From the NCBI GenBank assembly GCA_030603495.1, contig JAUVXR010000013.1, forward strand, positions 7,835 through 71,834: 64,000 bases of DNA, in the 5' to 3' direction. Position 1 is the first letter of the stretch. Each line of letters starts with the position of its first letter. Source of the stretch: a bacterium (lineage in GTDB: Bacteria; Armatimonadota; Zipacnadia; Zipacnadales; Zipacnadaceae). The notes under the pieces were generated by a model that worked only from the letters and a program-made list of their open reading frames with translations, was not told the origin of the DNA and made no database searches. This document shows, one piece after another, positions 1 to 64,000 of the stretch. A program made the position numbers and the translations under genes.

Positions 1-1745
1 GAGTCACGGAGATAGAGCTTGCTGAATGGACACCGCCACGCCAGGAAGACGGGCCAACGGCGGAACTGCCGCCGGCAACCAGCCTGGAGCCGTTGCCGCT
101 GGGTTGGGAGCCTGAGGGCAGTCTTGATGGACGCTGGCGCAGAGTTGGCGCGGGCAAGGAAATCGTCGTCGAGGTTGGCGGCCTGAGCATCAGCCTTCCC
201 GCAGAAATAGGGGCGGAGCAGGCCGTGCGGGGGGGTGCAACTGCCTATGTGAGCAACCGTGGCGACGCCGAGAAGGAGCTGACCATCAGCCTGCAGGGGC
301 CAACGGGCGCCTATATGCCCACCTTCACGGTGCCCTTTGCTGGTGGTGGCATGACCCGTTTCCGCCCGCCGGTGCAGATGTTGGTCACCGGCAAGCATTG
401 GATCAAGCTGATCCTCTCTTGCGGCGGCGAGACAGCCGCCATTCCCGTACTGGTGGAGTGCGAAAAGCGCTATCCTGCGCTGGGCCTGGCTGCTGACTTA
501 TCCGCACTGGCCTCAAAAGTGTTGCACCGTGATCAACTGCTCCAGTTCTTTCACGTTCGGCTGCCCGAGGAGCTGCCCGCCGCCGATACTGTGCGCCAAG
601 TGCTCGGCCCGGAGCCGGGGCAGACAATCCTCGATCTGCCCTTGCTTCGTGATCTATCTGATGTAATGACCGGCTATGATTCCCAGCCGGCGAGTCGCCT
701 GATGTCGCTGGTCAGCTTCTACCTCCCCGAGGCTATGGGCGAGCCGTCCGGCAGTGAGATAACAGCTACGACAGCCGCCGCCGCGACGCAGATCAGAGCC
801 CGTTTCTCCGAGGCCAGCTTCCTCAGCCCGCCACTGCCAGTCGTGACCTCCCCCGAAGGCCTCCAGCCTGCGGGACGGCTTGCTGAGGCGCTTGAGGCAG
901 GAATGGGTGCAATCGTCAGCGCCGTGGCGGTCAATCTGCCGCGGCCACCGGCAGGTGCCGTGCTCATTGAGAGGATTGATGGCCGCCTGCGCCGGGAGCC
1001 GGGCTCGTTCTGGGCGGACCTGGATCGCCGTTACGATTTCTATTCGTTGCGCCAAGCGCTGAATATGGGCGGGGCACAATTGCCGATGCTGCTGGCTGAG
1101 CTGCCCACGACAGCGAGCGGTGATCCGAGGCTCGACGCGCTGATAATCGGTCGCCTGCTTATCAGCGGCTTCGCCCAGGGCTGTACCGGCGCGACCTTCG
1201 GTCCCGAGCTGCTATACCTGCCGCCTGTGCCCTCTGCCGGAGATATCCCGGCTGAGCACCCCGTGCGCACAGCCCTGCGCGAGCTAAACCGTGAGCTATC
1301 CGGAGCCGTGCCCTTGCGCGGTCTGGCTCGTACTGAGGGCTTCTCCGGACGGATTGGCGAGCCCCTTGTCTATCGCTCGTTCCTGCGGGGCCGCGAAGGC
1401 ATCGTCTTTATGTGGAACAACACCTCGGTGCCTCTGGATGTCGCTGTTGTACTGCAGGCTCTGCCCGTGCAGATGCAAGTCCTGCGCCTGGCTTATACGG
1501 GCCAGCTTGTCACCCGCAAGTGTCAGGGGTTATTCGCCTTCAGCGAGGAGGCCAAGGAGAACCAGCAGCAGGCGGTCTACGTGCGAGTCCGACCGCTGGA
1601 GATCGTAGGGCTCAGCTTCAGCCTAAGAAACCCTTATGCCGGTTGGCTGGGGGAGCTTGCACCGCGTCCGCCCCGCAAGAGAGATAACGGACCGAAGTGG
1701 CCGAGGGGCGGCGACCTGTGGCGTCCGGGGGAGACGCAGCCTTGA
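1..1745 (+). CDS. large hypothetical protein, C-terminal part (5' end outside window)
   Basis: The reading frame is open from base 3 without a stop, so the gene very probably starts upstream of the window; the first internal start-like codon is a TTG at 93. About 580 residues are visible. There is no clear membrane segment. The middle (roughly codons 330-400) contains a run resembling the barrel of a glycoside-hydrolase-like protein (residues around LPMLLAELPTT), and the C-terminal 150 residues look like a beta-sandwich, ending in a basic, proline- and arginine-rich tail. I do not recognise a family. It ends 8 bp from the convergent gene at 1754. A carbohydrate-active or cell-surface role is only a guess from fold-like features and from the other carbohydrate genes nearby. 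Confidence 0.6.
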   Translation, partial: VTEIELAEWTPPRQEDGPTAELPPATSLEPLPLGWEPEGSLDGRWRRVGAGKEIVVEVGGLSISLPAEIGAEQAVRGGATAYVSNRGDAEKELTISLQGPTGAYMPTFTVPFAGGGMTRFRPPVQMLVTGKHWIKLILSCGGETAAIPVLVECEKRYPALGLAADLSALASKVLHRDQLLQFFHVRLPEELPAADTVRQVLGPEPGQTILDLPLLRDLSDVMTGYDSQPASRLMSLVSFYLPEAMGEPSGSEITATTAAAATQIRARFSEASFLSPPLPVVTSPEGLQPAGRLAEALEAGMGAIVSAVAVNLPRPPAGAVLIERIDGRLRREPGSFWADLDRRYDFYSLRQALNMGGAQLPMLLAELPTTASGDPRLDALIIGRLLISGFAQGCTGATFGPELLYLPPVPSAGDIPAEHPVRTALRELNRELSGAVPLRGLARTEGFSGRIGEPLVYRSFLRGREGIVFMWNNTSVPLDVAVVLQALPVQMQVLRLAYTGQLVTRKCQGLFAFSEEAKENQQQAVYVRVRPLEIVGLSFSLRNPYAGWLGELAPRPPRKRDNGPKWPRGGDLWRPGETQP

Positions 1746-1753
1746 GAGGGCAG

Positions 1754-3604
1754 CTACCGACTGGCGGCCTGGGCAATGGCCGCAGCGATCCGCTCAGTAG
1801 CCTGTCCGTCCTGGGGTCCCAGGTGCCGGGCGAGAAACTGAGGGCGGCTCGCGGCCAGGTTTTCGCGCGCAGCAGCATCAGCGAGTAGCGAGTGCATAGC
1901 TGGCTCGATGTCCTCATAGCGGTAGACGCCCTGGGCCCCACCATCTTCAGCAAGAGCGAAGCGATCCCGCTGGCCGGAAAGGTTCACCGTAATCACCGGC
2001 TTATCCCGCAGATTGGCCTCGTAGGCCACCGTCGAGTCCCGTGTGACCAGCAGGTCACAGGCCGGGAGCAGATCGGTGAGCGTATCTTCGCCGTGGGGTA
2101 TGACCGTAACCGCGTTCGGCCACTGCCGGGCCAGATCCTGATAAATCGTCACGGCCTTCTCTTCGGGGTGAACCTTGATCAACATCGCCGCATCGGCGGC
2201 CTGGCAGGCCTGGGCCGCCGCCTCCAGCCACCACCGTGGCTGAGCGCGCTGCACGTCATACTCATCGGGCTGCGTTGCGACCAGGACTACGAATCTGCTC
2301 TCGCCGGCAAGCTCACTGCGTAGCGCGGCAATCTGTTCGGGCGGCCCGGGCGTACGCGCGTCGTCATAGAGGCAGTGCCCGGTCACCTCGACCTCGGTTA
2401 CCGGATCGAGCAGGTCCGCCAGCAGGTCGGCGGTGTACTCCCCGAAGGCCAAGAATCTGTCCCAGGGTAGATTCCCGAGCGTGCGGTGATACGGCCCGCG
2501 AATGCCGTGTTGGCAGCAAACCGTGGGAATGTCCCGTAGGTGCGCGGTGAGCATCAGCGGGGCAACGATATCGGCGTACAGGTGGAAGCCGACAACTGCG
2601 CGGGGGGCGAGTTTCTCGATTATCACTCGTGCAGCGCTCAATTGCGCAAGACCTAAAGCGGCCCGGCCCGCCAGCGTGACCAGCATCCGCCGGCGCAGCA
2701 GTGGCGTCAGCCATTCACGGCCGCCAAGCTCATCGCCCGCTGCACCAAGCTGGGCTTGGAAGTGCTGCCACCACCTTGGCCAAAGTCCCCGGCCAGCGCG
2801 AATCAATTTGCTGCCGTAGCAGCGCGGATCGGCATCTACCACCGGTACGTCAGCGCCAGCCAGAGCACGGGTCGAGCCGCCGAAGTGCAGGTCGGCGGCG
2901 ACAGATTTGAGCCCGTGATCATCCGTCAGCCGTTCCGCCACGCGGGCGATTATCGGTGCCGCGGTCGCGCCCACCGCCAGGAACAACACGTCGCAGTCGT
3001 CGGCAGAGATACGCTCGAGCCCGGTGGCAGTCGGGCTACCATACGAATTCAACGCGCCCAGCAGCGCCTGCCCGTGACTCAGCATAGGCAGGGCCAGATT
3101 CCGCACACTGCGCCACAAGCCACTGGGCGTAGTGCGTAGGGGCACCCGAGCTTCCCGAGCCGCCGCGGCCACCGCCTCGTACGCCCCAGTCCGCTCCCGC
3201 CACCAGGCGCTGTCACGCTTTTCATGCAGTGCCGCCAGTTGGCCACCCGAGGCCAGGGCCTGGCGGGCGATCTGGTGGTTGACGATTGCCGGCACCACCG
3301 AGAAGCGGGCGAACTGGTCACGGTAGCAATCCCAGAAGCTGGGCATTTGTGGTGCGGGTGGTTCGCGCAGTTCGGGGGGTAGGTAGCTGCCGAGTTGGGT
3401 GGCTACCGCGCGGGCTTGCGCGCAGAAGTCGCCCAGAGACGGGCGCAGGCTTTCGAGCAGGGGATGGCGGCTGAGTTCAAGCTCGCGCACGTCCGCGACC
3501 AGCGACACAATCGTCTCATCCGCTTGCGCCTTGCGTAAGCGCACTCCCGGCCCGAGAAAGGTTACCTGGCGACGTGACTGCTCCATACTCGGCCAATTCG
3601 CCAC
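1754..3604 (-). CDS. GT-B-like surface/capsular polysaccharide transferase family protein
   Basis: A 616-aa protein. The C-terminal half has the hallmarks of capsule-type transferases with the GT-B / UDP-GlcNAc-2-epimerase-like fold: a CCQHG segment at the start of the second domain, an IKVHP segment, and near the end VTRDSTVAYEA followed by KPVI, the usual nucleotide-sugar or CDP-polyol binding region. The N-terminal 300 residues are less conserved and alpha-helical. A GTG start is used at 3604 and no good Shine-Dalgarno is visible, so the start is uncertain; an ATG lies six codons in. The protein probably adds sugar or polyol phosphate to a surface polymer. The substrate cannot be read from the sequence. 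It stands alone and converges with the upstream partial gene. Confidence 0.6.
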   Translation of the reverse strand: MANWPSMEQSRRQVTFLGPGVRLRKAQADETIVSLVADVRELELSRHPLLESLRPSLGDFCAQARAVATQLGSYLPPELREPPAPQMPSFWDCYRDQFARFSVVPAIVNHQIARQALASGGQLAALHEKRDSAWWRERTGAYEAVAAAAREARVPLRTTPSGLWRSVRNLALPMLSHGQALLGALNSYGSPTATGLERISADDCDVLFLAVGATAAPIIARVAERLTDDHGLKSVAADLHFGGSTRALAGADVPVVDADPRCYGSKLIRAGRGLWPRWWQHFQAQLGAAGDELGGREWLTPLLRRRMLVTLAGRAALGLAQLSAARVIIEKLAPRAVVGFHLYADIVAPLMLTAHLRDIPTVCCQHGIRGPYHRTLGNLPWDRFLAFGEYTADLLADLLDPVTEVEVTGHCLYDDARTPGPPEQIAALRSELAGESRFVVLVATQPDEYDVQRAQPRWWLEAAAQACQAADAAMLIKVHPEEKAVTIYQDLARQWPNAVTVIPHGEDTLTDLLPACDLLVTRDSTVAYEANLRDKPVITVNLSGQRDRFALAEDGGAQGVYRYEDIEPAMHSLLADAAARENLAASRPQFLARHLGPQDGQATERIAAAIAQAASR

Positions 3605-3658
3605 CGGCCCACGCCAGGCCTTCCCGTCAACGGCCTGAGCAGCCCGGGACGGGAGGTT

Positions 3659-3685
3659 TGCTGTTCACTTCACATAAGAACAGCA
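3659..3685. other. inverted repeat between two minus-strand genes
   Basis: TGCTGTTC at 3659-3666 is the exact complement of GAACAGCA at 3678-3685, with an 11-nt spacer. It lies 55 bp upstream of the GTG start of the transferase-like gene (minus strand). It could be an operator or an RNA hairpin; no T-run follows on either strand. Confidence 0.4.
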
Positions 3686-3743
3686 GAGGGCGAAATTATT
3701 CACTCATCGGTGTAAGTTGAATTCAAAAGTCTTTGCGGAGGGG

Positions 3744-3782
3744 TGTGGGGAAGCCACTTTCTACAGAAAGGGGTTCCCCACA
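3744..3782 (-). terminator. strong hairpin downstream of the sugar isomerase gene
   Basis: TGTGGGGAA (3744-3752) pairs perfectly with TTCCCCACA (3774-3782), and the inner arms CTTTC/GAAAG continue the stem around a TACA loop. It begins 21 nt after the stop codon of the minus-strand isomerase gene, where a transcription stop would be expected. There is no T-run directly behind it, so it may act as a processing or stability hairpin rather than as an intrinsic terminator. Confidence 0.5.
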
Positions 3783-3803
3783 ATGCCGTTGCGGTTCGCT
3801 TCC

Positions 3804-4799
3804 CTAAACCGTCAGCGTGATGCCCTCTGCGGGCACGAACTGGCGGAGGTAGTCGTGGGATTCGGCCAGCTCGCGCAGGAGATTGTCCTCGCTCTTGGTG
3901 GAGCTGGGGATGACCTCCAGGATCAGCATGTTGCGGTTGACCGGTTCCATTACTCCCGAGACCGGGCTGGACTCCCAGTTTTCGTGGGCGTACTCGATAG
4001 CCTCCATCAGCCGGTCCATCTCCACTTTGCCCTTTTCATTGTACTCGGCGGTGAAGGGCCAATGGGCGCTAGCCTCCGGCGTGGTCTGCTGGAGGTGGAT
4101 AACCTCGGCGAAGGGGGCGAACTGGCGGGTCCACTCCAGATAATCCAGGTCCGCGCCCGACATCCCGTACTGCTGGCCGGCCTGGTGGCCGACATCCAGC
4201 GTCAGGTAGATCGGCACACCGTCGCTGTCGGCGTTACAGGCGATGAGGAACTGCTCGGTTTGCTCGAGCGTACAGGGCACCTCGGAGGGGGTATACATCT
4301 GCTCGACGGAGATGCTTACCAGTCCCTTCTCCTTGGCGACGACCGCCATCTCGCGCCAGGTGGCATACAGCAGCGCGATCCTCTTATTGGTCTCCTCGGG
4401 GTCCGCGAGGACTTCCACCGACAGCGCGTCCACGTGCCCGCCCCAACGCCCGCAGCCCATCTCGCGGGTCAGGTCCATCATCTCTATCAGCCACTGCTTC
4501 ATCCGTTCGCGCGGCTCTGGGCGGCTGTGCGACCAACTATGCCAACGGTGGGTGGCCATCCCGGTATAGGTGTCGAAGATCTCCACGCCATAGTGCTCGG
4601 CGGCGCGCTTGACATCGCGGGCCATTTCCATGGTGAATTCCCTGGGCCCCATGAAGAACGGGTCAATGTGGTCGCAGCAGTATTCGTGGACAGTGAAGCC
4701 CAGTTCTTTGGTGATGCGAATAACATTCTCAGGATTCTCCCAGCGGCGCGTAGCAAAAGCGCCGTCCAGTCCGAGTTGTAACTCTACTTCACGCGACAT
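3804..4799 (-). CDS. sugar (phosphate) isomerase/epimerase, xylose-isomerase-like TIM barrel
   Basis: A 331-aa protein of the AP-endonuclease-2 / xylose-isomerase-like TIM-barrel superfamily. Metal- and substrate-binding stretches are visible in order: DPFFMGPREF near residue 45, the acidic strand ISVEQMYTPSEVP near 175 (the glutamate is a typical metal ligand), TLDVGHQAGQQ near 205 (Asp and His ligands), IHLQQTTPEA near 240 and VMEPVNRN near 290. The EQMYTP(S/H)xVP signature resembles erythrulose-phosphate isomerase/epimerase-type proteins, so a four- or five-carbon sugar phosphate is a reasonable substrate guess, but not more. The ATG at 4799 follows a good TGGAGGA Shine-Dalgarno 5-6 nt upstream. 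The gene stands apart from its neighbours and ends in a hairpin at 3744-3782. Confidence 0.75.
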   Translation of the reverse strand: MSREVELQLGLDGAFATRRWENPENVIRITKELGFTVHEYCCDHIDPFFMGPREFTMEMARDVKRAAEHYGVEIFDTYTGMATHRWHSWSHSRPEPRERMKQWLIEMMDLTREMGCGRWGGHVDALSVEVLADPEETNKRIALLYATWREMAVVAKEKGLVSISVEQMYTPSEVPCTLEQTEQFLIACNADSDGVPIYLTLDVGHQAGQQYGMSGADLDYLEWTRQFAPFAEVIHLQQTTPEASAHWPFTAEYNEKGKVEMDRLMEAIEYAHENWESSPVSGVMEPVNRNMLILEVIPSSTKSEDNLLRELAESHDYLRQFVPAEGITLTV

Positions 4800-4958
4800 A
4801 GTGTCCTCCAGGTATTAGGGTTGGAGCGAATAGGGCCGGATAACTCACCACTAACATTTCTCTGTAGCCCAGATAATAACCTCCGCTACAGTAGCCTCGG
4901 CCCAGAGGGCAGAGACAGCTAAGCAGATAGAACAGCGCCTGGGCAGGTGAGGCGAATA

Positions 4959-6269
4959 CTACAAGAGTTGCCGCGCCTTGATGGCGAGATAGCGGTTGAC
5001 CGTGGCGACGGTGAGCTGCTCGGGGAGGGCGTCCACGATGCGGGCGCCCCGCTGGCGCAGCGCCAGGAGCGCCTCACGTCGGTCGCGCAGCAGGCCCGCT
5101 GCTACGGCCCTCTGGTAGACAGTGGCTGCCGCATCGGGTCTGGCCTCAACCGTCTGCTCCAGGTGCGGGTCGCGGATGGTCACGACCAGGGGGAGGTGCT
5201 GGGGGTAGAGAGCGGCGCTGTGGGCGAGAAGCTGTTGCGAGGCTTCCTTGTCAATGATGTCGGTGAAGATGACCACCAAGGAGCGCTTGCGACTGCGGCT
5301 CTGCAGCATCATCAGGGCCGCGCCGTAGTCGGGCTCCGTCATCGTCGGCTGGACGGCGTAAAGCTGATCAGCGAGGCGACCGATCTGCGCCGTGCCCTTG
5401 CGTGGGGGTACGAAGGCCTGCACCGTATCGGCGAAGACCATCATCCCGACCGCATCGTCCTGACGGGTAGCCACGTAGGCCAGCATCAGTGCGGCGTTGA
5501 TAGCGTAATCGAGCTTCGACATACCGTCAAGCTGGGCGCACATCATCCGGCCTGCGTCAATCATCATGATCAAGTTCTGGCTGCGCTCGATCTGGTAGTT
5601 GCGCGTGATCGGCTTGCTGCGCCGGGCGCTGGCCTTCCAATCAATGTCACCGAAGTCGTCGTCGGGGACGTAGTCGCGCAGGCTCTCAAACTCGGTGCCC
5701 TCGCCTAGTCGCCGCAGCAGCCGGAAGCCGGGCTGCTGGAGGTGGGCCTTGCGGGCCAGCAACTCATAGCGATGGACCTGCAGCAGGTCGGGGTAGACGC
5801 TGATCTCCTGTTGGGCGGGTATGCGGCGTTGCCACCAGCTCAACGCCAGCCACGAACGCCCGCGCAGGTGAATATCGCCGAACTGGTAGTCGCCCCGGGC
5901 TTGGGGGACAGTCTCATAGGCAACGCGTCGGGTCTCGAAGGCAGCTAGTTTCAGGCTGTGCTGGCGCTGGGGAGTGTGGAAGGCGACGGGGGGGTCATCT
6001 TTGACTACCAGGCGCAACTCCCGGTCGCTGCGGCTGTACAGTTCGATCTCCACCCGGTTTTGCGTGCCCAGCGATAGCTTCTGGCCCACCCGCCGGTAGG
6101 CCTCGACTGTGCTCGCACGGCGTGAGAGTAAATTATCGGCAATTGCCGCTACTACTACGGCCAGGATCCACGCCCACCCCAGACCGGCCAAGAACGGGAA
6201 GAACTCCGCCGCTACGATCAGGGCGGGTCCGATGAGCATAATTGCCAGGCCCAAGGGCGTAAGAATCAT
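4959..6269 (-). CDS. DUF58 domain protein with von Willebrand A-like region
   Basis: A 436-aa protein. The N-terminus has two closely spaced membrane segments (about residues 5-47). The DUF58 signature follows in the middle: GEGTEFESLRDYVPDDD, then DIDWKASAR around residue 215. The C-terminal part is a von Willebrand A-like fold whose MMIDAGRMM strand (near 235) replaces the usual DxSxS metal site by DAGRM, so a complete MIDAS is not evident. DUF58 proteins are normally encoded next to MoxR ATPases, as here: moxR ends 27 bp upstream. It is the last gene of the DUF4129 - DUF4350 - MoxR - DUF58 operon, thought to act at the membrane in assembly or maturation of other proteins. Confidence 0.85.
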   Translation of the reverse strand: MILTPLGLAIMLIGPALIVAAEFFPFLAGLGWAWILAVVVAAIADNLLSRRASTVEAYRRVGQKLSLGTQNRVEIELYSRSDRELRLVVKDDPPVAFHTPQRQHSLKLAAFETRRVAYETVPQARGDYQFGDIHLRGRSWLALSWWQRRIPAQQEISVYPDLLQVHRYELLARKAHLQQPGFRLLRRLGEGTEFESLRDYVPDDDFGDIDWKASARRSKPITRNYQIERSQNLIMMIDAGRMMCAQLDGMSKLDYAINAALMLAYVATRQDDAVGMMVFADTVQAFVPPRKGTAQIGRLADQLYAVQPTMTEPDYGAALMMLQSRSRKRSLVVIFTDIIDKEASQQLLAHSAALYPQHLPLVVTIRDPHLEQTVEARPDAAATVYQRAVAAGLLRDRREALLALRQRGARIVDALPEQLTVATVNRYLAIKARQLL

Positions 6270-6296
6270 CGTGAGTAGCTCAACTTGTTTGATTGC

Positions 6297-7239
<943 letters not shown>

Positions 7240-7268
<29 letters not shown>

Positions 7269-8541
7269 CAGTGAGGGCCTCCTCGAATTGGGCGATTCTG
7301 TGCACCAGCCGCAGCATCTCTGCCTCGGAGAATCTGGTGTCTGGGTCAATAGACTGTAGTTCGGTAAGCAGTTGACTTAAGGTAGCAGCATCTATATCGG
7401 CAGCACGAGCTACAGCCCGGGCCAGCTCCTCGGCAGGAGCGGCCGGCCCCAGGCCAGTTAGCGCCGTCAGGCGGGACTCAAAGCGGCGGGCAATCATTGT
7501 CAGCGCTGCGCCGGTGGCCTGGGCACCTTCGTAGAGGCCGGCAAAGGCCTCTACGTGCTCAGCCAGCGAGCGTCGCGGCTCCGGGGAGAGCGGCACTGGT
7601 TGCCCAAAGCGCCAGAAGCTGCCGGACAGGTATATCGCCAGGCAAAGAAGTATCGCCCAGATTGCTGCAAAGACCGAAGCGCCCGGCAAACGCTCACCCT
7701 CGAAGGGCCGCCCCCGCCGACCGTGATGGTATTCGTCGAAGTAGATGGTTGCGGGCGCACCCCGCGCGTATATCAGATTCATCGCCAGAACAGCGTTATC
7801 CGCCTGGCCGATCTGCCCGTTGCCCAGGATATCGGCGTCGCTGAGCACGTCAATCATGCCCGTACCCACCTTCAGGCGCATCACCAGCACCCCGGCGTCA
7901 TCGTCCAGCAGCGGGGTCCGTTCGTCTGCTTCGACCGGCGAAATCGCCGGGAGCTTGTGCTCATCTTGCACCAGCTTACGTAGATGATCGGCCAGTTCCG
8001 TGGACGATTTGGCGACCGCCAGGCGAGAGGAAGAACTGACGGATAGTTCTTCCACCTGACACCCTATGCGTGCCCCGGGCACTGACTTGACCCGGACGGT
8101 CTCCGGGCAAGCCCCCTTGGATTCGGCGACCAGCCCGAGATAGCCCAGAAGTACGTGATTAGCGTTGAGGTGCCCGTAGGCTGGATTATAGCCTACCGCG
8201 CTGTCCGTGTCAGTGGCCACTAGGAGGCGGCCGCCGCTTTTCACCCATTCCATCACAGCTTCGATTTCATGCTTCTGCGGGCCGGAACCGGGATCGAATA
8301 CGCACAGTAGGCTGCTGGGCTCAGCCTCGAGCTCATCCCAGGGACGGCGATACTGCTCGGTGGTAAGCCCATTGCGCTCGCACAGCTCGCGCAGCGCCTT
8401 GGTGCCCCACTGGTTAGTGCGAAAGCTGGCGTGGTCCGCGGTAGGGTCGTAGGTGGGCGACCGCCAGGCGAGGTATACCAGCAGGAGCGTGAAGAATGCT
8501 ATCAGGCCCAGGATGACAACTGTCGGTCGCCAGTAGCGCAT
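7240..8541 (-). CDS. DUF4350 membrane protein
   Basis: A 433-aa protein with one N-terminal membrane segment (about residues 8-26) and one near residue 295 (ASVFAAIWAILLCLAIYL), separated by a soluble domain that looks like a glutamine-amidotransferase-like or GldG-like fold (segments LLCVFDPGSGPQ, GGRLLVATDTDS). This is the layout of DUF4350 proteins, which sit in MoxR operons. The C-terminal 130 residues are helical and probably cytoplasmic. The gene overlaps moxR by 29 bp and starts 2 bp after the stop of the DUF4129 gene. An exact function is not known; a role with MoxR in the envelope is inferred from context. Confidence 0.75.
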
Positions 8542-8543
8542 TG

Positions 8544-9338
8544 TTAACCACCCGCCTCCTGCCAGAGCTCGTCGGCGAGGGCGTCAAGCTCGTGATAGGC
8601 AGCGGCCGCCAGCGGCCGCCGGCCGTAGCTGATCCCGTCCACCGCCCGGGTCAGCGGAGCCAGTAGGCGGAACAGTTTGGGCTGGGGGCGCACGGTCTGG
8701 AGGTACTCGCCGTTGGTCAGCCCGGGACGGTAGCGCACGTGACCCTGGCGTTCGAGCCGCCGCAAGCAGGCCTGATACAGCGATAGCAGAGCAGCAGCAA
8801 ACTTGCCCTGCCCCGCGAGCCTCGCGGCTTGGCGGCGCAGCTCGCCCGGGGAGGTCATAGGCATCAGCTCGGGTTCGGCCCGCTCCCGGCGCTTGCGGCG
8901 CTTGGGGCCGAAGGCACTGCGGATTGTCACGAGGATGTGGTACAGTAGCAAGGATGCAGCCGCCGTCAGACCGACAACGAGGAGCCAATAGGCAAACGGC
9001 CTGGTGGCGTAGAGGTGCTGCAGCGCTGGGTTGTCAAAGATTGCCCGCAGCAGGCGTATCACGAACTCAAGTGCGCGGTCCATGAGCCGGGCCAACCAGA
9101 TAGGCTCTTCGGTCTGGTATTCGGGCTGGCTGAGGATACTTGCGACCTGCTCACGAATCACCGACTCGGCTGGACGGTCCGCAGGCCCGCCCTGCGCCAG
9201 GCCCGTTCGAGGTAGCCCCTCGATTATTCCTACCCCGAGCAGAAGAACAACCCCGAGCCGCAGCAGACGTATGTTGGATGCCCCATAGCTGGTCATTAGA
9301 TAAGACCCGGTATCGGCGATTCGACTGGGTGTATGCAT
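8544..9338 (-). CDS. DUF4129 membrane protein
   Basis: First gene of the MoxR operon. It has a signal-like or membrane segment near the N-terminus (LLRLGVVLLLGVGII), a second membrane span near residue 105 (FAYWLLVVGLTAAASLLLYHIL), a basic linker, and a C-terminal DUF4129 domain with the usual pattern of a helix pair followed by RPGLTNGEYL and a final helix ending DELWQEAGG. DUF4129 often forms the tail of membrane transglutaminase-like proteins; here it is separate and no transglutaminase gene is adjacent. The start is uncertain: candidate ATGs are at 9338 and 9296, neither with a strong Shine-Dalgarno, and the frame stays open to 9434. Confidence 0.7.
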   Translation of the reverse strand: MHTPSRIADTGSYLMTSYGASNIRLLRLGVVLLLGVGIIEGLPRTGLAQGGPADRPAESVIREQVASILSQPEYQTEEPIWLARLMDRALEFVIRLLRAIFDNPALQHLYATRPFAYWLLVVGLTAAASLLLYHILVTIRSAFGPKRRKRRERAEPELMPMTSPGELRRQAARLAGQGKFAAALLSLYQACLRRLERQGHVRYRPGLTNGEYLQTVRPQPKLFRLLAPLTRAVDGISYGRRPLAAAAYHELDALADELWQEAGG

Positions 9339-9521
9339 GCAACGATTTCGCCTTAGGGGTTGCTTCTCCCTGCCTGATGGGTCACTTGTGAGCGGGCAAA
9401 GAAATATCCCCTGCTGCTCTATAGCAGGGGACATCTCTAACCCGGCTTTTAGCCGAGGGGGGAGCTAAGTTGTTCTCCGCGGCAAATGAGCCGCAAACTC
9501 TACGTTTGTGTTCCGACTTTG
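9339..9521 (-). ncRNA. structured 5' leader of the MoxR operon (candidate cis-regulatory RNA)
   Basis: Between the promoter at 9527-9555 and the DUF4129 start lie about 180 nt that fold, in transcript order, into at least five local hairpins: AAAC/GTTT; GCGGC/GCCGC; GGAG/CTCC around AACAACTTAG; CGGCT/AGCCG around AAA; and CCCCTGCT/AGCAGGGG (arms near 9403-9410 and 9424-9431 in plus coordinates). I compared it from memory with c-di-AMP, c-di-GMP, cobalamin, SAM and TPP riboswitch cores and found no match. It could be an unknown leader RNA or a remnant end of an IS200/IS605-type element, whose ends carry similar GC-rich hairpins. The GC-rich hairpins are visible; regulation is inferred. Confidence 0.5.
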
Positions 9522-9526
9522 GCCAT

Positions 9527-9555
9527 AGTATAGCAGATATGTGACATTATGTCAA
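9527..9555 (-). promoter_or_regulatory. sigma-70 promoter of the DUF4129-DUF4350-MoxR-DUF58 operon
   Basis: Minus strand: TTGACA (9555-9550), a 17-nt spacer, TATACT (9532-9527). This is nearly consensus, and transcription would start near 9520, about 180 nt before the first gene. Confidence 0.8.
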
Positions 9556-9696
9556 GACCATTCGCAGTTTCTTCGAAAACTTTTCTACATGACCAGGGGG
9601 AGGATATTAGGCTTCTAAGAAGAAAGATCCTGCAGGTGGTCAATGACCCTAGCGTAATCCTGGGTTACCAGGCAAAATGCTGACAAGGACGAGTGG

Positions 9697-10482
9697 GTGG
9701 ATATGGAACTCAACACATTGGCGCAATACAGTCGGCAAGTGGCGGCAATGATGAATCCGAAAGCAGCCCGGGATCTTGATCAGGCCATAGAAAGCCTGGC
9801 GGACGCCGGGCAGTGGGACATCTTAGGGCAGGTGCTGCCAACTGCTTCGGAAGTGGCGGCGCGGCGCATCGTCGGCCGGCTGATACAACAGGGCGAGTAT
9901 GATTGGCTGGCCGCGGCAGCCTGCCTGCGGCGGCAACTCCGCCAGCCGGGTCGGGAGGCGACGGGTGGACGGGTGGCCCGGCAGGTCTTCCGCGACATTG
10001 ATGCCGAGGAGGATGCCGAAGGCGTACCGGAGCACATTATGGAAGAGGCGCAGGAGTTGGCCAATGCGGCAGCCGAGCGGCGGGCCATCTCCGAGCGCCA
10101 GGCCGCACAGGTAGACCGGGACCCGGTACGCGAATTGATCGTGGAGCAACTGGCCAGTTGCTTGCCCGAGCAGCGGGCCGGGGAAGCCCTGCTGGTTGTT
10201 GCTAAAGGCTGCCCCTTTGACCAGACACGGCGGCAGGCAGCTATCAAACTGGTCAATCATAAACAGTGGATAAACCAGCTTGTCGCGGCGAAGCGGACTG
10301 CCGACCTGATCGCAATCAGTGAGTCAGCTAGGCTCAAGGCGGTGATGGCGAATGCGGCCCGGCTGCTGGGGGAACAGGTAGCTGGGCTTCAGCAGGCCGG
10401 GGACCAGGCGGCGCTCCGTTTTATTGCTGAACATCATCCCAATGGGGAAATCCGCCAGGAAGCTCACGATGCGTTAGCTTGA
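9697..10482 (+). CDS. alpha-helical repeat protein, hypothetical
   Basis: A 261-aa soluble protein, nearly all alpha-helical, with helix pairs of the kind seen in HEAT-like or TPR-like scaffolds (for example residues 20-60, 130-170 and 230-260, which end AALRFIAEHHPNGEIRQEA). No catalytic motif, no membrane segment and no signal peptide are seen. The start is either the GTG at 9697 or the ATG at 9703; GACAAGGACGAG just upstream is a weak ribosome-binding site. The stop codon overlaps the -35 box of the next promoter, so the following gene is transcribed separately. I do not recognise a family. A protein-protein scaffold role is a guess from the helical repeat pattern alone. Confidence 0.6.
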   Translation: MDMELNTLAQYSRQVAAMMNPKAARDLDQAIESLADAGQWDILGQVLPTASEVAARRIVGRLIQQGEYDWLAAAACLRRQLRQPGREATGGRVARQVFRDIDAEEDAEGVPEHIMEEAQELANAAAERRAISERQAAQVDRDPVRELIVEQLASCLPEQRAGEALLVVAKGCPFDQTRRQAAIKLVNHKQWINQLVAAKRTADLIAISESARLKAVMANAARLLGEQVAGLQQAGDQAALRFIAEHHPNGEIRQEAHDALA

Positions 10483-10507
10483 CATCACCGTTGACCTCCG
10501 ATATAAT
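10479..10507 (+). promoter_or_regulatory. sigma-70 promoter of the S1-domain gene
   Basis: TTGACA at 10479-10484, a 17-nt spacer and TATAAT at 10502-10507: a perfect consensus pair. The -35 overlaps the TGA stop of the upstream gene. Confidence 0.85.
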
Positions 10508-10577
10508 CACTACTACTGATAACACCAGATAGGCTCAAGCAAACACGAGCGGACAGGAGTAGATCACTTACACCATA

Positions 10578-10958
10578 ATGCCAGTTTCAGTCAGCGAAGT
10601 TATAGAGGGTACCGTAACTAAACTGCTGCCCTACGGCGCAGTTGTGGAGTTGCCTGACAGTACGACGGGTCTCGTGCACATCTCGGAGATCGCAGAGGGT
10701 TACGTAGAGCAGGTCAGTGACCATCTGCGGGAAGGCGATGTGGTGCGAGTGAAGCTTTTGGCTGAGAAAGAACCAGGCAGGTGGGAGCTGTCCATAAAGC
10801 AGACCGAGGCGGGGACTGCGAGCCGTGCTGGGCGGGCGCCCCGCAGGCCTCGGGCTGTTGAGGAAGACTTTGAGAGGCGCCTAACCGAGTTTATGCAGAA
10901 AAGCAACCGTCGCCAGAACGAGATCCGCCGGCGGGCGGCTCGTGGGGGCGGATACTAG
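10578..10958 (+). CDS. S1 RNA-binding domain protein (YugI/GSP13-like)
   Basis: A 126-aa protein with a single S1 domain in residues 1-75: GTVTKLLPYGAVVEL, GLVHISEIAEGYVE, LREGDVVRVKLL and WELSIKQTE are the standard beta-barrel strands. A basic, arginine-rich tail of about 50 residues follows. Small single-S1 proteins of this type bind RNA or ribosomes and are often linked to stress or slow growth; the exact partner is unknown. It has its own consensus promoter (10479-10507) and an untranslated leader of about 65 nt, which fits a highly expressed single gene. The start ATG at 10578 has a weak Shine-Dalgarno. Confidence 0.85.
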   Translation: MPVSVSEVIEGTVTKLLPYGAVVELPDSTTGLVHISEIAEGYVEQVSDHLREGDVVRVKLLAEKEPGRWELSIKQTEAGTASRAGRAPRRPRAVEEDFERRLTEFMQKSNRRQNEIRRRAARGGGY

Positions 10959-11089
10959 GATCGGATGCTTCGTGTAGAGTTTTGCACCTCTCGGGCGCTA
11001 TTACATCGCTTGTTAGTCCACCGTTGCGGGAAGCTCGTGTTAGCGCAATGTCAACCGGGATTGGCTAGAGTCAGGAGGACGCTGTAGAG

Positions 11090-12793
11090 ATGGCCGAAGA
11101 CGTAACCTCCGAAGGTCCGGAATCCTTGCGAAAAGAGCTAGAGCGGTACCGCTTGGTCGTCAGTGATCTTCACGAGAAGATTCGGGAGTTGGAAGCCGAG
11201 CTTGAGATAACGACGACGATGGCGGAGATGCCGGGCGTAATCGTTACTCGCCCGGAGTTGCAGCGGACCATGTCTCGGCTGATCGGCAAGATCGCGATGA
11301 TCGTGCAGGCCGAGAAGGTCATGATCTTTCTGTACCACAGTGAGAGCGGGGAACTGGCTCTGCTGCCCCCTTCGTTGGGGGTAACCGACGACCAAGCCAG
11401 CGGGATAGCTATTAGACCCAGCGAGGGTATCGTTGGCGAGGTCTACCAAACGGGCGAGTCAATCATCTACAACGACGCACTGAACGATCCCCGTGCTCTG
11501 CCCGAAGTTGTCTCCGCCCTGCGCATCCGCAACGGTATTGCTGTGCCGCTGGTCATTAAGCAGCGCAATGAGCAAGAGCGTATCGTCCACGAGCGGATTA
11601 TCGGCGTTGCCCACGCATGCAACAAGCGCTACGAGCAGGAGTTCAATCAAGACGACCTGCGGCTGCTGGAGATGTTGGGGGAGCAGGCGGCGGCCGTGAT
11701 ATCCAACGCCCAGCTCTATATCACGCTAACTGAGGAAAAGGAGCGCCTGGAAGATGCGCTGGAGAGTATCCGCTCCGGCGTCATTGTGGTCAGCGCCGAA
11801 GGCCGTATCCGGCTGATGAATCGGGCTGCTTGCCAGGTTCTGCAACTGCCCGCCGACGGATATGAAGGCAAGGAGTTGACCGAGGTCATTGCCAATGACC
11901 AAGTACGTAGCCTGCTGAATCAGACCTTTGACAGCCTGCGGGAGGAGTCCCTGGAGATCGAGCTGGACAACGAGGATGTCTACCGCGCCGAGACCAGCAT
12001 GGTCGTCGGCGAGAACGGTAGCCCGACGGACGTAGTTGTCATATTCACTGATATTACCGACATTCGCCACGTCGAGCAGATGAAGACTACCTTCGTCTCG
12101 ACAGTTTCCCACGAGTTGCGCACGCCGCTAACCTCCATCAAGGGTTTTATCGCCACCCTGCTGGACGATACCAGTAGTGTCTACGACGACCAGACCCGCC
12201 ACGAATTCTACGAGATCATTGATCAGGAGTGCGACCGGCTGACGCGGCTGATCAGTGACCTGCTGAATATCTCCCGTATAGAGTCTGGTCGGGCACTAGA
12301 CATGAATATCTCGCCAGTGGATGTGCGGGACCTGGCCCAGCGGGTACTCGACACCCAGCAGCAGTACACCTTACGGCACAATCTGACAAACGAGATACCA
12401 CCAGACTTCCCCATAATTGAAGCCGATTCCGACCACGTGACCCGCATTCTGGATAACCTCCTGGGCAACGCTATCAAGTACTCGCCCGACGGCGGGGATA
12501 TCGCACTCAGCGGGGTGGACGAGGGCGACTCCATCCGTATTGATGTTACCGACCACGGTCTGGGCATTCCGGTGCGCCAACACGATAGAATCTTCGATCG
12601 GTTCCAGATGGTCGAAGGTGACAGTAATCGCAAGGGTATCAAGGGCACGGGCATTGGCCTGTACCTGGTTCGCCACTTAGCGCAGGCCCACGGTGGTGAC
12701 GTTTGGCTGACGTGGAGTGAGGTGGACAAGGGCTCTACCTTCAGTGTCAACCTGCCCAAAGTCCCTCAGATTGAGCAGAGCAGCGAGCAATAG
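11090..12793 (+). CDS. sensor histidine kinase (coiled coil - GAF - PAS - HisKA - HATPase)
   Basis: A 567-aa cytoplasmic kinase without membrane segments. Residues 10-42 form a coiled coil, 50-210 a GAF domain (VMIFLYHSESGEL ... GIAVPLVIK), 220-325 a PAS domain (RSGVIVVSAEGRIRLMNRAA), 330-400 the dimerisation domain with the phosphorylated His341 (SHELRTPL), and 430-560 the ATP-binding domain with N-box DNLLGNAIKYS, G1 DHGLGIP and G2 GTGIGLYL. The architecture resembles PhoR/WalK-like kinases with a soluble sensor. No response regulator is adjacent; the nearest, at 20677, is 8 kb away and could be its partner. The ATG at 11090 follows AGGAGGACGC. A clear intrinsic terminator follows at 12884-12909. 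Confidence 0.92.
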   Translation: MAEDVTSEGPESLRKELERYRLVVSDLHEKIRELEAELEITTTMAEMPGVIVTRPELQRTMSRLIGKIAMIVQAEKVMIFLYHSESGELALLPPSLGVTDDQASGIAIRPSEGIVGEVYQTGESIIYNDALNDPRALPEVVSALRIRNGIAVPLVIKQRNEQERIVHERIIGVAHACNKRYEQEFNQDDLRLLEMLGEQAAAVISNAQLYITLTEEKERLEDALESIRSGVIVVSAEGRIRLMNRAACQVLQLPADGYEGKELTEVIANDQVRSLLNQTFDSLREESLEIELDNEDVYRAETSMVVGENGSPTDVVVIFTDITDIRHVEQMKTTFVSTVSHELRTPLTSIKGFIATLLDDTSSVYDDQTRHEFYEIIDQECDRLTRLISDLLNISRIESGRALDMNISPVDVRDLAQRVLDTQQQYTLRHNLTNEIPPDFPIIEADSDHVTRILDNLLGNAIKYSPDGGDIALSGVDEGDSIRIDVTDHGLGIPVRQHDRIFDRFQMVEGDSNRKGIKGTGIGLYLVRHLAQAHGGDVWLTWSEVDKGSTFSVNLPKVPQIEQSSEQ

Positions 12794-12883
12794 GACAGAT
12801 TGGCCCGTACCGTCATATCTGCTCGGCAGTATCCGGCTGGTCACCACGCTCCGGGAGGCAGATGCTGGCACTGGGTTGGTGAG

Positions 12884-12909
12884 GCCTCCTGGCGGGCAGG
12901 AGGCTTTTT
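12884..12909 (+). terminator. rho-independent terminator of the histidine kinase gene
   Basis: GCCTCCTG (12884-12891), a 5-nt loop and CAGGAGGC (12897-12904) form a perfect 8-bp GC-rich stem followed by TTTTT (12905-12909). It separates the kinase gene from the rpiB operon. Confidence 0.9.
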
Positions 12910-12946
12910 GACTGAGGCGGGTCCAAGCCCAACACGGAGGATTAAG

Positions 12947-13411
12947 ATGCGAGTGGCTCTAGGCAATGATCACGCCGGGCTGCCGCTGCGGGCGGTGGTC
13001 ATTGGCTTGCTTGAGTCGCTGGGGCACGAGTTGGTTGACTTCGGCACGGACCAAGGACGGCCGGTGGACTATCCGTACTTTGCTGCGCGCGTGGCCCGGG
13101 CTGTCCGGGACGGCGAGGCCAACCTGGGAGTTGTGATCTGCGGCACCGGTATCGGGAGCAATATTACTGCCAACAAGATTTGTGGGGTGTATTGCGCGCT
13201 GTGCAACGATGTCTACAGTGCCCGGATGGCCCGCAGCCACAATGCCGCCAACGTAATTGCGTTGGGCACCCGGGTAATCGGGCCGGGTCTGGCTGAAGAG
13301 ATACTTCAGGTCTTCCTGGCGACTGAGCCGTCTGCGGAGCCACGCCATGTGGGGCGCCGCGAGTTAATCGGCAGACTCGAGGCTGGTGACGAAGAGCTAT
13401 CCCGGGAGTAG
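12947..13411 (+). CDS. rpiB: ribose-5-phosphate isomerase B
   Basis: A 154-aa protein of the RpiB/LacA/LacB family, which interconverts ribose 5-phosphate and ribulose 5-phosphate. The family signature is complete: GNDHAG at residues 4-9, the catalytic cysteine in [16 protein letters not shown] near residue 65, and [13 protein letters not shown] near 100. The frame is open upstream to 12800, but that stretch contains the previous gene's terminator; the ATG at 12947 has GGAGG six bases upstream and gives the normal family length, so I choose it. It is the first gene of a run in which rpiB, dCMP deaminase, wecA-like, wecB, permease and uppP follow with short gaps or overlaps. RpiB often heads such nucleotide/cell-wall clusters. 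Confidence 0.95.
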
Positions 13412-13416
13412 ACAGC

Positions 13417-13911
13417 ATGACTGGCCAAGGTACAGCGAGCAGGTCCGGCGCGCCGCGACCAGACTGGGACACGTACTTCATGAAGATCTGTCATGTGGTG
13501 GCGGAGCGGTGCACGTGTTTGCGCCGGCAGGTCGGTGCACTATTGGTGGCCAACCGTCGCCTCCTGGCCACGGGCTACAATGGTGCGCCCCAGGGCCTCC
13601 CGCACTGCGCAGAAGTCGGCTGCCTAAGAGATAGGTTGCAGATACCCTCGGGCGAGCGCCAGGAATTGTGCCGCGGCCTGCATGCGGAGCAAAATGCCAT
13701 CATCCAAGCAGCGGTTCACGGTGTTGCCCTCCACGATGTGACCTGTTACAGTACCATTCAGCCGTGCATCACCTGCGCCAAGATGCTCACTAATGCCAAC
13801 GTCAAGCGAATTGTCTATGAAGGCGACTACCCGGACGAGCTGGCAGCCAAGATGCTGGCAGAGGCAGGCGTCGAGCTGGTGCGCTGGCCGGCTCACGGAG
13901 AAGGTGGATAG
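13417..13911 (+). CDS. comEB: dCMP deaminase
   Basis: A 164-aa zinc-dependent deaminase that converts dCMP to dUMP, supplying thymidylate synthesis. Zinc ligands and the catalytic glutamate are seen in GLHAEQNAI (residues about 87-95) and PCITCAKM (about 119-126); the nucleotide-binding NGAPQG segment is near residue 50. The length is usual for the ComEB/DCTD family. It begins 5 bp after rpiB, and its TAG stop shares one base with the GTG start of the next gene, so translation is probably coupled. Confidence 0.93.
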
Positions 13912-14855
13912 TGACTGTGCCCTGGCTGATGGGTGCGGTCATAGCTCTGGTCGTGGCAGCGGTCCTCACGCCACTGGTGAGAGCCCTGGCAACCAGGATT
14001 GGTGCTGTGGACCTCCCCGCACAGCGGCGGGTGCACCACAAGGCGACAGCGACAGGTGGCGGCTTGGCCATATTTGTTGCTTTCTGGATGGCGGCAGCGC
14101 TCGCCGGCGGCCTACGAGACCATGCCGTGGTGGGGATCCTGGCCGGATCAGCGTTTCTGGCGGTCTTATGCCTGGTTGACGACATGTACCATCTCTCCCC
14201 TGCGCCTCGCTTCCTAGGGCAGATAGTCGTGGCTATGATCGCTCTGCAGTGGGGCGTACGTGTGGAGGGGGTTACCAACCCTCTGGCGCTATTCGGCGGC
14301 AGCGACTATCTCTCCCTGGGCATCTGGTCCGGACCGCTGACGGTAGCGTGGATCGTCTTCATGACCAACGCCATTAATTGGATTGATGGACTCGATGGAT
14401 TGGCGGCGGGGGTCTGTGCCCTGGCCGCAGGCACGCTGGCAGTGATGGCTATCAATGCGGGGCTGACTCAGGTCGGCATACTAAGCGCAGCGGCCGCCGG
14501 TGCCTGCCTAGGGTTCCTACCCTATAACTTCACTCCGGCCAGCATCTTTATGGGGGATACTGGCGCGATGTTCCTGGGCTATCTACTGGCCTGCGTTTCG
14601 GTCACCGGTGCGTTTAAGAGCACGGCGGTGCTGGCTGTCTTTGTGCCTGTGCTGGTCCTGGGTATTCCCATATACGACACCCTCAGCACGACTATCCGGC
14701 GGGCAGTCAACGGTCGGTCCATCTACACCGCGGACCGCACTCATCTGCACCATCGTCTGCTCGCCCGGGGGTTTAGCCAGCAGCAGACGGTACTGCTGAT
14801 TTACGGCCTTACCGCGCTGCTGTGCGGTATGGCCCTGTGGTTGTGGTTGCGTTGA
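13911..14855 (+). CDS. wecA: undecaprenyl-phosphate sugar-1-phosphate transferase (WecA/TagO-like)
   Basis: A 314-aa integral membrane enzyme of the MraY/WecA/TagO superfamily with about ten hydrophobic spans. It transfers GlcNAc-1-phosphate (or a related sugar phosphate) from UDP-sugar to undecaprenyl phosphate, the first step of many surface polymers. Diagnostic motifs: LVDDMYHLSP near residue 90 (Mg2+-binding aspartates), NAINWIDGLDGLAAG near 157 and FMGDTGAMFLGY near 213, followed by the basic HLHHRLL motif near 280, which favours the WecA/TagO branch over MraY. The start is a GTG overlapping the previous stop. UDP-GlcNAc 2-epimerase directly follows, which fits a ManNAc/GlcNAc-based surface glycan. 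Confidence 0.92.
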   Translation: MTVPWLMGAVIALVVAAVLTPLVRALATRIGAVDLPAQRRVHHKATATGGGLAIFVAFWMAAALAGGLRDHAVVGILAGSAFLAVLCLVDDMYHLSPAPRFLGQIVVAMIALQWGVRVEGVTNPLALFGGSDYLSLGIWSGPLTVAWIVFMTNAINWIDGLDGLAAGVCALAAGTLAVMAINAGLTQVGILSAAAAGACLGFLPYNFTPASIFMGDTGAMFLGYLLACVSVTGAFKSTAVLAVFVPVLVLGIPIYDTLSTTIRRAVNGRSIYTADRTHLHHRLLARGFSQQQTVLLIYGLTALLCGMALWLWLR

Positions 14856-16018
14856 AGCCTATACCGGTGGCAATTGTGTTTGGGACGCGGCCTGAGGCGA
14901 TCAAGCTGGGGCCAGTATGGTCGCGGCTGACGCAGCGGCCCGAGGTGTTCTTGCCGCAGGTGGTGGTCACGGCGCAGCATCGGGAGATACTGGACCAGAT
15001 GCTAGCGGTATTCAATATCACCCCGGACGTGGACCTGGACATAATGCAAGCGGAGCAGAGCCTCAGTGAAGTTACTACTAACGCACTTACCGGTGTGGAA
15101 CGAGCGCTGCAGGAGCTCCGGCCGCGGATTGTGCTGGTCCAGGGCGATACGACGACGACCTTTGCTGCGAGCCTGGCGGCGTTCTATCAGAAGATACCGC
15201 TGGGCCACGTAGAGGCGGGGCTACGTAGCGGCGACAAGTTCTCGCCCTTCCCGGAGGAGATTAACCGGCGACTGACCACAGTGCTGGCCGATTTGCACTT
15301 TGCGGCCACGCCCCGCGCGGCGGAGAATCTTCGCGCCGAGGGTGTCCGTTCGGAGGCGATCTTCGTCACGGGTAATCCAGTTGTGGACGCCCTGGAGACG
15401 ATCCGCCAGCGGAAGCCGACGCTAGCCGGTACGGAACTGGAGTGGGTAGAAGAGCTGCCCGGGCGGATACTGCTGGTAACACTGCACCGGCGCGAGAACC
15501 TGGGCGAGCCGTTTAGCCGGATTTGCGCAGCGCTGCGGCGGATTCTGGAGGAGCATCCTGACGTTACGCTGATATATCCGGTGCATCCCAATCCGGTGGT
15601 GCGCCGGGCGGCGGAGGAATTGCTGGGGAGCGTAGCGCGGGTGAGGCTGGTCGAGCCGCCCGATTATCTGGTCTTCGTGGCGCTGATGGCGCGGGCCGAC
15701 TTGATTATCACCGACTCGGGCGGTATCCAAGAGGAGGCGCCTTCGCTGGGGGTGCCCGTGCTGGTCGCTCGAGAGACCACCGAACGACCCGAAGCCATTG
15801 ACGCGGGGGTTGCTCGACTGGTCGGCACCAAAACCGATAGGATCGTGGCGGAGGCTGACCGCCTGCTGGGCAGCCCCAGTGCCTACGCCCGGATGGCTGC
15901 CGGCGGATCGCCATACGGGGATGGTCAGGCGGCAGTGCGCATCTGCGATGCGCTGGAGTATCACCTGGGTATCCGCCCGCAGCGGCCTGGGGAATTCGAG
16001 CCGCCCACACAGGAATAG
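14852..16018 (+). CDS. wecB: UDP-N-acetylglucosamine 2-epimerase
   Basis: A 388-aa enzyme that converts UDP-GlcNAc to UDP-ManNAc in the cytoplasm. The N-terminal VFGTRPEAIKLGPV, the VQGDTTTTFA and GHVEAGLRSGD segments, and the C-terminal TDSGGIQEEAPSLGVPVLV and ERPEAIDAG segments are the family hallmarks. The open frame extends to 14822, but I place the start at the TTG at 14852: it forms a 4-bp TTGA overlap with the stop of the WecA-like gene and gives the usual N-terminus a few residues before FGTRPEA. Product and neighbour together suggest ManNAc-containing teichoic-acid-like or enterobacterial-antigen-like polymer synthesis. Confidence 0.94.
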   Translation: MKPIPVAIVFGTRPEAIKLGPVWSRLTQRPEVFLPQVVVTAQHREILDQMLAVFNITPDVDLDIMQAEQSLSEVTTNALTGVERALQELRPRIVLVQGDTTTTFAASLAAFYQKIPLGHVEAGLRSGDKFSPFPEEINRRLTTVLADLHFAATPRAAENLRAEGVRSEAIFVTGNPVVDALETIRQRKPTLAGTELEWVEELPGRILLVTLHRRENLGEPFSRICAALRRILEEHPDVTLIYPVHPNPVVRRAAEELLGSVARVRLVEPPDYLVFVALMARADLIITDSGGIQEEAPSLGVPVLVARETTERPEAIDAGVARLVGTKTDRIVAEADRLLGSPSAYARMAAGGSPYGDGQAAVRICDALEYHLGIRPQRPGEFEPPTQE

Positions 16019-16038
16019 GACTGGCAAGGAGAAGAGAT

Positions 16039-17181
16039 ATGGCTACGGACAACCAGAGCCAACAAGCGTGGACCTCGCGGCGCGTCATCGCTACGCTCGC
16101 CGTGACCGGCCTGCTGTTGTACATCATCTTCTGGACACCGCCGGTGCTGGGGATCTTCTTCAGCAGAATAGCCGGCATTATCGCTATGATCCTGCTGGCT
16201 GTCGCCTTGGCCTACATCATCAGCCCAGCAGTGCAACGCCTGTCGCAGGTACGGCTGCCACTATCTGAGCACAACCGGCGGGCACTAGCTGCCGTTGTCG
16301 TTATGCTCATCGGCGTTGGACTTATCGTGCTGATTGTCATGACCACGTCTTCCGCCATCAGCGAGGATGTCGAAGAGGTCGCCACCTTGGTTAAGGATTT
16401 CACCAAGAACCAGCTCCCGGTACTGATTGAGGAGTGGCGATTCGAGGAGCGTATCGAGAAATGGATGCGCGACTACCCCGATCTTACCCCCGAGAGCGTC
16501 AAGGAGTCTATTGCCAAGCGTGCCGGGGCCTGGACGGAGAGCCTGCTGACACTGGTGGCCAGGGTGCCCGCCTGGGCGGCCCCGAAAGCTATCTTCATAA
16601 TCTCGCTGGTCCTGGTACCCTTCCTGGCCTTCTACTTCGTTACCGACAGCCGGAAGATTCGCGCCAGCGCGCTGGCTCTGCTGCCGCTGGACTACCGCGA
16701 GAATGCCAATGAGCTTATCGGTCGCGTTAATGCAACGCTGCATCATTACGTTCGCGGGATGCTCCTCGTCTGCCTTATCATTGGTGCGGCCACCGCGCTG
16801 ATTCTTTATGGCGCCGGCGTCAGCACTTACCTGACCCTCGGCTTGCTCACCGGGCTCGCCCAGCTCATTCCCTACATCGGCTCCATATTTGCCGGTGTCC
16901 TGGTCATAGGGATCCCGCTGCTCCAGGGCAACGCGAATGCTGCATTTATCGTGGCCATACTTTACATAATCCTGAACATACTGCAGGCTAACTTGGTCGT
17001 GCCCATGGTACTGGGACGGGAGATCAAACTGCACCCGGTGACGATAATCATCGTGCTGCTCATCGGCGCCGAGTTCGGAGGCGTACTGGGGATGATAGTG
17101 GCCGTGCCTGTGGCAGCAATTGCCAAAGTGACTCATCAGTGGTACGGGGACCTGGTCGAGGCTAATGAGGAGCCGCTGTGA
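16039..17181 (+). CDS. AI-2E family transporter (PerM/YdiK-like permease)
   Basis: A 380-aa integral membrane protein with about eight spans: two near the N-terminus (residues 12-35 and 37-60), one near 85-100, then a soluble region of about 90 residues, and a C-terminal bundle of spans. The conserved segment LLTGLAQLIPYIGSIFAGV (near residue 270) is typical of the AI-2E/PerM family. Reported roles in the family include export of small solutes, autoinducer transport and Na+/H+ exchange, so the substrate here is open. The ATG at 16039 has GGAGAAGAG upstream, and its TGA overlaps the GTG start of uppP by 4 bp. Placement in an undecaprenyl-phosphate gene run hints at an envelope-related job. Confidence 0.85.
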   Translation: MATDNQSQQAWTSRRVIATLAVTGLLLYIIFWTPPVLGIFFSRIAGIIAMILLAVALAYIISPAVQRLSQVRLPLSEHNRRALAAVVVMLIGVGLIVLIVMTTSSAISEDVEEVATLVKDFTKNQLPVLIEEWRFEERIEKWMRDYPDLTPESVKESIAKRAGAWTESLLTLVARVPAWAAPKAIFIISLVLVPFLAFYFVTDSRKIRASALALLPLDYRENANELIGRVNATLHHYVRGMLLVCLIIGAATALILYGAGVSTYLTLGLLTGLAQLIPYIGSIFAGVLVIGIPLLQGNANAAFIVAILYIILNILQANLVVPMVLGREIKLHPVTIIIVLLIGAEFGGVLGMIVAVPVAAIAKVTHQWYGDLVEANEEPL

Positions 17182-17990
17182 GCTGGCTGACGGCAGTTAT
17201 TTTGGGCGCGATACAGGGTGCCACGGAGTTTCTGCCTGTCTCCAGCTCGGGACACCTGGTGATCTTTTCCCGGCTGTGTCGCTTGCCGGAATTACCGCTC
17301 GCCTTCGTCGTCATCACCCATTTCGGCACGCTGCTGGCTGTAGTGGCCTACTACCGGCGCGATTTTGGCGATATGCTCCGCTCGCTCGTGGTTTGGTCAT
17401 CGGCAGAGCCTCGACTCAGATGCAGCCGCCGACTGGTCGTCTTGCTGGCGATTGGGACAATCCCGGCAGCAGTTGCCGGCGTGTTGTTCGAGGGCAAAGT
17501 CGAGGAATTGTTCAACAGCATAGTGGCAGTAGGGGTAGCGCTGGTGATAACCGGGCTGATCCTGCTGGCAGTGAACTGGCTGTCCGGACGAAAAGAAGAG
17601 GAACGCACTACGGTGGTTGATGTTTTGCTCATCGGAGTGGCTCAGGCCGTCGCACTCGTGCCCGGGATATCCCGCTCGGGCAGCACCATTGCCGCCGGTC
17701 TGGGGCAGGGTCTGCACCGCGATTGGGCTCCGCGCTTTGCGTTCCTGCTGTCAGCGCCGGTAATCCTGGGGGGCACGGGGCTGGAAATAGTCAGACTCGT
17801 TCAGCAGCCCGTGGCCTCCTCCCAGTTAGGGCTGTATCTATTGGGCGGGCTGGTGGCGGCCGCTACCGGCTATTTTGCCGTGCATCTGGTGGTGAAAGCC
17901 GTCCGCCAGGGCAACTTGATATACTTCTCGGGATATTGTATAGTGCTGGGGATTGCCACCACCCTGATCGGGGGAAGGCTCCCGAGTTAG
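17178..17990 (+). CDS. uppP: undecaprenyl-diphosphatase (bacitracin resistance)
   Basis: A 270-aa membrane phosphatase of the BacA/UppP family that recycles undecaprenyl diphosphate to the monophosphate on the outer face of the membrane. Both catalytic motifs are intact: GATEFLPVSSSGHL (residues 14-27) and PGISRSGSTIAAGL (near 160-173). Seven or eight hydrophobic spans are visible. The gene starts with GTG, overlapping the preceding permease by 4 bp, and is the last gene before an inverted repeat at 18031-18059. It completes a lipid-carrier set with the WecA-like and WecB genes. Confidence 0.95.
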   Translation: MSWLTAVILGAIQGATEFLPVSSSGHLVIFSRLCRLPELPLAFVVITHFGTLLAVVAYYRRDFGDMLRSLVVWSSAEPRLRCSRRLVVLLAIGTIPAAVAGVLFEGKVEELFNSIVAVGVALVITGLILLAVNWLSGRKEEERTTVVDVLLIGVAQAVALVPGISRSGSTIAAGLGQGLHRDWAPRFAFLLSAPVILGGTGLEIVRLVQQPVASSQLGLYLLGGLVAAATGYFAVHLVVKAVRQGNLIYFSGYCIVLGIATTLIGGRLPS

Positions 17991-18030
17991 ATGCTTAGCT
18001 TGTATTAGGAGCCACATTTCTCCCAGGACT

Positions 18031-18059
18031 GGTAGGACAGGCGTCTCGCCTGTCCTACC
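18031..18059. repeat. perfect 13-bp inverted repeat with 3-nt loop
   Basis: GGTAGGACAGGCG (18031-18043), TCT, CGCCTGTCCTACC (18047-18059). It lies 41 bp behind the uppP stop. No T-run follows, so it is not a standard terminator; its form resembles dispersed palindromic (REP-like) elements. No second copy was noticed in the window. Confidence 0.8.
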
Positions 18060-18163
18060 GGAACGGGAGATTTCTTGAACACAACCCCTGGCTCTGCCCC
18101 GGGTTATGTGCTGTGTGGCTTGTTGCACCGTGCGCCGTCTGTCTATCGAAGGAGGCAGGAAAG

Positions 18164-20416
18164 TTGCAGTTTACTAGTTTTGAGTCAACCATCCTGTGGG
18201 TAGTAATCGCCAGCGGCATCCTCGGCGTCCTGTACGCGCTGTATCTGAGGAAGAGCGTCCTGGCGCAAGACCCGGGCACCGAGAAGATGCAGGAGATCGG
18301 TGCGCAGATTCGGGAGGGTGCCTACGCCTACCTGAGCCGCCAGTTCAAGACCATCGCCTGGCTGGTCATCATCCTGGTTGTGCTACTGAGCCTCAGCGGC
18401 ATACGCGGAGGCGCAGGCACCGCACTGGGCCGCGGCCTGGCCTTCCTACTGGGCTGTCTGGGCTCGGGCCTGACCGGGTATATCGGCATGACCCTGGCGG
18501 TGCGCGCCAACACCCGTTGCACCGCGGCGGCGCGCACCAGTATCAGCGATGCCCTCTCCATCGCGTTCCGGGCTGGTGGAGTGACTGGTATGTTCACCGT
18601 TACCATGGGCCTGCTCGGCGCGACGGTTCTGTTCATGATCTACAAGCAACACGCCACCGAGGTGCTACTGGGCTTCGGCTTCGGGGGTAGTCTGCTGGCC
18701 CTGTTTATGCGGGTGGGCGGCGGTATCTACACCAAAGCCGCCGACGTCGGCGCCGACCTGGTCGGCAAGCTCGAAGCCGGCATCCCCGAGGATGACCCGC
18801 GCAACGCGGCAGTCATCGCTGATAACGTGGGTGATAACGTCGGCGACTGCGCGGGAATGGCTGCTGACATCTTCGAGTCGTACGAGGTGACCCTGGTCGC
18901 CTCGATGATCCTGGCCCTGGCTCATTTCCAGGACGATCCTCGGAAGGCGACGGTATGGATCGTCTTTCCGCTGATCGTCCGGGCCATTGGGGTCATCACC
19001 TCGATGGTCGGTATCTGGATCGTAAAGATGCGCAGCGACCAGGAACACCCCATGGCCTGCATCACGCGGGGTGTGGTCTGGTCGGCTGTGCTGTCGGCCA
19101 TTGGCTTCTTCATCGTCGCACAGAGTTACGTGACCTCCTCGCATGACGGGATGAAGCTGTTCTGGGCTACTGTCTCGGGCCTGGTACTGGCCATCGCCAT
19201 CTACAAACTGACCGAGTACTACACCTCCCACAGTTTCAGACCAGTCAAAACAATCGCTCACTCTACCCAGACCGGAAGCGCCACCACCATCCTGACCGGC
19301 TTTGCCGAAGGCCTGGAAGGCTCGGTCTGGGCACTGATCGTCATCTGTGGCTCGATCTTCGCCTCGGTTGTGATCTTCGCCGGCGGCAGCACCGTAGATA
19401 TTCTCTACGGGGTGTCGCTGTGCGGCCTGGGTATGCTGACCACCACTGGGGTCATCATCTCCATGGATACATTCGGGCCGGTTGTGGACAATGCCCAGGG
19501 CATCTCGGAGATGGCGCAAGTTGAGGAGGCCACCGATGCCGTGGAGCTACTCGATGCGGTCGGTAACACCACCAAAGCCGCGACTAAAGGTATAGCCATA
19601 GCTTCGGCGGTCATCGCCGCAATAGCGCTATTCGGCTCTTACTTGTCGAAGATTGCTCAGGTGGGTGGCGGCGGCGCAGCCAGTGAGGCGGTCAGCATCA
19701 AGGCTTTGGCGCAGTTGCAGGGCAGCCTATCTGTGGATGACCCCAGGGTCTTCATTGGCTTGCTGATTGGCGGGGCTATGCCGCTGCTGTTCAGCTCGAT
19801 GACTATCCGTGCAGTAAGTCGGGCTGCTTTCCAGATCATTAACGAGGTACGGCGCCAGTTCCGGGAGATTCCGGGCCTGATGGAGGGCACAGCGATGCCG
19901 GAGTCGGCGAAGGTGGTTGACATCTGCACCGCCTCGGCGCTGCGCGAGCTGGTCGCACCGGCACTGCTGGCGATTCTCAGCCCGATCATCGTGGGCGCCT
20001 TGTTCGGCTGGGCGGCGCTGGGCGGGTTCCTGGCCGGCATCATCGTCGTCGGCCAGCTCCTGGCGGTGTTGCTATGTGACGCCGGTGGGGCCTGGGATAA
20101 CGCCAAGAAACTGATCGAAGACGGAGCCTACGGCGGTAAGGGTAGCGACGCGCACACGGCAGCAGTAGTTGGCGATACGGTCGGTGATCCGTTCAAGGAT
20201 ACCGCCGGCCCCGCGCTTAACCCGCTGCTGAAGGTAATGAACATGGTGGCGTTGCTGGTGGTGCCGTTCATTGCTATGTACCAGTATACCTCCGGGCTGT
20301 ACATCATTGGTGTGGTTCTGGCGGTTGTAGTCGCCATAGCGCTGATAATAAGCAAAGGTGAGTCCCAGGAATTGCCGGATACGCAGCAGGCGCTGGACGA
20401 CGAAGGGGCAGCCTAA
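18164..20416 (+). CDS. hppA: K+-independent membrane-bound proton-translocating pyrophosphatase
   Basis: A 750-aa H+-PPase with about 16 membrane spans that couples pyrophosphate hydrolysis to proton pumping. The catalytic core is intact: DVGADLVGKLEAGIPEDDPR, then ADNVGDNVGDCAGMAADIFES, and near the C-terminus CDAGGAWDNAKK. The subtype motif reads GNTTKAATKG: lysine and threonine at the two diagnostic positions indicate the K+-independent class, whereas alanine and glycine would mean K+-dependent. The frame is open from a GTG at 18113, but the TTG at 18164 has GGAGG eight bases upstream and matches the family N-terminus, so I choose it. A hairpin at 20451-20478 probably ends the transcript. 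The pump would save energy by reusing pyrophosphate from biosynthesis. Confidence 0.96.
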   Translation: MQFTSFESTILWVVIASGILGVLYALYLRKSVLAQDPGTEKMQEIGAQIREGAYAYLSRQFKTIAWLVIILVVLLSLSGIRGGAGTALGRGLAFLLGCLGSGLTGYIGMTLAVRANTRCTAAARTSISDALSIAFRAGGVTGMFTVTMGLLGATVLFMIYKQHATEVLLGFGFGGSLLALFMRVGGGIYTKAADVGADLVGKLEAGIPEDDPRNAAVIADNVGDNVGDCAGMAADIFESYEVTLVASMILALAHFQDDPRKATVWIVFPLIVRAIGVITSMVGIWIVKMRSDQEHPMACITRGVVWSAVLSAIGFFIVAQSYVTSSHDGMKLFWATVSGLVLAIAIYKLTEYYTSHSFRPVKTIAHSTQTGSATTILTGFAEGLEGSVWALIVICGSIFASVVIFAGGSTVDILYGVSLCGLGMLTTTGVIISMDTFGPVVDNAQGISEMAQVEEATDAVELLDAVGNTTKAATKGIAIASAVIAAIALFGSYLSKIAQVGGGGAASEAVSIKALAQLQGSLSVDDPRVFIGLLIGGAMPLLFSSMTIRAVSRAAFQIINEVRRQFREIPGLMEGTAMPESAKVVDICTASALRELVAPALLAILSPIIVGALFGWAALGGFLAGIIVVGQLLAVLLCDAGGAWDNAKKLIEDGAYGGKGSDAHTAAVVGDTVGDPFKDTAGPALNPLLKVMNMVALLVVPFIAMYQYTSGLYIIGVVLAVVVAIALIISKGESQELPDTQQALDDEGAA

Positions 20417-20450
20417 GCGATAGATAGTCGTCAAGGTGATCGTTGTGCAA

Positions 20451-20483
20451 ACGGAGCCAGCGAATTCTCTGGCTCCGTTTCTT
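20451..20483 (+). terminator. probable terminator of hppA
   Basis: ACGGAGCCAG (20451-20460) pairs with CTGGCTCCGT (20469-20478) over an 8-nt loop, followed by TTCTTG. The stem is perfect; the T-run is short. The rest of 20484-20676 shows no gene. Confidence 0.7.
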
Positions 20484-20676
20484 GTGATGTTTAAAGAATG
20501 GTCTCTCGGCTGCCAATAGTCAATATGAGCACGGGGCACCAGTACTCGGCAGATGAGAGGCGAACTCGAACACGTGTTGGGCTCTGTAGCACAGCCGGCA
20601 GGCTGAGCAGACGAGGTGGCTCCGGCTATCGCCAAGTCATAGACCAAGGGGGGACGTGGAATGAATGGTGATCTGA

Positions 20677-21381
20677 ATGCCCTCCCGAATCCTACTAGTG
20701 GACGACGACAGGCAATTCGGCCAGTCGGTGCGGTTAGCCCTGGAGGATAGCGACTATCTGGTTACGGTCGCCCACACCGGGGCGCAGGGCTGGCGCTATT
20801 TTGCCGATCGTAGTTTCAGTCTAATATTGCTTGATCTTATGCTGCCGGACGTTGATGGGTTGGACCTCTGCGGGCGGCTGCGGGCAGCAAGTATGATCCC
20901 CATACTAGTGACCTCGGCCCGTCAGGACCAGGGCGACCGGATGGCGGCGCTGGAGCTGGGCGCTGACGGATATCTGCCCAAGCCCTTCGACCTACGGGAG
21001 TTGCAGGCGCGGATAGCTGCCTCTCTGCGCCGCGCGGGCGCCCCGTGGTCGGACCAGCCGGGCCTTCAGACAATGCAGGCCAACGGGGTGCGCCTGGATA
21101 TGGCGGCCCGGCGCGTATGGGTCAATGACGTGCCTATCAACCTGACGCCTAAGGAGTTTGATTTGCTTGGAGCGCTGATGAGCAATGTCGGGCACGTCTG
21201 GCGGTCGGAAGAGCTGCTGTGGCGTGTGTGGGGCTACGACAAGGCCATCCAAACCCGGACTCTTAGTGTCCACGTCGGGCGGCTACGCGCTAAGATCGAA
21301 GATGACTCCGCCCGACCGGAGCGCATCGTAACCGTGCCGGGTGTGGGCTATAAGTTTGTGGACTTGGACTTAGCGGCTTAG
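20677..21381 (+). CDS. OmpR/PhoB-family response regulator
   Basis: A 234-aa two-component regulator. The receiver domain (1-120) has the acidic pocket ILLVDDD, the phospho-acceptor Asp53 in LILLDLMLPDVDG, the switch Thr/Ser in ILVTSARQD and Lys in YLPKPFDL. The winged-helix DNA-binding domain (about 135-228) has the ARRVWVNDVPINLTPKEFDLL and RTLSVHVGRLRAKIE stretches typical of OmpR/PhoB. No kinase gene is next to it; the GAF/PAS kinase at 11090 and the hybrid kinase at 23704 are candidates. The start ATG has no strong Shine-Dalgarno. It converges on the beta-CASP gene after 55 bp. Confidence 0.92.
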   Translation: MPSRILLVDDDRQFGQSVRLALEDSDYLVTVAHTGAQGWRYFADRSFSLILLDLMLPDVDGLDLCGRLRAASMIPILVTSARQDQGDRMAALELGADGYLPKPFDLRELQARIAASLRRAGAPWSDQPGLQTMQANGVRLDMAARRVWVNDVPINLTPKEFDLLGALMSNVGHVWRSEELLWRVWGYDKAIQTRTLSVHVGRLRAKIEDDSARPERIVTVPGVGYKFVDLDLAA

Positions 21382-21435
21382 CGCCTGCGCTATCTACTGC
21401 TGCCAAGTGGGTCAGGACTCTGAACGGCCTTATGC

Positions 21436-22857
21436 TCAAATATCTGCGCGTGGTTCCAGCAGGTCGAAACTGTCCAGAATCTCGGGTACATGGACGGGTA
21501 CCGCCAGCCGCTCTCTTATGCCCTCGGCCAGGGCTAAAGCCGCCTGCTCTTCGCCGTGTGTGCAAAAGATCGCCTCAGCGCCGCTGCCAACTGCCTCAGC
21601 CCACGCCAGTAGCTCGTCGCGGTCGGCATGTGCGGAAAAGCCGTCGAGCATCTCCACGCGGCACCGCACTTTGTGATGCTCCCTGGGGAATATGGTCACA
21701 TAGCGGGCACCCTCCAGAATCCGCCGGCCTAACGTTCCCGCAGCCTGATAACCGGCGAACAGCAATGTGTCTTGGCGGCGGCGGAGATGGTGGCGCAGAT
21801 GGTGACGGATGCGACCGCCCGTGCACATTCCGCTGGCCGAAATGATTACGCAGGGATCAGTGAAGTCGTTGATGGCCATCGAAGCCTCCCGGCTGCGGCA
21901 AATCTTCAGTTGCGGGAAGCTGAAGGGCGAATTGCCCGACCGAATCAGCTCATTCATCTCTTCGTCAAAACACTCGGGGTGGCGCCGGAATATCTCCGTG
22001 GCATCAATGGCCATCGGGCTATCCACGAAAACAGGAATCTCGGGAATCCGTCCGGCCCGGAGCAAGTTGGCCAGTTCATACAAGACTGCCTGGGTCCGGC
22101 CGACGGCAAATGCCGGAATGATCACCTGCCCGCCCTGGGCTATCGTCCGTTCGACGATTTCTTCGAACCGGGCCACGGTCTCCGCGTATGGGTCGTGGTG
22201 GCGGTCGCCATAGGTTGACTCGATCAAGACGATGTCGCCTGGCTCGGGTAGTTGCGGATCACGCACAATCGGCTGGCCCAGGCTGCCCAAATCACCGGAA
22301 AAGATCAGCTTGCGTTCCCGGCCGGCTGCAGTTACCCAAACCTCTATCGAGGCCGCGCCCAGGATGTGACCGGCATCGCGGAAGCGTACGCTCAGCCCCC
22401 GGGCCAACTCTTCGGTGCGGTTGTAGGGCACACTTCGGAAGGCGCGCAGGCACTTGTGGACATCCTCGACCGTATAGAGAGGCAGAGGGGGTGGGCCGTG
22501 GCGGCCGTGCTTGCGCCACTTCTTCAGGTCAAAGGCGGCGTCCTCTTCCTGGATCTCGGCACTGTCCAGCAGCATCAACTCACACAGGTCGGCGGTGCCG
22601 GGGGTGGTGATCACCTCGCCGCGGAAGCCCATGGCGACTAAGCGGGGCAGCAAGGCACTGTGGTCAATGTGGGCATGGGTGAGCAGCACCCAGTCCAGCT
22701 CGGCGATGTCGAAGCCGAAGTCACGGCGATTCTGCCCACGGGGATGATCCTGGCCCTGGTACAGGCCACAATCCACCAGGAACTGGCCGGCTGGTGTGTC
22801 CACGTGATACATCGAGCCGGTGACTTGGCGGGCGGCACCCAGAATCTGTAGTCGCAT
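21436..22857 (-). CDS. metallo-beta-lactamase/beta-CASP RNA hydrolase
   Basis: A 473-aa protein of the MBL - beta-CASP - RMMBL family (YSH1/CPSF-73 relatives in bacteria). The zinc site is complete: LTHAHIDHSALLP (residues 60-72), RDAGHILGA near 170, IFSGDLGS near 195, then the beta-CASP insert with IPAFAVGRTQAVLYEL near 260 and SASGMCTGGRIRHHL near 365, and the C-terminal RVEMLDGFSAHADRDEL histidine motif. Members are RNases or exonucleases acting on RNA 3' or 5' ends. The length is normal. The minus-strand ATG lies 17 bp after the LOG-like gene, so the two are probably co-transcribed. Confidence 0.92.
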   Translation of the reverse strand: MRLQILGAARQVTGSMYHVDTPAGQFLVDCGLYQGQDHPRGQNRRDFGFDIAELDWVLLTHAHIDHSALLPRLVAMGFRGEVITTPGTADLCELMLLDSAEIQEEDAAFDLKKWRKHGRHGPPPLPLYTVEDVHKCLRAFRSVPYNRTEELARGLSVRFRDAGHILGAASIEVWVTAAGRERKLIFSGDLGSLGQPIVRDPQLPEPGDIVLIESTYGDRHHDPYAETVARFEEIVERTIAQGGQVIIPAFAVGRTQAVLYELANLLRAGRIPEIPVFVDSPMAIDATEIFRRHPECFDEEMNELIRSGNSPFSFPQLKICRSREASMAINDFTDPCVIISASGMCTGGRIRHHLRHHLRRRQDTLLFAGYQAAGTLGRRILEGARYVTIFPREHHKVRCRVEMLDGFSAHADRDELLAWAEAVGSGAEAIFCTHGEEQAALALAEGIRERLAVPVHVPEILDSFDLLEPRADI

Positions 22858-22874
22858 AGCAGGCTTGCTCCCTA

Positions 22875-23459
22875 TTAGATCGTGGTTCGTGGCCCGAGAT
22901 AGGCGGTGCCCGCGGCTATGCGTCGTTCATGGCACGCCACGGCCTTTTCCACCAGCGCTGCCGGCTCGGTTTCGTAGATAATCTCCGCTCCGGTCTCCTT
23001 GTCTATCACCCTAAGAACTTCTGGCAGGTGGTCGGCGATGCCCCCGGTGCCCTGGAGCACAGCGATGACCTTGCCCTCGTCGTAGGCGATGGCAAACTCA
23101 CCCAGGGTCCCCGAGCGTCCGCCCACGATGGCCACGATATCGCAGCTCCTGATGGTGGTTATCTCCCGTCCCATCAGCCCGCTGCCAGTGAAGATAATGA
23201 TGTCGTACTCCTCGTAGGGAGACAGGTATCGCTTGCGGTGTTCGTCAAGCCCTAATGCCGGGGAAATGCCCACGACCAGGCCCCCTTGCTGTCGGGCGCC
23301 CAATACAGCCTGGTGAGGCAGGCCCGGGCAAGCACCAGTGAGGATAATGCAGTTGTGGTCGGCAATCTGTTCGCCCAGTCTGAAGCTTTGGTCCATAATC
23401 GTAGGGACGAATTCGCCCCCGGCTGAGCCCATTACGCCGAACTTGGTTCGAATGACCAA
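22875..23459 (-). CDS. LOG/TIGR00725-like nucleotide-binding protein
   Basis: About 195 residues with a Rossmann-like fold of the LOG / lysine-decarboxylase-like family: GVMGSAGGEFV at the N-terminus, TGACPGLPHQAV (a PGGxGT-like variant upstream), and GGRSGTLGEFAIAYDEGK near residue 140, the conserved GGxGTxxE motif. LOG proteins hydrolyse cytokinin-type nucleotides; this TIGR00725-like branch has no established substrate. The open frame extends to 23597, but AAGGAGGTG lies just before the TTG at 23459 and the family starts close to the glycine motif. The exact start remains uncertain because the spacing is short. It precedes the beta-CASP gene. Confidence 0.75.
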   Translation of the reverse strand: MVIRTKFGVMGSAGGEFVPTIMDQSFRLGEQIADHNCIILTGACPGLPHQAVLGARQQGGLVVGISPALGLDEHRKRYLSPYEEYDIIIFTGSGLMGREITTIRSCDIVAIVGGRSGTLGEFAIAYDEGKVIAVLQGTGGIADHLPEVLRVIDKETGAEIIYETEPAALVEKAVACHERRIAAGTAYLGPRTTI

Positions 23460-23703
23460 GCACCTCCTTTTAGCAGGAACAGCCAGTAGCGCTCCTACCA
23501 ATGTGTAGAATAATCCTTCTCCGTTGACCACCCGCAGACCTCCCCAGGGACTCCAGACACGGCGGCCCGTTGAGCCGCGGGTAAACTTTATCAGCAAAAT
23601 GCCGATATAGGGAAGGCCGGAGAACGTTACACCGGTGCGGTAAGCGTATTAGAATGCGCGTGCTGGCCTCGAAGGTTGGGGGGTTCCGCTGAAAGCAGAG
23701 CTG

Positions 23704-25206
23704 ATGCTCACCAGTGACAAAGACCCGCAGGAAGGCCCGCTGGGCGACCCCAGTACGGTAGCGCGGCTCCTGCTCGCGTGCCCCGATGCTCTGATGCTGG
23801 TAGATGAGCGTCGCAACATCCAGTATGCTAATAGTGCTGCGGTGCAGGTCACTGGCTACGACTACGACGAGCTGATCGGCCTGAACGTGGCTGAACTGGT
23901 GCCGGCGGAGATGCAGCAGTGGCTCGAGGAAACCGCAGAGAAGGTTAACCAGATTGCGAAGGTGAGCTGTGTAGCCGGCAAGACACGACGGCAGGATGGC
24001 ACGGTGGTACCGGTAGAGGTATCAATCAGCAAGGTGGCGACCGACGAAGGCCCAATCTATATGATTATCGGCCGGGAAACAGCCCACCTGGTCCATCTCT
24101 CTGAAGAGGCCTTGCACGCCGAGCACCTGCGGGCGCTGGGCGAAATTGCCATGGGCATAGCCCACGACTTCCGTAACCTACTCGCTGCTATACTGGGGCG
24201 TAGCCAGTTGCTGCTGATGAAGACTGCCGATCCTCAGATGTGCGAGGCGCTTGAGACTATCGAAAAAGCAGCTTTGGACGGAGCGGAGACGGTCAACAGG
24301 ATCATGCGCTGCGGCAGACCGGCGCAGGGCGAGCCCGAATTCGTCCCCCTTGACCTCAACCAAATACTCGGGGAAGTCATTGACAACACTCGTTCTCGCT
24401 GGCTGCACCAGCCGCAGCGTGAGGGTAAGTGCATTGACCTGGAGACGCACCTGACCGCCCTGCCACCGACGGAGGGTAACGCGGCTGGACTGCGCCAGTT
24501 CTTCACCAATCTGATAATGAACGCCTGTGATGCCATGCCCGACGGCGGCAGGATCACGGTGAGCACCCGACCGGGCCCGACCAGTGCAACCGTTACCATC
24601 TCCGATACCGGCAGCGGAATGACACCGGAGGTGCGGGAGCGGATATTTGACTCTTTCTTCACGACCAAAAAGAGTGGCAGTCTGGGGCTGGGGCTGGCGC
24701 TGGGCAAGGACCTAGTGCACCGGCATGGCGGCGAGATCACGGTAGACAGCAGCGCAGGCGAAGGCACAGCCTTCACTGTGACATTACCGCGCAGCGAGCA
24801 GGTCGTCGCGGAGATACCGAGTGAGCCGTCGCTGCCGCCGGCTACTACACAGTCCGCGCGTATCCTGGTGGTTGATGACGAATCAGTGCTGTGCGAGCTA
24901 CTGCGGGAGACCGTTGTTTCACTGGGGCACGAGGTTAACATGGCGTCGTGTGGTGAGGAGGCACTTCAACTGCTCAACCTCCAGCGCTACGATGTAGTAA
25001 TAACAGATCTGGGCATGCCGGGTATTCCCGGCTCGAGGGTGGCACAGGCCGCTAAACAAGCTTCGCCGGACACTCACGTCGTACTGCTCACCGGCTGGGA
25101 TAACCCGCTCAGCCCGGTGCAGAACAAGTATGTGGATCAGATCTTGATCAAGCCGGTCTCCGTGGCCGACCTGGGCGCTGCCATTGAGGCTGGTGTGGCC
25201 GCTTAG
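23704..25206 (+). CDS. hybrid sensor histidine kinase/response regulator (PAS - HisKA - HATPase - REC)
   Basis: A 500-aa soluble protein. PAS domain residues 15-125 (ALMLVDERRNIQYANSAAVQVTG); dimerisation domain with phosphorylated His154 in GIAHDFRNLLAAI; ATP-binding domain 255-365 with N-box LIMNACDAM, G1 DTGSGM and G2 GLGLAL; and a C-terminal receiver 384-498 with Asp435 (VVITDLGMPG), the DDE pocket and Lys483. The HDFRN kinase box and the fused receiver are those of NtrB-like hybrid kinases. It lacks membrane segments, so it must sense an internal signal through the PAS domain. The ATG at 23704 has no strong Shine-Dalgarno. It converges with the cspA transcript, whose terminator lies just downstream. 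Confidence 0.92.
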   Translation: MLTSDKDPQEGPLGDPSTVARLLLACPDALMLVDERRNIQYANSAAVQVTGYDYDELIGLNVAELVPAEMQQWLEETAEKVNQIAKVSCVAGKTRRQDGTVVPVEVSISKVATDEGPIYMIIGRETAHLVHLSEEALHAEHLRALGEIAMGIAHDFRNLLAAILGRSQLLLMKTADPQMCEALETIEKAALDGAETVNRIMRCGRPAQGEPEFVPLDLNQILGEVIDNTRSRWLHQPQREGKCIDLETHLTALPPTEGNAAGLRQFFTNLIMNACDAMPDGGRITVSTRPGPTSATVTISDTGSGMTPEVRERIFDSFFTTKKSGSLGLGLALGKDLVHRHGGEITVDSSAGEGTAFTVTLPRSEQVVAEIPSEPSLPPATTQSARILVVDDESVLCELLRETVVSLGHEVNMASCGEEALQLLNLQRYDVVITDLGMPGIPGSRVAQAAKQASPDTHVVLLTGWDNPLSPVQNKYVDQILIKPVSVADLGAAIEAGVAA

Positions 25207-25253
25207 ACGATCACTGCTGGGGCCGCCGACCGGCCACTGAGCCAGCCACTAAC

Positions 25254-25290
25254 AAAAAGGAGCCGTCACGCCACTAGCGTAACAGCTCCT
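25254..25290 (-). terminator. rho-independent terminator of cspA
   Basis: Read on the minus strand, AGGAGC / GCTCCT (outer), GT/AC and ACGC/GCGT (inner) form a bulged stem followed by TTTTTGTT. It lies 114 nt behind the cspA stop and faces the end of the hybrid kinase gene. Confidence 0.8.
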
Positions 25291-25403
25291 CAGTTGCGGC
25301 AGCAGAGTATCCTGCTACTTAGGCTTTGCGTCTGCCGGTGGTGGTCACCTGCACCGCTAACTCGGTGGCCAAGGCGACGCCACCCCCGGCTAGGGTAACT
25401 TAG
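25291..25403 (-). other. structured cspA 3' untranslated region
   Basis: The minus-strand transcript between the cspA stop and its terminator contains a stem CGGCAG/CTGCCG (arms at 25297-25302 and 25331-25336 in plus coordinates) enclosing GACGCAAAGCC and GGATA, plus further short stems. No coding frame is evident. Confidence 0.4.
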
Positions 25404-25643
25404 CTACCACGTGCTCTGTTCGGCGTCATTCCCTGCAGCGGCTTGAATGATCACCACGTTAGCAGCGCGTGGGCCTTTGTTATCCTCTTCGATGTCGAAT
25501 TCGACGACCGCACCCTCGCCGAGGGTGCGATAGCCTTCACCGCTGATGGAAGAGTAGTGTACGAACACGTCCTCACCATCATCGCGTTCAATGAAGCCGT
25601 AACCCTTGGCATCATTGAACCATTTGACTGTACCGGTTGGCAT
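25404..25643 (-). CDS. cspA: cold-shock domain protein
   Basis: A 79-aa single cold-shock domain protein that binds single-stranded nucleic acid. Both RNP motifs are present: KGYGFIERD (RNP1, residues 13-21) and VFVHYSSI (RNP2, 26-33), and GTVKWFND is the typical first strand. The length is slightly above the usual 66-70 because of an extra C-terminal tail. The ATG has GGAGG at an 8-nt spacing. The transcript starts at a promoter at 25771-25799, giving a leader of about 120 nt, which is common for temperature-regulated csp mRNAs. It ends in a structured region and an intrinsic terminator. Confidence 0.96.
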
Positions 25644-25770
25644 ACGAACAACCTCCGTCCTTCATGGGATTTACGCCAGTCCTGCCGTACAGCCCAAAGG
25701 CCTATGGAGGATTGTCCATACGGCACCTCGGAACAGCAAATGACAAGGTCTGGCAAAACGAACAATGTAA

Positions 25771-25799
25771 AGTATACAGCAAATCGTCAAACAACACAA
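25771..25799 (-). promoter_or_regulatory. probable cspA promoter
   Basis: Minus strand: TTGTGT (25799-25794), a 17-nt spacer, TATACT (25776-25771). It drives cspA with a leader of about 120 nt. The 373-bp cspA-rpsR interval holds this promoter and the divergent one at 25909. Confidence 0.6.
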
Positions 25800-25908
25800 G
25801 GCCCTAATCAATGTATGACTGTTAGGACAAGCTTTTTGTGATCCGAGCCAGCGATGGTAGAATCTGCCGATGTGAGGATTCCCCTTTCCCAGCAGCGTGG
25901 TGGGTGGC

Positions 25909-25937
25909 TTGACCACGGCAGCGGTATTTGCTATAGT
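25909..25937 (+). promoter_or_regulatory. promoter of rpsR
   Basis: TTGACC (25909-25914), a 17-nt spacer, TATAGT (25932-25937). Transcription would start near 25944, giving a leader of about 70 nt. Confidence 0.75.
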
Positions 25938-26016
25938 GGGGCGGTAAGCAAGCCGTAGCAGGCCCCGACAACCAGGGGCATTTGTTAATAGATTGTTCAT
26001 GAGGAGCAATGCATAG

Positions 26017-26250
26017 GTGCGAAATCACTATCGCCATCGCGGGCGCAAACGAGGCTGCCAGTTTTGCGCTGAGCCAACGCGGCATGTTATTGACTACAAG
26101 AACGTCCGGCTGTTAGAGAGATTTGTGGACGAGCAGGGACGGATCCGCAAGTCAGGCAAGACTGGTGCGTGCCGGCGCCACCAGAGCCAGCTTGCGCAAC
26201 AGATCAAGCGAACTCGAGAGATGGCACTGCTTCCTTATACGGCCAGTTAG
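26017..26250 (+). CDS. rpsR: ribosomal protein S18 (bS18), zinc-binding form
   Basis: A 77-aa protein with the full bS18 signature: the IDYKNVRLLERFVDEQG core, a TGAC-RRHQ segment and the C-terminal IKRTREMALLPY. Two cysteines (CQFC, residues 14-17) plus a Cys and His in ACRRH form the zinc-binding C+ version of S18. The GTG start at 26017 has GAGGAG ten bases upstream. The usual partners rpsF, ssb and rplI are not adjacent; S18 is transcribed alone from its own promoter. No paralogue is visible in the window, so this could be the only or a second S18 gene of the genome. Confidence 0.93.
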   Translation: MRNHYRHRGRKRGCQFCAEPTRHVIDYKNVRLLERFVDEQGRIRKSGKTGACRRHQSQLAQQIKRTREMALLPYTAS

Positions 26251-26479
26251 GCTTAGCAGGCAGATCTGCTGGGCGAAGTTGACGGCAGTGTGCGGACCTA
26301 CTGTTCGCCAAGTGCTAGGTAGTGTCCCAGCCGACGGCGGAACAGTTGGCTGCCATCGCGGGAGGCTACTGGGGGATTCTTCCCATCGGCTGCTTCCACC
26401 CCAATGTGGCCGACTGGTATAACGATGGCCAGTGAGACTGGGTACTCGCGCTTAATCGGCGGATATTAGCCCAATGATG

Positions 26480-26507
26480 GCGCGGTCGTGACGTGTCACT
26501 GCCGCGC
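26480..26507. terminator. bidirectional hairpin between rpsR and the aminotransferase gene
   Basis: GCGCGG (26480-26485) / CCGCGC (26502-26507) and inner GTGAC / GTCAC form a stem with one 2-nt internal loop and a 2-nt tip. It sits between two convergent genes. No T-run is present, so termination is inferred from position. The rest of 26251-26521 shows no gene. Confidence 0.45.
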
Positions 26508-26521
26508 TGATCTATGCCCCT

Positions 26522-27848
26522 TCAGGCTCCGGCCAGCGCCGCCTTCAGGCTCGCTTCGAAGATATCCAGGCTCTCGTTGACCTGCTCTTCGGTGACGACC
26601 AACGGCGGGGCGACGCGAATCACGTTGCCCAACATCCCGATGGGCGCGATGCAGGCCAGCCCCCGTAGGTACGCCTGGTGGATAATCTCGCCGGCTAACT
26701 CCTTCGCCGGGGCCTTGGACTGCACGGCCTCGACCATCTCCAGGCCCAGCACCAGCCCCATACCGCGCACGTCACCGAGCTGCTCGTACTTGTCTTTCAT
26801 CTCGTTGAAGGCATCCATCATTATCTGGCCCAGGCGGGCGGAATTCTCTACCAGGTTCTCGCGTTCGATGATCGCAATGGATGCCAGTGCCGCCGCGCAG
26901 CTCAAGGGATTGCCGCCGAAGGTAGAGCCCATTGAGCCAGGCGGCAGGGCATCCATTACCTCGCTTGTCCCTAGCACCGCCGCGCAGGGCACGCCTGAGC
27001 CCAGCCCCTTCCCTAACGTCACCAAATCGGGCTGGATGCCCCAGTGCTCCATTGCGAACATCTTGCCAGTCCGCCCGAACGAGGACTGCACCTCGTCAAG
27101 GATGAAGAAGATCCCTCTGTCCTTGCGCCACTGGTCAAGCTGTTCGAACCAGCCCGGCGGCGGGATGATGCTGCCGGCCCCGCCCTGGTACGACTCGGTC
27201 ATTACCGCGCACAGCTCGCCGCAACTTTCCTGGGAAACCACCCAGTCGAGGTACTCCAGGCACTGGAAGCCGCATACATCGGGGCCCGCGCAGCCCAGCG
27301 GGCAGCGGTAGCAGTACGGGAAGGGCGAGTGGATGCAGCCAGGCACCAGCGGGCCGTAGCCGGCGTGAACGCCCAGAGACGCACCGACGGAGGCTGCGCC
27401 GAGCGTCCGGCCGTGGAAGGCGCCGTGGAAGCCGATGATCTCCCAGCCCTCGTGGGCGCGGCGGACCATGCGGATGGCGGCTTCAGTCGCATCGCTGCCG
27501 GTGGTGACCAGGAAGGCCTTGTCCAGATAGTCCGGGCTGATTTGGACCAGTTTCTCCGCCAGGTCGGCGCGTGGCGTGCTCAGGAAGTCATAGCAGTTAT
27601 AGAGCTTCTCGGCCTGGGCCTTGATCTGCTCGACATAGTGCGGGTGACAGTGGCCGACGTTGGTCACCAGTACGCCGCTGCACCAGTCCAGGAACTCATT
27701 GCCGTCCACATCGGTTATGACACAGCCGCTGGCCTTTTCCCAGACCAGGGGTTGCTGGTAGCCGATGGAGCGGGGCTCGTATTTGGTGCGATTTCGCCAA
27801 ACACTCTCGGGCTTTGGGACCAGGAAGTTCAGTCACAATATTGGGCAT
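26522..27848 (-). CDS. class III PLP-dependent aminotransferase with apparent frameshift near the 5' end
   Basis: The main frame (from the GTG at 27709) encodes 395 residues of an acetylornithine/4-aminobutyrate-type aminotransferase: TGSDATEAA binds the PLP phosphate, LDEVQSSFGRTG has the PLP-nitrogen Asp, and TLGKGLGSG holds the Schiff-base lysine. Residues that the family needs before that GTG (SVWRNRTKYEP ... VITDVDG) are encoded upstream in the same frame, but this frame has no ATG, GTG or TTG there, only a CTG at 27832. The typical family N-terminus MPNIVTELPGPKA is encoded in the next frame from the ATG at 27848. One extra base in the CCC run near 27809-27811 would explain the break: a true frameshift or a sequencing error. 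The substrate is unknown. Confidence 0.8.
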
Positions 27849-27900
27849 AGCCTCGTTATCACCTACATACAACTAGGATGGGCATCCCGATCTGGGGTGC

Positions 27901-27929
27901 TTGACTAAGCCGACAGTGCCCTGTATAGT
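27901..27929 (+). promoter_or_regulatory. upstream rRNA operon promoter (P1)
   Basis: TTGACT (27901-27906), a 17-nt spacer, TATAGT (27924-27929). It points towards the rRNA operon. The interval 27849-28304 holds only this, P2 and the leader. Confidence 0.65.
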
Positions 27930-28154
27930 AGCACTCGTGCCAAGCGGATGCAAGTGCCAGTACGGCATACTAGTTGCAGTGGTACAAATTGCCATAGGCA
28001 GCATGACCCGAACTTAGACGTTGCCGCAAACGTCTATACTAAGGAGGACGACTACAAGAGCCGATATAAGGGTTGTTCGGGGAACCAAACGTTGCTAGGC
28101 GCGAAGTATTGGCCAGGGCGCAACAGGACAAAGTGGCTATTTTCCAAAAGGGTC

Positions 28155-28183
28155 TTGACATGAAGACGATTTAAGAGTATAGT
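28155..28183 (+). promoter_or_regulatory. proximal rRNA operon promoter (P2)
   Basis: TTGACA (28155-28160), a 17-nt spacer, TATAGT (28178-28183), about 120 bp before mature 16S and directly upstream of the processing-stem arm. Confidence 0.85.
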
Positions 28184-28203
28184 AACAAACCGTTGAGGCA
28201 AGA

Positions 28204-28230
28204 GTGATCCTTGAAAACCGAATAGCGTGC
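28204..28230 (+). other. 5' arm of the 16S rRNA processing stem
   Basis: The 27 nt at 28204-28230 are complementary to 29904-29930 behind the 16S gene at 25 of 27 positions. This long duplex around precursor 16S is the expected RNase III substrate. Confidence 0.9.
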
Positions 28231-28304
28231 AGTCAAGCTTGGATCTTTGGCATAAAGAACTGCGCTCCGGCCCGGGTCAATGGCCCGGGTATGGAGACGA
28301 GTTT

Positions 28305-29847
<1,543 letters not shown>

Positions 29848-30123
29848 AAGGAGTATCTTGCCCTCTTCGGAGGGCTGAGTAGGTCGACGACGATTCGGGC
29901 TACGCACGCTATTCGCTTTTCGAGGATCACCACGCAAACCATTAGGGTGGTTCAAGACCACGACTATGGGTCGAAGGGCAAAAGTGAAGTCGTAAGCTGT
30001 AGCTGGTGATGAGGCTTTCCCGCGAGGGGGGACTTGATCCCCCTCGTTTTTGTGTGCATCGTGCACCTTGAAAGATATCGCGCACCTGGCAAAGGCGGCC
30101 CGGCAACCGGGGAGCAAGCTGGG

Positions 30124-30200
30124 GGGCAATTAGCTCAGTTGGTTAGAGCGCGCCCCTGATAAGGGCGAGGTCCCTGGTTCGAATCCAGGATTGCCCACCA
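30124..30200 (+). tRNA. tRNA-Ile (GAT)
   Basis: Acceptor GGGCAAT / ATTGCCC, D arm GCTC-GAGC, anticodon loop CTGATAA (GAT), T arm with GGTTCGAATCC, encoded CCA at 30198-30200. It lies in the 16S-23S spacer, the usual place for tRNA-Ile. Confidence 0.98.
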
Positions 30201-30286
30201 CTTAACGGCAGACGACGACAGAAAAGGCCAGACAACGACAGATAACAGCGGAATCTGTCCACTGGCCACTATCCACTGTCCGTTGT

Positions 30287-30362
30287 GGGGACGTAGCTCA
30301 GTTGGGAGAGCGCCTCCCTTGCACGGAGGAGGTCACCGGTTCGAGCCCGGTCGTCTCCACCA
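30287..30362 (+). tRNA. tRNA-Ala (TGC)
   Basis: Acceptor GGGGACG / CGTCTCC, anticodon loop CTTGCAC (TGC), T loop GTTCGAG, encoded CCA at 30360-30362. Second spacer tRNA of the operon. Confidence 0.98.
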
Positions 30363-30514
30363 GCCTTCGCTCAACCGCGTTGAGCTACGGCCGGCTTCGC
30401 CATAGATGTCGGCAAGTAAGCCGCGGCAGGCAGGCTGCTATCGGTAATTAGTCATCAGCTATTCGGGGTATACTCTAATAGCTGATCAGTAGTTGCCGCA
30501 AAACCAGTGCACCT

Positions 30515-30611
30515 TGACAACTGCATAGGCTAAAGTAAAGCCACGTAGGTATATATACCTACAATGAGCCGAATGTTTATGATCGACTCACTCAAGACCT
30601 ATAGTTTGTGT

Positions 30612-30619
<8 letters not shown>
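30515..30619 (+). other. 5' strand of the 23S processing stem, with an inserted palindrome
   Basis: TGACAACTGCATAGG, TAAAGCCA, AATGAGCCGA and TGTGTGGTCAAGC (segments within 30515-30619) are complementary in order to segments at 33781-33840 behind 23S. The 5' strand alone carries a perfect 18-bp palindrome, GTAGGTATATATACCTAC, at 30545-30562. Confidence 0.85.
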
Positions 30620-33788
<3,169 letters not shown>

Positions 33789-33985
33789 ACACACTTGCTC
33801 TATTGTCGGCTCATTGGCTTTACCCCCTATGCAGTTGTCAGGGTGCGTGCCGCGGCCCGTATGGCCGCGCGCCCCTGATCTTATGTGGCCGGGCATTAAT
33901 CGCACCGGGCTATGCAGTTTGGTACCAAGCCCGTGTCTTGCACCAGCCACGCCAGCTTTTTACAACTGAATACGTTCAGTTTTTT

Positions 33986-34101
33986 CCCGGTGACTATAGC
34001 GGAGGGGCCACACCCGTTCCCATTCCGAACACGGCAGTTAAGCCCTCCTGCGCCGATGGTACTGCACGGGCGACTGTGTGGGAGAGTAGGCCGTCGCCGG
34101 G
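33986..34101 (+). rRNA. rrf: 5S ribosomal RNA
   Basis: Complete 5S rRNA: helix I is formed by CCCGGTGAC (33986-33994) and GTCGCCGGG (34093-34101), nine pairs with one U-G; the loop-A-to-C region CCCATTCCGAACACGG is standard; helix IV (TGCAC / GTGTG) is intact. TTTTTT follows immediately. Last gene of the rRNA operon. Its 3' 73 bp, including the T-run, is repeated at 37064-37136. Confidence 0.97.
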
Positions 34102-34106
34102 TTTTT
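34034..34106 (+). repeat. direct repeat, proximal copy (3' part of 5S rRNA; attL-like)
   Basis: 73 bp from GCAGTTAAGCC to the T-run, matching 37064-37136 at 69 of 73 positions without gaps. Differences are at 34060, 34077, 34079 and 34091. Confidence 0.95.
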
Positions 34107-34115
34107 TGCTTTTAT

Positions 34116-34148
34116 AGGGGCCGAATGGTATAATGCCATTTGGCCCCT
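34116..34148 (+). promoter_or_regulatory. hairpin carrying a -10 box in its loop
   Basis: 34116-34128 pairs with 34136-34148 over 13 bp (one G-U); the loop is TATAATG, containing a perfect -10 (TATAAT, 34129-34134). TTGCTT lies 17 bp upstream as a weak -35. It may be the island promoter, an rRNA operon terminator, or both; transcription could start about 75 nt before the first island gene. Confidence 0.55.
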
Positions 34149-34210
34149 ACTTTCTCCGAACCCGCGACCCACATAAACACGAGCATTAGGCGTCCCCGAG
34201 GTGAACACAC

Positions 34211-34804
34211 ATGGCAGTGGACAATTACCATGACGAAGCCGAGCAAAGGACAAAGATAGGATTCCTGACCGTGCGACACCTGGAGGATGGAAGCTACCGT
34301 GCTGGCCTGCTTGTTACGGATGAGAGGGGTAGGCCGCTGGAACTTCGTGCCAGCGACGCTTTACGACCTGACCGAATTCAGCAACTGCTGTACGGGGACA
34401 CGCTGATCCCTACTATCGCTCAAGTGCTATGCGGTCAACCTTTGATAGACAGCTTGCGCGAGAAACCAGACGTTATCGCGGCGGACAACCAAGCGTTTCT
34501 TCCTCTACATAAGGATGACTGTCCCGTGGTCTACATTCGCCGAACGGGCCAAGAGCTGGAGGTTGACGTGGACGGCGATGTAGACCCCCAGGAAGACCCT
34601 CCCGAGGAGGTCTTACGACCAGTTGGAGCCAGATTCGATCCTGTTGTCCTAGAGTTCGCTCGCAGAATTGAGGGAGAGGACAGACAGTTGTTGCGTGACA
34701 AACTTGCCCGCCTGCTTGAAGCATTTGACCTTGTGGAGCCCTTTGAGCGTCTTGCCAAAGCCCTCGATATGCTCCACGAGCAGCAATCTAACAAGGGAGC
34801 ATAG
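34211..34804 (+). CDS. uncharacterised 197-aa island protein
   Basis: A soluble protein with two parts. Residues 10-100 (KIGFLTVRHLEDGSYRAG, LLVTDERGRPLELR, IQQLLYGDTLIPTIAQVL) look like a compact alpha/beta domain. From memory the pattern GLLVTD..GRPLE followed by a QxxLYGxTL segment recurs in uncharacterised proteins of Planctomycetes and relatives, which I cannot verify here. Residues 110-145 are very acidic (DVDGDVDPQEDPPEE), and the C-terminus is helical. No catalytic motif is visible. The ATG follows GAGGTG at a 7-nt spacing. It ends 5 bp before the SNF2-Mrr gene, so the two are a translation unit and probably work together, perhaps as specificity or adaptor subunit and motor-nuclease. 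Confidence 0.8.
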   Translation: MAVDNYHDEAEQRTKIGFLTVRHLEDGSYRAGLLVTDERGRPLELRASDALRPDRIQQLLYGDTLIPTIAQVLCGQPLIDSLREKPDVIAADNQAFLPLHKDDCPVVYIRRTGQELEVDVDGDVDPQEDPPEEVLRPVGARFDPVVLEFARRIEGEDRQLLRDKLARLLEAFDLVEPFERLAKALDMLHEQQSNKGA

Positions 34805-34809
34805 GCAAT

Positions 34810-37071
34810 ATGCTGCACGTGAGAGATACAGCCCTCCGATTTTGGAGCAGTTTGCCGTATGTACGCCCCTTAGGCTCCTGCGTGATAACAGAGGATCTCT
34901 TACTCGTATGGCACACTAAGTTAGCTGCCCCTCTCTCTACAAGGCAGTACAAAATCCGAACTCTCGGAGCGCCAGCTTTGACGGACGACCTTGCTGCATT
35001 TCCGCCCCCCCACATCGCAGAATGGCGACTCCTTCAAGGGCCTCTTTTGGCCAACGTTAATTTTGATGCTTTCTGTCCCTCCTGCAATATTGTAGGCAAG
35101 CACTTTCTCGTGCGTGTGACTGCGCAGTCCGAATTGCCGCGCATCACCAGGGAAGGACCGACTAGATATGAGCCGAAAAGAACCGGGGAAAGGTTGCCAG
35201 TACCTGCCGCGGAGTTCCTGTGGGATGCCATCCTTGTAGTTCTCCAGCCGCCACTTGACCTCAGTCTATCGAGAATCGTTGATCTGCCACACGATCTATA
35301 TGAGTTCCAAGTACCAGGCATAGAGTTCCTCGCAAAGACGCAGCCCGGCGCTCTTCTAGGTGATGATATGGGCTTGGGTAAAACCGTTCAGGCCATCGTA
35401 GCGCTGCGGGTCCTGTTTCAAGCCGGGAGGATAAGGCACGCCCTGGTAGTTTGCCCACGAAGCGTTCTGCGACAATGGGAGAGGCACTTCGAGGAATGGG
35501 CACCTTTGCTCGTAGTTACCACTGTGGACGGTGACCGGTACGTGCGTCAAGGGTGCTGGATAGGTTATGCCAAGGCCCATGTATATTTGATGACCTACGG
35601 AATTATGCGCCAAGACATCCAGTTGATCACAAGACGCGCTGAGAACAACCCTCGCCTTCGTTTCGACGTCGTAGTTCTCGACGAAATCTCGAATATTAAG
35701 AATCCTGGCACTAGACAATCGCAAGCCGCGAAGGCTCTGCCCAAGCGGGTGGGATGGGGACTTTCGGGAACCCCATTAGAAAACCGCCCCGGTGACGTCG
35801 TAGCAGAATTCGATTTCCTGCATCCAGAATTGTTTGCGGGCCGGACGGATTTATCCAATAGCCAAGTAAGAGATAGAATTGCCCCTTATTTTATGCGGCG
35901 ACGCAAGAGCGAGGTGCTAAAGGACCTCCCTGCTCTGACGCATACCGAACACTGGCTTGAACTTACATCTCAGCAACAAGACTCCTATGAGAAGGCTTAT
36001 GAAACCGGCGTAGTGGAGCTGAGAGAAAAGGGGGAACAAGTCACTGTTACTCATATCTTTGCACTCTTGACGAAATTAAAGCAAATCTGCAACGTAGACC
36101 CGCGCACGCGCAAGAGTGGCAAACTGAAATGGCTACAGGAAAACTTAGAGCAGATGGCCAGCGATAATGACAAAGTGCTAATCTTTTCTCAGTGGTTGGA
36201 ATCTGGCGTTGACGAGATATACCAGCATTTGCCCGAGGAGAGGACACTGAGGTACGTCGGTGAGATGAGTTCGGCGAAACGTGAGGCGGTAGTGGAACGG
36301 TTCCGGAGTGACCCAGATAAGAACGTTCTTCTCCTAACCTACGGAAGCGGGGGGCACGGCCTGAATCTACAGGCAGCAAATTATGTGATATTGTTTGACC
36401 ATTGGTGGAATCCGGCGACTGAAAAGCAGGCTGTGGACAGAACTCATCGCATAGGACAGACGAAACCGGTATTTGTATATGACCTATGGATAAAGAATAC
36501 AGTTGAGGAGAAAATATACCAGATTCTGGAGGATAAGCAGCAGCTTTTTGCTGAAGTAATAGACTCGCTTGCTGTTGGTGGGGCCGAACGTACCGGGCTC
36601 AGCGAGGAGGACTTGTTTGGACTATTCGATCTTACACCTCCTCGGAGCGAAAGAGAGAAGAAGAAGCCCACAGTTCAGTATCTACTTGCCCTTACTCCCG
36701 ATCAATTTGAAGAGTTGCTTGCTCGTATTTACAGACAAACTGGATATGATGTCAGAGTCACTCCTGCCACGAGAGACCAAGGCATAGACGTGATTGCTCA
36801 CAAACAGGACGCCCTAAACCCAGAGTGCATCGCCATTCAGTGCAAGAACCATAGAGCACCTATCGGTCGCCCAGACGCACAACGCTTTCTTGGTGCAGTG
36901 ACGGACCCGAAGTATTCGCAAGCTATTCTCGTTGCTACGGCCGGCTTCACGCATGATTGCGAGGAGTTTGCCCGGAAACAAGGGCGTCTCAAGCTGGTAG
37001 ACGGCCAGCATCTCTGTGACCTCATGCAGGACCTGGAAATCTCGCTTCGTACGGAAGAGTTGAGCAGTTAA
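34810..37071 (+). CDS. SNF2-family helicase fused to Mrr-type restriction endonuclease domain
   Basis: A 753-aa protein. The N-terminal 150 residues include a CPSC pair (89-92). The SNF2 motor follows: Walker A GDDMGLGKT (184-192), motif II DEIS (291-294, an unusual variant of DEAH), SGTPLEN (319-325), and in the second lobe YGSGGHGLNLQ and DRTHRIGQ (543-550). Residues 625-740 form an Mrr_cat nuclease: FEELLARIY helix, DQGIDV with Asp660 and IQCKN with Gln677/Lys679, i.e. a complete PD-(D/E)xK site. Such motor-nuclease fusions occur in anti-phage systems (for example ZorD-like and DISARM SNF2 proteins). GGGAG precedes the ATG by ten bases. The stop codon lies inside the 5S-derived repeat. Confidence 0.9.
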   Translation: MLHVRDTALRFWSSLPYVRPLGSCVITEDLLLVWHTKLAAPLSTRQYKIRTLGAPALTDDLAAFPPPHIAEWRLLQGPLLANVNFDAFCPSCNIVGKHFLVRVTAQSELPRITREGPTRYEPKRTGERLPVPAAEFLWDAILVVLQPPLDLSLSRIVDLPHDLYEFQVPGIEFLAKTQPGALLGDDMGLGKTVQAIVALRVLFQAGRIRHALVVCPRSVLRQWERHFEEWAPLLVVTTVDGDRYVRQGCWIGYAKAHVYLMTYGIMRQDIQLITRRAENNPRLRFDVVVLDEISNIKNPGTRQSQAAKALPKRVGWGLSGTPLENRPGDVVAEFDFLHPELFAGRTDLSNSQVRDRIAPYFMRRRKSEVLKDLPALTHTEHWLELTSQQQDSYEKAYETGVVELREKGEQVTVTHIFALLTKLKQICNVDPRTRKSGKLKWLQENLEQMASDNDKVLIFSQWLESGVDEIYQHLPEERTLRYVGEMSSAKREAVVERFRSDPDKNVLLLTYGSGGHGLNLQAANYVILFDHWWNPATEKQAVDRTHRIGQTKPVFVYDLWIKNTVEEKIYQILEDKQQLFAEVIDSLAVGGAERTGLSEEDLFGLFDLTPPRSEREKKKPTVQYLLALTPDQFEELLARIYRQTGYDVRVTPATRDQGIDVIAHKQDALNPECIAIQCKNHRAPIGRPDAQRFLGAVTDPKYSQAILVATAGFTHDCEEFARKQGRLKLVDGQHLCDLMQDLEISLRTEELSS

Positions 37072-37136
37072 GCCCTCCTGCGCCGATGGCACTGCACGGG
37101 CGACTGCGGGGGAGAGTAGGTCGTCGCCGGGTTTTT
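37064..37136 (+). pseudogene. 5S rRNA 3' fragment (direct repeat, distal copy; attR-like)
   Basis: Second copy of the 3' 73 bp of 5S rRNA. Two of its four differences (C at 37107, G at 37109) break helix IV, which is paired in the proximal copy, so this copy is unlikely to be functional. The 5' half of a 5S gene is absent. Confidence 0.9.
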
Positions 37137-37208
37137 CGTTCGTCGGTACGCTCCGTTTTGGCCACTCTACGCACGTGTTTGGGCCCTCTCCGTCGTGACC
37201 CCTTTCAG

Positions 37209-37238
37209 TTGACTTTTGCCCCCTAAATAGAGTATAAT
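37209..37238 (+). promoter_or_regulatory. sigma-70 promoter downstream of the island
   Basis: TTGACT (37209-37214), an 18-nt spacer, TATAAT (37233-37238); transcription would start about 85 nt before the gene at 37329. Confidence 0.8.
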
Positions 37239-37328
37239 TCTGAGGCTCAGACGGTCTATATCTGATAAACTGTCGTCGGACGAGAGGCTCTCATAACGTC
37301 ATGTATCGTCCGAGGAGTTTGAGAATAT

Positions 37329-37673
37329 ATGGAGACTTTGGTCCAGAAGATCCGCGATATCTTCTGGGGCCAGCCCAGCGAAAACGGCAACGGGATGGCT
37401 CCGGCAATGCGGATCACCGTACAATGTGACTGCGGCGAGCAAATCTCAACACGCATCGAAAAAGCATACGAGCTACAAGAGCAATATCTGCAGGCCTCTG
37501 ATAACGACAAAGATAAACCACCAGCCATCGCCGGCTATCTGTTGAGAAAAGAGCTCGTCGGTAACTGCTGCCAGAACCCAGTGCGGGTTATCGTGCATTT
37601 CGACGCCGAAAGGTGTCCGGCTGACCACAGTATCGAGGGCGGCGAGTGGGTCTCGGCCGAAGAATGCCTGTAA
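37329..37673 (+). CDS. small hypothetical protein with CxC and CC motifs
   Basis: A 114-aa cytoplasmic protein. Residues 29-40 read ITVQCDCGEQIS, and a second pair of cysteines (NCCQNPVRV) is near residue 80; together they could bind a metal, and a further Cys lies near 95 and 113. The pattern of two beta-rich blocks, each starting with cysteines, suggests a small zinc-stabilised fold. I do not recognise the family. It has its own promoter at 37209-37238 and is followed after 41 bp by the presenilin-like membrane protein, with which it may be co-transcribed. The ATG at 37329 lacks a strong Shine-Dalgarno. Confidence 0.65.
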   Translation: METLVQKIRDIFWGQPSENGNGMAPAMRITVQCDCGEQISTRIEKAYELQEQYLQASDNDKDKPPAIAGYLLRKELVGNCCQNPVRVIVHFDAERCPADHSIEGGEWVSAEECL

Positions 37674-37714
37674 CCTGGGGGAGTGGCTCGAGGCGTCGTG
37701 CGGAGGGATGAGCT

Positions 37715-38614
37715 ATGAGTGGCATCAGCGAAGCAGCCTCCGAGCCGCGCGGTAGCTGGTTGTTGCTAGGATCGCCGGTAGGGAAATTAGTCCTGCTGGC
37801 GATTGGCATCTATGTCGTTCTGGTCAGTACCCCCCTGATTCCCCTTCCCCCCAGCTACGGCCTGTATCTGGTCTTGGCGGGGTCGCTCGTGGCGACGCTC
37901 CTGCTGGCGGCGTTGTCGCTGATGCTGCTGATCAATGGTGCTCGGCTGCATCTATCAGTAGCTCATGAAGTGGGTCTGGTGGCTATCTCAGTGGGCCTGT
38001 GGCTGGGCCTGACCAGGTTAGCCGAACTGACTCACCTGCTCCAGCTACTCATCGCGCCCGTTGCTACCGTAGTCTTCCTGCTGGCGTGCTTATGGCTGGG
38101 GAGAGTGATATCACGCCTGTTCCGGGACCGGAGCATCCTCCTGCCGGTCTGTGGGGCGGCGGCGGTGATGGATATTTTCACGGTCTACGCTGGGCCGACG
38201 GGCATGATGCTGGAGCAGCACCCCGAGTTTGTTAAGAGCCTGTCGGTGGCTATTCCCCAGATCGGTTCAGCCGCGGGCGAAGCGGGCCTGGCGGGGCTCA
38301 GCATCGCCAACTTCATCGGCCTGGGCGATTTCATATTCCTCGCGGCATTTCTGACCGCAGGAGCCAGGTTCGGTTTCAATCTGGCCCGCACGGCGGGGGT
38401 GGTGCTGCTTCTGGTGGCCGCGGGAATGACTGTGCACGTTTTCTCACGTGTTATGATGGGCATGCCGCTGCTCCCGTTCATCGTAGTGGGGTTTGTAGCG
38501 GCAAACTGGCGCGAGTTCCGCTTGAGCGCGGAGGAGAAGAAGGCGGTCGCTGCGGGAGCACTGCTGATCGCTGGGTTGATGCTGATAATGTGGCTGCTGG
38601 TCTGCCGAAGCTGA
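37715..38614 (+). CDS. presenilin/signal-peptide-peptidase-like GxGD intramembrane protease homologue
   Basis: A 299-aa protein with about eight or nine hydrophobic spans. It has all three landmarks of GxGD aspartyl proteases in order: an Asp in a membrane span (VMDIFTVYAG, Asp153), then about 50 residues later GLGDFIF (202-208, Asp205), and in the following part a PLLP sequence (251-254) in the place of the PAL motif. The text around GLGDFIF is strikingly like presenilin. In this family the two aspartates cut transmembrane helices. The YD of presenilin is MD here and PAL is PLL, so activity is not certain. The ATG at 37715 has GGAGGGATG upstream. It converges with folK. Confidence 0.7.
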   Translation: MSGISEAASEPRGSWLLLGSPVGKLVLLAIGIYVVLVSTPLIPLPPSYGLYLVLAGSLVATLLLAALSLMLLINGARLHLSVAHEVGLVAISVGLWLGLTRLAELTHLLQLLIAPVATVVFLLACLWLGRVISRLFRDRSILLPVCGAAAVMDIFTVYAGPTGMMLEQHPEFVKSLSVAIPQIGSAAGEAGLAGLSIANFIGLGDFIFLAAFLTAGARFGFNLARTAGVVLLLVAAGMTVHVFSRVMMGMPLLPFIVVGFVAANWREFRLSAEEKKAVAAGALLIAGLMLIMWLLVCRS

Positions 38615-38628
38615 GGCTGTGCAAGACC

Positions 38629-39126
38629 TCACTCTCCCACGCGCCGCAATGTGGGATCAGCGGGCCGGGCCGCCTCGGCAGCAGTGCGTCCGTCAGGTAG
38701 CACCAAGTCGGGGGCAATCTCCGCGAGCGGCACAAGCACAAACTGGCGGTGGAGAATCTGGGGATGAGGTATCTTCAGGTCGGGCTCGTCTACTGTCTCA
38801 TCGCCATAGAGCAGGATGTCAATATCAATGGACCGCGGGCCCCAGTGCTGAGCGCGCACGCGGCCTATCTCCTTTTCTATCCCCTGGACTATCGATAGCA
38901 ATCGCCGCGCTGAGCAGATCACCTGTACCTCGGCTACCTGATTAAGAAAATCCGATTGGTCCTGGGGACCAACCGGAGCACTCTCGTACACAGACGAAGT
39001 GCTATCAATCTCGATTTCCGGTACTTCCGCCAGCCGCCGGCGCGCGTCTTTGATGTTGCGGGCGCGGTCGCTGAGATTGCTGCCCAGGCTGAGGTAGCAG
39101 GTGACAGGACTGGTCACTGTTTCCAC
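38629..39126 (-). CDS. folK: 6-hydroxymethyl-dihydropterin pyrophosphokinase
   Basis: About 165 residues. FolK transfers pyrophosphate from ATP to 6-hydroxymethyl-7,8-dihydropterin in folate synthesis. Signature segments: YLSLGSNLSDR near the N-terminus, SSVYESAPVGPQDQSDFLNQV, and GPRSIDIDILLYGDE with the metal-binding DxD, followed by IPHPQILHRQFVLVPLAEIAP. The frame is open to 39165, but the GTGs at 39126 and 39117 lie just behind the ftsH stop and give the normal N-terminus; which of the two is used is unclear. It is the last gene of a minus-strand series beginning with hom. Confidence 0.93.
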   Translation of the reverse strand: METVTSPVTCYLSLGSNLSDRARNIKDARRRLAEVPEIEIDSTSSVYESAPVGPQDQSDFLNQVAEVQVICSARRLLSIVQGIEKEIGRVRAQHWGPRSIDIDILLYGDETVDEPDLKIPHPQILHRQFVLVPLAEIAPDLVLPDGRTAAEAARPADPTLRRVGE

Positions 39127-39130
39127 GACC

Positions 39131-41095
39131 TCAAGGCGTCTCGGGCAAGGGGCGCCGCGGCACAACCTCCGGGGCTGGTTGAGGGGCCTCGGGCTGCCGC
39201 TCGGGCTGGGGCTCGCGCTCGCCCACCTCTTCAGCCTTAGGCTCGGCGGCTTCCTGGGGCAGTTCGCCGCGCTCGAGCAGCGCCTCGACCTGTGCCATCG
39301 TCAGCGTCTCGTGCTCGAGGAGGGCCTCGACGAGCAGATCCAGCTTGTCCCGATTTTGGCGGAGGATATCCGTGGCGCGCTGCTGGGCCTCCCCTACCAG
39401 GCGGTGGACCTCCTCGTCAATCTTCTGGGCAGCATCCTCGGAGTAGTTGCGCTCTTCGGTGAACTCCTTGCCCAGGAAGACCGGCCCCGTGTGACGTCCA
39501 TAAGTAATCGGCCCGAGCTCTTCACTCATTCCATATTCAGTGACCATCTGCCGGGCGAGCTTGCTGACCTTCTCCAGATCATTGGCGGCGCCGGTAGTGA
39601 TATCCCCGAATACCAGCTCTTCGGCAGCTCGGCCGCCCAGGGCCTGAGTGATCTGGTCGTGCAATTCCGTGGCAAACATCATATAGCGATCATCTTCGGG
39701 TAGGTTGAGCGTATAGCCGAGGGCCATGCCCCGTGGCAGGATACTGATCTTGTACGTCTTATCGAAGCCGGGCAACATACTGCCAACCAGCGCGTGGCCG
39801 GCTTCGTGGTAGGCCAGGACCCGGCGTTGGTCTTCGCTCATCACGCGACTCTTGCGCTCGGGCCCGGCCAAGATGCGCTCGACTGCCTCGTCGAGTTCAG
39901 GCATATCAATTTGCTTTTTGTGGCGACGGGCGGCGAGCAACGCGGCCTCGTTGACCAGGTTCTCCAGGTCCGCTCCCGAGAAGCCGGGCGTGCGCTTGGC
40001 CAGGACGGCGGGCAAGACTTCCTCTCCCATGGGCTTGTCTTTCATATACAGCTCCAGGATCGCCTGGCGCTCCCTGACATCGGGATTCGGCACAACCACT
40101 TGCCGGTCGAAGCGGCCGGGGCGGAGCAGGGCCGGGTCGAGGATGTCGGGCCGATTGGTCGCGGCCAAAATGATGATATCGGCGTTGGGATCGAAGCCAT
40201 CCATCTCCACCAGCAAGGCGTTGAGCGTCTGCTCCCGCTCGTCGTGGCCGCCGCCCAGTCCTGCGCCGCGCAGGCGGCCGACAGCGTCCAGCTCATCAAT
40301 GAAGATAATGGCGGGCAGGTGCTGCTTGGCTTCCTTGAACAAGTCGCGCACCCGTGATGCGCCTACGCCGACAAACATCTCGACAAAGTCGGAGCCGCTC
40401 ATATAGAAGAAGGAGACGCTCGCTTGCCCGGCGACGGCTCGAGCCAGCAGGGTCTTGCCGCAGCCGGGCGGACCGACCAGCAGGACGCCACGGGGAATCT
40501 TAGCGCCCAGGGCCCGGAAGCGCTCCGGGTCCTTGAGAAACTCCACGACCTCCTGCAGCTCTTCTTTGACCTCCTCCATGCCGGCGACTTCGTCGAAGGT
40601 CACCTGCTTCATAGCCTCGCCTAGGAGCTTGGCCTGGCTGCGGCCGAAGTTAAAGGCCTGGCCGCCTGCACCGCGCATCTGCCGGAGGATGAATATCCAG
40701 AAGACCAGTAGAATTGCTATCGGCACAATGAACGTACCCAACATGCCCAGCAAGTTGTCGGTCCAGGAGCCGGGCACCGGGGCGATCTGGACTTTAGGGT
40801 GCTCGTCTATGAGCTTGGCGATCGTCTGCGCATCCAGTTCGGCCTGCACTTTGTATTCCTCGAAGACTTGCCCGCCAGCGACGAACGCCTCCGCTGTGAA
40901 TTCGCCCTCGACCCGCTTGCCGCCGGTGACGCGCATCGTCGCGATCTTGCCAGCGTCCAAGTCAGCGATGAAGTCGCTGTAGTATTCATACTCCTTAACT
41001 GCTGGAGTCTGCCGCGACAACTTCGGGATCATGAAGAAGGCCGCCACGATCGCAGCGATAACCAGCAAGGTTACAAACGGATTGTGCCTGCTCAT
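39131..41095 (-). CDS. ftsH: ATP-dependent zinc metalloprotease FtsH
   Basis: A 654-aa membrane protease. Two membrane spans (residues 8-24 and 118-138) flank a small periplasmic domain. The AAA module has Walker A GPPGCGKT (208-215), Walker [12 protein letters not shown] (263-273) and the second region of homology [19 protein letters not shown]. The zinc protease motif HEAGH is at 430-434. The C-terminus is proline/glutamate-rich. FtsH degrades misfolded membrane proteins and short-lived regulators. tilS lies directly upstream and folK directly downstream; the tilS-ftsH order is common in bacteria. Confidence 0.97.
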
Positions 41096-41117
41096 CTATT
41101 AGCCTCTCAATTGACTG

Positions 41118-42566
41118 TCAGCGGCACGATTCCTCAACAGGCGTTGCCGACAGCCTCAAGAACGTGCTGGTGTCTTGAGTTACTCGAAACGGCTCACCGA
41201 CCCGCAGCCCCACTGCCCATATGATACGATTACGGCTATCCACAACCAAAGCAACTGCGCTGCGCTGCCGGCGCGGGACTTTTTCGTCCACGAACAGGTC
41301 CTGAAGCTTCTTGTGGCCGCTCATACCTAACGGCTGGATGGCATCGCCGGGCCGCCAGTTGCGGACCTGGAGCGGCGGGTCAACGGCATCAGCGTCCACA
41401 ACAACAGGACTGCCAACTGCATCACCGAACTCAGCCGACGATTCTGCCAGGAGTTGCGCCGCCACTGTCATTTCCGACTCCGGCACCTGTACCATACCCG
41501 GCATCGGTAGCTCGTAGGACCATTCTGCGGCGGCTTCGTTTCGCGTCGGCAGCTCGCCACTGGCAACTAGCTCAAAGTCAGTATACCCAATTGTGGCCAA
41601 GAGTCTACCCGGCAGGTGCAGTTTGGCCCCGGTCTGGCCCCTCTGTATGAGTTTGCGCAGTTCATCGTAATGAACAGTGCCAACATCGGTCGCTGCCCCG
41701 GATAACTCGACCAGCGCCCGGCGCAGGACCCGGTGAAGCAGTCCCGCCGGCATCTCGGCCAGCTTAGCTCGATTGAGCCGGACCCGGTCGTGACCCACTT
41801 CAGCGATCTCGATGAAGGCTTCCTCTACCAGCGGCTCGGTCCAGTCCAGCTCCTCCTCTGCTGCCTGGATGAGCCGCAGGAGTACCTGCTGCGGGTCCTC
41901 GGTGTATTCCTCGGCCAGCAGCGGCAGCAGCTTCAGCCTGATCTTGTTACGCAGAAAATCGGATGGGTCAAGATTGCTCTCATCACAGCGTGCCAGTAAG
42001 CTGTTGGCGCAGCAATATTCGACTGTATCCTGGCGGCTAGTCGTAATCAGTGGGCGGATGAAGATGCCGCGCACTGGCGGAATACCGCGCAAACCATGCA
42101 AGCCACTGCCCCGCAGGATGTTTATGAGCAGCGTCTCTACCCGGTCGGAGGCAGTATGTCCCAGGGCTACTCGATCAAAGCTGTGCTCGGCAGCCAAGCC
42201 GGTCAGGAGGTGATAGCGGGCCTCTCGGCCCGCCTCCTCCAGAGACAAGCCCTCGCGCTTAGCCCAAGCGGCAACGTCTTCCCGGGCAACGAAACAGGGC
42301 AGATCCCAGTTGGCGCATAGCTCGCGGACGTAGGCTTCATCCTGGTCACTTTGCTCGCCGCGCAACTCGTGGTTGAGATGAGCCGCCGCGAGTTCGACGC
42401 CAAGCTCCCGAGTCAACGAGCGCAGTACGTGGAGCAGAGCTACTGAGTCCGGGCCCCCTGAGACCGCCACCAGCACTTTGTCGCCGGCTTGCAACATTCG
42501 GTAGCGGTCCACTGCTTCTAAGACCTGCTGGCGCATACCGCCCGCACCACTCGCCATGGCCACCAA
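41118..42566 (-). CDS. tilS: tRNA(Ile)-lysidine synthase
   Basis: A 482-aa enzyme that converts C34 of tRNA-Ile2 (CAU) to lysidine. The N-terminal PP-loop is VAVSGGPDSVALLH (near residue 33); the following AHLNHELRG segment and, later, the C-terminal TilS domain (RNWRPGDAIQPLGMSGHKKLQDLFVDEKVPRRQR) are diagnostic. The start is a GTG at 42566 with GAGG at a 5-nt spacing; an ATG two codons in is possible. It is co-directional with purC, which ends 6 bp upstream of it. Confidence 0.95.
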   Translation of the reverse strand: MVAMASGAGGMRQQVLEAVDRYRMLQAGDKVLVAVSGGPDSVALLHVLRSLTRELGVELAAAHLNHELRGEQSDQDEAYVRELCANWDLPCFVAREDVAAWAKREGLSLEEAGREARYHLLTGLAAEHSFDRVALGHTASDRVETLLINILRGSGLHGLRGIPPVRGIFIRPLITTSRQDTVEYCCANSLLARCDESNLDPSDFLRNKIRLKLLPLLAEEYTEDPQQVLLRLIQAAEEELDWTEPLVEEAFIEIAEVGHDRVRLNRAKLAEMPAGLLHRVLRRALVELSGAATDVGTVHYDELRKLIQRGQTGAKLHLPGRLLATIGYTDFELVASGELPTRNEAAAEWSYELPMPGMVQVPESEMTVAAQLLAESSAEFGDAVGSPVVVDADAVDPPLQVRNWRPGDAIQPLGMSGHKKLQDLFVDEKVPRRQRSAVALVVDSRNRIIWAVGLRVGEPFRVTQDTSTFLRLSATPVEESCR

Positions 42567-42571
42567 TTCCT

Positions 42572-43471
42572 CTAGCTGGACTGTCCCAGCAGCCGCTGCA
42601 TCGTTTCCTGGTAAATCTCGCGAGTTCGGCCCACGACCTCGGGAGGAAGCTCAGGCCCGGGTGGCTCCTTGTCCCAGTCGAGGCTCCCCAGGTAATCGCG
42701 GACGTACTGCTTATCAAAGGACTGCTGGGGATGGCCCGGCTCCCACTTCTCGATATCCCAGTAGCGAGACGCATCGGGTGTGAAGATCTCATCGGCGACG
42801 ATCACCTCGCCGTTGATCAGGCCGAACTCGAACTTGGCGTCGGCCAGGATAAAGCCACAGCGCGCGGCATACTCAGCGCCAAACTGATACAGCTTCAGCG
42901 CTTCGTTACTGAGGTCCTCGGCGAGGCGCTGGCCGGTAATCTTGGTCGTCTCCTCCCAGGTGATGTTGATGTCATGACCGGACGGCGCTTTTGTTGCCGG
43001 GGTGAAGATCGGCTCGGGCAGCTTGTCAGCCTCCTGTAATCCTTCGGGCAGCTTGTGCCCGCAGATCTCGCCGGTTTCCTGATAGGAGTGCCATGCTGAG
43101 CCGGCCAGATAGCCGCGCACAACACATTCAACTGGTACGATCTTGGCCTTGCGCACCCACATCGTGCGGCCCCGGAGGATGTCGGCGTGTTCCGCGACCG
43201 CCTCGGGAAAGTCCGCCACGTCGGTGGAAAGGAGATGATTGGCTACGAGATGCTCGGTCTTCTCGAACCAGAATTCGGAGATAGCAGTGAGTATCTTGCC
43301 TTTGCCAGGAATGCCGTTAGGCATGACCACATCGAAGGAAGATATCCGGTCGGTGGCGACAATAAGCAGGTTCTGGCCAAACTCGTAGATGTCTCGCACC
43401 TTGCCGGAGCGGCGGGAGTCGGCGCCCGGCAAGTGCGTGGCCAAAATTGTCTTCTCAACGAGTTCCGCCAC
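42572..43471 (-). CDS. purC: phosphoribosylaminoimidazole-succinocarboxamide synthase
   Basis: A 299-aa SAICAR synthetase of purine biosynthesis (ATP, aspartate and CAIR as substrates). Family stretches: RSGKVRDIYEFGQNLLIVATDRISSFD at the N-terminus, VRGYLAGSAWHSYQ, ATKAPSGHDINI and ILADAKFEFGLINGEVIVADE with the catalytic acidic cluster, then YWDIEKWEPG. The long open frame reaches 43612, but the GTG at 43471 has AGGAGGT eight bases upstream and matches the family N-terminus, so it is the likely start. The longer form seems to be of the eukaryotic-like (about 300 aa) type. It lies between thrC and tilS. Confidence 0.95.
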   Translation of the reverse strand: MAELVEKTILATHLPGADSRRSGKVRDIYEFGQNLLIVATDRISSFDVVMPNGIPGKGKILTAISEFWFEKTEHLVANHLLSTDVADFPEAVAEHADILRGRTMWVRKAKIVPVECVVRGYLAGSAWHSYQETGEICGHKLPEGLQEADKLPEPIFTPATKAPSGHDINITWEETTKITGQRLAEDLSNEALKLYQFGAEYAARCGFILADAKFEFGLINGEVIVADEIFTPDASRYWDIEKWEPGHPQQSFDKQYVRDYLGSLDWDKEPPGPELPPEVVGRTREIYQETMQRLLGQSS

Positions 43472-43497
43472 AGTCGCTACCTCCTGTGATGCAACAT

Positions 43498-44583
43498 CTA
43501 AAGTTCCAGCATTGCGAGAACCGCCTCGGTCCGCGCCGGTGCCTTCTCCGGCTCGGCGGCCAGGGCGACGGCGCGATCCGGGTCCTTCAGGCCGTGGCCG
43601 GTTACCGTGCAAACGACGCTTACTGGGCCATCCTCGAAGAAGCCCTCGTGGGCCAACTTGATGACGCCAGCGACACCCGCGCCAGAGGCCGGTTCGGCGA
43701 AGATGCCCTCTTGGCTGGCCAATGCCGCGTAGGCAGCAAGAATCTCTTCGTCAGTTACACTTCTCAGCAGACCGCGGGATTCCTCAACTGCCTCCGCCGC
43801 CTCCTGCCAGCGCGCCGGGTTGCCGATGCGGATGGCGGTTGCCACGGTTTCCGGGTTCTCAATGGGCTTGCCGTGGACCATCGGGGCCGCGCCGGCAGCC
43901 TGAAAGCCAAGCATCTGCGGCAGAGAAGCGATTATCCCGCCTTGGTGGTACTCCTTGTATCCCCACCAGTAGGCGGTGATATTTCCGGCATTGCCCACGG
44001 GCAGTGCATGGAAGTCGGGAGGGCAGCCCAGCGCGTCACATACCTCAAAAGCCGCCGTCTTCTGACCCTCGAGGCGATAGGGATTAAGCGAGTTGACTAG
44101 GACCACCGGATAGTTGTCGGTGATCTCACGGGCGATCGCCAGGCACTCGTCGAAGTTACCGGCCACCTGGATAGCGCGGGCCCCGTGGGCTAGGGCCTGG
44201 GCCAGCTTGCCCAGGGCGACATAGCCGTCGGGGATAAGCACGACTGAGGCCATCCCCGCCGCTGCTGAATAGGCCGCCGCTGCCGCAGAGGTGTTGCCGG
44301 TGGAGGCGCACATAGTGATGCGTGCGCCGTCTTCTTTGGCCTTGGAAATGGCCATTGTCATCCCCCGGTCCTTAAACGAGCCGGTGGGGTTGACGCCCTC
44401 GTACTTAAAATAGAGTTGGATGTCGCCGGGTAGGCCGGGCCCGATGCTGCGTGAGGGGATCAGGGGGGTGTCGCCTTCGAGCAAGGTCACGATCGGCGTC
44501 GCGGGGCTGACCGGCAGATGCTGCCGATATGCTTCAATTACGCCCGGCCAGCGGCCCCCAGGCCCCGTGCGCAACTCGCTCAC
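43498..44583 (-). CDS. thrC: threonine synthase
   Basis: A 361-aa PLP enzyme that converts O-phospho-homoserine to threonine. The Schiff-base lysine is in NPTGSFKDRGM (near residue 72); phosphate binding is by ASTGNTSAAAAAY and VGNAGNITAYWWGYKEY; the C-terminal SGAGVAGVIKL is typical. The length fits the short bacterial class. The GTG start lies 2 bp after the hom stop codon, and the next gene is purC. Together, hom and thrC give two of the three threonine steps from aspartate semialdehyde; thrB is not visible here. Confidence 0.96.
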   Translation of the reverse strand: MSELRTGPGGRWPGVIEAYRQHLPVSPATPIVTLLEGDTPLIPSRSIGPGLPGDIQLYFKYEGVNPTGSFKDRGMTMAISKAKEDGARITMCASTGNTSAAAAAYSAAAGMASVVLIPDGYVALGKLAQALAHGARAIQVAGNFDECLAIAREITDNYPVVLVNSLNPYRLEGQKTAAFEVCDALGCPPDFHALPVGNAGNITAYWWGYKEYHQGGIIASLPQMLGFQAAGAAPMVHGKPIENPETVATAIRIGNPARWQEAAEAVEESRGLLRSVTDEEILAAYAALASQEGIFAEPASGAGVAGVIKLAHEGFFEDGPVSVVCTVTGHGLKDPDRAVALAAEPEKAPARTEAVLAMLEL

Positions 44584-44585
44584 TG

Positions 44586-45890
44586 TTATTGCACCACCCG
44601 GATCATGCTGGGGATCTGCTTGATCACTGCCAAATCCTGGATGGCCCGCAATGCTGCCTGGAGATTCCGCTCCGGCCCACGGTGCATCACCCAGACGATC
44701 TCGGCGACGTCGTCGCGGGAAGATTCTTGGATCACGGACTGAATGCTGACATTCTCGCTGCCCAGGACCGTAGCGATCTGCCCAAGTACGCCGGGCTGGT
44801 CGGCGACTTGCATGCGCACGTACGCACTGGTTTGGACCTCGCCCATCGGCCGTAGTCTGGCTTCGCCCTCGCAGGTGCAGGGGGCGCGGCCGCGGCTGCC
44901 GTGGGCGATGTTGCGAGCGCAGTCAATAACGTCCCCGGCTACGGCAGTACCGGTGGGCAGCGCGCCCGCGCCGCGCCCGTAGAGCATCACCTCGCCACAT
45001 TCCGGGCCGCGTAGGAATATCGCGTTGAACACACCCCGCACCGCCGCCAGAGGGTGGTCGGCGGGAAGCAGGGCTGGATGTACGCGTAGCTCCAGCTCCT
45101 CACCTTCACGCTTGCCGATGGCGAGCAGCTTGATTACGTAGCCCATGCGGCTGGCATAGTCAATGTCGGCGGGGGTGACCTGCGCGATGCCTTCGTGGTG
45201 AATCCCTTCGACGGATATACGCTGGCCAAAGGCCAGCGCTGCCAGGATGGCCAGCTTATTGGCTGCGTCAATGCCCTCGATGTCGTCGGTAGGCTCGGCC
45301 TCAGCATAGCCCTCGGCTTGAGCAGCAGCCAATACCGGGGCAAAGTCGGCACCTTCTTCGCTCATCCTGGTAAGAATGTAATTGGTCGTACCATTGACGA
45401 TGCCAATTATCTCATCAATGCGCGCCGAGGCCAGGGTCTCCTTCAGTGACCTCAGGATCGGGATCACCCCGCCGACGCTGCCCTCGAACTGGATGTCCAC
45501 ACCGTGCGCTGCAGCCAATGCCAGGAGATGCTCGCCATGCTTGGAGATCATCTCCTTATTGGGGGTAACCACGCTCTTGCCCGCTTTGATCGCCGCCGTT
45601 ACGTAGTCGAGCGCCGGGGAGATTCCCCCGATGCTCTCCACAATAATGTCAATGTCCGGATCATTGATCACCCCGGAGGCGTCGGTGGTCTTGAGGGCCT
45701 CGGGGACGGAAAAGTCGCGGGGATGCTCCCAATCTATGTCACAGGCGGCGGCCACTTCGATACCCACGCCGGCCACGCGCTGGATCTGCTCGGCGTTGCC
45801 TTGGAGAATCTGGTACAGGCCTCCGCCGACCACGCCCAAGCCCAGTATGCCTACTTGCACGCAGCCGTCTCGCATCTGGAATTCACCCAC
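44586..45890 (-). CDS. hom: homoserine dehydrogenase
   Basis: A 434-aa enzyme that reduces aspartate semialdehyde to homoserine. Domains: an NAD(P)-binding Rossmann part (VGILGLGVVGGG, residues 13-24), the catalytic part with IGIVNGTTNYILTRM, EADPT-like EAEPTDDIEGIDAANKLAILA, and a C-terminal ACT domain (about 350-430, TSAYVRMQVADQPGVLGQIA), which normally gives feedback control by threonine. The start is a GTG at 45890, or the ATG five codons later. thrC follows after 2 bp. A BCCP-like gene lies 34 bp upstream. Confidence 0.96.
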   Translation of the reverse strand: MGEFQMRDGCVQVGILGLGVVGGGLYQILQGNAEQIQRVAGVGIEVAAACDIDWEHPRDFSVPEALKTTDASGVINDPDIDIIVESIGGISPALDYVTAAIKAGKSVVTPNKEMISKHGEHLLALAAAHGVDIQFEGSVGGVIPILRSLKETLASARIDEIIGIVNGTTNYILTRMSEEGADFAPVLAAAQAEGYAEAEPTDDIEGIDAANKLAILAALAFGQRISVEGIHHEGIAQVTPADIDYASRMGYVIKLLAIGKREGEELELRVHPALLPADHPLAAVRGVFNAIFLRGPECGEVMLYGRGAGALPTGTAVAGDVIDCARNIAHGSRGRAPCTCEGEARLRPMGEVQTSAYVRMQVADQPGVLGQIATVLGSENVSIQSVIQESSRDDVAEIVWVMHRGPERNLQAALRAIQDLAVIKQIPSMIRVVQ

Positions 45891-45924
45891 TGCCCACCCG
45901 GCGAACTTCGACCAGGTCTCTGGG

Positions 45925-46344
45925 CTACGTTTCGATGATCATCAGCAGTTGGTCTGCGGCAACCTGTTGATTATCCTTGGCCAGGATACTGATGATTACG
46001 CCGCTGGCCGGTGCTGGTATTTCGTTGAACAGCTTCATCGCCTCGACCAGACCGACCGCGTCACCGTACACAACTTCATCACCTACATCCACCAAAGGGT
46101 CGGCCTCCAGGGTGCCCGCCCGATAGAAGACGCCGGCAACCGGTGCAAGTACCGGGATATGATGTTCATCCAGTTCTGGCCCGGAGTGTGGTCGGTCGGC
46201 AGACGAGGTCACGACATGAGGGTCGGTCAGGGTGGCTGCGATCACCACTTGCGACTCACCCTCGCGGACCTCAATTTCGGCGAGACCTTCAGCTTCGAGC
46301 AGCTCTAGCATCCAGCGTATGTCCTCGTTGGACATACGGTTCAT
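45925..46344 (-). CDS. accB: biotin carboxyl carrier protein
   Basis: About 140 residues. The N-terminal 40 residues form a helix (IRWMLELLEAEGLAEIEVREGE), then an acidic linker, then a biotinyl domain with the biotin site VEAMKLFNEIPA (lysine biotinylated) and the hydrophobic VAGVFYRAG and SGVIISILAKDNQQVAADQLLMIIE strands. This is the usual AccB layout of acetyl-CoA carboxylase. accC is not adjacent. The ATG at 46344 has GGAG nine bases upstream, so the longer open frame is not used. The biotin ligase gene birA is in the same window at 52599. Confidence 0.92.
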   Translation of the reverse strand: MNRMSNEDIRWMLELLEAEGLAEIEVREGESQVVIAATLTDPHVVTSSADRPHSGPELDEHHIPVLAPVAGVFYRAGTLEADPLVDVGDEVVYGDAVGLVEAMKLFNEIPAPASGVIISILAKDNQQVAADQLLMIIET

Positions 46345-46490
46345 GACTCGGGGCTCCCTGCAGCCTGAACCTACTGGATCGAGCACTAGTCTACCTGAGA
46401 CGATATCACAGATAGCACAGCCACCGTGCAGTTCACCGGCGGCCAACTGTGCCTGAGGCGTGCAACCAAGTCCAGGCAGATGAGGTAGGC

Positions 46491-46567
46491 TGGTAGCGGA
46501 GGAGGGATTCGAACCCCCGACGACGCGGGTATGAACCGCGCGCTCTAACCAACTGAGCTACTCCGCC
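46491..46567 (-). tRNA. tRNA-Met (CAT)
   Basis: Minus strand: acceptor GGCGGAG / CTCCGCT with a G-U first pair, D arm GCTC/GAGC, anticodon stem CGCGG/CCGCG around TTCATAC (anticodon CAT), T arm GGGGG-TTCGAAT-CCCTC, encoded CCA (46493-46491). The first pair is not the C1-A72 mismatch of initiator tRNA, so elongator Met is most likely; tRNA-Ile2 (CAU) is an alternative, since lysidine is made by TilS. Confidence 0.93.
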
Positions 46568-46600
46568 ACCACGCAATTCACCACTGGGCTGCCGCTGGGC

Positions 46601-46747
46601 CTATCGTCGCCTGCGGCGCTTTTTCTTGGGCTGCTCGCGCTCCCGCTGCTCGCGGGCCATTTTGCGCTGAAGCTCCTGTTCAAACTCGTGAAGAGCTGTG
46701 GTGTCCAATTTGGCTAAGGATTCGTAGTCCGTCTTCACCTTGCTCAT
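46601..46747 (-). CDS. small very basic protein, hypothetical
   Basis: 48 residues from the ATG at 46747 (62 if started at 46789). The sequence is a single amphipathic helix (about 1-30, SLAKLDTTALHEFEQELQ) followed by a cluster of lysines and arginines at the C-terminus (PKKKRRRRR). No Shine-Dalgarno is apparent for any of the ATGs, so I am unsure it is expressed. The basic tail suggests binding to nucleic acid if it is real. Confidence 0.4.
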   Translation of the reverse strand: MSKVKTDYESLAKLDTTALHEFEQELQRKMAREQREREQPKKKRRRRR

Positions 46748-46925
46748 AACTGTGGGTAAGAGCATACCGTTTTCAGCACCTGCTGTCAAGCTCGCCTAAC
46801 CATTCCCACCCGCAGCGACTACTGACAGCTGCAAACAGGCAATTGCGCTGTTGGTCGCCCACCTGTACCTCCCCTTCCCTGGCATTTGTGGCCGTTCTCT
46901 GTTGTTGCACGCTGCTACCTGCCGC

Positions 46926-48344
46926 CTAGCGGACTAACCCCAGCCGCTGCTCCCACAGATCGCATATCTCCTCGGCTTTGGTGGCCGCAATCCCGGTGTA
47001 CAGCGCTGGGTCGCGCAGCAGTGCCTGCTGCGTCTCGGTGAACTGTCTTAAGTACGGTGCCAGCTCTTCCGAGCCTTCCAGCAGCTCCACAACCGGCTGG
47101 CCCGTCTGCTGTGCCTCCAGGGTGAGCTGGCGGACGACTTCATGGGCGTCAGGATGACCATGGGCGGCTAGCAAGATGTATGCCGGCTCTGCTGCGATCA
47201 GGCCCTCAGTCATTCGGAAGTTCTCGCGCATGCGCTGGGGATCGGTCACCAGCCGACTCATAATCTGCTGCATCCGTTTCGCGCTGGATACCAGCGCCAC
47301 GACTACTTCGGGCAGGAATCGGCCGGACGCCGAATTGGTCAGGTCGCGCTGGTGTTCACAGAGCTGGTCAGCGTACACGGTCTGCATCCGGGGCACAAAC
47401 GCCTTCCACATACTCTTGATGTTCTCGAAGTTCCACGGATTGCGCTTGTGCGGCATGGTGGACGACCCAACCTGCTTGGCCTCGAAAGCCTCGGCCACTT
47501 CGGCGATCTCGGTGCGCTGGAGGTGGCGCATGTCGTCGGCCAGGTTCGCCACTACGCCGAGTGTCGAGATCAGCGCGTGGACGTAGTCGGTTATGAACTC
47601 CGGCTCGACAATCTGCGTGGAATGCGGTGAAGCCTCGAGGCCAAGCTGGTCCAAGACCTCGCGCTCGAACTGCCGGGGGTCCTCGAAGAAGAGAGCACTG
47701 GCATTATAAGCTCCTACTGCGCCGCTGATTTTGCCGCGCAGGTTATCCGCCGTCGCCTTGACCGCCTCAATGCGACCACCTAGCCGGCTGACGTGCTCCG
47801 CCATCGCGAACCCGAAGGTTATCGGCTCGGCGTGCTGGCCGTGAGTGCGGCCGATCTGGAGGGTCTGTTTCTCGCGGCGGGACAAGCCAATCAACACCTT
47901 CTCCAGTTCCAGAAGCTGCGGCACCACGGCTGCTTGGGTGACCGTCTTCAAGCGCCAGGCCGCCGCGGTATCAATGACATCAAAGCTGGTCAGGCATAGA
48001 TGGATGTATGGCCGGGCTGGGGGGGGGACTTCGGCCCGCAGGACGTTGACCAGCGCGCGGATGTTGTGATGGATGCGCTGCTCCTCCGCGGCCACGGCCT
48101 CCGGCGTGACCCGCTCGGCGCCTCCCCGGACCTCCTCGGCAATATCCTGGCCGCAGATGCCCAGCTTCGCCAGCGCCTGCACTGCTGCGACCTCCACCCG
48201 CAGTTCTGCGCTGAGCCGCCCACGTTCGGTCATATACGGCCCGAGCTGCTCCTGGAGCTGGAGATCCTGGCCGTAATAGCGGAAGTCCAGCGGGCTGACG
48301 CAGTCGAAAATTGACATCCGGCTACTGTCACTAGTTTCATTCAT
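46926..48344 (-). CDS. purB: adenylosuccinate lyase
   Basis: A 472-aa member of the fumarase/aspartase superfamily that cleaves SAICAR and adenylosuccinate in purine synthesis. The superfamily signature GSSTMPHKRNPWNFENI is near residue 290, preceded by the catalytic-region RTHGQHAEPITFG (near 165) and SFDVIDTAA (near 125). The length matches the family. The start ATG (48344) and the ATG nine codons in are both plausible. It lies 4 bp behind the glycosidase gene stop, so the two are transcribed together although functionally unrelated. Confidence 0.94.
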   Translation of the reverse strand: MNETSDSSRMSIFDCVSPLDFRYYGQDLQLQEQLGPYMTERGRLSAELRVEVAAVQALAKLGICGQDIAEEVRGGAERVTPEAVAAEEQRIHHNIRALVNVLRAEVPPPARPYIHLCLTSFDVIDTAAAWRLKTVTQAAVVPQLLELEKVLIGLSRREKQTLQIGRTHGQHAEPITFGFAMAEHVSRLGGRIEAVKATADNLRGKISGAVGAYNASALFFEDPRQFEREVLDQLGLEASPHSTQIVEPEFITDYVHALISTLGVVANLADDMRHLQRTEIAEVAEAFEAKQVGSSTMPHKRNPWNFENIKSMWKAFVPRMQTVYADQLCEHQRDLTNSASGRFLPEVVVALVSSAKRMQQIMSRLVTDPQRMRENFRMTEGLIAAEPAYILLAAHGHPDAHEVVRQLTLEAQQTGQPVVELLEGSEELAPYLRQFTETQQALLRDPALYTGIAATKAEEICDLWEQRLGLVR

Positions 48345-48348
48345 TAGC

Positions 48349-50664
48349 CTATCCCGCTCCTCTGGATGCGCGTAGTCTTATCAACAGTGCTTCAGCCGGG
48401 TAGGCGAGGGGCTGCGTGACCGTCTGACTGTACTGCCCCGTCGGCGCGAAGACGGTCATTTCAACCTGTTGCGGCAAGTCGGACAGCTCCAGCCTTGTTT
48501 CGGGCACATCACAGTAAAACAGCCAATCAGGTCCGTCGCGCACCAGCTCCCACACGCCGCCCTCTAGATAAATGGTCAGCACCGTGCTGCCCGCCACCTG
48601 CACTTTCAGCGGTTCGGCCACCGCCTGCCCCCCAGTCACGACCGGGGCAATGCCGTCTTCGAGCAGAGCGTGCATATTCTGGCCGCCCTTGGCAAAATGG
48701 GGCCGGCTGCGCTGCCCAGTATTGCGAGTCCGGCTCACGTGCTTAAGCATCCAGGTGCGCGCCGAAGTCGCTGGCCTGCTGTCGAGGCTGCACCACACCA
48801 GCGTCCCCGCCAGTTTCCCACCGCTAACCGCCAGTATCCGACTTTGGCCCGTGATAGTCTTCGCCGGATCGCCCGTGCCCTCCTGCCCGCTCACGAAGGC
48901 GAAGTGCTGAGAAGAGGATGGGGTCGGCGGCAAATCGGTCAGGCGGTCAAGGACTTGGCCCCTTGCGCCCGCGGGGAGATGGTCGTGGAGCTCGGCTTGC
49001 ATTCGTTGGGCGTTGCGCCGCAGGTAGAGAAAATCAGCCGGCCCGGGCGGACAGCCGGGGAACCAGTTGGCCAGGTGCGCGCGGCTGCCCAGATCGTAGA
49101 CTTCGTCCACCAGCGTACCAGCGGGGTTGCCGAAGATGTCAACCTCGCTGAAGACCACCTGGACTGTGACATCATGCTGCACTTCCTGGGCGCGGAAAAC
49201 CTGGCCTGCTAGTGCGGCCAGCCCCCAGCGAGTCGGGTCGGCTGAGACGTCGAAGTAAGACAGCTTGTCTGAGTCTGGCTGGCAGTCGTAGGTAAAGAGC
49301 AGCATCGCGTCTATATCCTGCTCGGCACCATACTCTGCGGTCTGCATAATACCCTCCGCCCGCCAGGGGTTGGGCCAGCAGACGTTCCATTCCCGAATCA
49401 CCAGCGGCTTGCCCACCACTCGCGGCCCACACAAGCGCCGCACCGCGGTGTCCGCCCCCACGGCCATCAGGGGATTGCCGGCTTCAAAGTAGGCGAGCAC
49501 ATCACTGGGCCGCTCGGCCTTGAAAAAGGGGTGCGCAAAGTAGTAGTTTGCCGCGACGAAATCCAGTTCCGCAGCGATCGAGAACAGGTCTGCGGGATGC
49601 GTGAAGTCAGCTACTGCGCTTATCGGCGCCCGCACGCCCATTTCCCCCAGCGCCTGGCGCATGCGGCGGAAGTAGTCGCGGTGCACTTCGACCACGAACC
49701 GGCGAGCATCGCTCATGCGGGCCGCGTTCGCCGGCGCGGATAGCGCCATACCGGGCAGAACCACCGTGCCCGCGTCCAGGCTCTCGAAATGCGCCAGTGG
49801 CTGATTACAGCCGCTGCGCCGCCAGGCCTGAGCAAGGTGTTCGGTAGTCCGATAGCGCGCGCGTAGCCACGCGTTCCAGCGCTCAATAAGCTCCCGCCGG
49901 TAGGGCGGGATTATCCGCCGCCAGTGCTGCTCGGTGGCAAACAGGCCGTTCTCATCGCACAGCTCAATTATCGCGACTGCCGGGTCCTGCGCGTAAGTCA
50001 GGCCCGTATACGGGTTCACGTGCTCCGCCAGCAGCTCCCGTGCGTAATCAATCTGAAGGTCAATAAGCCGGTTGGCGAAGACCGCGTACGGCTTGGCACC
50101 GCGCCCCAACACGCTACCGTTGGGCACGCCTTCGTCTTCCCAGAAGGTCCGGTAATCCAGCAGGTCCAGATAGACGTAGATGCCTCGCTTCTTGAGCGCA
50201 GCGATCCAGTAGTCAACGGCGTCGAGCTTGTCGGGGTCCAGTCGTGGTTTCTGACCGGCCCGGTCCGGCGGCAGCAGTCCGCCCACGTCGTCGAGGTGAT
50301 GCAGGCGCACCAGGTTGAAGCCGGCGCGGGCAAACAGCTCAGCGACCGCATCAATGGTCTCGTGCGGCTGGAAGACAGCGTGCTTGGCGACGTTGATACC
50401 CCAGAATCGGACGCGCTGTCCGTCCGCGAAGCAGAACTGCCCGGATTTATTCACGGTCAGAAAGCCATGTTGCCCCGCGGGCCCAGAAAGCTGACTGCTG
50501 AAGTCAGCCAGACAGGAATCAGCGAAACGGTAGTCGTTGACGTCGAGGCGGGGCAGTTCATCGAGGTTGACCACTGGTGAATCAGTGTGCCCCGTGGCCA
50601 GCGCGAGTAAGCCAATCAGTACAACGGCAACCGCAGTGTTAGCTTGGCACAACCAGCGCTTCAC
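48349..50664 (-). CDS. secreted glycoside hydrolase, GH5/clan GH-A-like
   Basis: A 771-aa protein with a signal peptide (residues 1-25). A short N-terminal beta region (GQRVRFWGINVAKHAVF) leads into a TIM barrel of clan GH-A: FNLVRLHHLDD (115-126), YVYLDLLDY, the probable acid/base Glu238 in ELCDENG, NYYFAHPFF near 377, and the nucleophile Glu425 in VIREWNVCWPNPW. The C-terminal 250 residues are beta-rich accessory domains. The exact substrate (a beta-linked glycan) cannot be predicted. The start is a GTG overlapping the stop of the deacetylase gene by 4 bp, so the two form a pair likely acting on extracellular polysaccharide. Confidence 0.8.
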   Translation of the reverse strand: MKRWLCQANTAVAVVLIGLLALATGHTDSPVVNLDELPRLDVNDYRFADSCLADFSSQLSGPAGQHGFLTVNKSGQFCFADGQRVRFWGINVAKHAVFQPHETIDAVAELFARAGFNLVRLHHLDDVGGLLPPDRAGQKPRLDPDKLDAVDYWIAALKKRGIYVYLDLLDYRTFWEDEGVPNGSVLGRGAKPYAVFANRLIDLQIDYARELLAEHVNPYTGLTYAQDPAVAIIELCDENGLFATEQHWRRIIPPYRRELIERWNAWLRARYRTTEHLAQAWRRSGCNQPLAHFESLDAGTVVLPGMALSAPANAARMSDARRFVVEVHRDYFRRMRQALGEMGVRAPISAVADFTHPADLFSIAAELDFVAANYYFAHPFFKAERPSDVLAYFEAGNPLMAVGADTAVRRLCGPRVVGKPLVIREWNVCWPNPWRAEGIMQTAEYGAEQDIDAMLLFTYDCQPDSDKLSYFDVSADPTRWGLAALAGQVFRAQEVQHDVTVQVVFSEVDIFGNPAGTLVDEVYDLGSRAHLANWFPGCPPGPADFLYLRRNAQRMQAELHDHLPAGARGQVLDRLTDLPPTPSSSQHFAFVSGQEGTGDPAKTITGQSRILAVSGGKLAGTLVWCSLDSRPATSARTWMLKHVSRTRNTGQRSRPHFAKGGQNMHALLEDGIAPVVTGGQAVAEPLKVQVAGSTVLTIYLEGGVWELVRDGPDWLFYCDVPETRLELSDLPQQVEMTVFAPTGQYSQTVTQPLAYPAEALLIRLRASRGAG

Positions 50665-52571
50665 CAGCTCAGGCCCTCCTCGGTGGCGGCAACGAGGTCA
50701 GAGCGCAGGCCGGACAGCGCGACCATCTTTAGACCCCGTTTTCTTAACTCGTCGGGCAGACCAGGCAATACATCAACGGTTTCATCGTCCCCGTTATGCA
50801 GCAGGACGATTCCCCCGGGCTGGATGTTGCTGAGCAGTCCTGCTCTGATCTGGAACGGCTGGGCACCCGGATAGTCGCAGATGTTGGCTGTCCAGAAAAC
50901 GGTGGTGTACCCCCACAAGCCGGTGGCCTGCCGCACGGCCTCATCGTAATGGCCACCCGGCGGCCGGAACAAAGTAACGCTGACTCCGCTAGCCTGGCGG
51001 ATAGCTGCACGGCTGCGCACCAGCTCTCGCTCGATCTCCAGTGGGGAGAGCTGCCGCATATCGCGGTGGGTGTAGGAGTGCGAGCCTAGCTGGTGACCTC
51101 GGCGGACGATCTCACGGGTCAGCTCGGGATACAGGTCAACCTGCTTACCGACCAGGAAGAAGGTAGCCTTCGCCCCGGCTTGGTCGAGGTGGGCGAGTAT
51201 CCACGGTGTGATCTTGGGGTGCGGGCCGTCATCGAAGGTGAGTGCCACGGCGTCTTTCTCCCCCACCAACTGGTGCATTTCGCCGGGCGAGCTTCTGGTG
51301 GGGATGTTGAGATGCTGGTAGGCGACCAAGAGATGATCGCGCAGTCTGGGCAGCGCCGGTGACTGGGTGAACGCCGCCTCGTAACTCGCGATGGCCTGCA
51401 GGTAATCCCTCTGAGCTTGCCAGATGCAGCCGCGCAGATGTTCCCATAGGCCAGGACCGGGCTGCAGGAACAGGTACGGCCGTAGCTGCTCCACGGTCAC
51501 CTCTCTAGCCCGTTGTTCCTGGGGTGCTAGCGTGCGATTGCCGTTTTGCACTACCACGCCCACCCAGACGCTGCGTACAACCCGGCCCTGGTGGTCATAG
51601 CCGTCCACTCGCAATCTCTGCCAGCCCTCGGGGCAGTTCGCCGTCGTCACGAACAGGTCAAACGGAGCCTGGTTACTCATACTTACAAACCTGTCCCCCA
51701 GCAGCACCGATATGTGGCTAACATCGAGCGCGCTCCCAATCTGCACGCGGACACGCAGGCGGCCCGAGACCGGTGAGCCGTGCCGGGGGCGGACTATCTG
51801 GAAATCCGGCTCCTGGTGAAGAAGTTCCTCCCCGCTCACTGGTAGCCTGGGTGCAACAGGTGGTGGTGCGGGCTGGGCCAGTGGGTGGGCTCGGGCATAG
51901 TAAGCCCCTTGACCGAACAGGCAGTCTTCGACCATCAAGCCGTACAGCGCCAGGCCACTGGGCGGCTCCTGCATGGTCTGGGCAGCGGGCCCGGTCTGTT
52001 CTCTGGCCAGCAGGCTCGCGGCCCGGACGTAGCGCGCCAGGAGATGGTCGGCATCCTCCTGCAAAGCCTGGGCCGCTGAGCTGAGCGCGCTGTCGTATAG
52101 ACCCTGGCGACATTGCAGGTAGGCCACGGCGGCGCTGACTTCGACTCGCTCCTGGCGGCCAAGGTCGGTCAGCAGTAGTTCTTGGTAGGTCTTGAGAGCA
52201 GCCTGGTCGTCGCCGAGTTGACAGTATGCCGCGGCCAGACCAAGGCGTCCCAGCGAGGAGTTAGGGCCGAGGGCGGCCACCGCCTGGAAATCGGTTACGG
52301 CCTGGCTACCTTCCCCGAACAACAGATGCACCAGACCGATGCCGGCGCGTGCCTCCCCGCAGCGGCTGTCCTGCCGGTAGGCGGCTTCAAACTCCTGCCC
52401 AGCACGCTCCAGCTCGCCCCACTGCAGCAGCCTGCAGCCCGCCTCCAGCCTCTGCCCGACGGAAGCGTCCCCGGGTAGGCCCACTGCCAAGACCATCGGC
52501 AATACCAGCCAGCCCAGAACCTCCGCCAATGGGTTATGCTGCCATGGTGCTCGCATCTTCATTGTGCCCAC
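50661..52571 (-). CDS. TPR protein with C-terminal polysaccharide deacetylase (NodB) domain
   Basis: A 636-aa secreted or membrane-anchored protein. After a signal-like segment (residues 18-35), residues 40-205 are TPR-like helix pairs (for example LGRLGLAAAYCQLGDDQAAL), 245-350 a beta-rich domain, 380-425 a further helical repeat, and 440-600 a NodB domain with all motifs: FDDGP (Asp447/448), GSHSYTH (His498, His502), RPPGGHYDE (536-544), DYPG and LLHNGD (591-595). NodB enzymes remove acetyl groups from GlcNAc polymers. The TPR region suggests binding to a partner. It is upstream of, and coupled to, the glycosidase; birA lies further upstream. Confidence 0.85.
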   Translation of the reverse strand: MGTMKMRAPWQHNPLAEVLGWLVLPMVLAVGLPGDASVGQRLEAGCRLLQWGELERAGQEFEAAYRQDSRCGEARAGIGLVHLLFGEGSQAVTDFQAVAALGPNSSLGRLGLAAAYCQLGDDQAALKTYQELLLTDLGRQERVEVSAAVAYLQCRQGLYDSALSSAAQALQEDADHLLARYVRAASLLAREQTGPAAQTMQEPPSGLALYGLMVEDCLFGQGAYYARAHPLAQPAPPPVAPRLPVSGEELLHQEPDFQIVRPRHGSPVSGRLRVRVQIGSALDVSHISVLLGDRFVSMSNQAPFDLFVTTANCPEGWQRLRVDGYDHQGRVVRSVWVGVVVQNGNRTLAPQEQRAREVTVEQLRPYLFLQPGPGLWEHLRGCIWQAQRDYLQAIASYEAAFTQSPALPRLRDHLLVAYQHLNIPTRSSPGEMHQLVGEKDAVALTFDDGPHPKITPWILAHLDQAGAKATFFLVGKQVDLYPELTREIVRRGHQLGSHSYTHRDMRQLSPLEIERELVRSRAAIRQASGVSVTLFRPPGGHYDEAVRQATGLWGYTTVFWTANICDYPGAQPFQIRAGLLSNIQPGGIVLLHNGDDETVDVLPGLPDELRKRGLKMVALSGLRSDLVAATEEGLSW

Positions 52572-52598
52572 GTAGCGGGCCGATGCTATGGCGAGCTG

Positions 52599-53387
52599 TT
52601 ATTCACACTCAGCAAGTAGCTGGACCTCGCCCGCCGCAATCTCGCGCTGCCCCTCGGCAGTGCAAATGGCCAGTGCGCCGCGATCGGTAATCGCCTCCGC
52701 CGTCCCGTAAACCTGCTCTGTACCGACGGTTATGCACACCGCCCGGCCTAGCAAGCCGTCAAACTTGCGATAGCGGTGTACGACACCGTCGCTGTCACCA
52801 GCCTGAAACTGTTGGTAGATACCATCCATCTTCTCAAGGACACCCACGAGGACCTCTTCGCGTCGTAGCGGTGCACTGGTCTCAGCTTCCAGGGTAGTGA
52901 GGGGGCGGTCTACGTCTGCCTGCAGGGCCTGGGGCTGGCCATTGACGTTCAACCCCAAGCCGACTACTACCGCCTCGCCCCGGCCTTCCAGCAGGATGCC
53001 CCCGACCTTGCGCCCGCCAATCAGCAGATCGTTGGGCCACTTGGTGGCAACAGGAAGATCGTAGCGGGAGCTGAGCACCTCTGCCACCGCTGCCGCCGTA
53101 CCCAGAGACAATATCGGAAGCCCACGCGGCTCAACGGTGGGGCGCAGTACCGTCGAGAAGAGCAGGCTGTGGCCGGGCTGGTCGTGCCAGCGGCGGCCCC
53201 GCCGCCCCCGTCCGGCGCTCTGGGTCTCGGCGATGATCACCGTGCCCTCCGGCTCTCCGGTAGCGGCGAGACGCAGAGCTTCGTCCATTGTGGAAATCAA
53301 CTGGGGATAGTATAGCAGCGTCGCGCCGACGAGCTGCGTTCGAAGCTGCCCTGTACACCACGCCACATCCAGTGCCCTACTCGCCAT
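52599..53387 (-). CDS. birA: biotin-protein ligase without HTH domain
   Basis: About 262 residues, i.e. only the catalytic and C-terminal domains of BirA. Key stretches: STMDEALRLAATGEP, ETQSAGRGRRGRRW (ATP/biotin-binding GRGRRGR), SLGTAAAVAEVL, TKWPNDLLIGGRKVGGILLE and GLGLNVNG, then the SH3-like C-terminal part. The N-terminal DNA-binding domain seen in E. coli is missing, so this version activates and transfers biotin but should not act as repressor. The ATG at 53387 overlaps the anti-sigma gene end by 11 bp; upstream parts of the open frame are shadow sequence. It would biotinylate the AccB-like protein at 45925. Confidence 0.93.
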   Translation of the reverse strand: MASRALDVAWCTGQLRTQLVGATLLYYPQLISTMDEALRLAATGEPEGTVIIAETQSAGRGRRGRRWHDQPGHSLLFSTVLRPTVEPRGLPILSLGTAAAVAEVLSSRYDLPVATKWPNDLLIGGRKVGGILLEGRGEAVVVGLGLNVNGQPQALQADVDRPLTTLEAETSAPLRREEVLVGVLEKMDGIYQQFQAGDSDGVVHRYRKFDGLLGRAVCITVGTEQVYGTAEAITDRGALAICTAEGQREIAAGEVQLLAECE

Positions 53388-54747
53388 CAGCGTCCACGGC
53401 GTCCCGGGAGATGTAGTAGGTTTCGTCCTCGACCTGAAGCTGGCAGTCGGCGATATCGGCCAAAATGCGCAGCGCAGCTTCGGCTGGTACCCCGGTGCTG
53501 AAGTCGGCCGATATCGGCTCCTGGCCGATGCCCTCGCCGGCAATGACTTCTACCTTCGCCTCCTGAGCAACCGCCTGGAGCGCCTCGTCGAGTGGTGTGT
53601 CCCGGAATACCTGTGTGGTCAGGTGCTTTGGCGGAGGCTGGAAGTCGGGAATGGTCACCTGGGCGGAGGCAGCCACGCCGGGCAACTCGGAGAGCAGGTC
53701 CACTTGTAGCTCCTGCGCACCGCTCGCCGTGGCGATGATGCCGAAAACCAGGTGCTTGCTTTCCTGTGCCTTAAGCGGCCCGTGGTAGATGATCGGCTTG
53801 CCTTCCGTCAGGCGCAGGCTACCCTTGGGCTGCACCTGCACAACGGCCTCTTTGACATCGGCCTCGGGCTGAATCGTTATCTGGACATCGAGCGGGCGCC
53901 CGACAGTGCGCTGCTCCAGTGGTGGTGGCGTGACGATCATCTTGGCTCCGGCTTTGGCTTCCGCGACGACCGCGCCGGTGCTGGTCGCCCCATAGAGAGG
54001 CCCGAGCGTACGCCGTTCGCCGAGCGGCTCAAGTGGTGGGGCCAAGTCCGGGCCGGCGTCAGCAGCTTGTCCGCCTGCGGGCATCTCCTCTGCTGCGCCG
54101 TTCGCGCCTTCCGGCACCATGCTCTTGCTCACAGCGTCTGTTGTTAGTTCGCGCTCAGCGACCGGTGGTGGCGGGGGCTGGATGGCAAGGGGCTGCTCTT
54201 CGAGTCTTGCTGGCCTATGCGGTTGGGGCTGCCTGACTCCTACTGCGGCGGGCGTGGGGGCACTGGGCGGCACTGGCTCGCGGGTGACCCTGTCTTCAGG
54301 CGCTTGTGCCAATTCAGGCGAGGCGAACTCCTCGGACTTTGCCAGTTGTGCGGTCTGGTCGAGGGCCTCGCTGCTAGGCGCTGGCATGCTTGGCGTCGGT
54401 CCGACGCTCTTGGCGACCGGCAGCACTCCCTGATATGAAAGGACCGCCCAGAAGCCCACCAGCAGCGTGGCAGCTACCGCTACCGTGCTGATACGCTGCC
54501 AGGAAATCCGCGATCTGCCGACGACTGTCTGCGCTGCCACCGCCTGATTGATCCGGGCCAGTAAGTTCTCCGGCGGGCTGGCTGCGGGCAACGAATGCAA
54601 GGCGGCGACGGTCCGGCGCAGCGCCTCTAGTTCCGCCGTGCAGTCCGAGCACGCGTCCAGGTGAGCAGCTACCTGTTCGCCCTGCTGCGGCGTCAGGCTG
54701 CCCTCCAGATAATCAGTAAACTGTCCCTGGCACTGCGTGCAACGCAT
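53377..54747 (-). CDS. zf-HC2 anti-sigma factor with periplasmic STN domain
   Basis: A 456-aa protein. The N-terminus is a zinc anti-sigma module (HLDACSDC with His29, Cys33, Cys36), followed by one membrane span (residues 88-108, VAVAATLLVGFWAVLS). The outside part is proline/alanine-rich up to residue 250, then a beta domain, and finally a secretin/TonB short N-terminal (STN)-like domain (375-450: DTPLDEALQAVAQEAKVEVIAGEGI ... AEAALRILADIADCQLQVEDE TYYIS). The sigma factor at 54813 lies directly upstream and is its presumed partner. The STN domain could connect sigma control to secretion or uptake through an outer membrane pore. birA overlaps its end. Confidence 0.8.
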   Translation of the reverse strand: MRCTQCQGQFTDYLEGSLTPQQGEQVAAHLDACSDCTAELEALRRTVAALHSLPAASPPENLLARINQAVAAQTVVGRSRISWQRISTVAVAATLLVGFWAVLSYQGVLPVAKSVGPTPSMPAPSSEALDQTAQLAKSEEFASPELAQAPEDRVTREPVPPSAPTPAAVGVRQPQPHRPARLEEQPLAIQPPPPPVAERELTTDAVSKSMVPEGANGAAEEMPAGGQAADAGPDLAPPLEPLGERRTLGPLYGATSTGAVVAEAKAGAKMIVTPPPLEQRTVGRPLDVQITIQPEADVKEAVVQVQPKGSLRLTEGKPIIYHGPLKAQESKHLVFGIIATASGAQELQVDLLSELPGVAASAQVTIPDFQPPPKHLTTQVFRDTPLDEALQAVAQEAKVEVIAGEGIGQEPISADFSTGVPAEAALRILADIADCQLQVEDETYYISRDAVDADGE

Positions 54748-54812
54748 CGCTTCTCACCGAACCGTATTCACTGCTCTCTGCCCCGCTGGGGACATGCAAG
54801 AATATGACTTTC

Positions 54813-55409
54813 CTAAGGTTCAAAAAGTTCCAGGTGCGGCTTGAGTTCTTCCTTGAGCGCGTTGCGAGCCCGGCTTAGCCGGGACTTCACCGTGCCCAGC
54901 GGCATATTCAACGCGTCGGCTACCTCCTGATAAGAGAAGCCGTTGAGGTCGTATAGCACCAGCACAATGCGGTGTTCTGGCGCTAGCCGTTGGAGGGCTT
55001 GATGCACCAAGGCCTGGCGCTCGTGGCGAGTAGCCTCCCGGGCCGGGTCGGCTGCCTGGTCGGGAATGCTGCGCTCCTGGGGCCCTTCGTCGTCGTCGGT
55101 AACTAGGGTCAAGCTGGTGGGCTGCCTTGCGGACTCGCGCAATTCGTCCAGGCAGACGTTGGCGACTATTCGGTATAGCCACGTGGAAAACGACGAATCG
55201 CCGCGGAAACTGCCCAGCGAGCAGAAGGCGCGCACGAATGCTGCCTGGGTCGCATCGGCAGCGCTGTCGGCGTCGCCCAGCATGCGAAACGCGGTGTTGT
55301 AGGCACGCGTGTAGTGCTCCCTGACCAGCAGGTCGAAGCCGCTACTATCGCCCGCCCGGCACTGACGGATTATCTCTGCCTCATTAGCCGACAATTGCTC
55401 TTGCCTCAA
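54813..55409 (-). CDS. ECF RNA polymerase sigma factor
   Basis: A 198-aa ECF (group 4) sigma factor. Region 2: FDLLVREHYTRAYNTAFRMLGDADSAADATQAAFVRAFCSL, with FSTWLYRIVANVCLDELR (2.4); region 4: LQRLAPEHRIVLVLYDLNGFSYQEVADALNMPLGTVKSRLSRARNALKE with a typical helix-turn-helix. It initiates transcription at special promoters, probably including its own. The anti-sigma gene follows 65 bp downstream, the usual arrangement. A PASTA protein gene lies upstream, on the same strand. Confidence 0.94.
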   Translation of the reverse strand: MRQEQLSANEAEIIRQCRAGDSSGFDLLVREHYTRAYNTAFRMLGDADSAADATQAAFVRAFCSLGSFRGDSSFSTWLYRIVANVCLDELRESARQPTSLTLVTDDDEGPQERSIPDQAADPAREATRHERQALVHQALQRLAPEHRIVLVLYDLNGFSYQEVADALNMPLGTVKSRLSRARNALKEELKPHLELFEP

Positions 55410-55439
55410 ATCCTGGTGCAGCGACGGGCTGTCCGGCGG

Positions 55440-56225
55440 CTACAATCGCTTTCGCTCGGCCAGCCTGTCGTCAACATAGACGTGCAGCCGGTCGCCGGTC
55501 GCGGCGGTGAAGTCAATCAGGATCTCGTCACCTGGGCGGTGGATGCGGTCGTACAGATCCCTGGCACCGTAGCGGTGATTGAGCGTTATTCGTACTCGCT
55601 GGACGGTCGGGCCGGCGGGGACCACGATGCGTACGCGGCGCAGCAGCAGGCTGTGCCCGTCCCGGTCGCGAAGCTGCCCGAAGTCGGCCCCGCCGCTCAG
55701 CACCAGGTCTATCGCTTCACCCCGGGCCAGCTTCTCGCCGCCGGCCGGGCTCTGGCTGAGCACGTGGTCTAGGGGTTGGTCACTGTGCCGGCGAGTGACC
55801 CTTCCCAGCTCGAATCCTGCAGTCGCCAGCAGCAGTTTCGCATCATCTACGGTCAGTTCGACGACCTTCGGTACGCTGATCTTACGCGGTCCGCCGCTGA
55901 TGATCAACTCAACGCGGCGTCCTGTCCGCACCTGCATCAGGGGAGGAGGTTCGCTACCGATTACGTGCCCGTGAGGGACTTGCTCGTGGTGATTGTGAGC
56001 CGCAACGTGGCCCGCCAGTCCTGCCTCGGCAAGCATCACCAGGGCTCTTCCCTCCGGTTCGCCGATTACGTTGGGCACCGCCACTGGTTCACTACTGGAC
56101 CCGAGCCCGACAAACGAAACCCCCACGAAAGCCAGACTCCCCGCTGCCAGGACCACCAGAACGCTGGCACCGCCCCGCAGCCATGCCCATAGTACCGGAT
56201 TACGCACTGACAGCTTTCGCAGCAT
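55440..56225 (-). CDS. membrane-anchored PASTA domain protein
   Basis: A 261-aa protein with a short cytoplasmic start, one membrane span (residues 18-38) and two PASTA domains outside (about 48-113: VPNVIGEPEGRALVMLAEAGLAGH; and 116-182: VPKVVELTVDDAKLLLATAGFELG). PASTA domains bind peptidoglycan fragments or mediate interaction, usually at the end of PknB kinases or PBPs; here no kinase or penicillin-binding domain is fused. The C-terminal 75 residues form a beta domain of unknown type. It lies 30 bp upstream of the ECF sigma gene and might pass an envelope signal to that system, which is inference. Confidence 0.88.
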   Translation of the reverse strand: MLRKLSVRNPVLWAWLRGGASVLVVLAAGSLAFVGVSFVGLGSSSEPVAVPNVIGEPEGRALVMLAEAGLAGHVAAHNHHEQVPHGHVIGSEPPPLMQVRTGRRVELIISGGPRKISVPKVVELTVDDAKLLLATAGFELGRVTRRHSDQPLDHVLSQSPAGGEKLARGEAIDLVLSGGADFGQLRDRDGHSLLLRRVRIVVPAGPTVQRVRITLNHRYGARDLYDRIHRPGDEILIDFTAATGDRLHVYVDDRLAERKRL

Positions 56226-56324
56226 CGTCTATTCTCTCAGCCTCCCAGAGGACAGCTTCGGGGCCTACCTCGTAGCCCGATTTGCCCTCGGGTGGTACAT
56301 ATCAGGTCTGCGCTGCCTTCGCGA

Positions 56325-56362
56325 AGGCCACCACCGTCACACTACTGGGTGTGTGGTGGCCT
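56325..56362 (-). terminator. hairpin behind aroKB
   Basis: AGGCCACCAC (56325-56334) pairs with GTGGTGGCCT (56353-56362), with inner CACAC/GTGTG; it starts 15 nt after the aroKB stop on the minus strand. No T-run follows, so true termination is uncertain. Confidence 0.55.
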
Positions 56363-56376
56363 GGGCTGGTGAAGAT

Positions 56377-58017
56377 TCACACGAGCAGTCGCACCAGCGC
56401 CCCGCGCAGGTCAGAGAGCTTCACCTGGTCAGTCACCTCGACTCGCCCGATCTGGGGGACTACTGGCAAAGTCACCTGCCCCTGCCGGATCTTCTTGTCA
56501 GAAGACAGCGCGGCCCAGGCCCCATCGAAGTCCACCTCACTCAAGTCTGGCTGTAGCCCAGCCTGTTCTACCAGCCGGCTGAGTCGCTCGACCACAGCCG
56601 GCTCGGCCAACCCCTTCTCGACTGCTATCTGGCTTTCCGCGATCATTCCTGCGGCAACCGCATCCCCGTGTGAAAGCTGCCACTGCGAGGCCGCGCGTTC
56701 CAGCCCGTGGCCGACGGTATGCCCAAAGTTGAGCACCACCCGCCACCCCTGCTCGTGCGGGTCGGCGCTGGCCACTTCCGCCTTGATCTGGCAGTTGCGC
56801 GCCAGCAGGTACTTCAAAGCGGTGCGGTCACGATTCATGATCCGCTCGAGGTTGCTCTCGAGGTAGGCAAACATCTCCGCGTCGGCAATAGCCGCGTGCT
56901 TGATGACCTCAGCCAGACCTGATTGAAGTTCGTCGTCGGGAAGGGTATCCAGCGTCCGACTGTCAACAACCACTGCCCGGGGCTGGTGAAAGGCGCCGAC
57001 CAGATTCTTGGCGCGCGGCAGGTCCACTGCTACCTTGCCGCCCACGCTGGCATCCACCTGCGCCAGCAGCGAAGTGGGCACCTGCACGAACTCTATTCCC
57101 CGCATATAGACGGCAGCTACAAAGCCCGCTATGTCACCGATCATCCCGCCTCCGAGCGCGAAGATGACCGAGCCGCGGTCCAGTCCGGCTTCGGCTAACT
57201 GCTCGCAGAGCTGTCCGGCGGTTGCCAGCGTCTTGCTGGCCTCACCAGCGGGCACGGTCAGCAAGCGCACATCCCAGCCAGCCCTGCTGAGGCTGGCGGT
57301 TACCGCTGGCGCGTAGAGCTCGGTTACCTTGGCATCAGTGATAACAGCGGCCTGCTGGCCGGATTCGTCGGGAGGGAGAATCGTGCCCGTAGCCTCCAGC
57401 AGCCCCTCGCCAATGTGGATGGTGTAGCTGTCCTCTTCCAGGGCTACCGGCAGCTGCACGGGCAGCTGTGTCACAAAGACTGCACGCGGATCGGCGGCGA
57501 CGAGTTCCTGGACGCGCTCGGCTACCTGCTCAGAGCTAAGCTCATCAGTAATAATGTGGTAGTCCGCCCGGCCGTAGGCCTGCTCGCGCTCAGCCAGCAG
57601 CCGGCGGATCTCTCCCTGGGGATCGGGTTTGTTGAGCAGAGGACGCTCGTCGCTGTCGGCGGTCCGCGCCAGGATCACCTGCGGGGAGGCGTGTAGACAG
57701 ATGATTGGTCCCATCGCCTGCAGCATCTCGACGTTCTGTGAGCGGAGGAGGATCCCGCCGCCCGTGCTGATGACGAGGCCCTCCTGGTTCGATAGTTCGG
57801 CGAGGATTTCTGTCTCGAGGTTGCGGAAGTGCTCCTCTCCCTGCGTGGCAAATAGCTCGGCTATACTCGTTCCCACACGCTCTGCAATGAGCGTGTCGGT
57901 ATCCACGTTGGCCAGTTCCCAACGCTCGGCCAGAAGCTGGGCCACCGTGCTCTTGCCGGTGCCCATAAAGCCGGCCAGGACCACGGCATTTGCCGGCGGG
58001 CGAAAGGCGTGCGGCAC
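56377..58017 (-). CDS. aroKB: shikimate kinase - 3-dehydroquinate synthase fusion
   Basis: A 546-aa bifunctional enzyme of the shikimate pathway. Residues 10-175 are shikimate kinase (Walker A GFMGTGKST, then DTDTLIAERVG, STGGGILLR near 85 and the lid RPLLNKPD). Residues 185-546 are dehydroquinate synthase: EASKTLATAGQ, FALGGGMIGDIAGFVAA, VPTSLLAQVDASVGGKVAVDLPRAKNLVGAFHQP and NFGHTVGHGLE with zinc-binding histidines. Separate proteins in most bacteria, the two are fused here in the order AroK-AroB. The ATG at 58017 lies 3 bp behind aroC. Together with aroC and pilQ this gives the pilQ-aro gene order known from other phyla. Confidence 0.94.
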   Translation of the reverse strand: MPHAFRPPANAVVLAGFMGTGKSTVAQLLAERWELANVDTDTLIAERVGTSIAELFATQGEEHFRNLETEILAELSNQEGLVISTGGGILLRSQNVEMLQAMGPIICLHASPQVILARTADSDERPLLNKPDPQGEIRRLLAEREQAYGRADYHIITDELSSEQVAERVQELVAADPRAVFVTQLPVQLPVALEEDSYTIHIGEGLLEATGTILPPDESGQQAAVITDAKVTELYAPAVTASLSRAGWDVRLLTVPAGEASKTLATAGQLCEQLAEAGLDRGSVIFALGGGMIGDIAGFVAAVYMRGIEFVQVPTSLLAQVDASVGGKVAVDLPRAKNLVGAFHQPRAVVVDSRTLDTLPDDELQSGLAEVIKHAAIADAEMFAYLESNLERIMNRDRTALKYLLARNCQIKAEVASADPHEQGWRVVLNFGHTVGHGLERAASQWQLSHGDAVAAGMIAESQIAVEKGLAEPAVVERLSRLVEQAGLQPDLSEVDFDGAWAALSSDKKIRQGQVTLPVVPQIGRVEVTDQVKLSDLRGALVRLLV

Positions 58018-58020
58018 CGC

Positions 58021-59229
58021 TTACACCCCCTCCGCACGTGGCTGCCACAGCTGGCGCAGCCTTTGCCAGTACGCCTCGCAGGCCGCCTGCATATCTACCA
58101 GGCTGTCACCGCCGAACTTCTCGCACATCGCCTGTGCTACCACGAAGGCGACCATGGCCTCGCCGACGACTGACGCCGCCGGCACGGCGCAGACATCCGA
58201 GCGCTCGGCATGCGCTGGACTGGGCTTCAGGCTGGGCAGCGCCACCGAGGGCAGCGGCTGGGTAAGCGTCGGAATCGGCTTCATTGCCCCCCGCACCACA
58301 ATCGGCTCGCCGTTGGAGATGCCGCCTTCGATACCGCCGGCGTTATTGGTCGGACGGCTGAAGGGCCAGCTATCACCTGGGTCGCCGGCCTCGATAGGGT
58401 CGTGTACCTGCGAGCCGGGCCGGTCGGCTACTTGCTTGCCTAGGCCAATCTCGACGCTCTTGATGGCCGGAATGCTCATAACTGCTGCCGCCAAGCGGGC
58501 GTCCAAGCGCTCTTGCCACGTGCCATTCGAACCCAGGCCGGGCGGCAGTCCGCTTACATGGACCTCAAACTCTCCGCCTACTGTATCGCCCCGCGCTCCG
58601 GCCTGGTCAATTGCCGTGTGCATCTCGTCCGCTGCAGTCTCATTGCCGCACCGCACGTCGCTTCCTTCGACCTTCGTCCAGAATTCGTCGTCCGGTCTCT
58701 GGGGCACCTCGGCCGCCACCCCACCAATATTGACCACGCAACTGTGCATGCCAATGCCAAATTCACTGAGCAGTTGGCGGCAGATAGCACCGACGGCGAC
58801 TCGCGCCGCCGTCTCACGCGCGCTGGCTCGCTCGAGCACGTTGCGCATGTCGGGGTGTCCGAACTTGGCCGCGCCGGCCAGGTCGGCATGCCCGGGCCGC
58901 GGTACGCTGACCATCCGCTGACTGGCAAAACTGTGCCCGGGCGGGGCAACCGCCATCTCCTGCTCCCAGTTGGGCCAGTCGCGGTTTCCGATGGTCAGGG
59001 CAAGCGGCGAGCCCAAGGTCCGGCCGTGACGCATCCCGCTGGTGATGAGAACCTCATCGCTCTCTATCTGCATGCGCCCGCCGCGCCCGTAACCGCACTG
59101 GCGCCGGGCCAGTTCACGGTCTATGGCACCCGCCTCGACAGTCAGGCCCGCGGGCAAGCCGATAATGATCGCGGTAAGCTGGCGACCATGCGACTCCCCG
59201 GCAGTGCAAAAGTCCAGTGTGGTCCCCAT
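58021..59229 (-). CDS. aroC: chorismate synthase
   Basis: A 402-aa enzyme that makes chorismate from 5-enolpyruvylshikimate-3-phosphate with reduced FMN. Signatures: TAGESHGRQLTAIIIGLPAG (near the N-terminus), RRQCGYGRGGRMQIE, and DAGHADLAGAAKFG-like VPRPGHADLAGAAKFGHPDMRNVLERASARET, plus SNGEPIVVRGAMKPIPTL and the C-terminal RSDVCAVPAASVVGEAMVAFV. The length is at the upper normal range. aroKB follows after 3 bp and pilQ lies 85 bp upstream. Confidence 0.97.
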   Translation of the reverse strand: MGTTLDFCTAGESHGRQLTAIIIGLPAGLTVEAGAIDRELARRQCGYGRGGRMQIESDEVLITSGMRHGRTLGSPLALTIGNRDWPNWEQEMAVAPPGHSFASQRMVSVPRPGHADLAGAAKFGHPDMRNVLERASARETAARVAVGAICRQLLSEFGIGMHSCVVNIGGVAAEVPQRPDDEFWTKVEGSDVRCGNETAADEMHTAIDQAGARGDTVGGEFEVHVSGLPPGLGSNGTWQERLDARLAAAVMSIPAIKSVEIGLGKQVADRPGSQVHDPIEAGDPGDSWPFSRPTNNAGGIEGGISNGEPIVVRGAMKPIPTLTQPLPSVALPSLKPSPAHAERSDVCAVPAASVVGEAMVAFVVAQAMCEKFGGDSLVDMQAACEAYWQRLRQLWQPRAEGV

Positions 59230-59314
59230 AATCGTCTTCCTTTACCGACGAACGGCACAAGCTGCTGCTGTGCCGTTCGGAGAAGTGCGTATCGGGTTAT
59301 GCCTGCGCCTGGGG

Positions 59315-61012
59315 CTATTGCCGCGGTATCTCCCGGAGGATGCGTGGAGTGACGAATATCAGCAGTTCCGACTGCCGGTCAGCGACGATTCGCGAGCGGA
59401 ACAGATTGCCGATTATCGGTAGAGTATGCAGCAGCGGAGTTTTTCGAATGTTGAATGTCTCGTTGGTCCGGGTGAATCCGCCAATGACCAAGGTATCTCC
59501 GTCGGCTACCCGGACGCGGGTAGAAACCGACTGAGTGCTGACGATCGGCAGTACCTCACCGTTGGGTCCGATGACCGTGCCGACCTGGTCGTCAATTTCC
59601 GGATCCAACTCCAGCACGATGGTGTCGTCGTCCAGAATCCGGGGCATGACCGTCAGAGACTGGGACACGGAAACAGTCTCAGTCTGGTAGTCCACCGTGC
59701 GCTGTCCGAACTCGTTGTAGCTGATCGTTGCGTAGAAGTACGGGATTTCGGTGGAGAAGTCAACCGTCGCTTCCAGGTTATTCTGGGTGGTTACTCGTGG
59801 GGCGTTGATCACCTGCGCGCGTCCTTCGGTCAGCAGGGTCCGCAGCTCCGCCTCGAAGCGGCCGCGGCGGAAGCGGGCTACGTTGGTGCCCGTGCCGGGC
59901 GCAAATCCCAGATTGAAGAACTCCGCCGAGCCGTTAGCGACAAACCAGTCAATGCCAAAGGCCTTGTCTTTGGTCGTTTCGACTTCGACGAAGCGGGCCT
60001 CGATCTCTACTTGTTTGGGCGGTTTGTCAAAAAAGGCTAGTATTTCGCGGAACTGGTCAATCGCTTCCTGGGTCCCGTGGACTAGCAGCACATTCTGCTC
60101 GAGAATCGCCATTGGCGGCTCCATACCCATCGGCAGGGCTACCCCACCACCACCGCCACCGTAACCACCGTAGCCACCGCCGCCGTAGCGCTGGTCACCC
60201 CGAAACTGGCCCAGGCCGACGCCGAGGCTGCCGCCCATCTGACCCATACCGTACTGCCCCCAGCCCCCAGGGAAGGGCGCGCCGGGCGCAGACAGATCAC
60301 CGGCAAAGGACAGCGCTTCGCCCCCGGCGCGGGCCCGGTCCACTCTGGACCGAACGTACGGGCTGGAGCTTCTGCGGGCGCTGCGGGTGCCCATCACACC
60401 GCCCCCAAACCCCCGAGCTACTTGTGCGGCATCGAGATACTCTGGCTCGATACGGTCATAAACCAACTGCTCTCCGTTTCTGGTTGAGCCCAGCACTGCG
60501 GTCGCCGGCTCGATCTCGGTGGCGGACAGCACGGCCGGGGCGGCAGTGACAGCCCGTGACCCGGACACAGTCGGCCGAGGGGGTAAGGTTGGGGTGAGTA
60601 CTGGTGGGCTGGCTCCGTAAGGGTTAATGAGTCGGGCTGCACCCGGTCCCGCCGTTCCGGGCGGCGAGATAATATAGGTACTATTATCGACCTTGTAGAC
60701 CAGGTAGCCGTGGGTCTGCGCAATTAAGTACAGAGCTTCCTCGATCGTCTTGTCGCGCAGATTCATGCTGGGAATTGCGCCGGTGACGCCTTCGTTTACC
60801 ACGATGTCAACACCAGCGGCACGGCCCAACATGCGCAGGACCTCGTCAATGGGGCCGCCCTTGATATCAATGTTGATCGGCGGCGGCCCCTCACCCAATA
60901 TAGGTTCGTCCGCCCCAGCTAGACAAATCGCGCCAGGCCCGGCCCAGATGAGCACTGCTGCGAGTAGTACGGTGACGGTTACTGTTGTGTGGCTCAGCCT
61001 TCGGTTGTGCAT
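59315..61012 (-). CDS. pilQ: type IV pilus secretin PilQ
   Basis: A 565-aa outer-membrane secretin. After a signal peptide (residues 1-32), an STN-like N0 domain (47-115: INIDIKGGPIDEVLRMLGRAAGVDIVV), a linker, and a region of low complexity rich in glycine and tyrosine (about 270-300), a secretin N domain (PPMAILEQNVLLVHGTQEAIDQFREILAFFDKPPKQVEIEARFVEV) leads into the secretin pore with VPLL-like TPLLHTLPIIGNLFRS and a final LLIFVTPRIL. PilQ forms the ring through which pili (or DNA) pass, which implies an outer membrane or similar layer. It lies behind pilO- and pilP-like genes. Confidence 0.93.
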   Translation of the reverse strand: MHNRRLSHTTVTVTVLLAAVLIWAGPGAICLAGADEPILGEGPPPINIDIKGGPIDEVLRMLGRAAGVDIVVNEGVTGAIPSMNLRDKTIEEALYLIAQTHGYLVYKVDNSTYIISPPGTAGPGAARLINPYGASPPVLTPTLPPRPTVSGSRAVTAAPAVLSATEIEPATAVLGSTRNGEQLVYDRIEPEYLDAAQVARGFGGGVMGTRSARRSSSPYVRSRVDRARAGGEALSFAGDLSAPGAPFPGGWGQYGMGQMGGSLGVGLGQFRGDQRYGGGGYGGYGGGGGGVALPMGMEPPMAILEQNVLLVHGTQEAIDQFREILAFFDKPPKQVEIEARFVEVETTKDKAFGIDWFVANGSAEFFNLGFAPGTGTNVARFRRGRFEAELRTLLTEGRAQVINAPRVTTQNNLEATVDFSTEIPYFYATISYNEFGQRTVDYQTETVSVSQSLTVMPRILDDDTIVLELDPEIDDQVGTVIGPNGEVLPIVSTQSVSTRVRVADGDTLVIGGFTRTNETFNIRKTPLLHTLPIIGNLFRSRIVADRQSELLIFVTPRILREIPRQ

Positions 61013-61125
61013 AATACCCTCCCGGCATCACCTATCGTTGGATTGATAGCGATTCGGCACGTTGTCCTGCGCTGTGCTTGGACTAGTGTCGGGCTCAGCT
61101 TAGAGCTGCTATTGTCCTCACGAGA

Positions 61126-61923
61126 CTAATCGTAGTAGCGATCTTGGCCGTAGCGATCCCGGCTAGAGCGATCCCGGCTAGAGCGGTCACTGCCCCTGCC
61201 ACCCCGGTCATAGCCGCTCCGGCCGTAGCCACCGCGGTCATCGTAGCCACCGCGGCCACCGCCGTAGCCGCCTCTTCCTCCTCCGCCTCTTCCTCCTCCG
61301 CCACCTTCACCGCCTACCACCGTCCCGCCGAAGATGTCCAGGACCATGTAGGGGTCAATGAACTTGAGCGGGACGACGCGGAAAACGAAGTCCTCCGGCG
61401 AGTACTGCTGCATGCCTGCGACCCCAAAGCCAGTGGCGGCAGTAGCAGTAGTGGAAGTGGACCCGTAGGCTGGTGCTGTGCCGAAGGTGGCACCGATGTT
61501 GACTGACTGCGGCCCTACTCGGAAGGGAGCGGGTGGTGCCGCGGCGGTCGGTGTCGCCGCGGTTGGGGTAGCCCGGTAAGTTCGGCCCCCGGCGGATGCC
61601 TGAGCTATGGCTCGAATCTGCCAGACCCCGTCCTGGTTGACCGCACTAAGTTGTGCGGCGTTGAGAATCTGCTGCATTGCTTCGACGGGGGTCTTTTCGG
61701 TCAGTGACAGCGTCACTCGCTTTCTACCCAAGTCGCTGGCCAGGACGTACTGGACGCCGAACTGGCGCTGCAGGGCCGCCAAGGCATCACCTACAGTGAT
61801 ATCCTTCCATTGCACCGAGAAGCGGTCCTGCTCCTGAGCTATCGCGCTGGTGGTCGCGGCCAGTACTAGCACCATCGCTACGACTGCTACCAGTACTGAC
61901 GAAGTGACTGTGAACCTTGGCAT
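61126..61923 (-). CDS. secreted STN-domain protein with RGG-rich tail
   Basis: A 265-aa protein with a signal peptide (residues 1-29). Residues 35-105 are an STN/secretin N0-like domain (DITVGDALAALQRQFGVQYVLASDLG ... TPVEAMQQILNAAQLSAV). A threonine/alanine-rich linker follows, then a conserved short piece FVFRVVPLKFIDPYMVLDIFGG near 190 (like the beginning of a secretin N1 domain), and a tail of about 60 residues with glycine-arginine-tyrosine-aspartate repeats (GGRGGYGG, DRGGYGRSGYDRGG, SSRDRSSRDR). It might be an accessory piece of the secretin. The gene lies 113 bp upstream of pilQ. Confidence 0.75.
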   Translation of the reverse strand: MPRFTVTSSVLVAVVAMVLVLAATTSAIAQEQDRFSVQWKDITVGDALAALQRQFGVQYVLASDLGRKRVTLSLTEKTPVEAMQQILNAAQLSAVNQDGVWQIRAIAQASAGGRTYRATPTAATPTAAAPPAPFRVGPQSVNIGATFGTAPAYGSTSTTATAATGFGVAGMQQYSPEDFVFRVVPLKFIDPYMVLDIFGGTVVGGEGGGGGRGGGGRGGYGGGRGGYDDRGGYGRSGYDRGGRGSDRSSRDRSSRDRYGQDRYYD

Positions 61924-62007
61924 AATCCTCGCCTCCTGTTATTCCCTGGAACTGAATCCGCCGGCAATACCCTATGATTCTCAGACGATACCGGACGGGT
62001 AGTTGTT

Positions 62008-62664
62008 CTATTGGGTCTTCAACGGTACCCGGCGACACTCGCCCGTCACTGTGTTGCGCACCAGAGCATAGTCCTGCCCGATCTGTTCCACCAGCCAGTT
62101 GTCCACACTATCGCCGGGCTGGACGTTGCCGCTCTTGCCATCGCCAGTCTCATAGACGGCCAGTGGCTTGCCGGCCGTCCACAGGATACTGCTTAGGCGC
62201 ACGAACTTCTGTTCTTCCGGCTTAGGGGCCGGTTCTGCCTCCGGCTTGGGGCCACGCTGCGGCATGCCCACGGACATTCGGCTAGCGAGCGGCATCTGGT
62301 GCCAGGTAGGCCCGTAGGTGGTTGCCGTGGTGATGATATTCTCAAGAGCCTCGATGTCAACGCCTGCGCCTGCTTGGAAGGGATTAGGTCGCGACGGCTC
62401 GAACGGGTCGCCTGTGAATGGACTGGGGGGGGGTGCCTCCTCCGCAACAGCTATTTCTCCCGGCATCTCCTCTTCCATTCCCAGGAACTCCATATCGCCC
62501 GGCTCCGGCTGTGCCTCCGTGGCGATGCGCCCGGGCTGGGTCGCTGGCAGTACCAACAGCAACGTGATCACCAGGGCCAACGACTCGATCCCGCCTGCCA
62601 TCATGAACTTCGCGCGACGTTGCGTGTGCACTGGCTTTTTCTCCCTACCAGGATTCTTCTTCAA
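62008..62664 (-). CDS. pilP: PilP-like pilus assembly protein
   Basis: A 218-aa protein, with one membrane span near residues 25-43 and an acidic, proline-rich linker, then a C-terminal beta domain (about 150-218: VRLSSILWTAGKPLAVYETGDGKSGNVQPGDSVDNWLVEQIGQDY) with the HR-domain pattern of PilP/GspC. In type IV pili this domain contacts the secretin. The N-terminus is not a lipobox as in proteobacterial PilP but a membrane anchor. The start overlaps the end of pilO by 20 bp. Family assignment rests on position and domain pattern rather than strong similarity. Confidence 0.65.
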   Translation of the reverse strand: MKKNPGREKKPVHTQRRAKFMMAGGIESLALVITLLLVLPATQPGRIATEAQPEPGDMEFLGMEEEMPGEIAVAEEAPPPSPFTGDPFEPSRPNPFQAGAGVDIEALENIITTATTYGPTWHQMPLASRMSVGMPQRGPKPEAEPAPKPEEQKFVRLSSILWTAGKPLAVYETGDGKSGNVQPGDSVDNWLVEQIGQDYALVRNTVTGECRRVPLKTQ

Positions 62665-63367
62665 ATTCCATACCGGCCTCGGGCTCTAGTAGCTCGCCGC
62701 CCGGTTCCATCATCTCTTCTTCCGTAGGTCTTGCCGCGGCAGCCGCTGCCGTGGGGGGCACCTCGACCAAGAGATAAACAGCCATCGGAACGGTTGCGCT
62801 TATTCTATCACCTTCGCCCGCCAATGACAACCCACCTATTGTCGCGATCCGCGGGAAGGTGCCCAGCCCGCGGTAGAATCTCTCTATGTCAGACAGTGAG
62901 CCCTGTACTCCCAGGTTAAGGTTGGCCACCGACATGAAACCCTCCGGCGCTGCTGTAGCGGGTAGGGGAGTGGACGGCGCCGCCGGCAGACTGAAGCCGG
63001 AGGTCATAGTCACGTCCTGCTCTTCCATCCACTGTTCGAAGGCCTCGGGCAGGTCCTCTTGCAGTTCCGGCCACAGTGACGCGAACAGCGCAGGGAGAGG
63101 ATGGCTTAGGGAACAGGGAATGCCTCGTTTTTCTTGCAGCTCGGCCAGTTCGTCCTGCAACGCCGTCCACTCGGCGATTACTCTCGCCAGCTCCTGCTTG
63201 GTAGGCTCGAGCTGGGCGGCCTTCTGCGTTTCCTTTTCCAGTTCGGCCTCGAGCTGCGCCAGTTCGGCCAGCTTGGGCTTGATCAGCTTGAAGTGGGCAC
63301 CCACGCATATCCCAATAATCAGGACCAGTGTGACCCCGAATATAGCTAGTGGCGGTATCTTACCCAT
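62645..63367 (-). CDS. pilO: PilO-like pilus assembly protein
   Basis: A 240-aa inner-membrane protein: membrane span in residues 6-27, a coiled coil in 32-82 (LAELAQLEAELEKETQKAAQLEPTK), a loop, and a ferredoxin-like C-terminal domain (about 140-220: EGFMSVANLNLGVQGSLSDIERFYRGLGTFPRIATIGGLSL). This is the layout of PilO, which pairs with PilN in the type IV pilus inner-membrane platform. An acidic, proline-rich tail follows. The ATG has GAGG seven bases upstream. The pilP-like gene overlaps its end. Confidence 0.85.
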   Translation of the reverse strand: MGKIPPLAIFGVTLVLIIGICVGAHFKLIKPKLAELAQLEAELEKETQKAAQLEPTKQELARVIAEWTALQDELAELQEKRGIPCSLSHPLPALFASLWPELQEDLPEAFEQWMEEQDVTMTSGFSLPAAPSTPLPATAAPEGFMSVANLNLGVQGSLSDIERFYRGLGTFPRIATIGGLSLAGEGDRISATVPMAVYLLVEVPPTAAAAAARPTEEEMMEPGGELLEPEAGMEFEEESW

Positions 63368-63476
63368 AGTGTTTCCTCAAATAGTCCGCTTCATCAGTGT
63401 GGTTCAATACGCTAATGAGCCCCGCCGCTCCCTGCCCAGCTTTGGGTTGCCCTACATGTACTCCCGGTACATTTCT

Positions 63477-63880
63477 TCAATCACGATCACGCATGGGGTC
63501 ACGCACCCCACGTTCCTCGCCGCCCTCTGGCAGGTCCATCATATCGGGATACATCATCTCTTCTTCGGGCCCCATCCTTGCGCTGGGTGCCCGCGCGGCC
63601 GGAGGTGCCGGAGGTGATGGTATGGTAATCGGCTCGGTCAAGGTCGCCGTTATGCGCAGGGGAATCTCCCGGTCCGGCCCAACTGGTTCAGCGCCCGCCG
63701 CCGTAACGGTCGGCTGGAATATAGGCATACCGGGCGCCATGCCCGTCTGGATTCCTCTCTCTATCTCTAGGTCTTCTGCTGTAATTCCGTGCCTCCTCAT
63801 CTCGTCCTCCGTTAGGCCCGTCATGCCCGGGGCCCCCATAGCCCCGGGGCCCATAGCCGCGGCGCCGACGGCCGGGCCAC
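63477..63880 (-). CDS. proline/methionine-rich protein, truncated at its 5' end (upstream pil gene)
   Basis: About 134 residues, rich in glycine, proline, alanine and methionine, with a more ordered middle ([37 protein letters not shown]). It lies where pilN would be expected, 109 bp before pilO, but no membrane span is visible in the part present; it may be the C-terminal portion of a PilN-like or other pilus protein. At about 63880 its frame runs out of similarity and the sequence changes abruptly to the beginning of mutS in a different frame. Its real start therefore seems to be missing. Confidence 0.5.
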
Positions 63881-64000
63881 TCGCGCGCGCCGGTCTCGGC
63901 GTCGTCGCCGAACATCTCATAGAAGTCGCCCAGTCGGAACATCACCAGCACATCAGGATGGTCCTGCTTAATCGCCCGCCACTGCTTGAATAGTGGGGTC
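63881..64000 (-). CDS. mutS: MutS N-terminus (fragment, continues only for about 40 codons)
   Basis: The minus strand from the window edge encodes [17 protein letters not shown] and then [18 protein letters not shown], the start of the mismatch-binding domain I of MutS, including the Phe-x-Glu-type mismatch region that follows in the family ([10 protein letters not shown] is diagnostic). The ATG would be at 64002, just outside. After about residue 42 (near 63880) the sequence stops looking like MutS and the frame continues as a shadow of the pil gene. Either mutS is broken by a rearrangement or the contig is chimeric here. Confidence 0.8.

Follow-up and report, generated by a model that had tools for sequence, protein, structure and literature searches.

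In a family of "Candidatus Zipacnadia" (Armatimonadota), sediment bacteria, the region that follows the 5S rRNA gene at the rRNA operon end may be a recurrent landing and exchange site for small defense or toxin-antitoxin modules, which would move largely by recombination at rRNA and 5S homology. We give this reading about an even chance of being correct. A cassette that pairs a small gene, geneA, with a SNF2 helicase-Mrr nuclease fusion would be one occupant of the site. It lies in a 64,000-nucleotide stretch of DNA (the window) from a genome labeled G000, which was compared with its relatives in a family sample of 15 genomes, all of them draft assemblies; a clear 5S gene or 5S tail was found in only 8 of the 15. 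The 5S gene is needed by every bacterium and its sequence is strongly conserved, and the ends of rRNA operons are where draft assemblies often break.

A two-gene cassette between an intact 5S rRNA gene and a decayed 5S tail

The intact 5S rRNA gene (33986 to 34102, plus strand; Rfam RF00001, 108.2 bits) is the only full 5S found in G000. Its 3' part, with the adjoining T-run, forms the left copy of a 73-bp direct repeat (34034 to 34106, plus strand); the right copy lies 3,030 bp downstream (37064 to 37136, plus strand). The two are identical at 69 of 73 positions, and the best match among shuffled sequences reached 38 of 73. Recomputation confirmed the repeat and its T-run as they stood in the original prediction, which had put the 5S part at 68 nt; the repeat begins at 5S nt 49 and so comprises the 69 nt at the 3' end of 5S, followed by four T residues. 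The right copy is decayed, scoring just 31.5 bits against the 5S model, and the stop codon of the SNF2 gene (37069 to 37071) falls inside it. A strong hairpin 3' of the intact gene (34115 to 34149, plus strand; fold z = -5.3) is probably the rRNA operon terminator; when the regions downstream of 5S were compared, other families of the order had hairpins at the equivalent position. A TATAAT palindrome behind 5S was considered as a cassette promoter and was dropped because those families have a terminator-type hairpin there.

Only two genes lie between the repeats, geneA (197 aa; 34211 to 34804, plus strand) and the SNF2-Mrr fusion (753 aa; 34810 to 37071, plus strand), and neither is an integrase. 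The GC content of the cassette (34211 to 37063) is 52.3%, versus 61.8 ± 1.7% for segments of equal length from the same 64 kb, rRNA excluded. Gene content, absence of an integrase, and low GC all agree with what had been predicted. The chromosomal right flank (37137 to 41095) holds a 114-aa gene, a gene for a 299-aa membrane protein, folK, and ftsH, with a promoter-like site at 37209 to 37238; it is conserved in the genus, and in G006, G004, and G001 the aligned sequence follows each genome's own 5S gene or tail. The independently assembled G006 has the same order of 5S, geneA, SNF2 gene, and 5S tail at the same site, so the structure in the window is not a misassembly.

The cassette encodes a candidate defense pair

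The 753-aa protein matched the Pfam families SNF2 (PF00176; 1.4e-40), Helicase_C (PF00271; 3.8e-20), and Mrr_cat (PF04471; 1.8e-29), the last with 102.6 bits, above its gathering score of 21. For geneA, no family match was found in Pfam, NCBIfam, or PADLOC. A structure model of geneA (pLDDT 88.8) matched the folds of 2qh9 (Z of 12.4) and Endonuclease V (Z up to 12.1 over 169 residues), which predicts an Endonuclease V-like fold over nearly its whole length (Z of about 11 to 12), of the RNase H type that also includes NurA and PIWI. The predicted fold is common to geneA and these proteins, but the sequence family match is absent in geneA. Residues D37 and E44 are conserved across 32 geneA sequences; since the first core strand (residues 16 to 23) carries no conserved acidic residue, geneA may perhaps not be an active nuclease. 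We regard geneA-SNF2 as a widespread, uncharacterized, and unnamed pair and a candidate defense system. Its products would form a DNA-targeting defense pair, in which an ATP-driven SNF2 motor and an Mrr nuclease are assisted by geneA.

An exchanged tract begins upstream of the 5S gene

Differences between G000 and G006 at third codon positions amount to 0.21 to 0.23 in the cassette, versus 0.44 to 0.54 in five flanking genes. Being about half as diverged as its flanks, the cassette was exchanged after the two species split, in line with the horizontal movement that the original prediction had proposed. The tract of high identity runs from 33881 to about 37043 and has abrupt edges; outside it, identity is 0.69 on the left (68.5% at 33791 to 33880) and 0.66 to 0.71 on the right. 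The shared block thus starts within the 23S-5S spacer, roughly 105 bp before the 5S gene; this spacer segment (33881 to 33985, plus strand) is 98.1% identical to G006 and absent from the latter's sister species, G004.

A transfer that begins upstream of 5S is not explained by an integrase simply inserting the cassette into the gene's 3' end, and the classical insertion with gene restoration that had been proposed is not supported on this point. The tract is also a mosaic: 5S nt 77 to 117 are only 78% identical and two SNF2 stretches 63 to 70%, which calls for more than one event. Judged from these alignments, exchange of a piece of the rRNA operon end would fit better than a crossover inside 5S, a result that concerns the exchange between G000 and G006 and not necessarily the first insertion.

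Cargo turnover at the 5S site and 5S-bordered modules elsewhere

The site behind 5S holds the SNF2 pair in G000 and G006, MNT with a truncated HEPN in G004, and, in G001, the first part of a gene for an N6/N4 DNA methyltransferase, next to a 5S tail. Differently filled sites in relatives had been anticipated, as had the defense-like character of the cargo, which is supported here; the pair is not at this place in all relatives, as simple vertical inheritance would have it. The G001 methyltransferase start, a 71-aa fragment, was identified only through homologues within the phylum; searched alone, it had no match in Pfam or among plasmids. G001 was at one stage taken for an empty site, wrongly, as its 5S lacks nt 1 to 21 and the methyltransferase start lies upstream. 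None of the genomes examined had a clean empty 5S site, G001 and G004 holding other cargo. Between the sister species G004 and G006, 5S is identical and both sides of it differ, while genes flanking another insertion site are 90 to 94% identical; this, too, suits exchange of an operon-end piece better than a crossover within 5S.

Modules bordered by 5S pieces also occur elsewhere in the family. Beside ffh, G006 carries a restriction-modification (R-M) pair, a methylase and a probable nuclease, with 5S nt 105 to 120 on the left and nt 14 to 85 on the right; the same flanks are separated by just 91 bp in G000 and 42 bp in G001. The probable nuclease (233 aa) matched nothing in Pfam or among plasmids. 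G013 has a PLD nuclease and a methylase, bordered on one side by a 5S tail and on the other by a tail of 14 nt, and G011 has MNT-HEPN with 5S tails on both sides, as well as stacked 5S tails. The G013 and G011 modules lie at a LysE site. Across the family, 5S tails start at nt 14, 22, 39, 49, 57, 62, 68, 99, and 105, with no common core.

Two sets of candidates were set aside. The 5S fragments at contig ends in G027, G046, and G060 (loci L059 to L061 and L072) end exactly where the contigs do and are assembly breaks, and those in G009, G010, G012, and G014, from six-frame searches with 5S patterns of three mismatches, were at control level and were disregarded.

Possible routes of movement

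In the reading that we favor, modules would travel on DNA that includes the rRNA operon end and would become established through homologous recombination, one arm being the conserved 23S/5S region and the other the 5S tail; the tail on the right would then be the recipient's own 5S 3' end, displaced. Several points weigh against it. Besides the lack of a clean empty 5S site, the mosaic tract, and the small sample of draft genomes, the right-hand homology is at most 73 bp, short for RecA recombination, and the R-M insert of G006 beside ffh, taken with its empty counterparts, shows a move to a locus where no rRNA operon lies, for which rRNA homology alone is insufficient.

Site-specific integration, by a recombinase since lost or acting in trans that uses the 3' part of 5S for attachment, in the manner of islands that target tRNA genes, is a possibility to be kept in mind, though an unlikely one. 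The inserted element would restore the left 5S, and the right copy would be attR, which suits a direct repeat of the 5S 3' end with the gene intact on the left and decayed on the right, the varying cargo, and the stacked tails of G011, which resemble repeated insertions at one site. Yet the 3-kb cassette has no integrase, the exchanged tract takes in the spacer upstream of 5S, the tails start variously without a shared core, and viral contigs contained no match to an exact 26-nt mid-5S pattern or to the SNF2 protein.

We also consider it unlikely that the modules entered by insertion with long target duplication, a repair-type event needing neither transposase nor integrase. The long direct repeats of variable extent, the missing mobility gene, and a cargo made up mostly of R-M and toxin-antitoxin genes are what it would leave, and the mechanism is reported for R-M genes (PMC3031569, citing Nobusato 2000 and Furuta 2010). 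Against it, the R-M unit beside ffh carries pieces of 5S in place of duplicated sequence from the ffh site, and the reach of the exchanged tract upstream of 5S is again unaccounted for.

More doubtful is an undescribed cassette system in which the 5S 3' end would itself be the recombination site. Modules with 5S-derived ends would be inserted, stacked, and moved by a trans-acting recombinase, so that integron-like arrays would build up behind rRNA operons, with an occasional jump to places such as the ffh site of G006 and the LysE site of G013 and G011.

An old duplication of 5S or of the rRNA operon end, since decayed, between whose copies unrelated genes later fell, is improbable. The G006 copy beside ffh, alignable to the complete 5S model (47.8 bits), does look like a decayed full gene, but the relatives have a single full 5S apiece, and tandem complete 5S genes, which the original prediction had named as evidence for such a history, were seen in none of them across the order. 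In addition, 5S tails repeatedly adjoin defense genes, and cassette and flanks differ twofold in divergence. That the tail was retained as a transcription terminator of the upstream gene, and is no scar of movement, is very improbable: several tails are sense oriented directly after a stop codon (in the window, G011 C92, and G013), but shuffled sequence folds at least as well as the right repeat does (z of +0.63), and tails also lie upstream of modules (at the left edge in G006 and before the PLD gene in G013).

Comparison with known systems

If exchange at the rRNA operon end is real, a 5S site could pass defense modules between species without any integrase; rRNA operon ends would be worth searching for mobile defense genes, which island finders based on tRNA would miss. 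The literature that we searched held no report of 5S as a site of defense genes, an absence that is not proof; orphan or truncated 5S genes have been reported in Francisella and Achromatium.

The SNF2-Mrr protein most resembles ZorD of type I Zorya, its best PADLOC match (3.6e-75), which likewise joins a SNF2 helicase and an Mrr-like nuclease in one chain. It differs in scoring 168.3 bits against a cutoff of 1,500 and in having geneA as its partner; none of ZorA, ZorB, and ZorC was found among its neighbors in the window. It also fell short of the cutoffs for DISARM DrmD (100 versus 950 bits) and DpdE (64.7 versus 500 bits). The geneA-SNF2 pair is offered as a candidate defense system whose fold can be predicted and which lends itself to a simple test.

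Islands in tRNA and tmRNA genes, as found by Islander/TIGER (PMC12424338), likewise show a direct repeat made of an RNA gene's 3' end, an intact gene at one end, and variable cargo, but here the gene is 5S rRNA, the insert has no integrase and is only 3 kb long, and the tract reaches upstream of the gene. The defense hotspots of E. coli (PMC10121019) share with the 5S site a single chromosomal location whose defense cargo is exchanged between close relatives. That study describes 41 hotspots, of which 18 lie in tRNA loci; the cargo there is carried by prophages, satellites, ICEs, or other mobile elements, in contrast to the bare two-gene modules seen here; a search of its text found no mention of rRNA. 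Integron gene cassettes are matched only in layout, as units of gene plus site.

R-M insertions with long target duplication, described by the Kobayashi group (PMC3031569), are likewise small R-M-type modules with variable long direct repeats, no integrase or transposase, and cargo that differs between close relatives. The modules described here differ in that their repeats come time and again from one RNA gene, 5S, in a cargo that includes the SNF2-Mrr pair and MNT-HEPN, and in that no empty 5S target was seen. They provide an explicit test case for how defense modules without an integrase move, a question open since the first reports of R-M genes between long repeats.

Structure of a 5S-flanked two-gene cassette

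The sole full 5S rRNA gene found in the window genome (33986-34102, 108 bits) is followed by geneA (34211-34804, 197 aa) and a SNF2-Mrr gene (34810-37071, 753 aa), the stop codon of which lies inside a downstream 5S-derived repeat. This repeat is a second copy, 3,030 bp downstream, of a 73-bp segment that spans 5S nt 49 to the T-run inclusive. The two copies agree at 69/73 positions without gaps; the best match in a shuffled-sequence control was 38/73, and the right copy scores 31.5 bits versus 108 bits for the left 5S. Cassette GC is 52.3%, compared with 61.8 ± 1.7% in windows of equal length from the 64 kb with rRNA excluded, and third-position GC is 0.53 to 0.57 in the cassette genes versus 0.65 to 0.79 in neighboring genes. 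The cassette, consisting of geneA and SNF2-Mrr, contains no integrase. The original observation of a GC-poor, integrase-free gene pair between 5S-derived repeats was confirmed on each of these points.

Two conserved genes without a Pfam match (37329-38614), encoding a 114-aa protein and a 299-aa membrane protein, lie behind the site in every examined species of the genus. Elsewhere, 18031-18061 holds a palindromic repeat (GACGGGCG...CGCCCGTC type) that resembles REP elements; it is widespread in the family, each genome having tens of copies.

The site holds different cargo in related genomes

The right flank (114-aa gene, 299-aa membrane gene, folK, and ftsH) is common to three relatives, G006, G004, and G001. 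At the G006 site, geneA and SNF2-Mrr lie between 5S and a worn 5S tail (the leftover 3' part of a 5S gene). G004 has 5S, then a nucleotidyltransferase (MNT) gene (PF01909) and an apparent HEPN gene broken off after its start; no 5S tail is left at this site. In G001, at a contig end, 5S lacks nt 1-21, and an opposite-strand gene beside it has a match to N6/N4 DNA methyltransferases in its first 71 aa; two homologues of this start (L172 and L174) match PF01555 at 1e-29 and 7e-28. Within a single genus, the site has thus been filled in no fewer than three ways, and every fill, that of the window genome included, is of defence or toxin-antitoxin type. The differently filled sites that were sought are seen in G004 and G001, and two complete 5S genes in tandem, the mark of a mere 5S duplication, were found in no relative within the order. 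No clean empty 5S site was seen in the relatives examined, which are few and all metagenome-assembled drafts of Candidatus Zipacnadia (Armatimonadota), a class described in PMC10290634.

Proposed exchange of the rRNA-operon end

Third-codon-position differences between the window genome and G006 are 0.21 in geneA and 0.23 in SNF2, compared with 0.44 to 0.54 in five neighboring genes, and the high-identity tract has abrupt edges. Identity in the 23S-5S spacer is 68.5% over 33791-33880 and 98.1% over 33881-33985; within 5S it is 98.7% for nt 1-76 and 78% for nt 77-117; geneA is 85% identical, SNF2 has a stretch at 93%, and the right flank is at 66 to 71%. The lower divergence and abrupt edges indicate that one of the lineages, or both, acquired the cassette after they split; the 98.1% spacer segment implies that DNA upstream of 5S traveled with it, and the mosaic tract that there was more than one event. 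Within the SNF2 gene, 35100-35299 and 35500-35799 are 63 to 70% identical, and 35300-35499 and 35800-37043 exceed 92%, a sequence pattern that suggests recombination or diversification within the protein.

G004 and G006 are close (90 to 94% identical over genes beside ffh) and have identical 5S, yet their sequences differ on either side of it. A single crossover inside an RNA gene is the hallmark of integrase islands. The tract and the G004/G006 contrast argue against such a crossover within 5S, and for exchange of the rRNA-operon end. The original proposal of integration into the 5S 3' end is supported as to horizontal movement of the cassette, but not as to a single crossover in 5S.

The geneA-SNF2 pair

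Of 38 loci drawn from many phyla, 32 have geneA immediately 5' of SNF2, and three of the remaining six start at a contig edge. Phyla are intermixed in the SNF2 tree, with Gammaproteobacteria next to Lentisphaerae, for example, at full support. Neighbors, read by eye, are largely unrelated housekeeping genes, with occasional restriction-modification (R-M)-type genes. Across many phyla (L107-L138), the pair appears as an isolated two-gene unit, with the Mrr domain present or absent. The structure predicted for geneA, with good confidence (pLDDT 88.8), is an Endonuclease V/NurA/PIWI-type RNase H fold. SNF2-Mrr is like ZorD, but scores far under the ZorD cut-off. We regard the pair as an unnamed candidate system and infer a function in defence.

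5S tails elsewhere in the family

An R-M insert on G006 contig C6 (L062:5564-7630) sits between a 368-aa gene and ffh, and comprises the genes for a methylase (PF01555) and for a protein of 233 aa that lacks a Pfam match and is, by position, probably its nuclease. Its left end carries 5S nt 105-120, 16 exact bases directly 3' of the preceding gene; its right end carries 5S nt 14-85 together with what reads by eye as the 3' end of an IS3-type transposase gene. The same flanks enclose a gap of 91 bp in the window genome and 42 bp in G001. The apparent transposase 3' end (L062:7485-7594), which adjoins the 5S piece, is dispersed in the genus (also L104:1400-1620, G006 contig C50).

In G013, a 5S tail (nt 57 on) precedes a phospholipase D-type nuclease and a methylase at a contig end, with a 14-nt 5S-tail match 3' of the methylase. 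On G011 contig C92 (L054:6800-10002), three tails lie between intact 5S and nth: the first, from nt 68, precedes a GH39-like gene; the second, from nt 99, separates this gene from MNT-HEPN; and the third, from nt 39, follows MNT-HEPN. The layout is like stacked cassettes, every one ended by a 5S-derived piece. Another G011 tail adjoins a LysE-type gene, and its site seems to match that of the G013 tail. Outside this family, no 5S tails were found elsewhere in the order except contig-end artefacts, and among the matches listed, the 190 genomes of the phylum with a 5S match had mostly one match or separate full copies. Independent loci are few, about four sites with seven fills.

A proposed mechanism

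Cargo turns over at one site, exchange has been recent, and tails border the modules. The end of an rRNA operon, brought in on DNA from a relative, would recombine via conserved 23S/5S sequence, and the recipient's own 5S 3' end would remain as the right-hand tail. Each module may first have landed by means of a recombinase now absent, or by insertion with long target duplication, which is known for R-M genes (PMC3031569). Derivation of the tails from one fixed crossover core in 5S is at odds with their varied starting positions, from 14 to 105. That the right-hand tail serves as a terminator is not supported, as shuffled versions fold at least as well as the right repeat; the hairpin 3' of intact 5S is strong (z -5.3). 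The 5S exchange site is real and unusual, and is best filed as a novel form of the known integrase-less mobility of defence genes.
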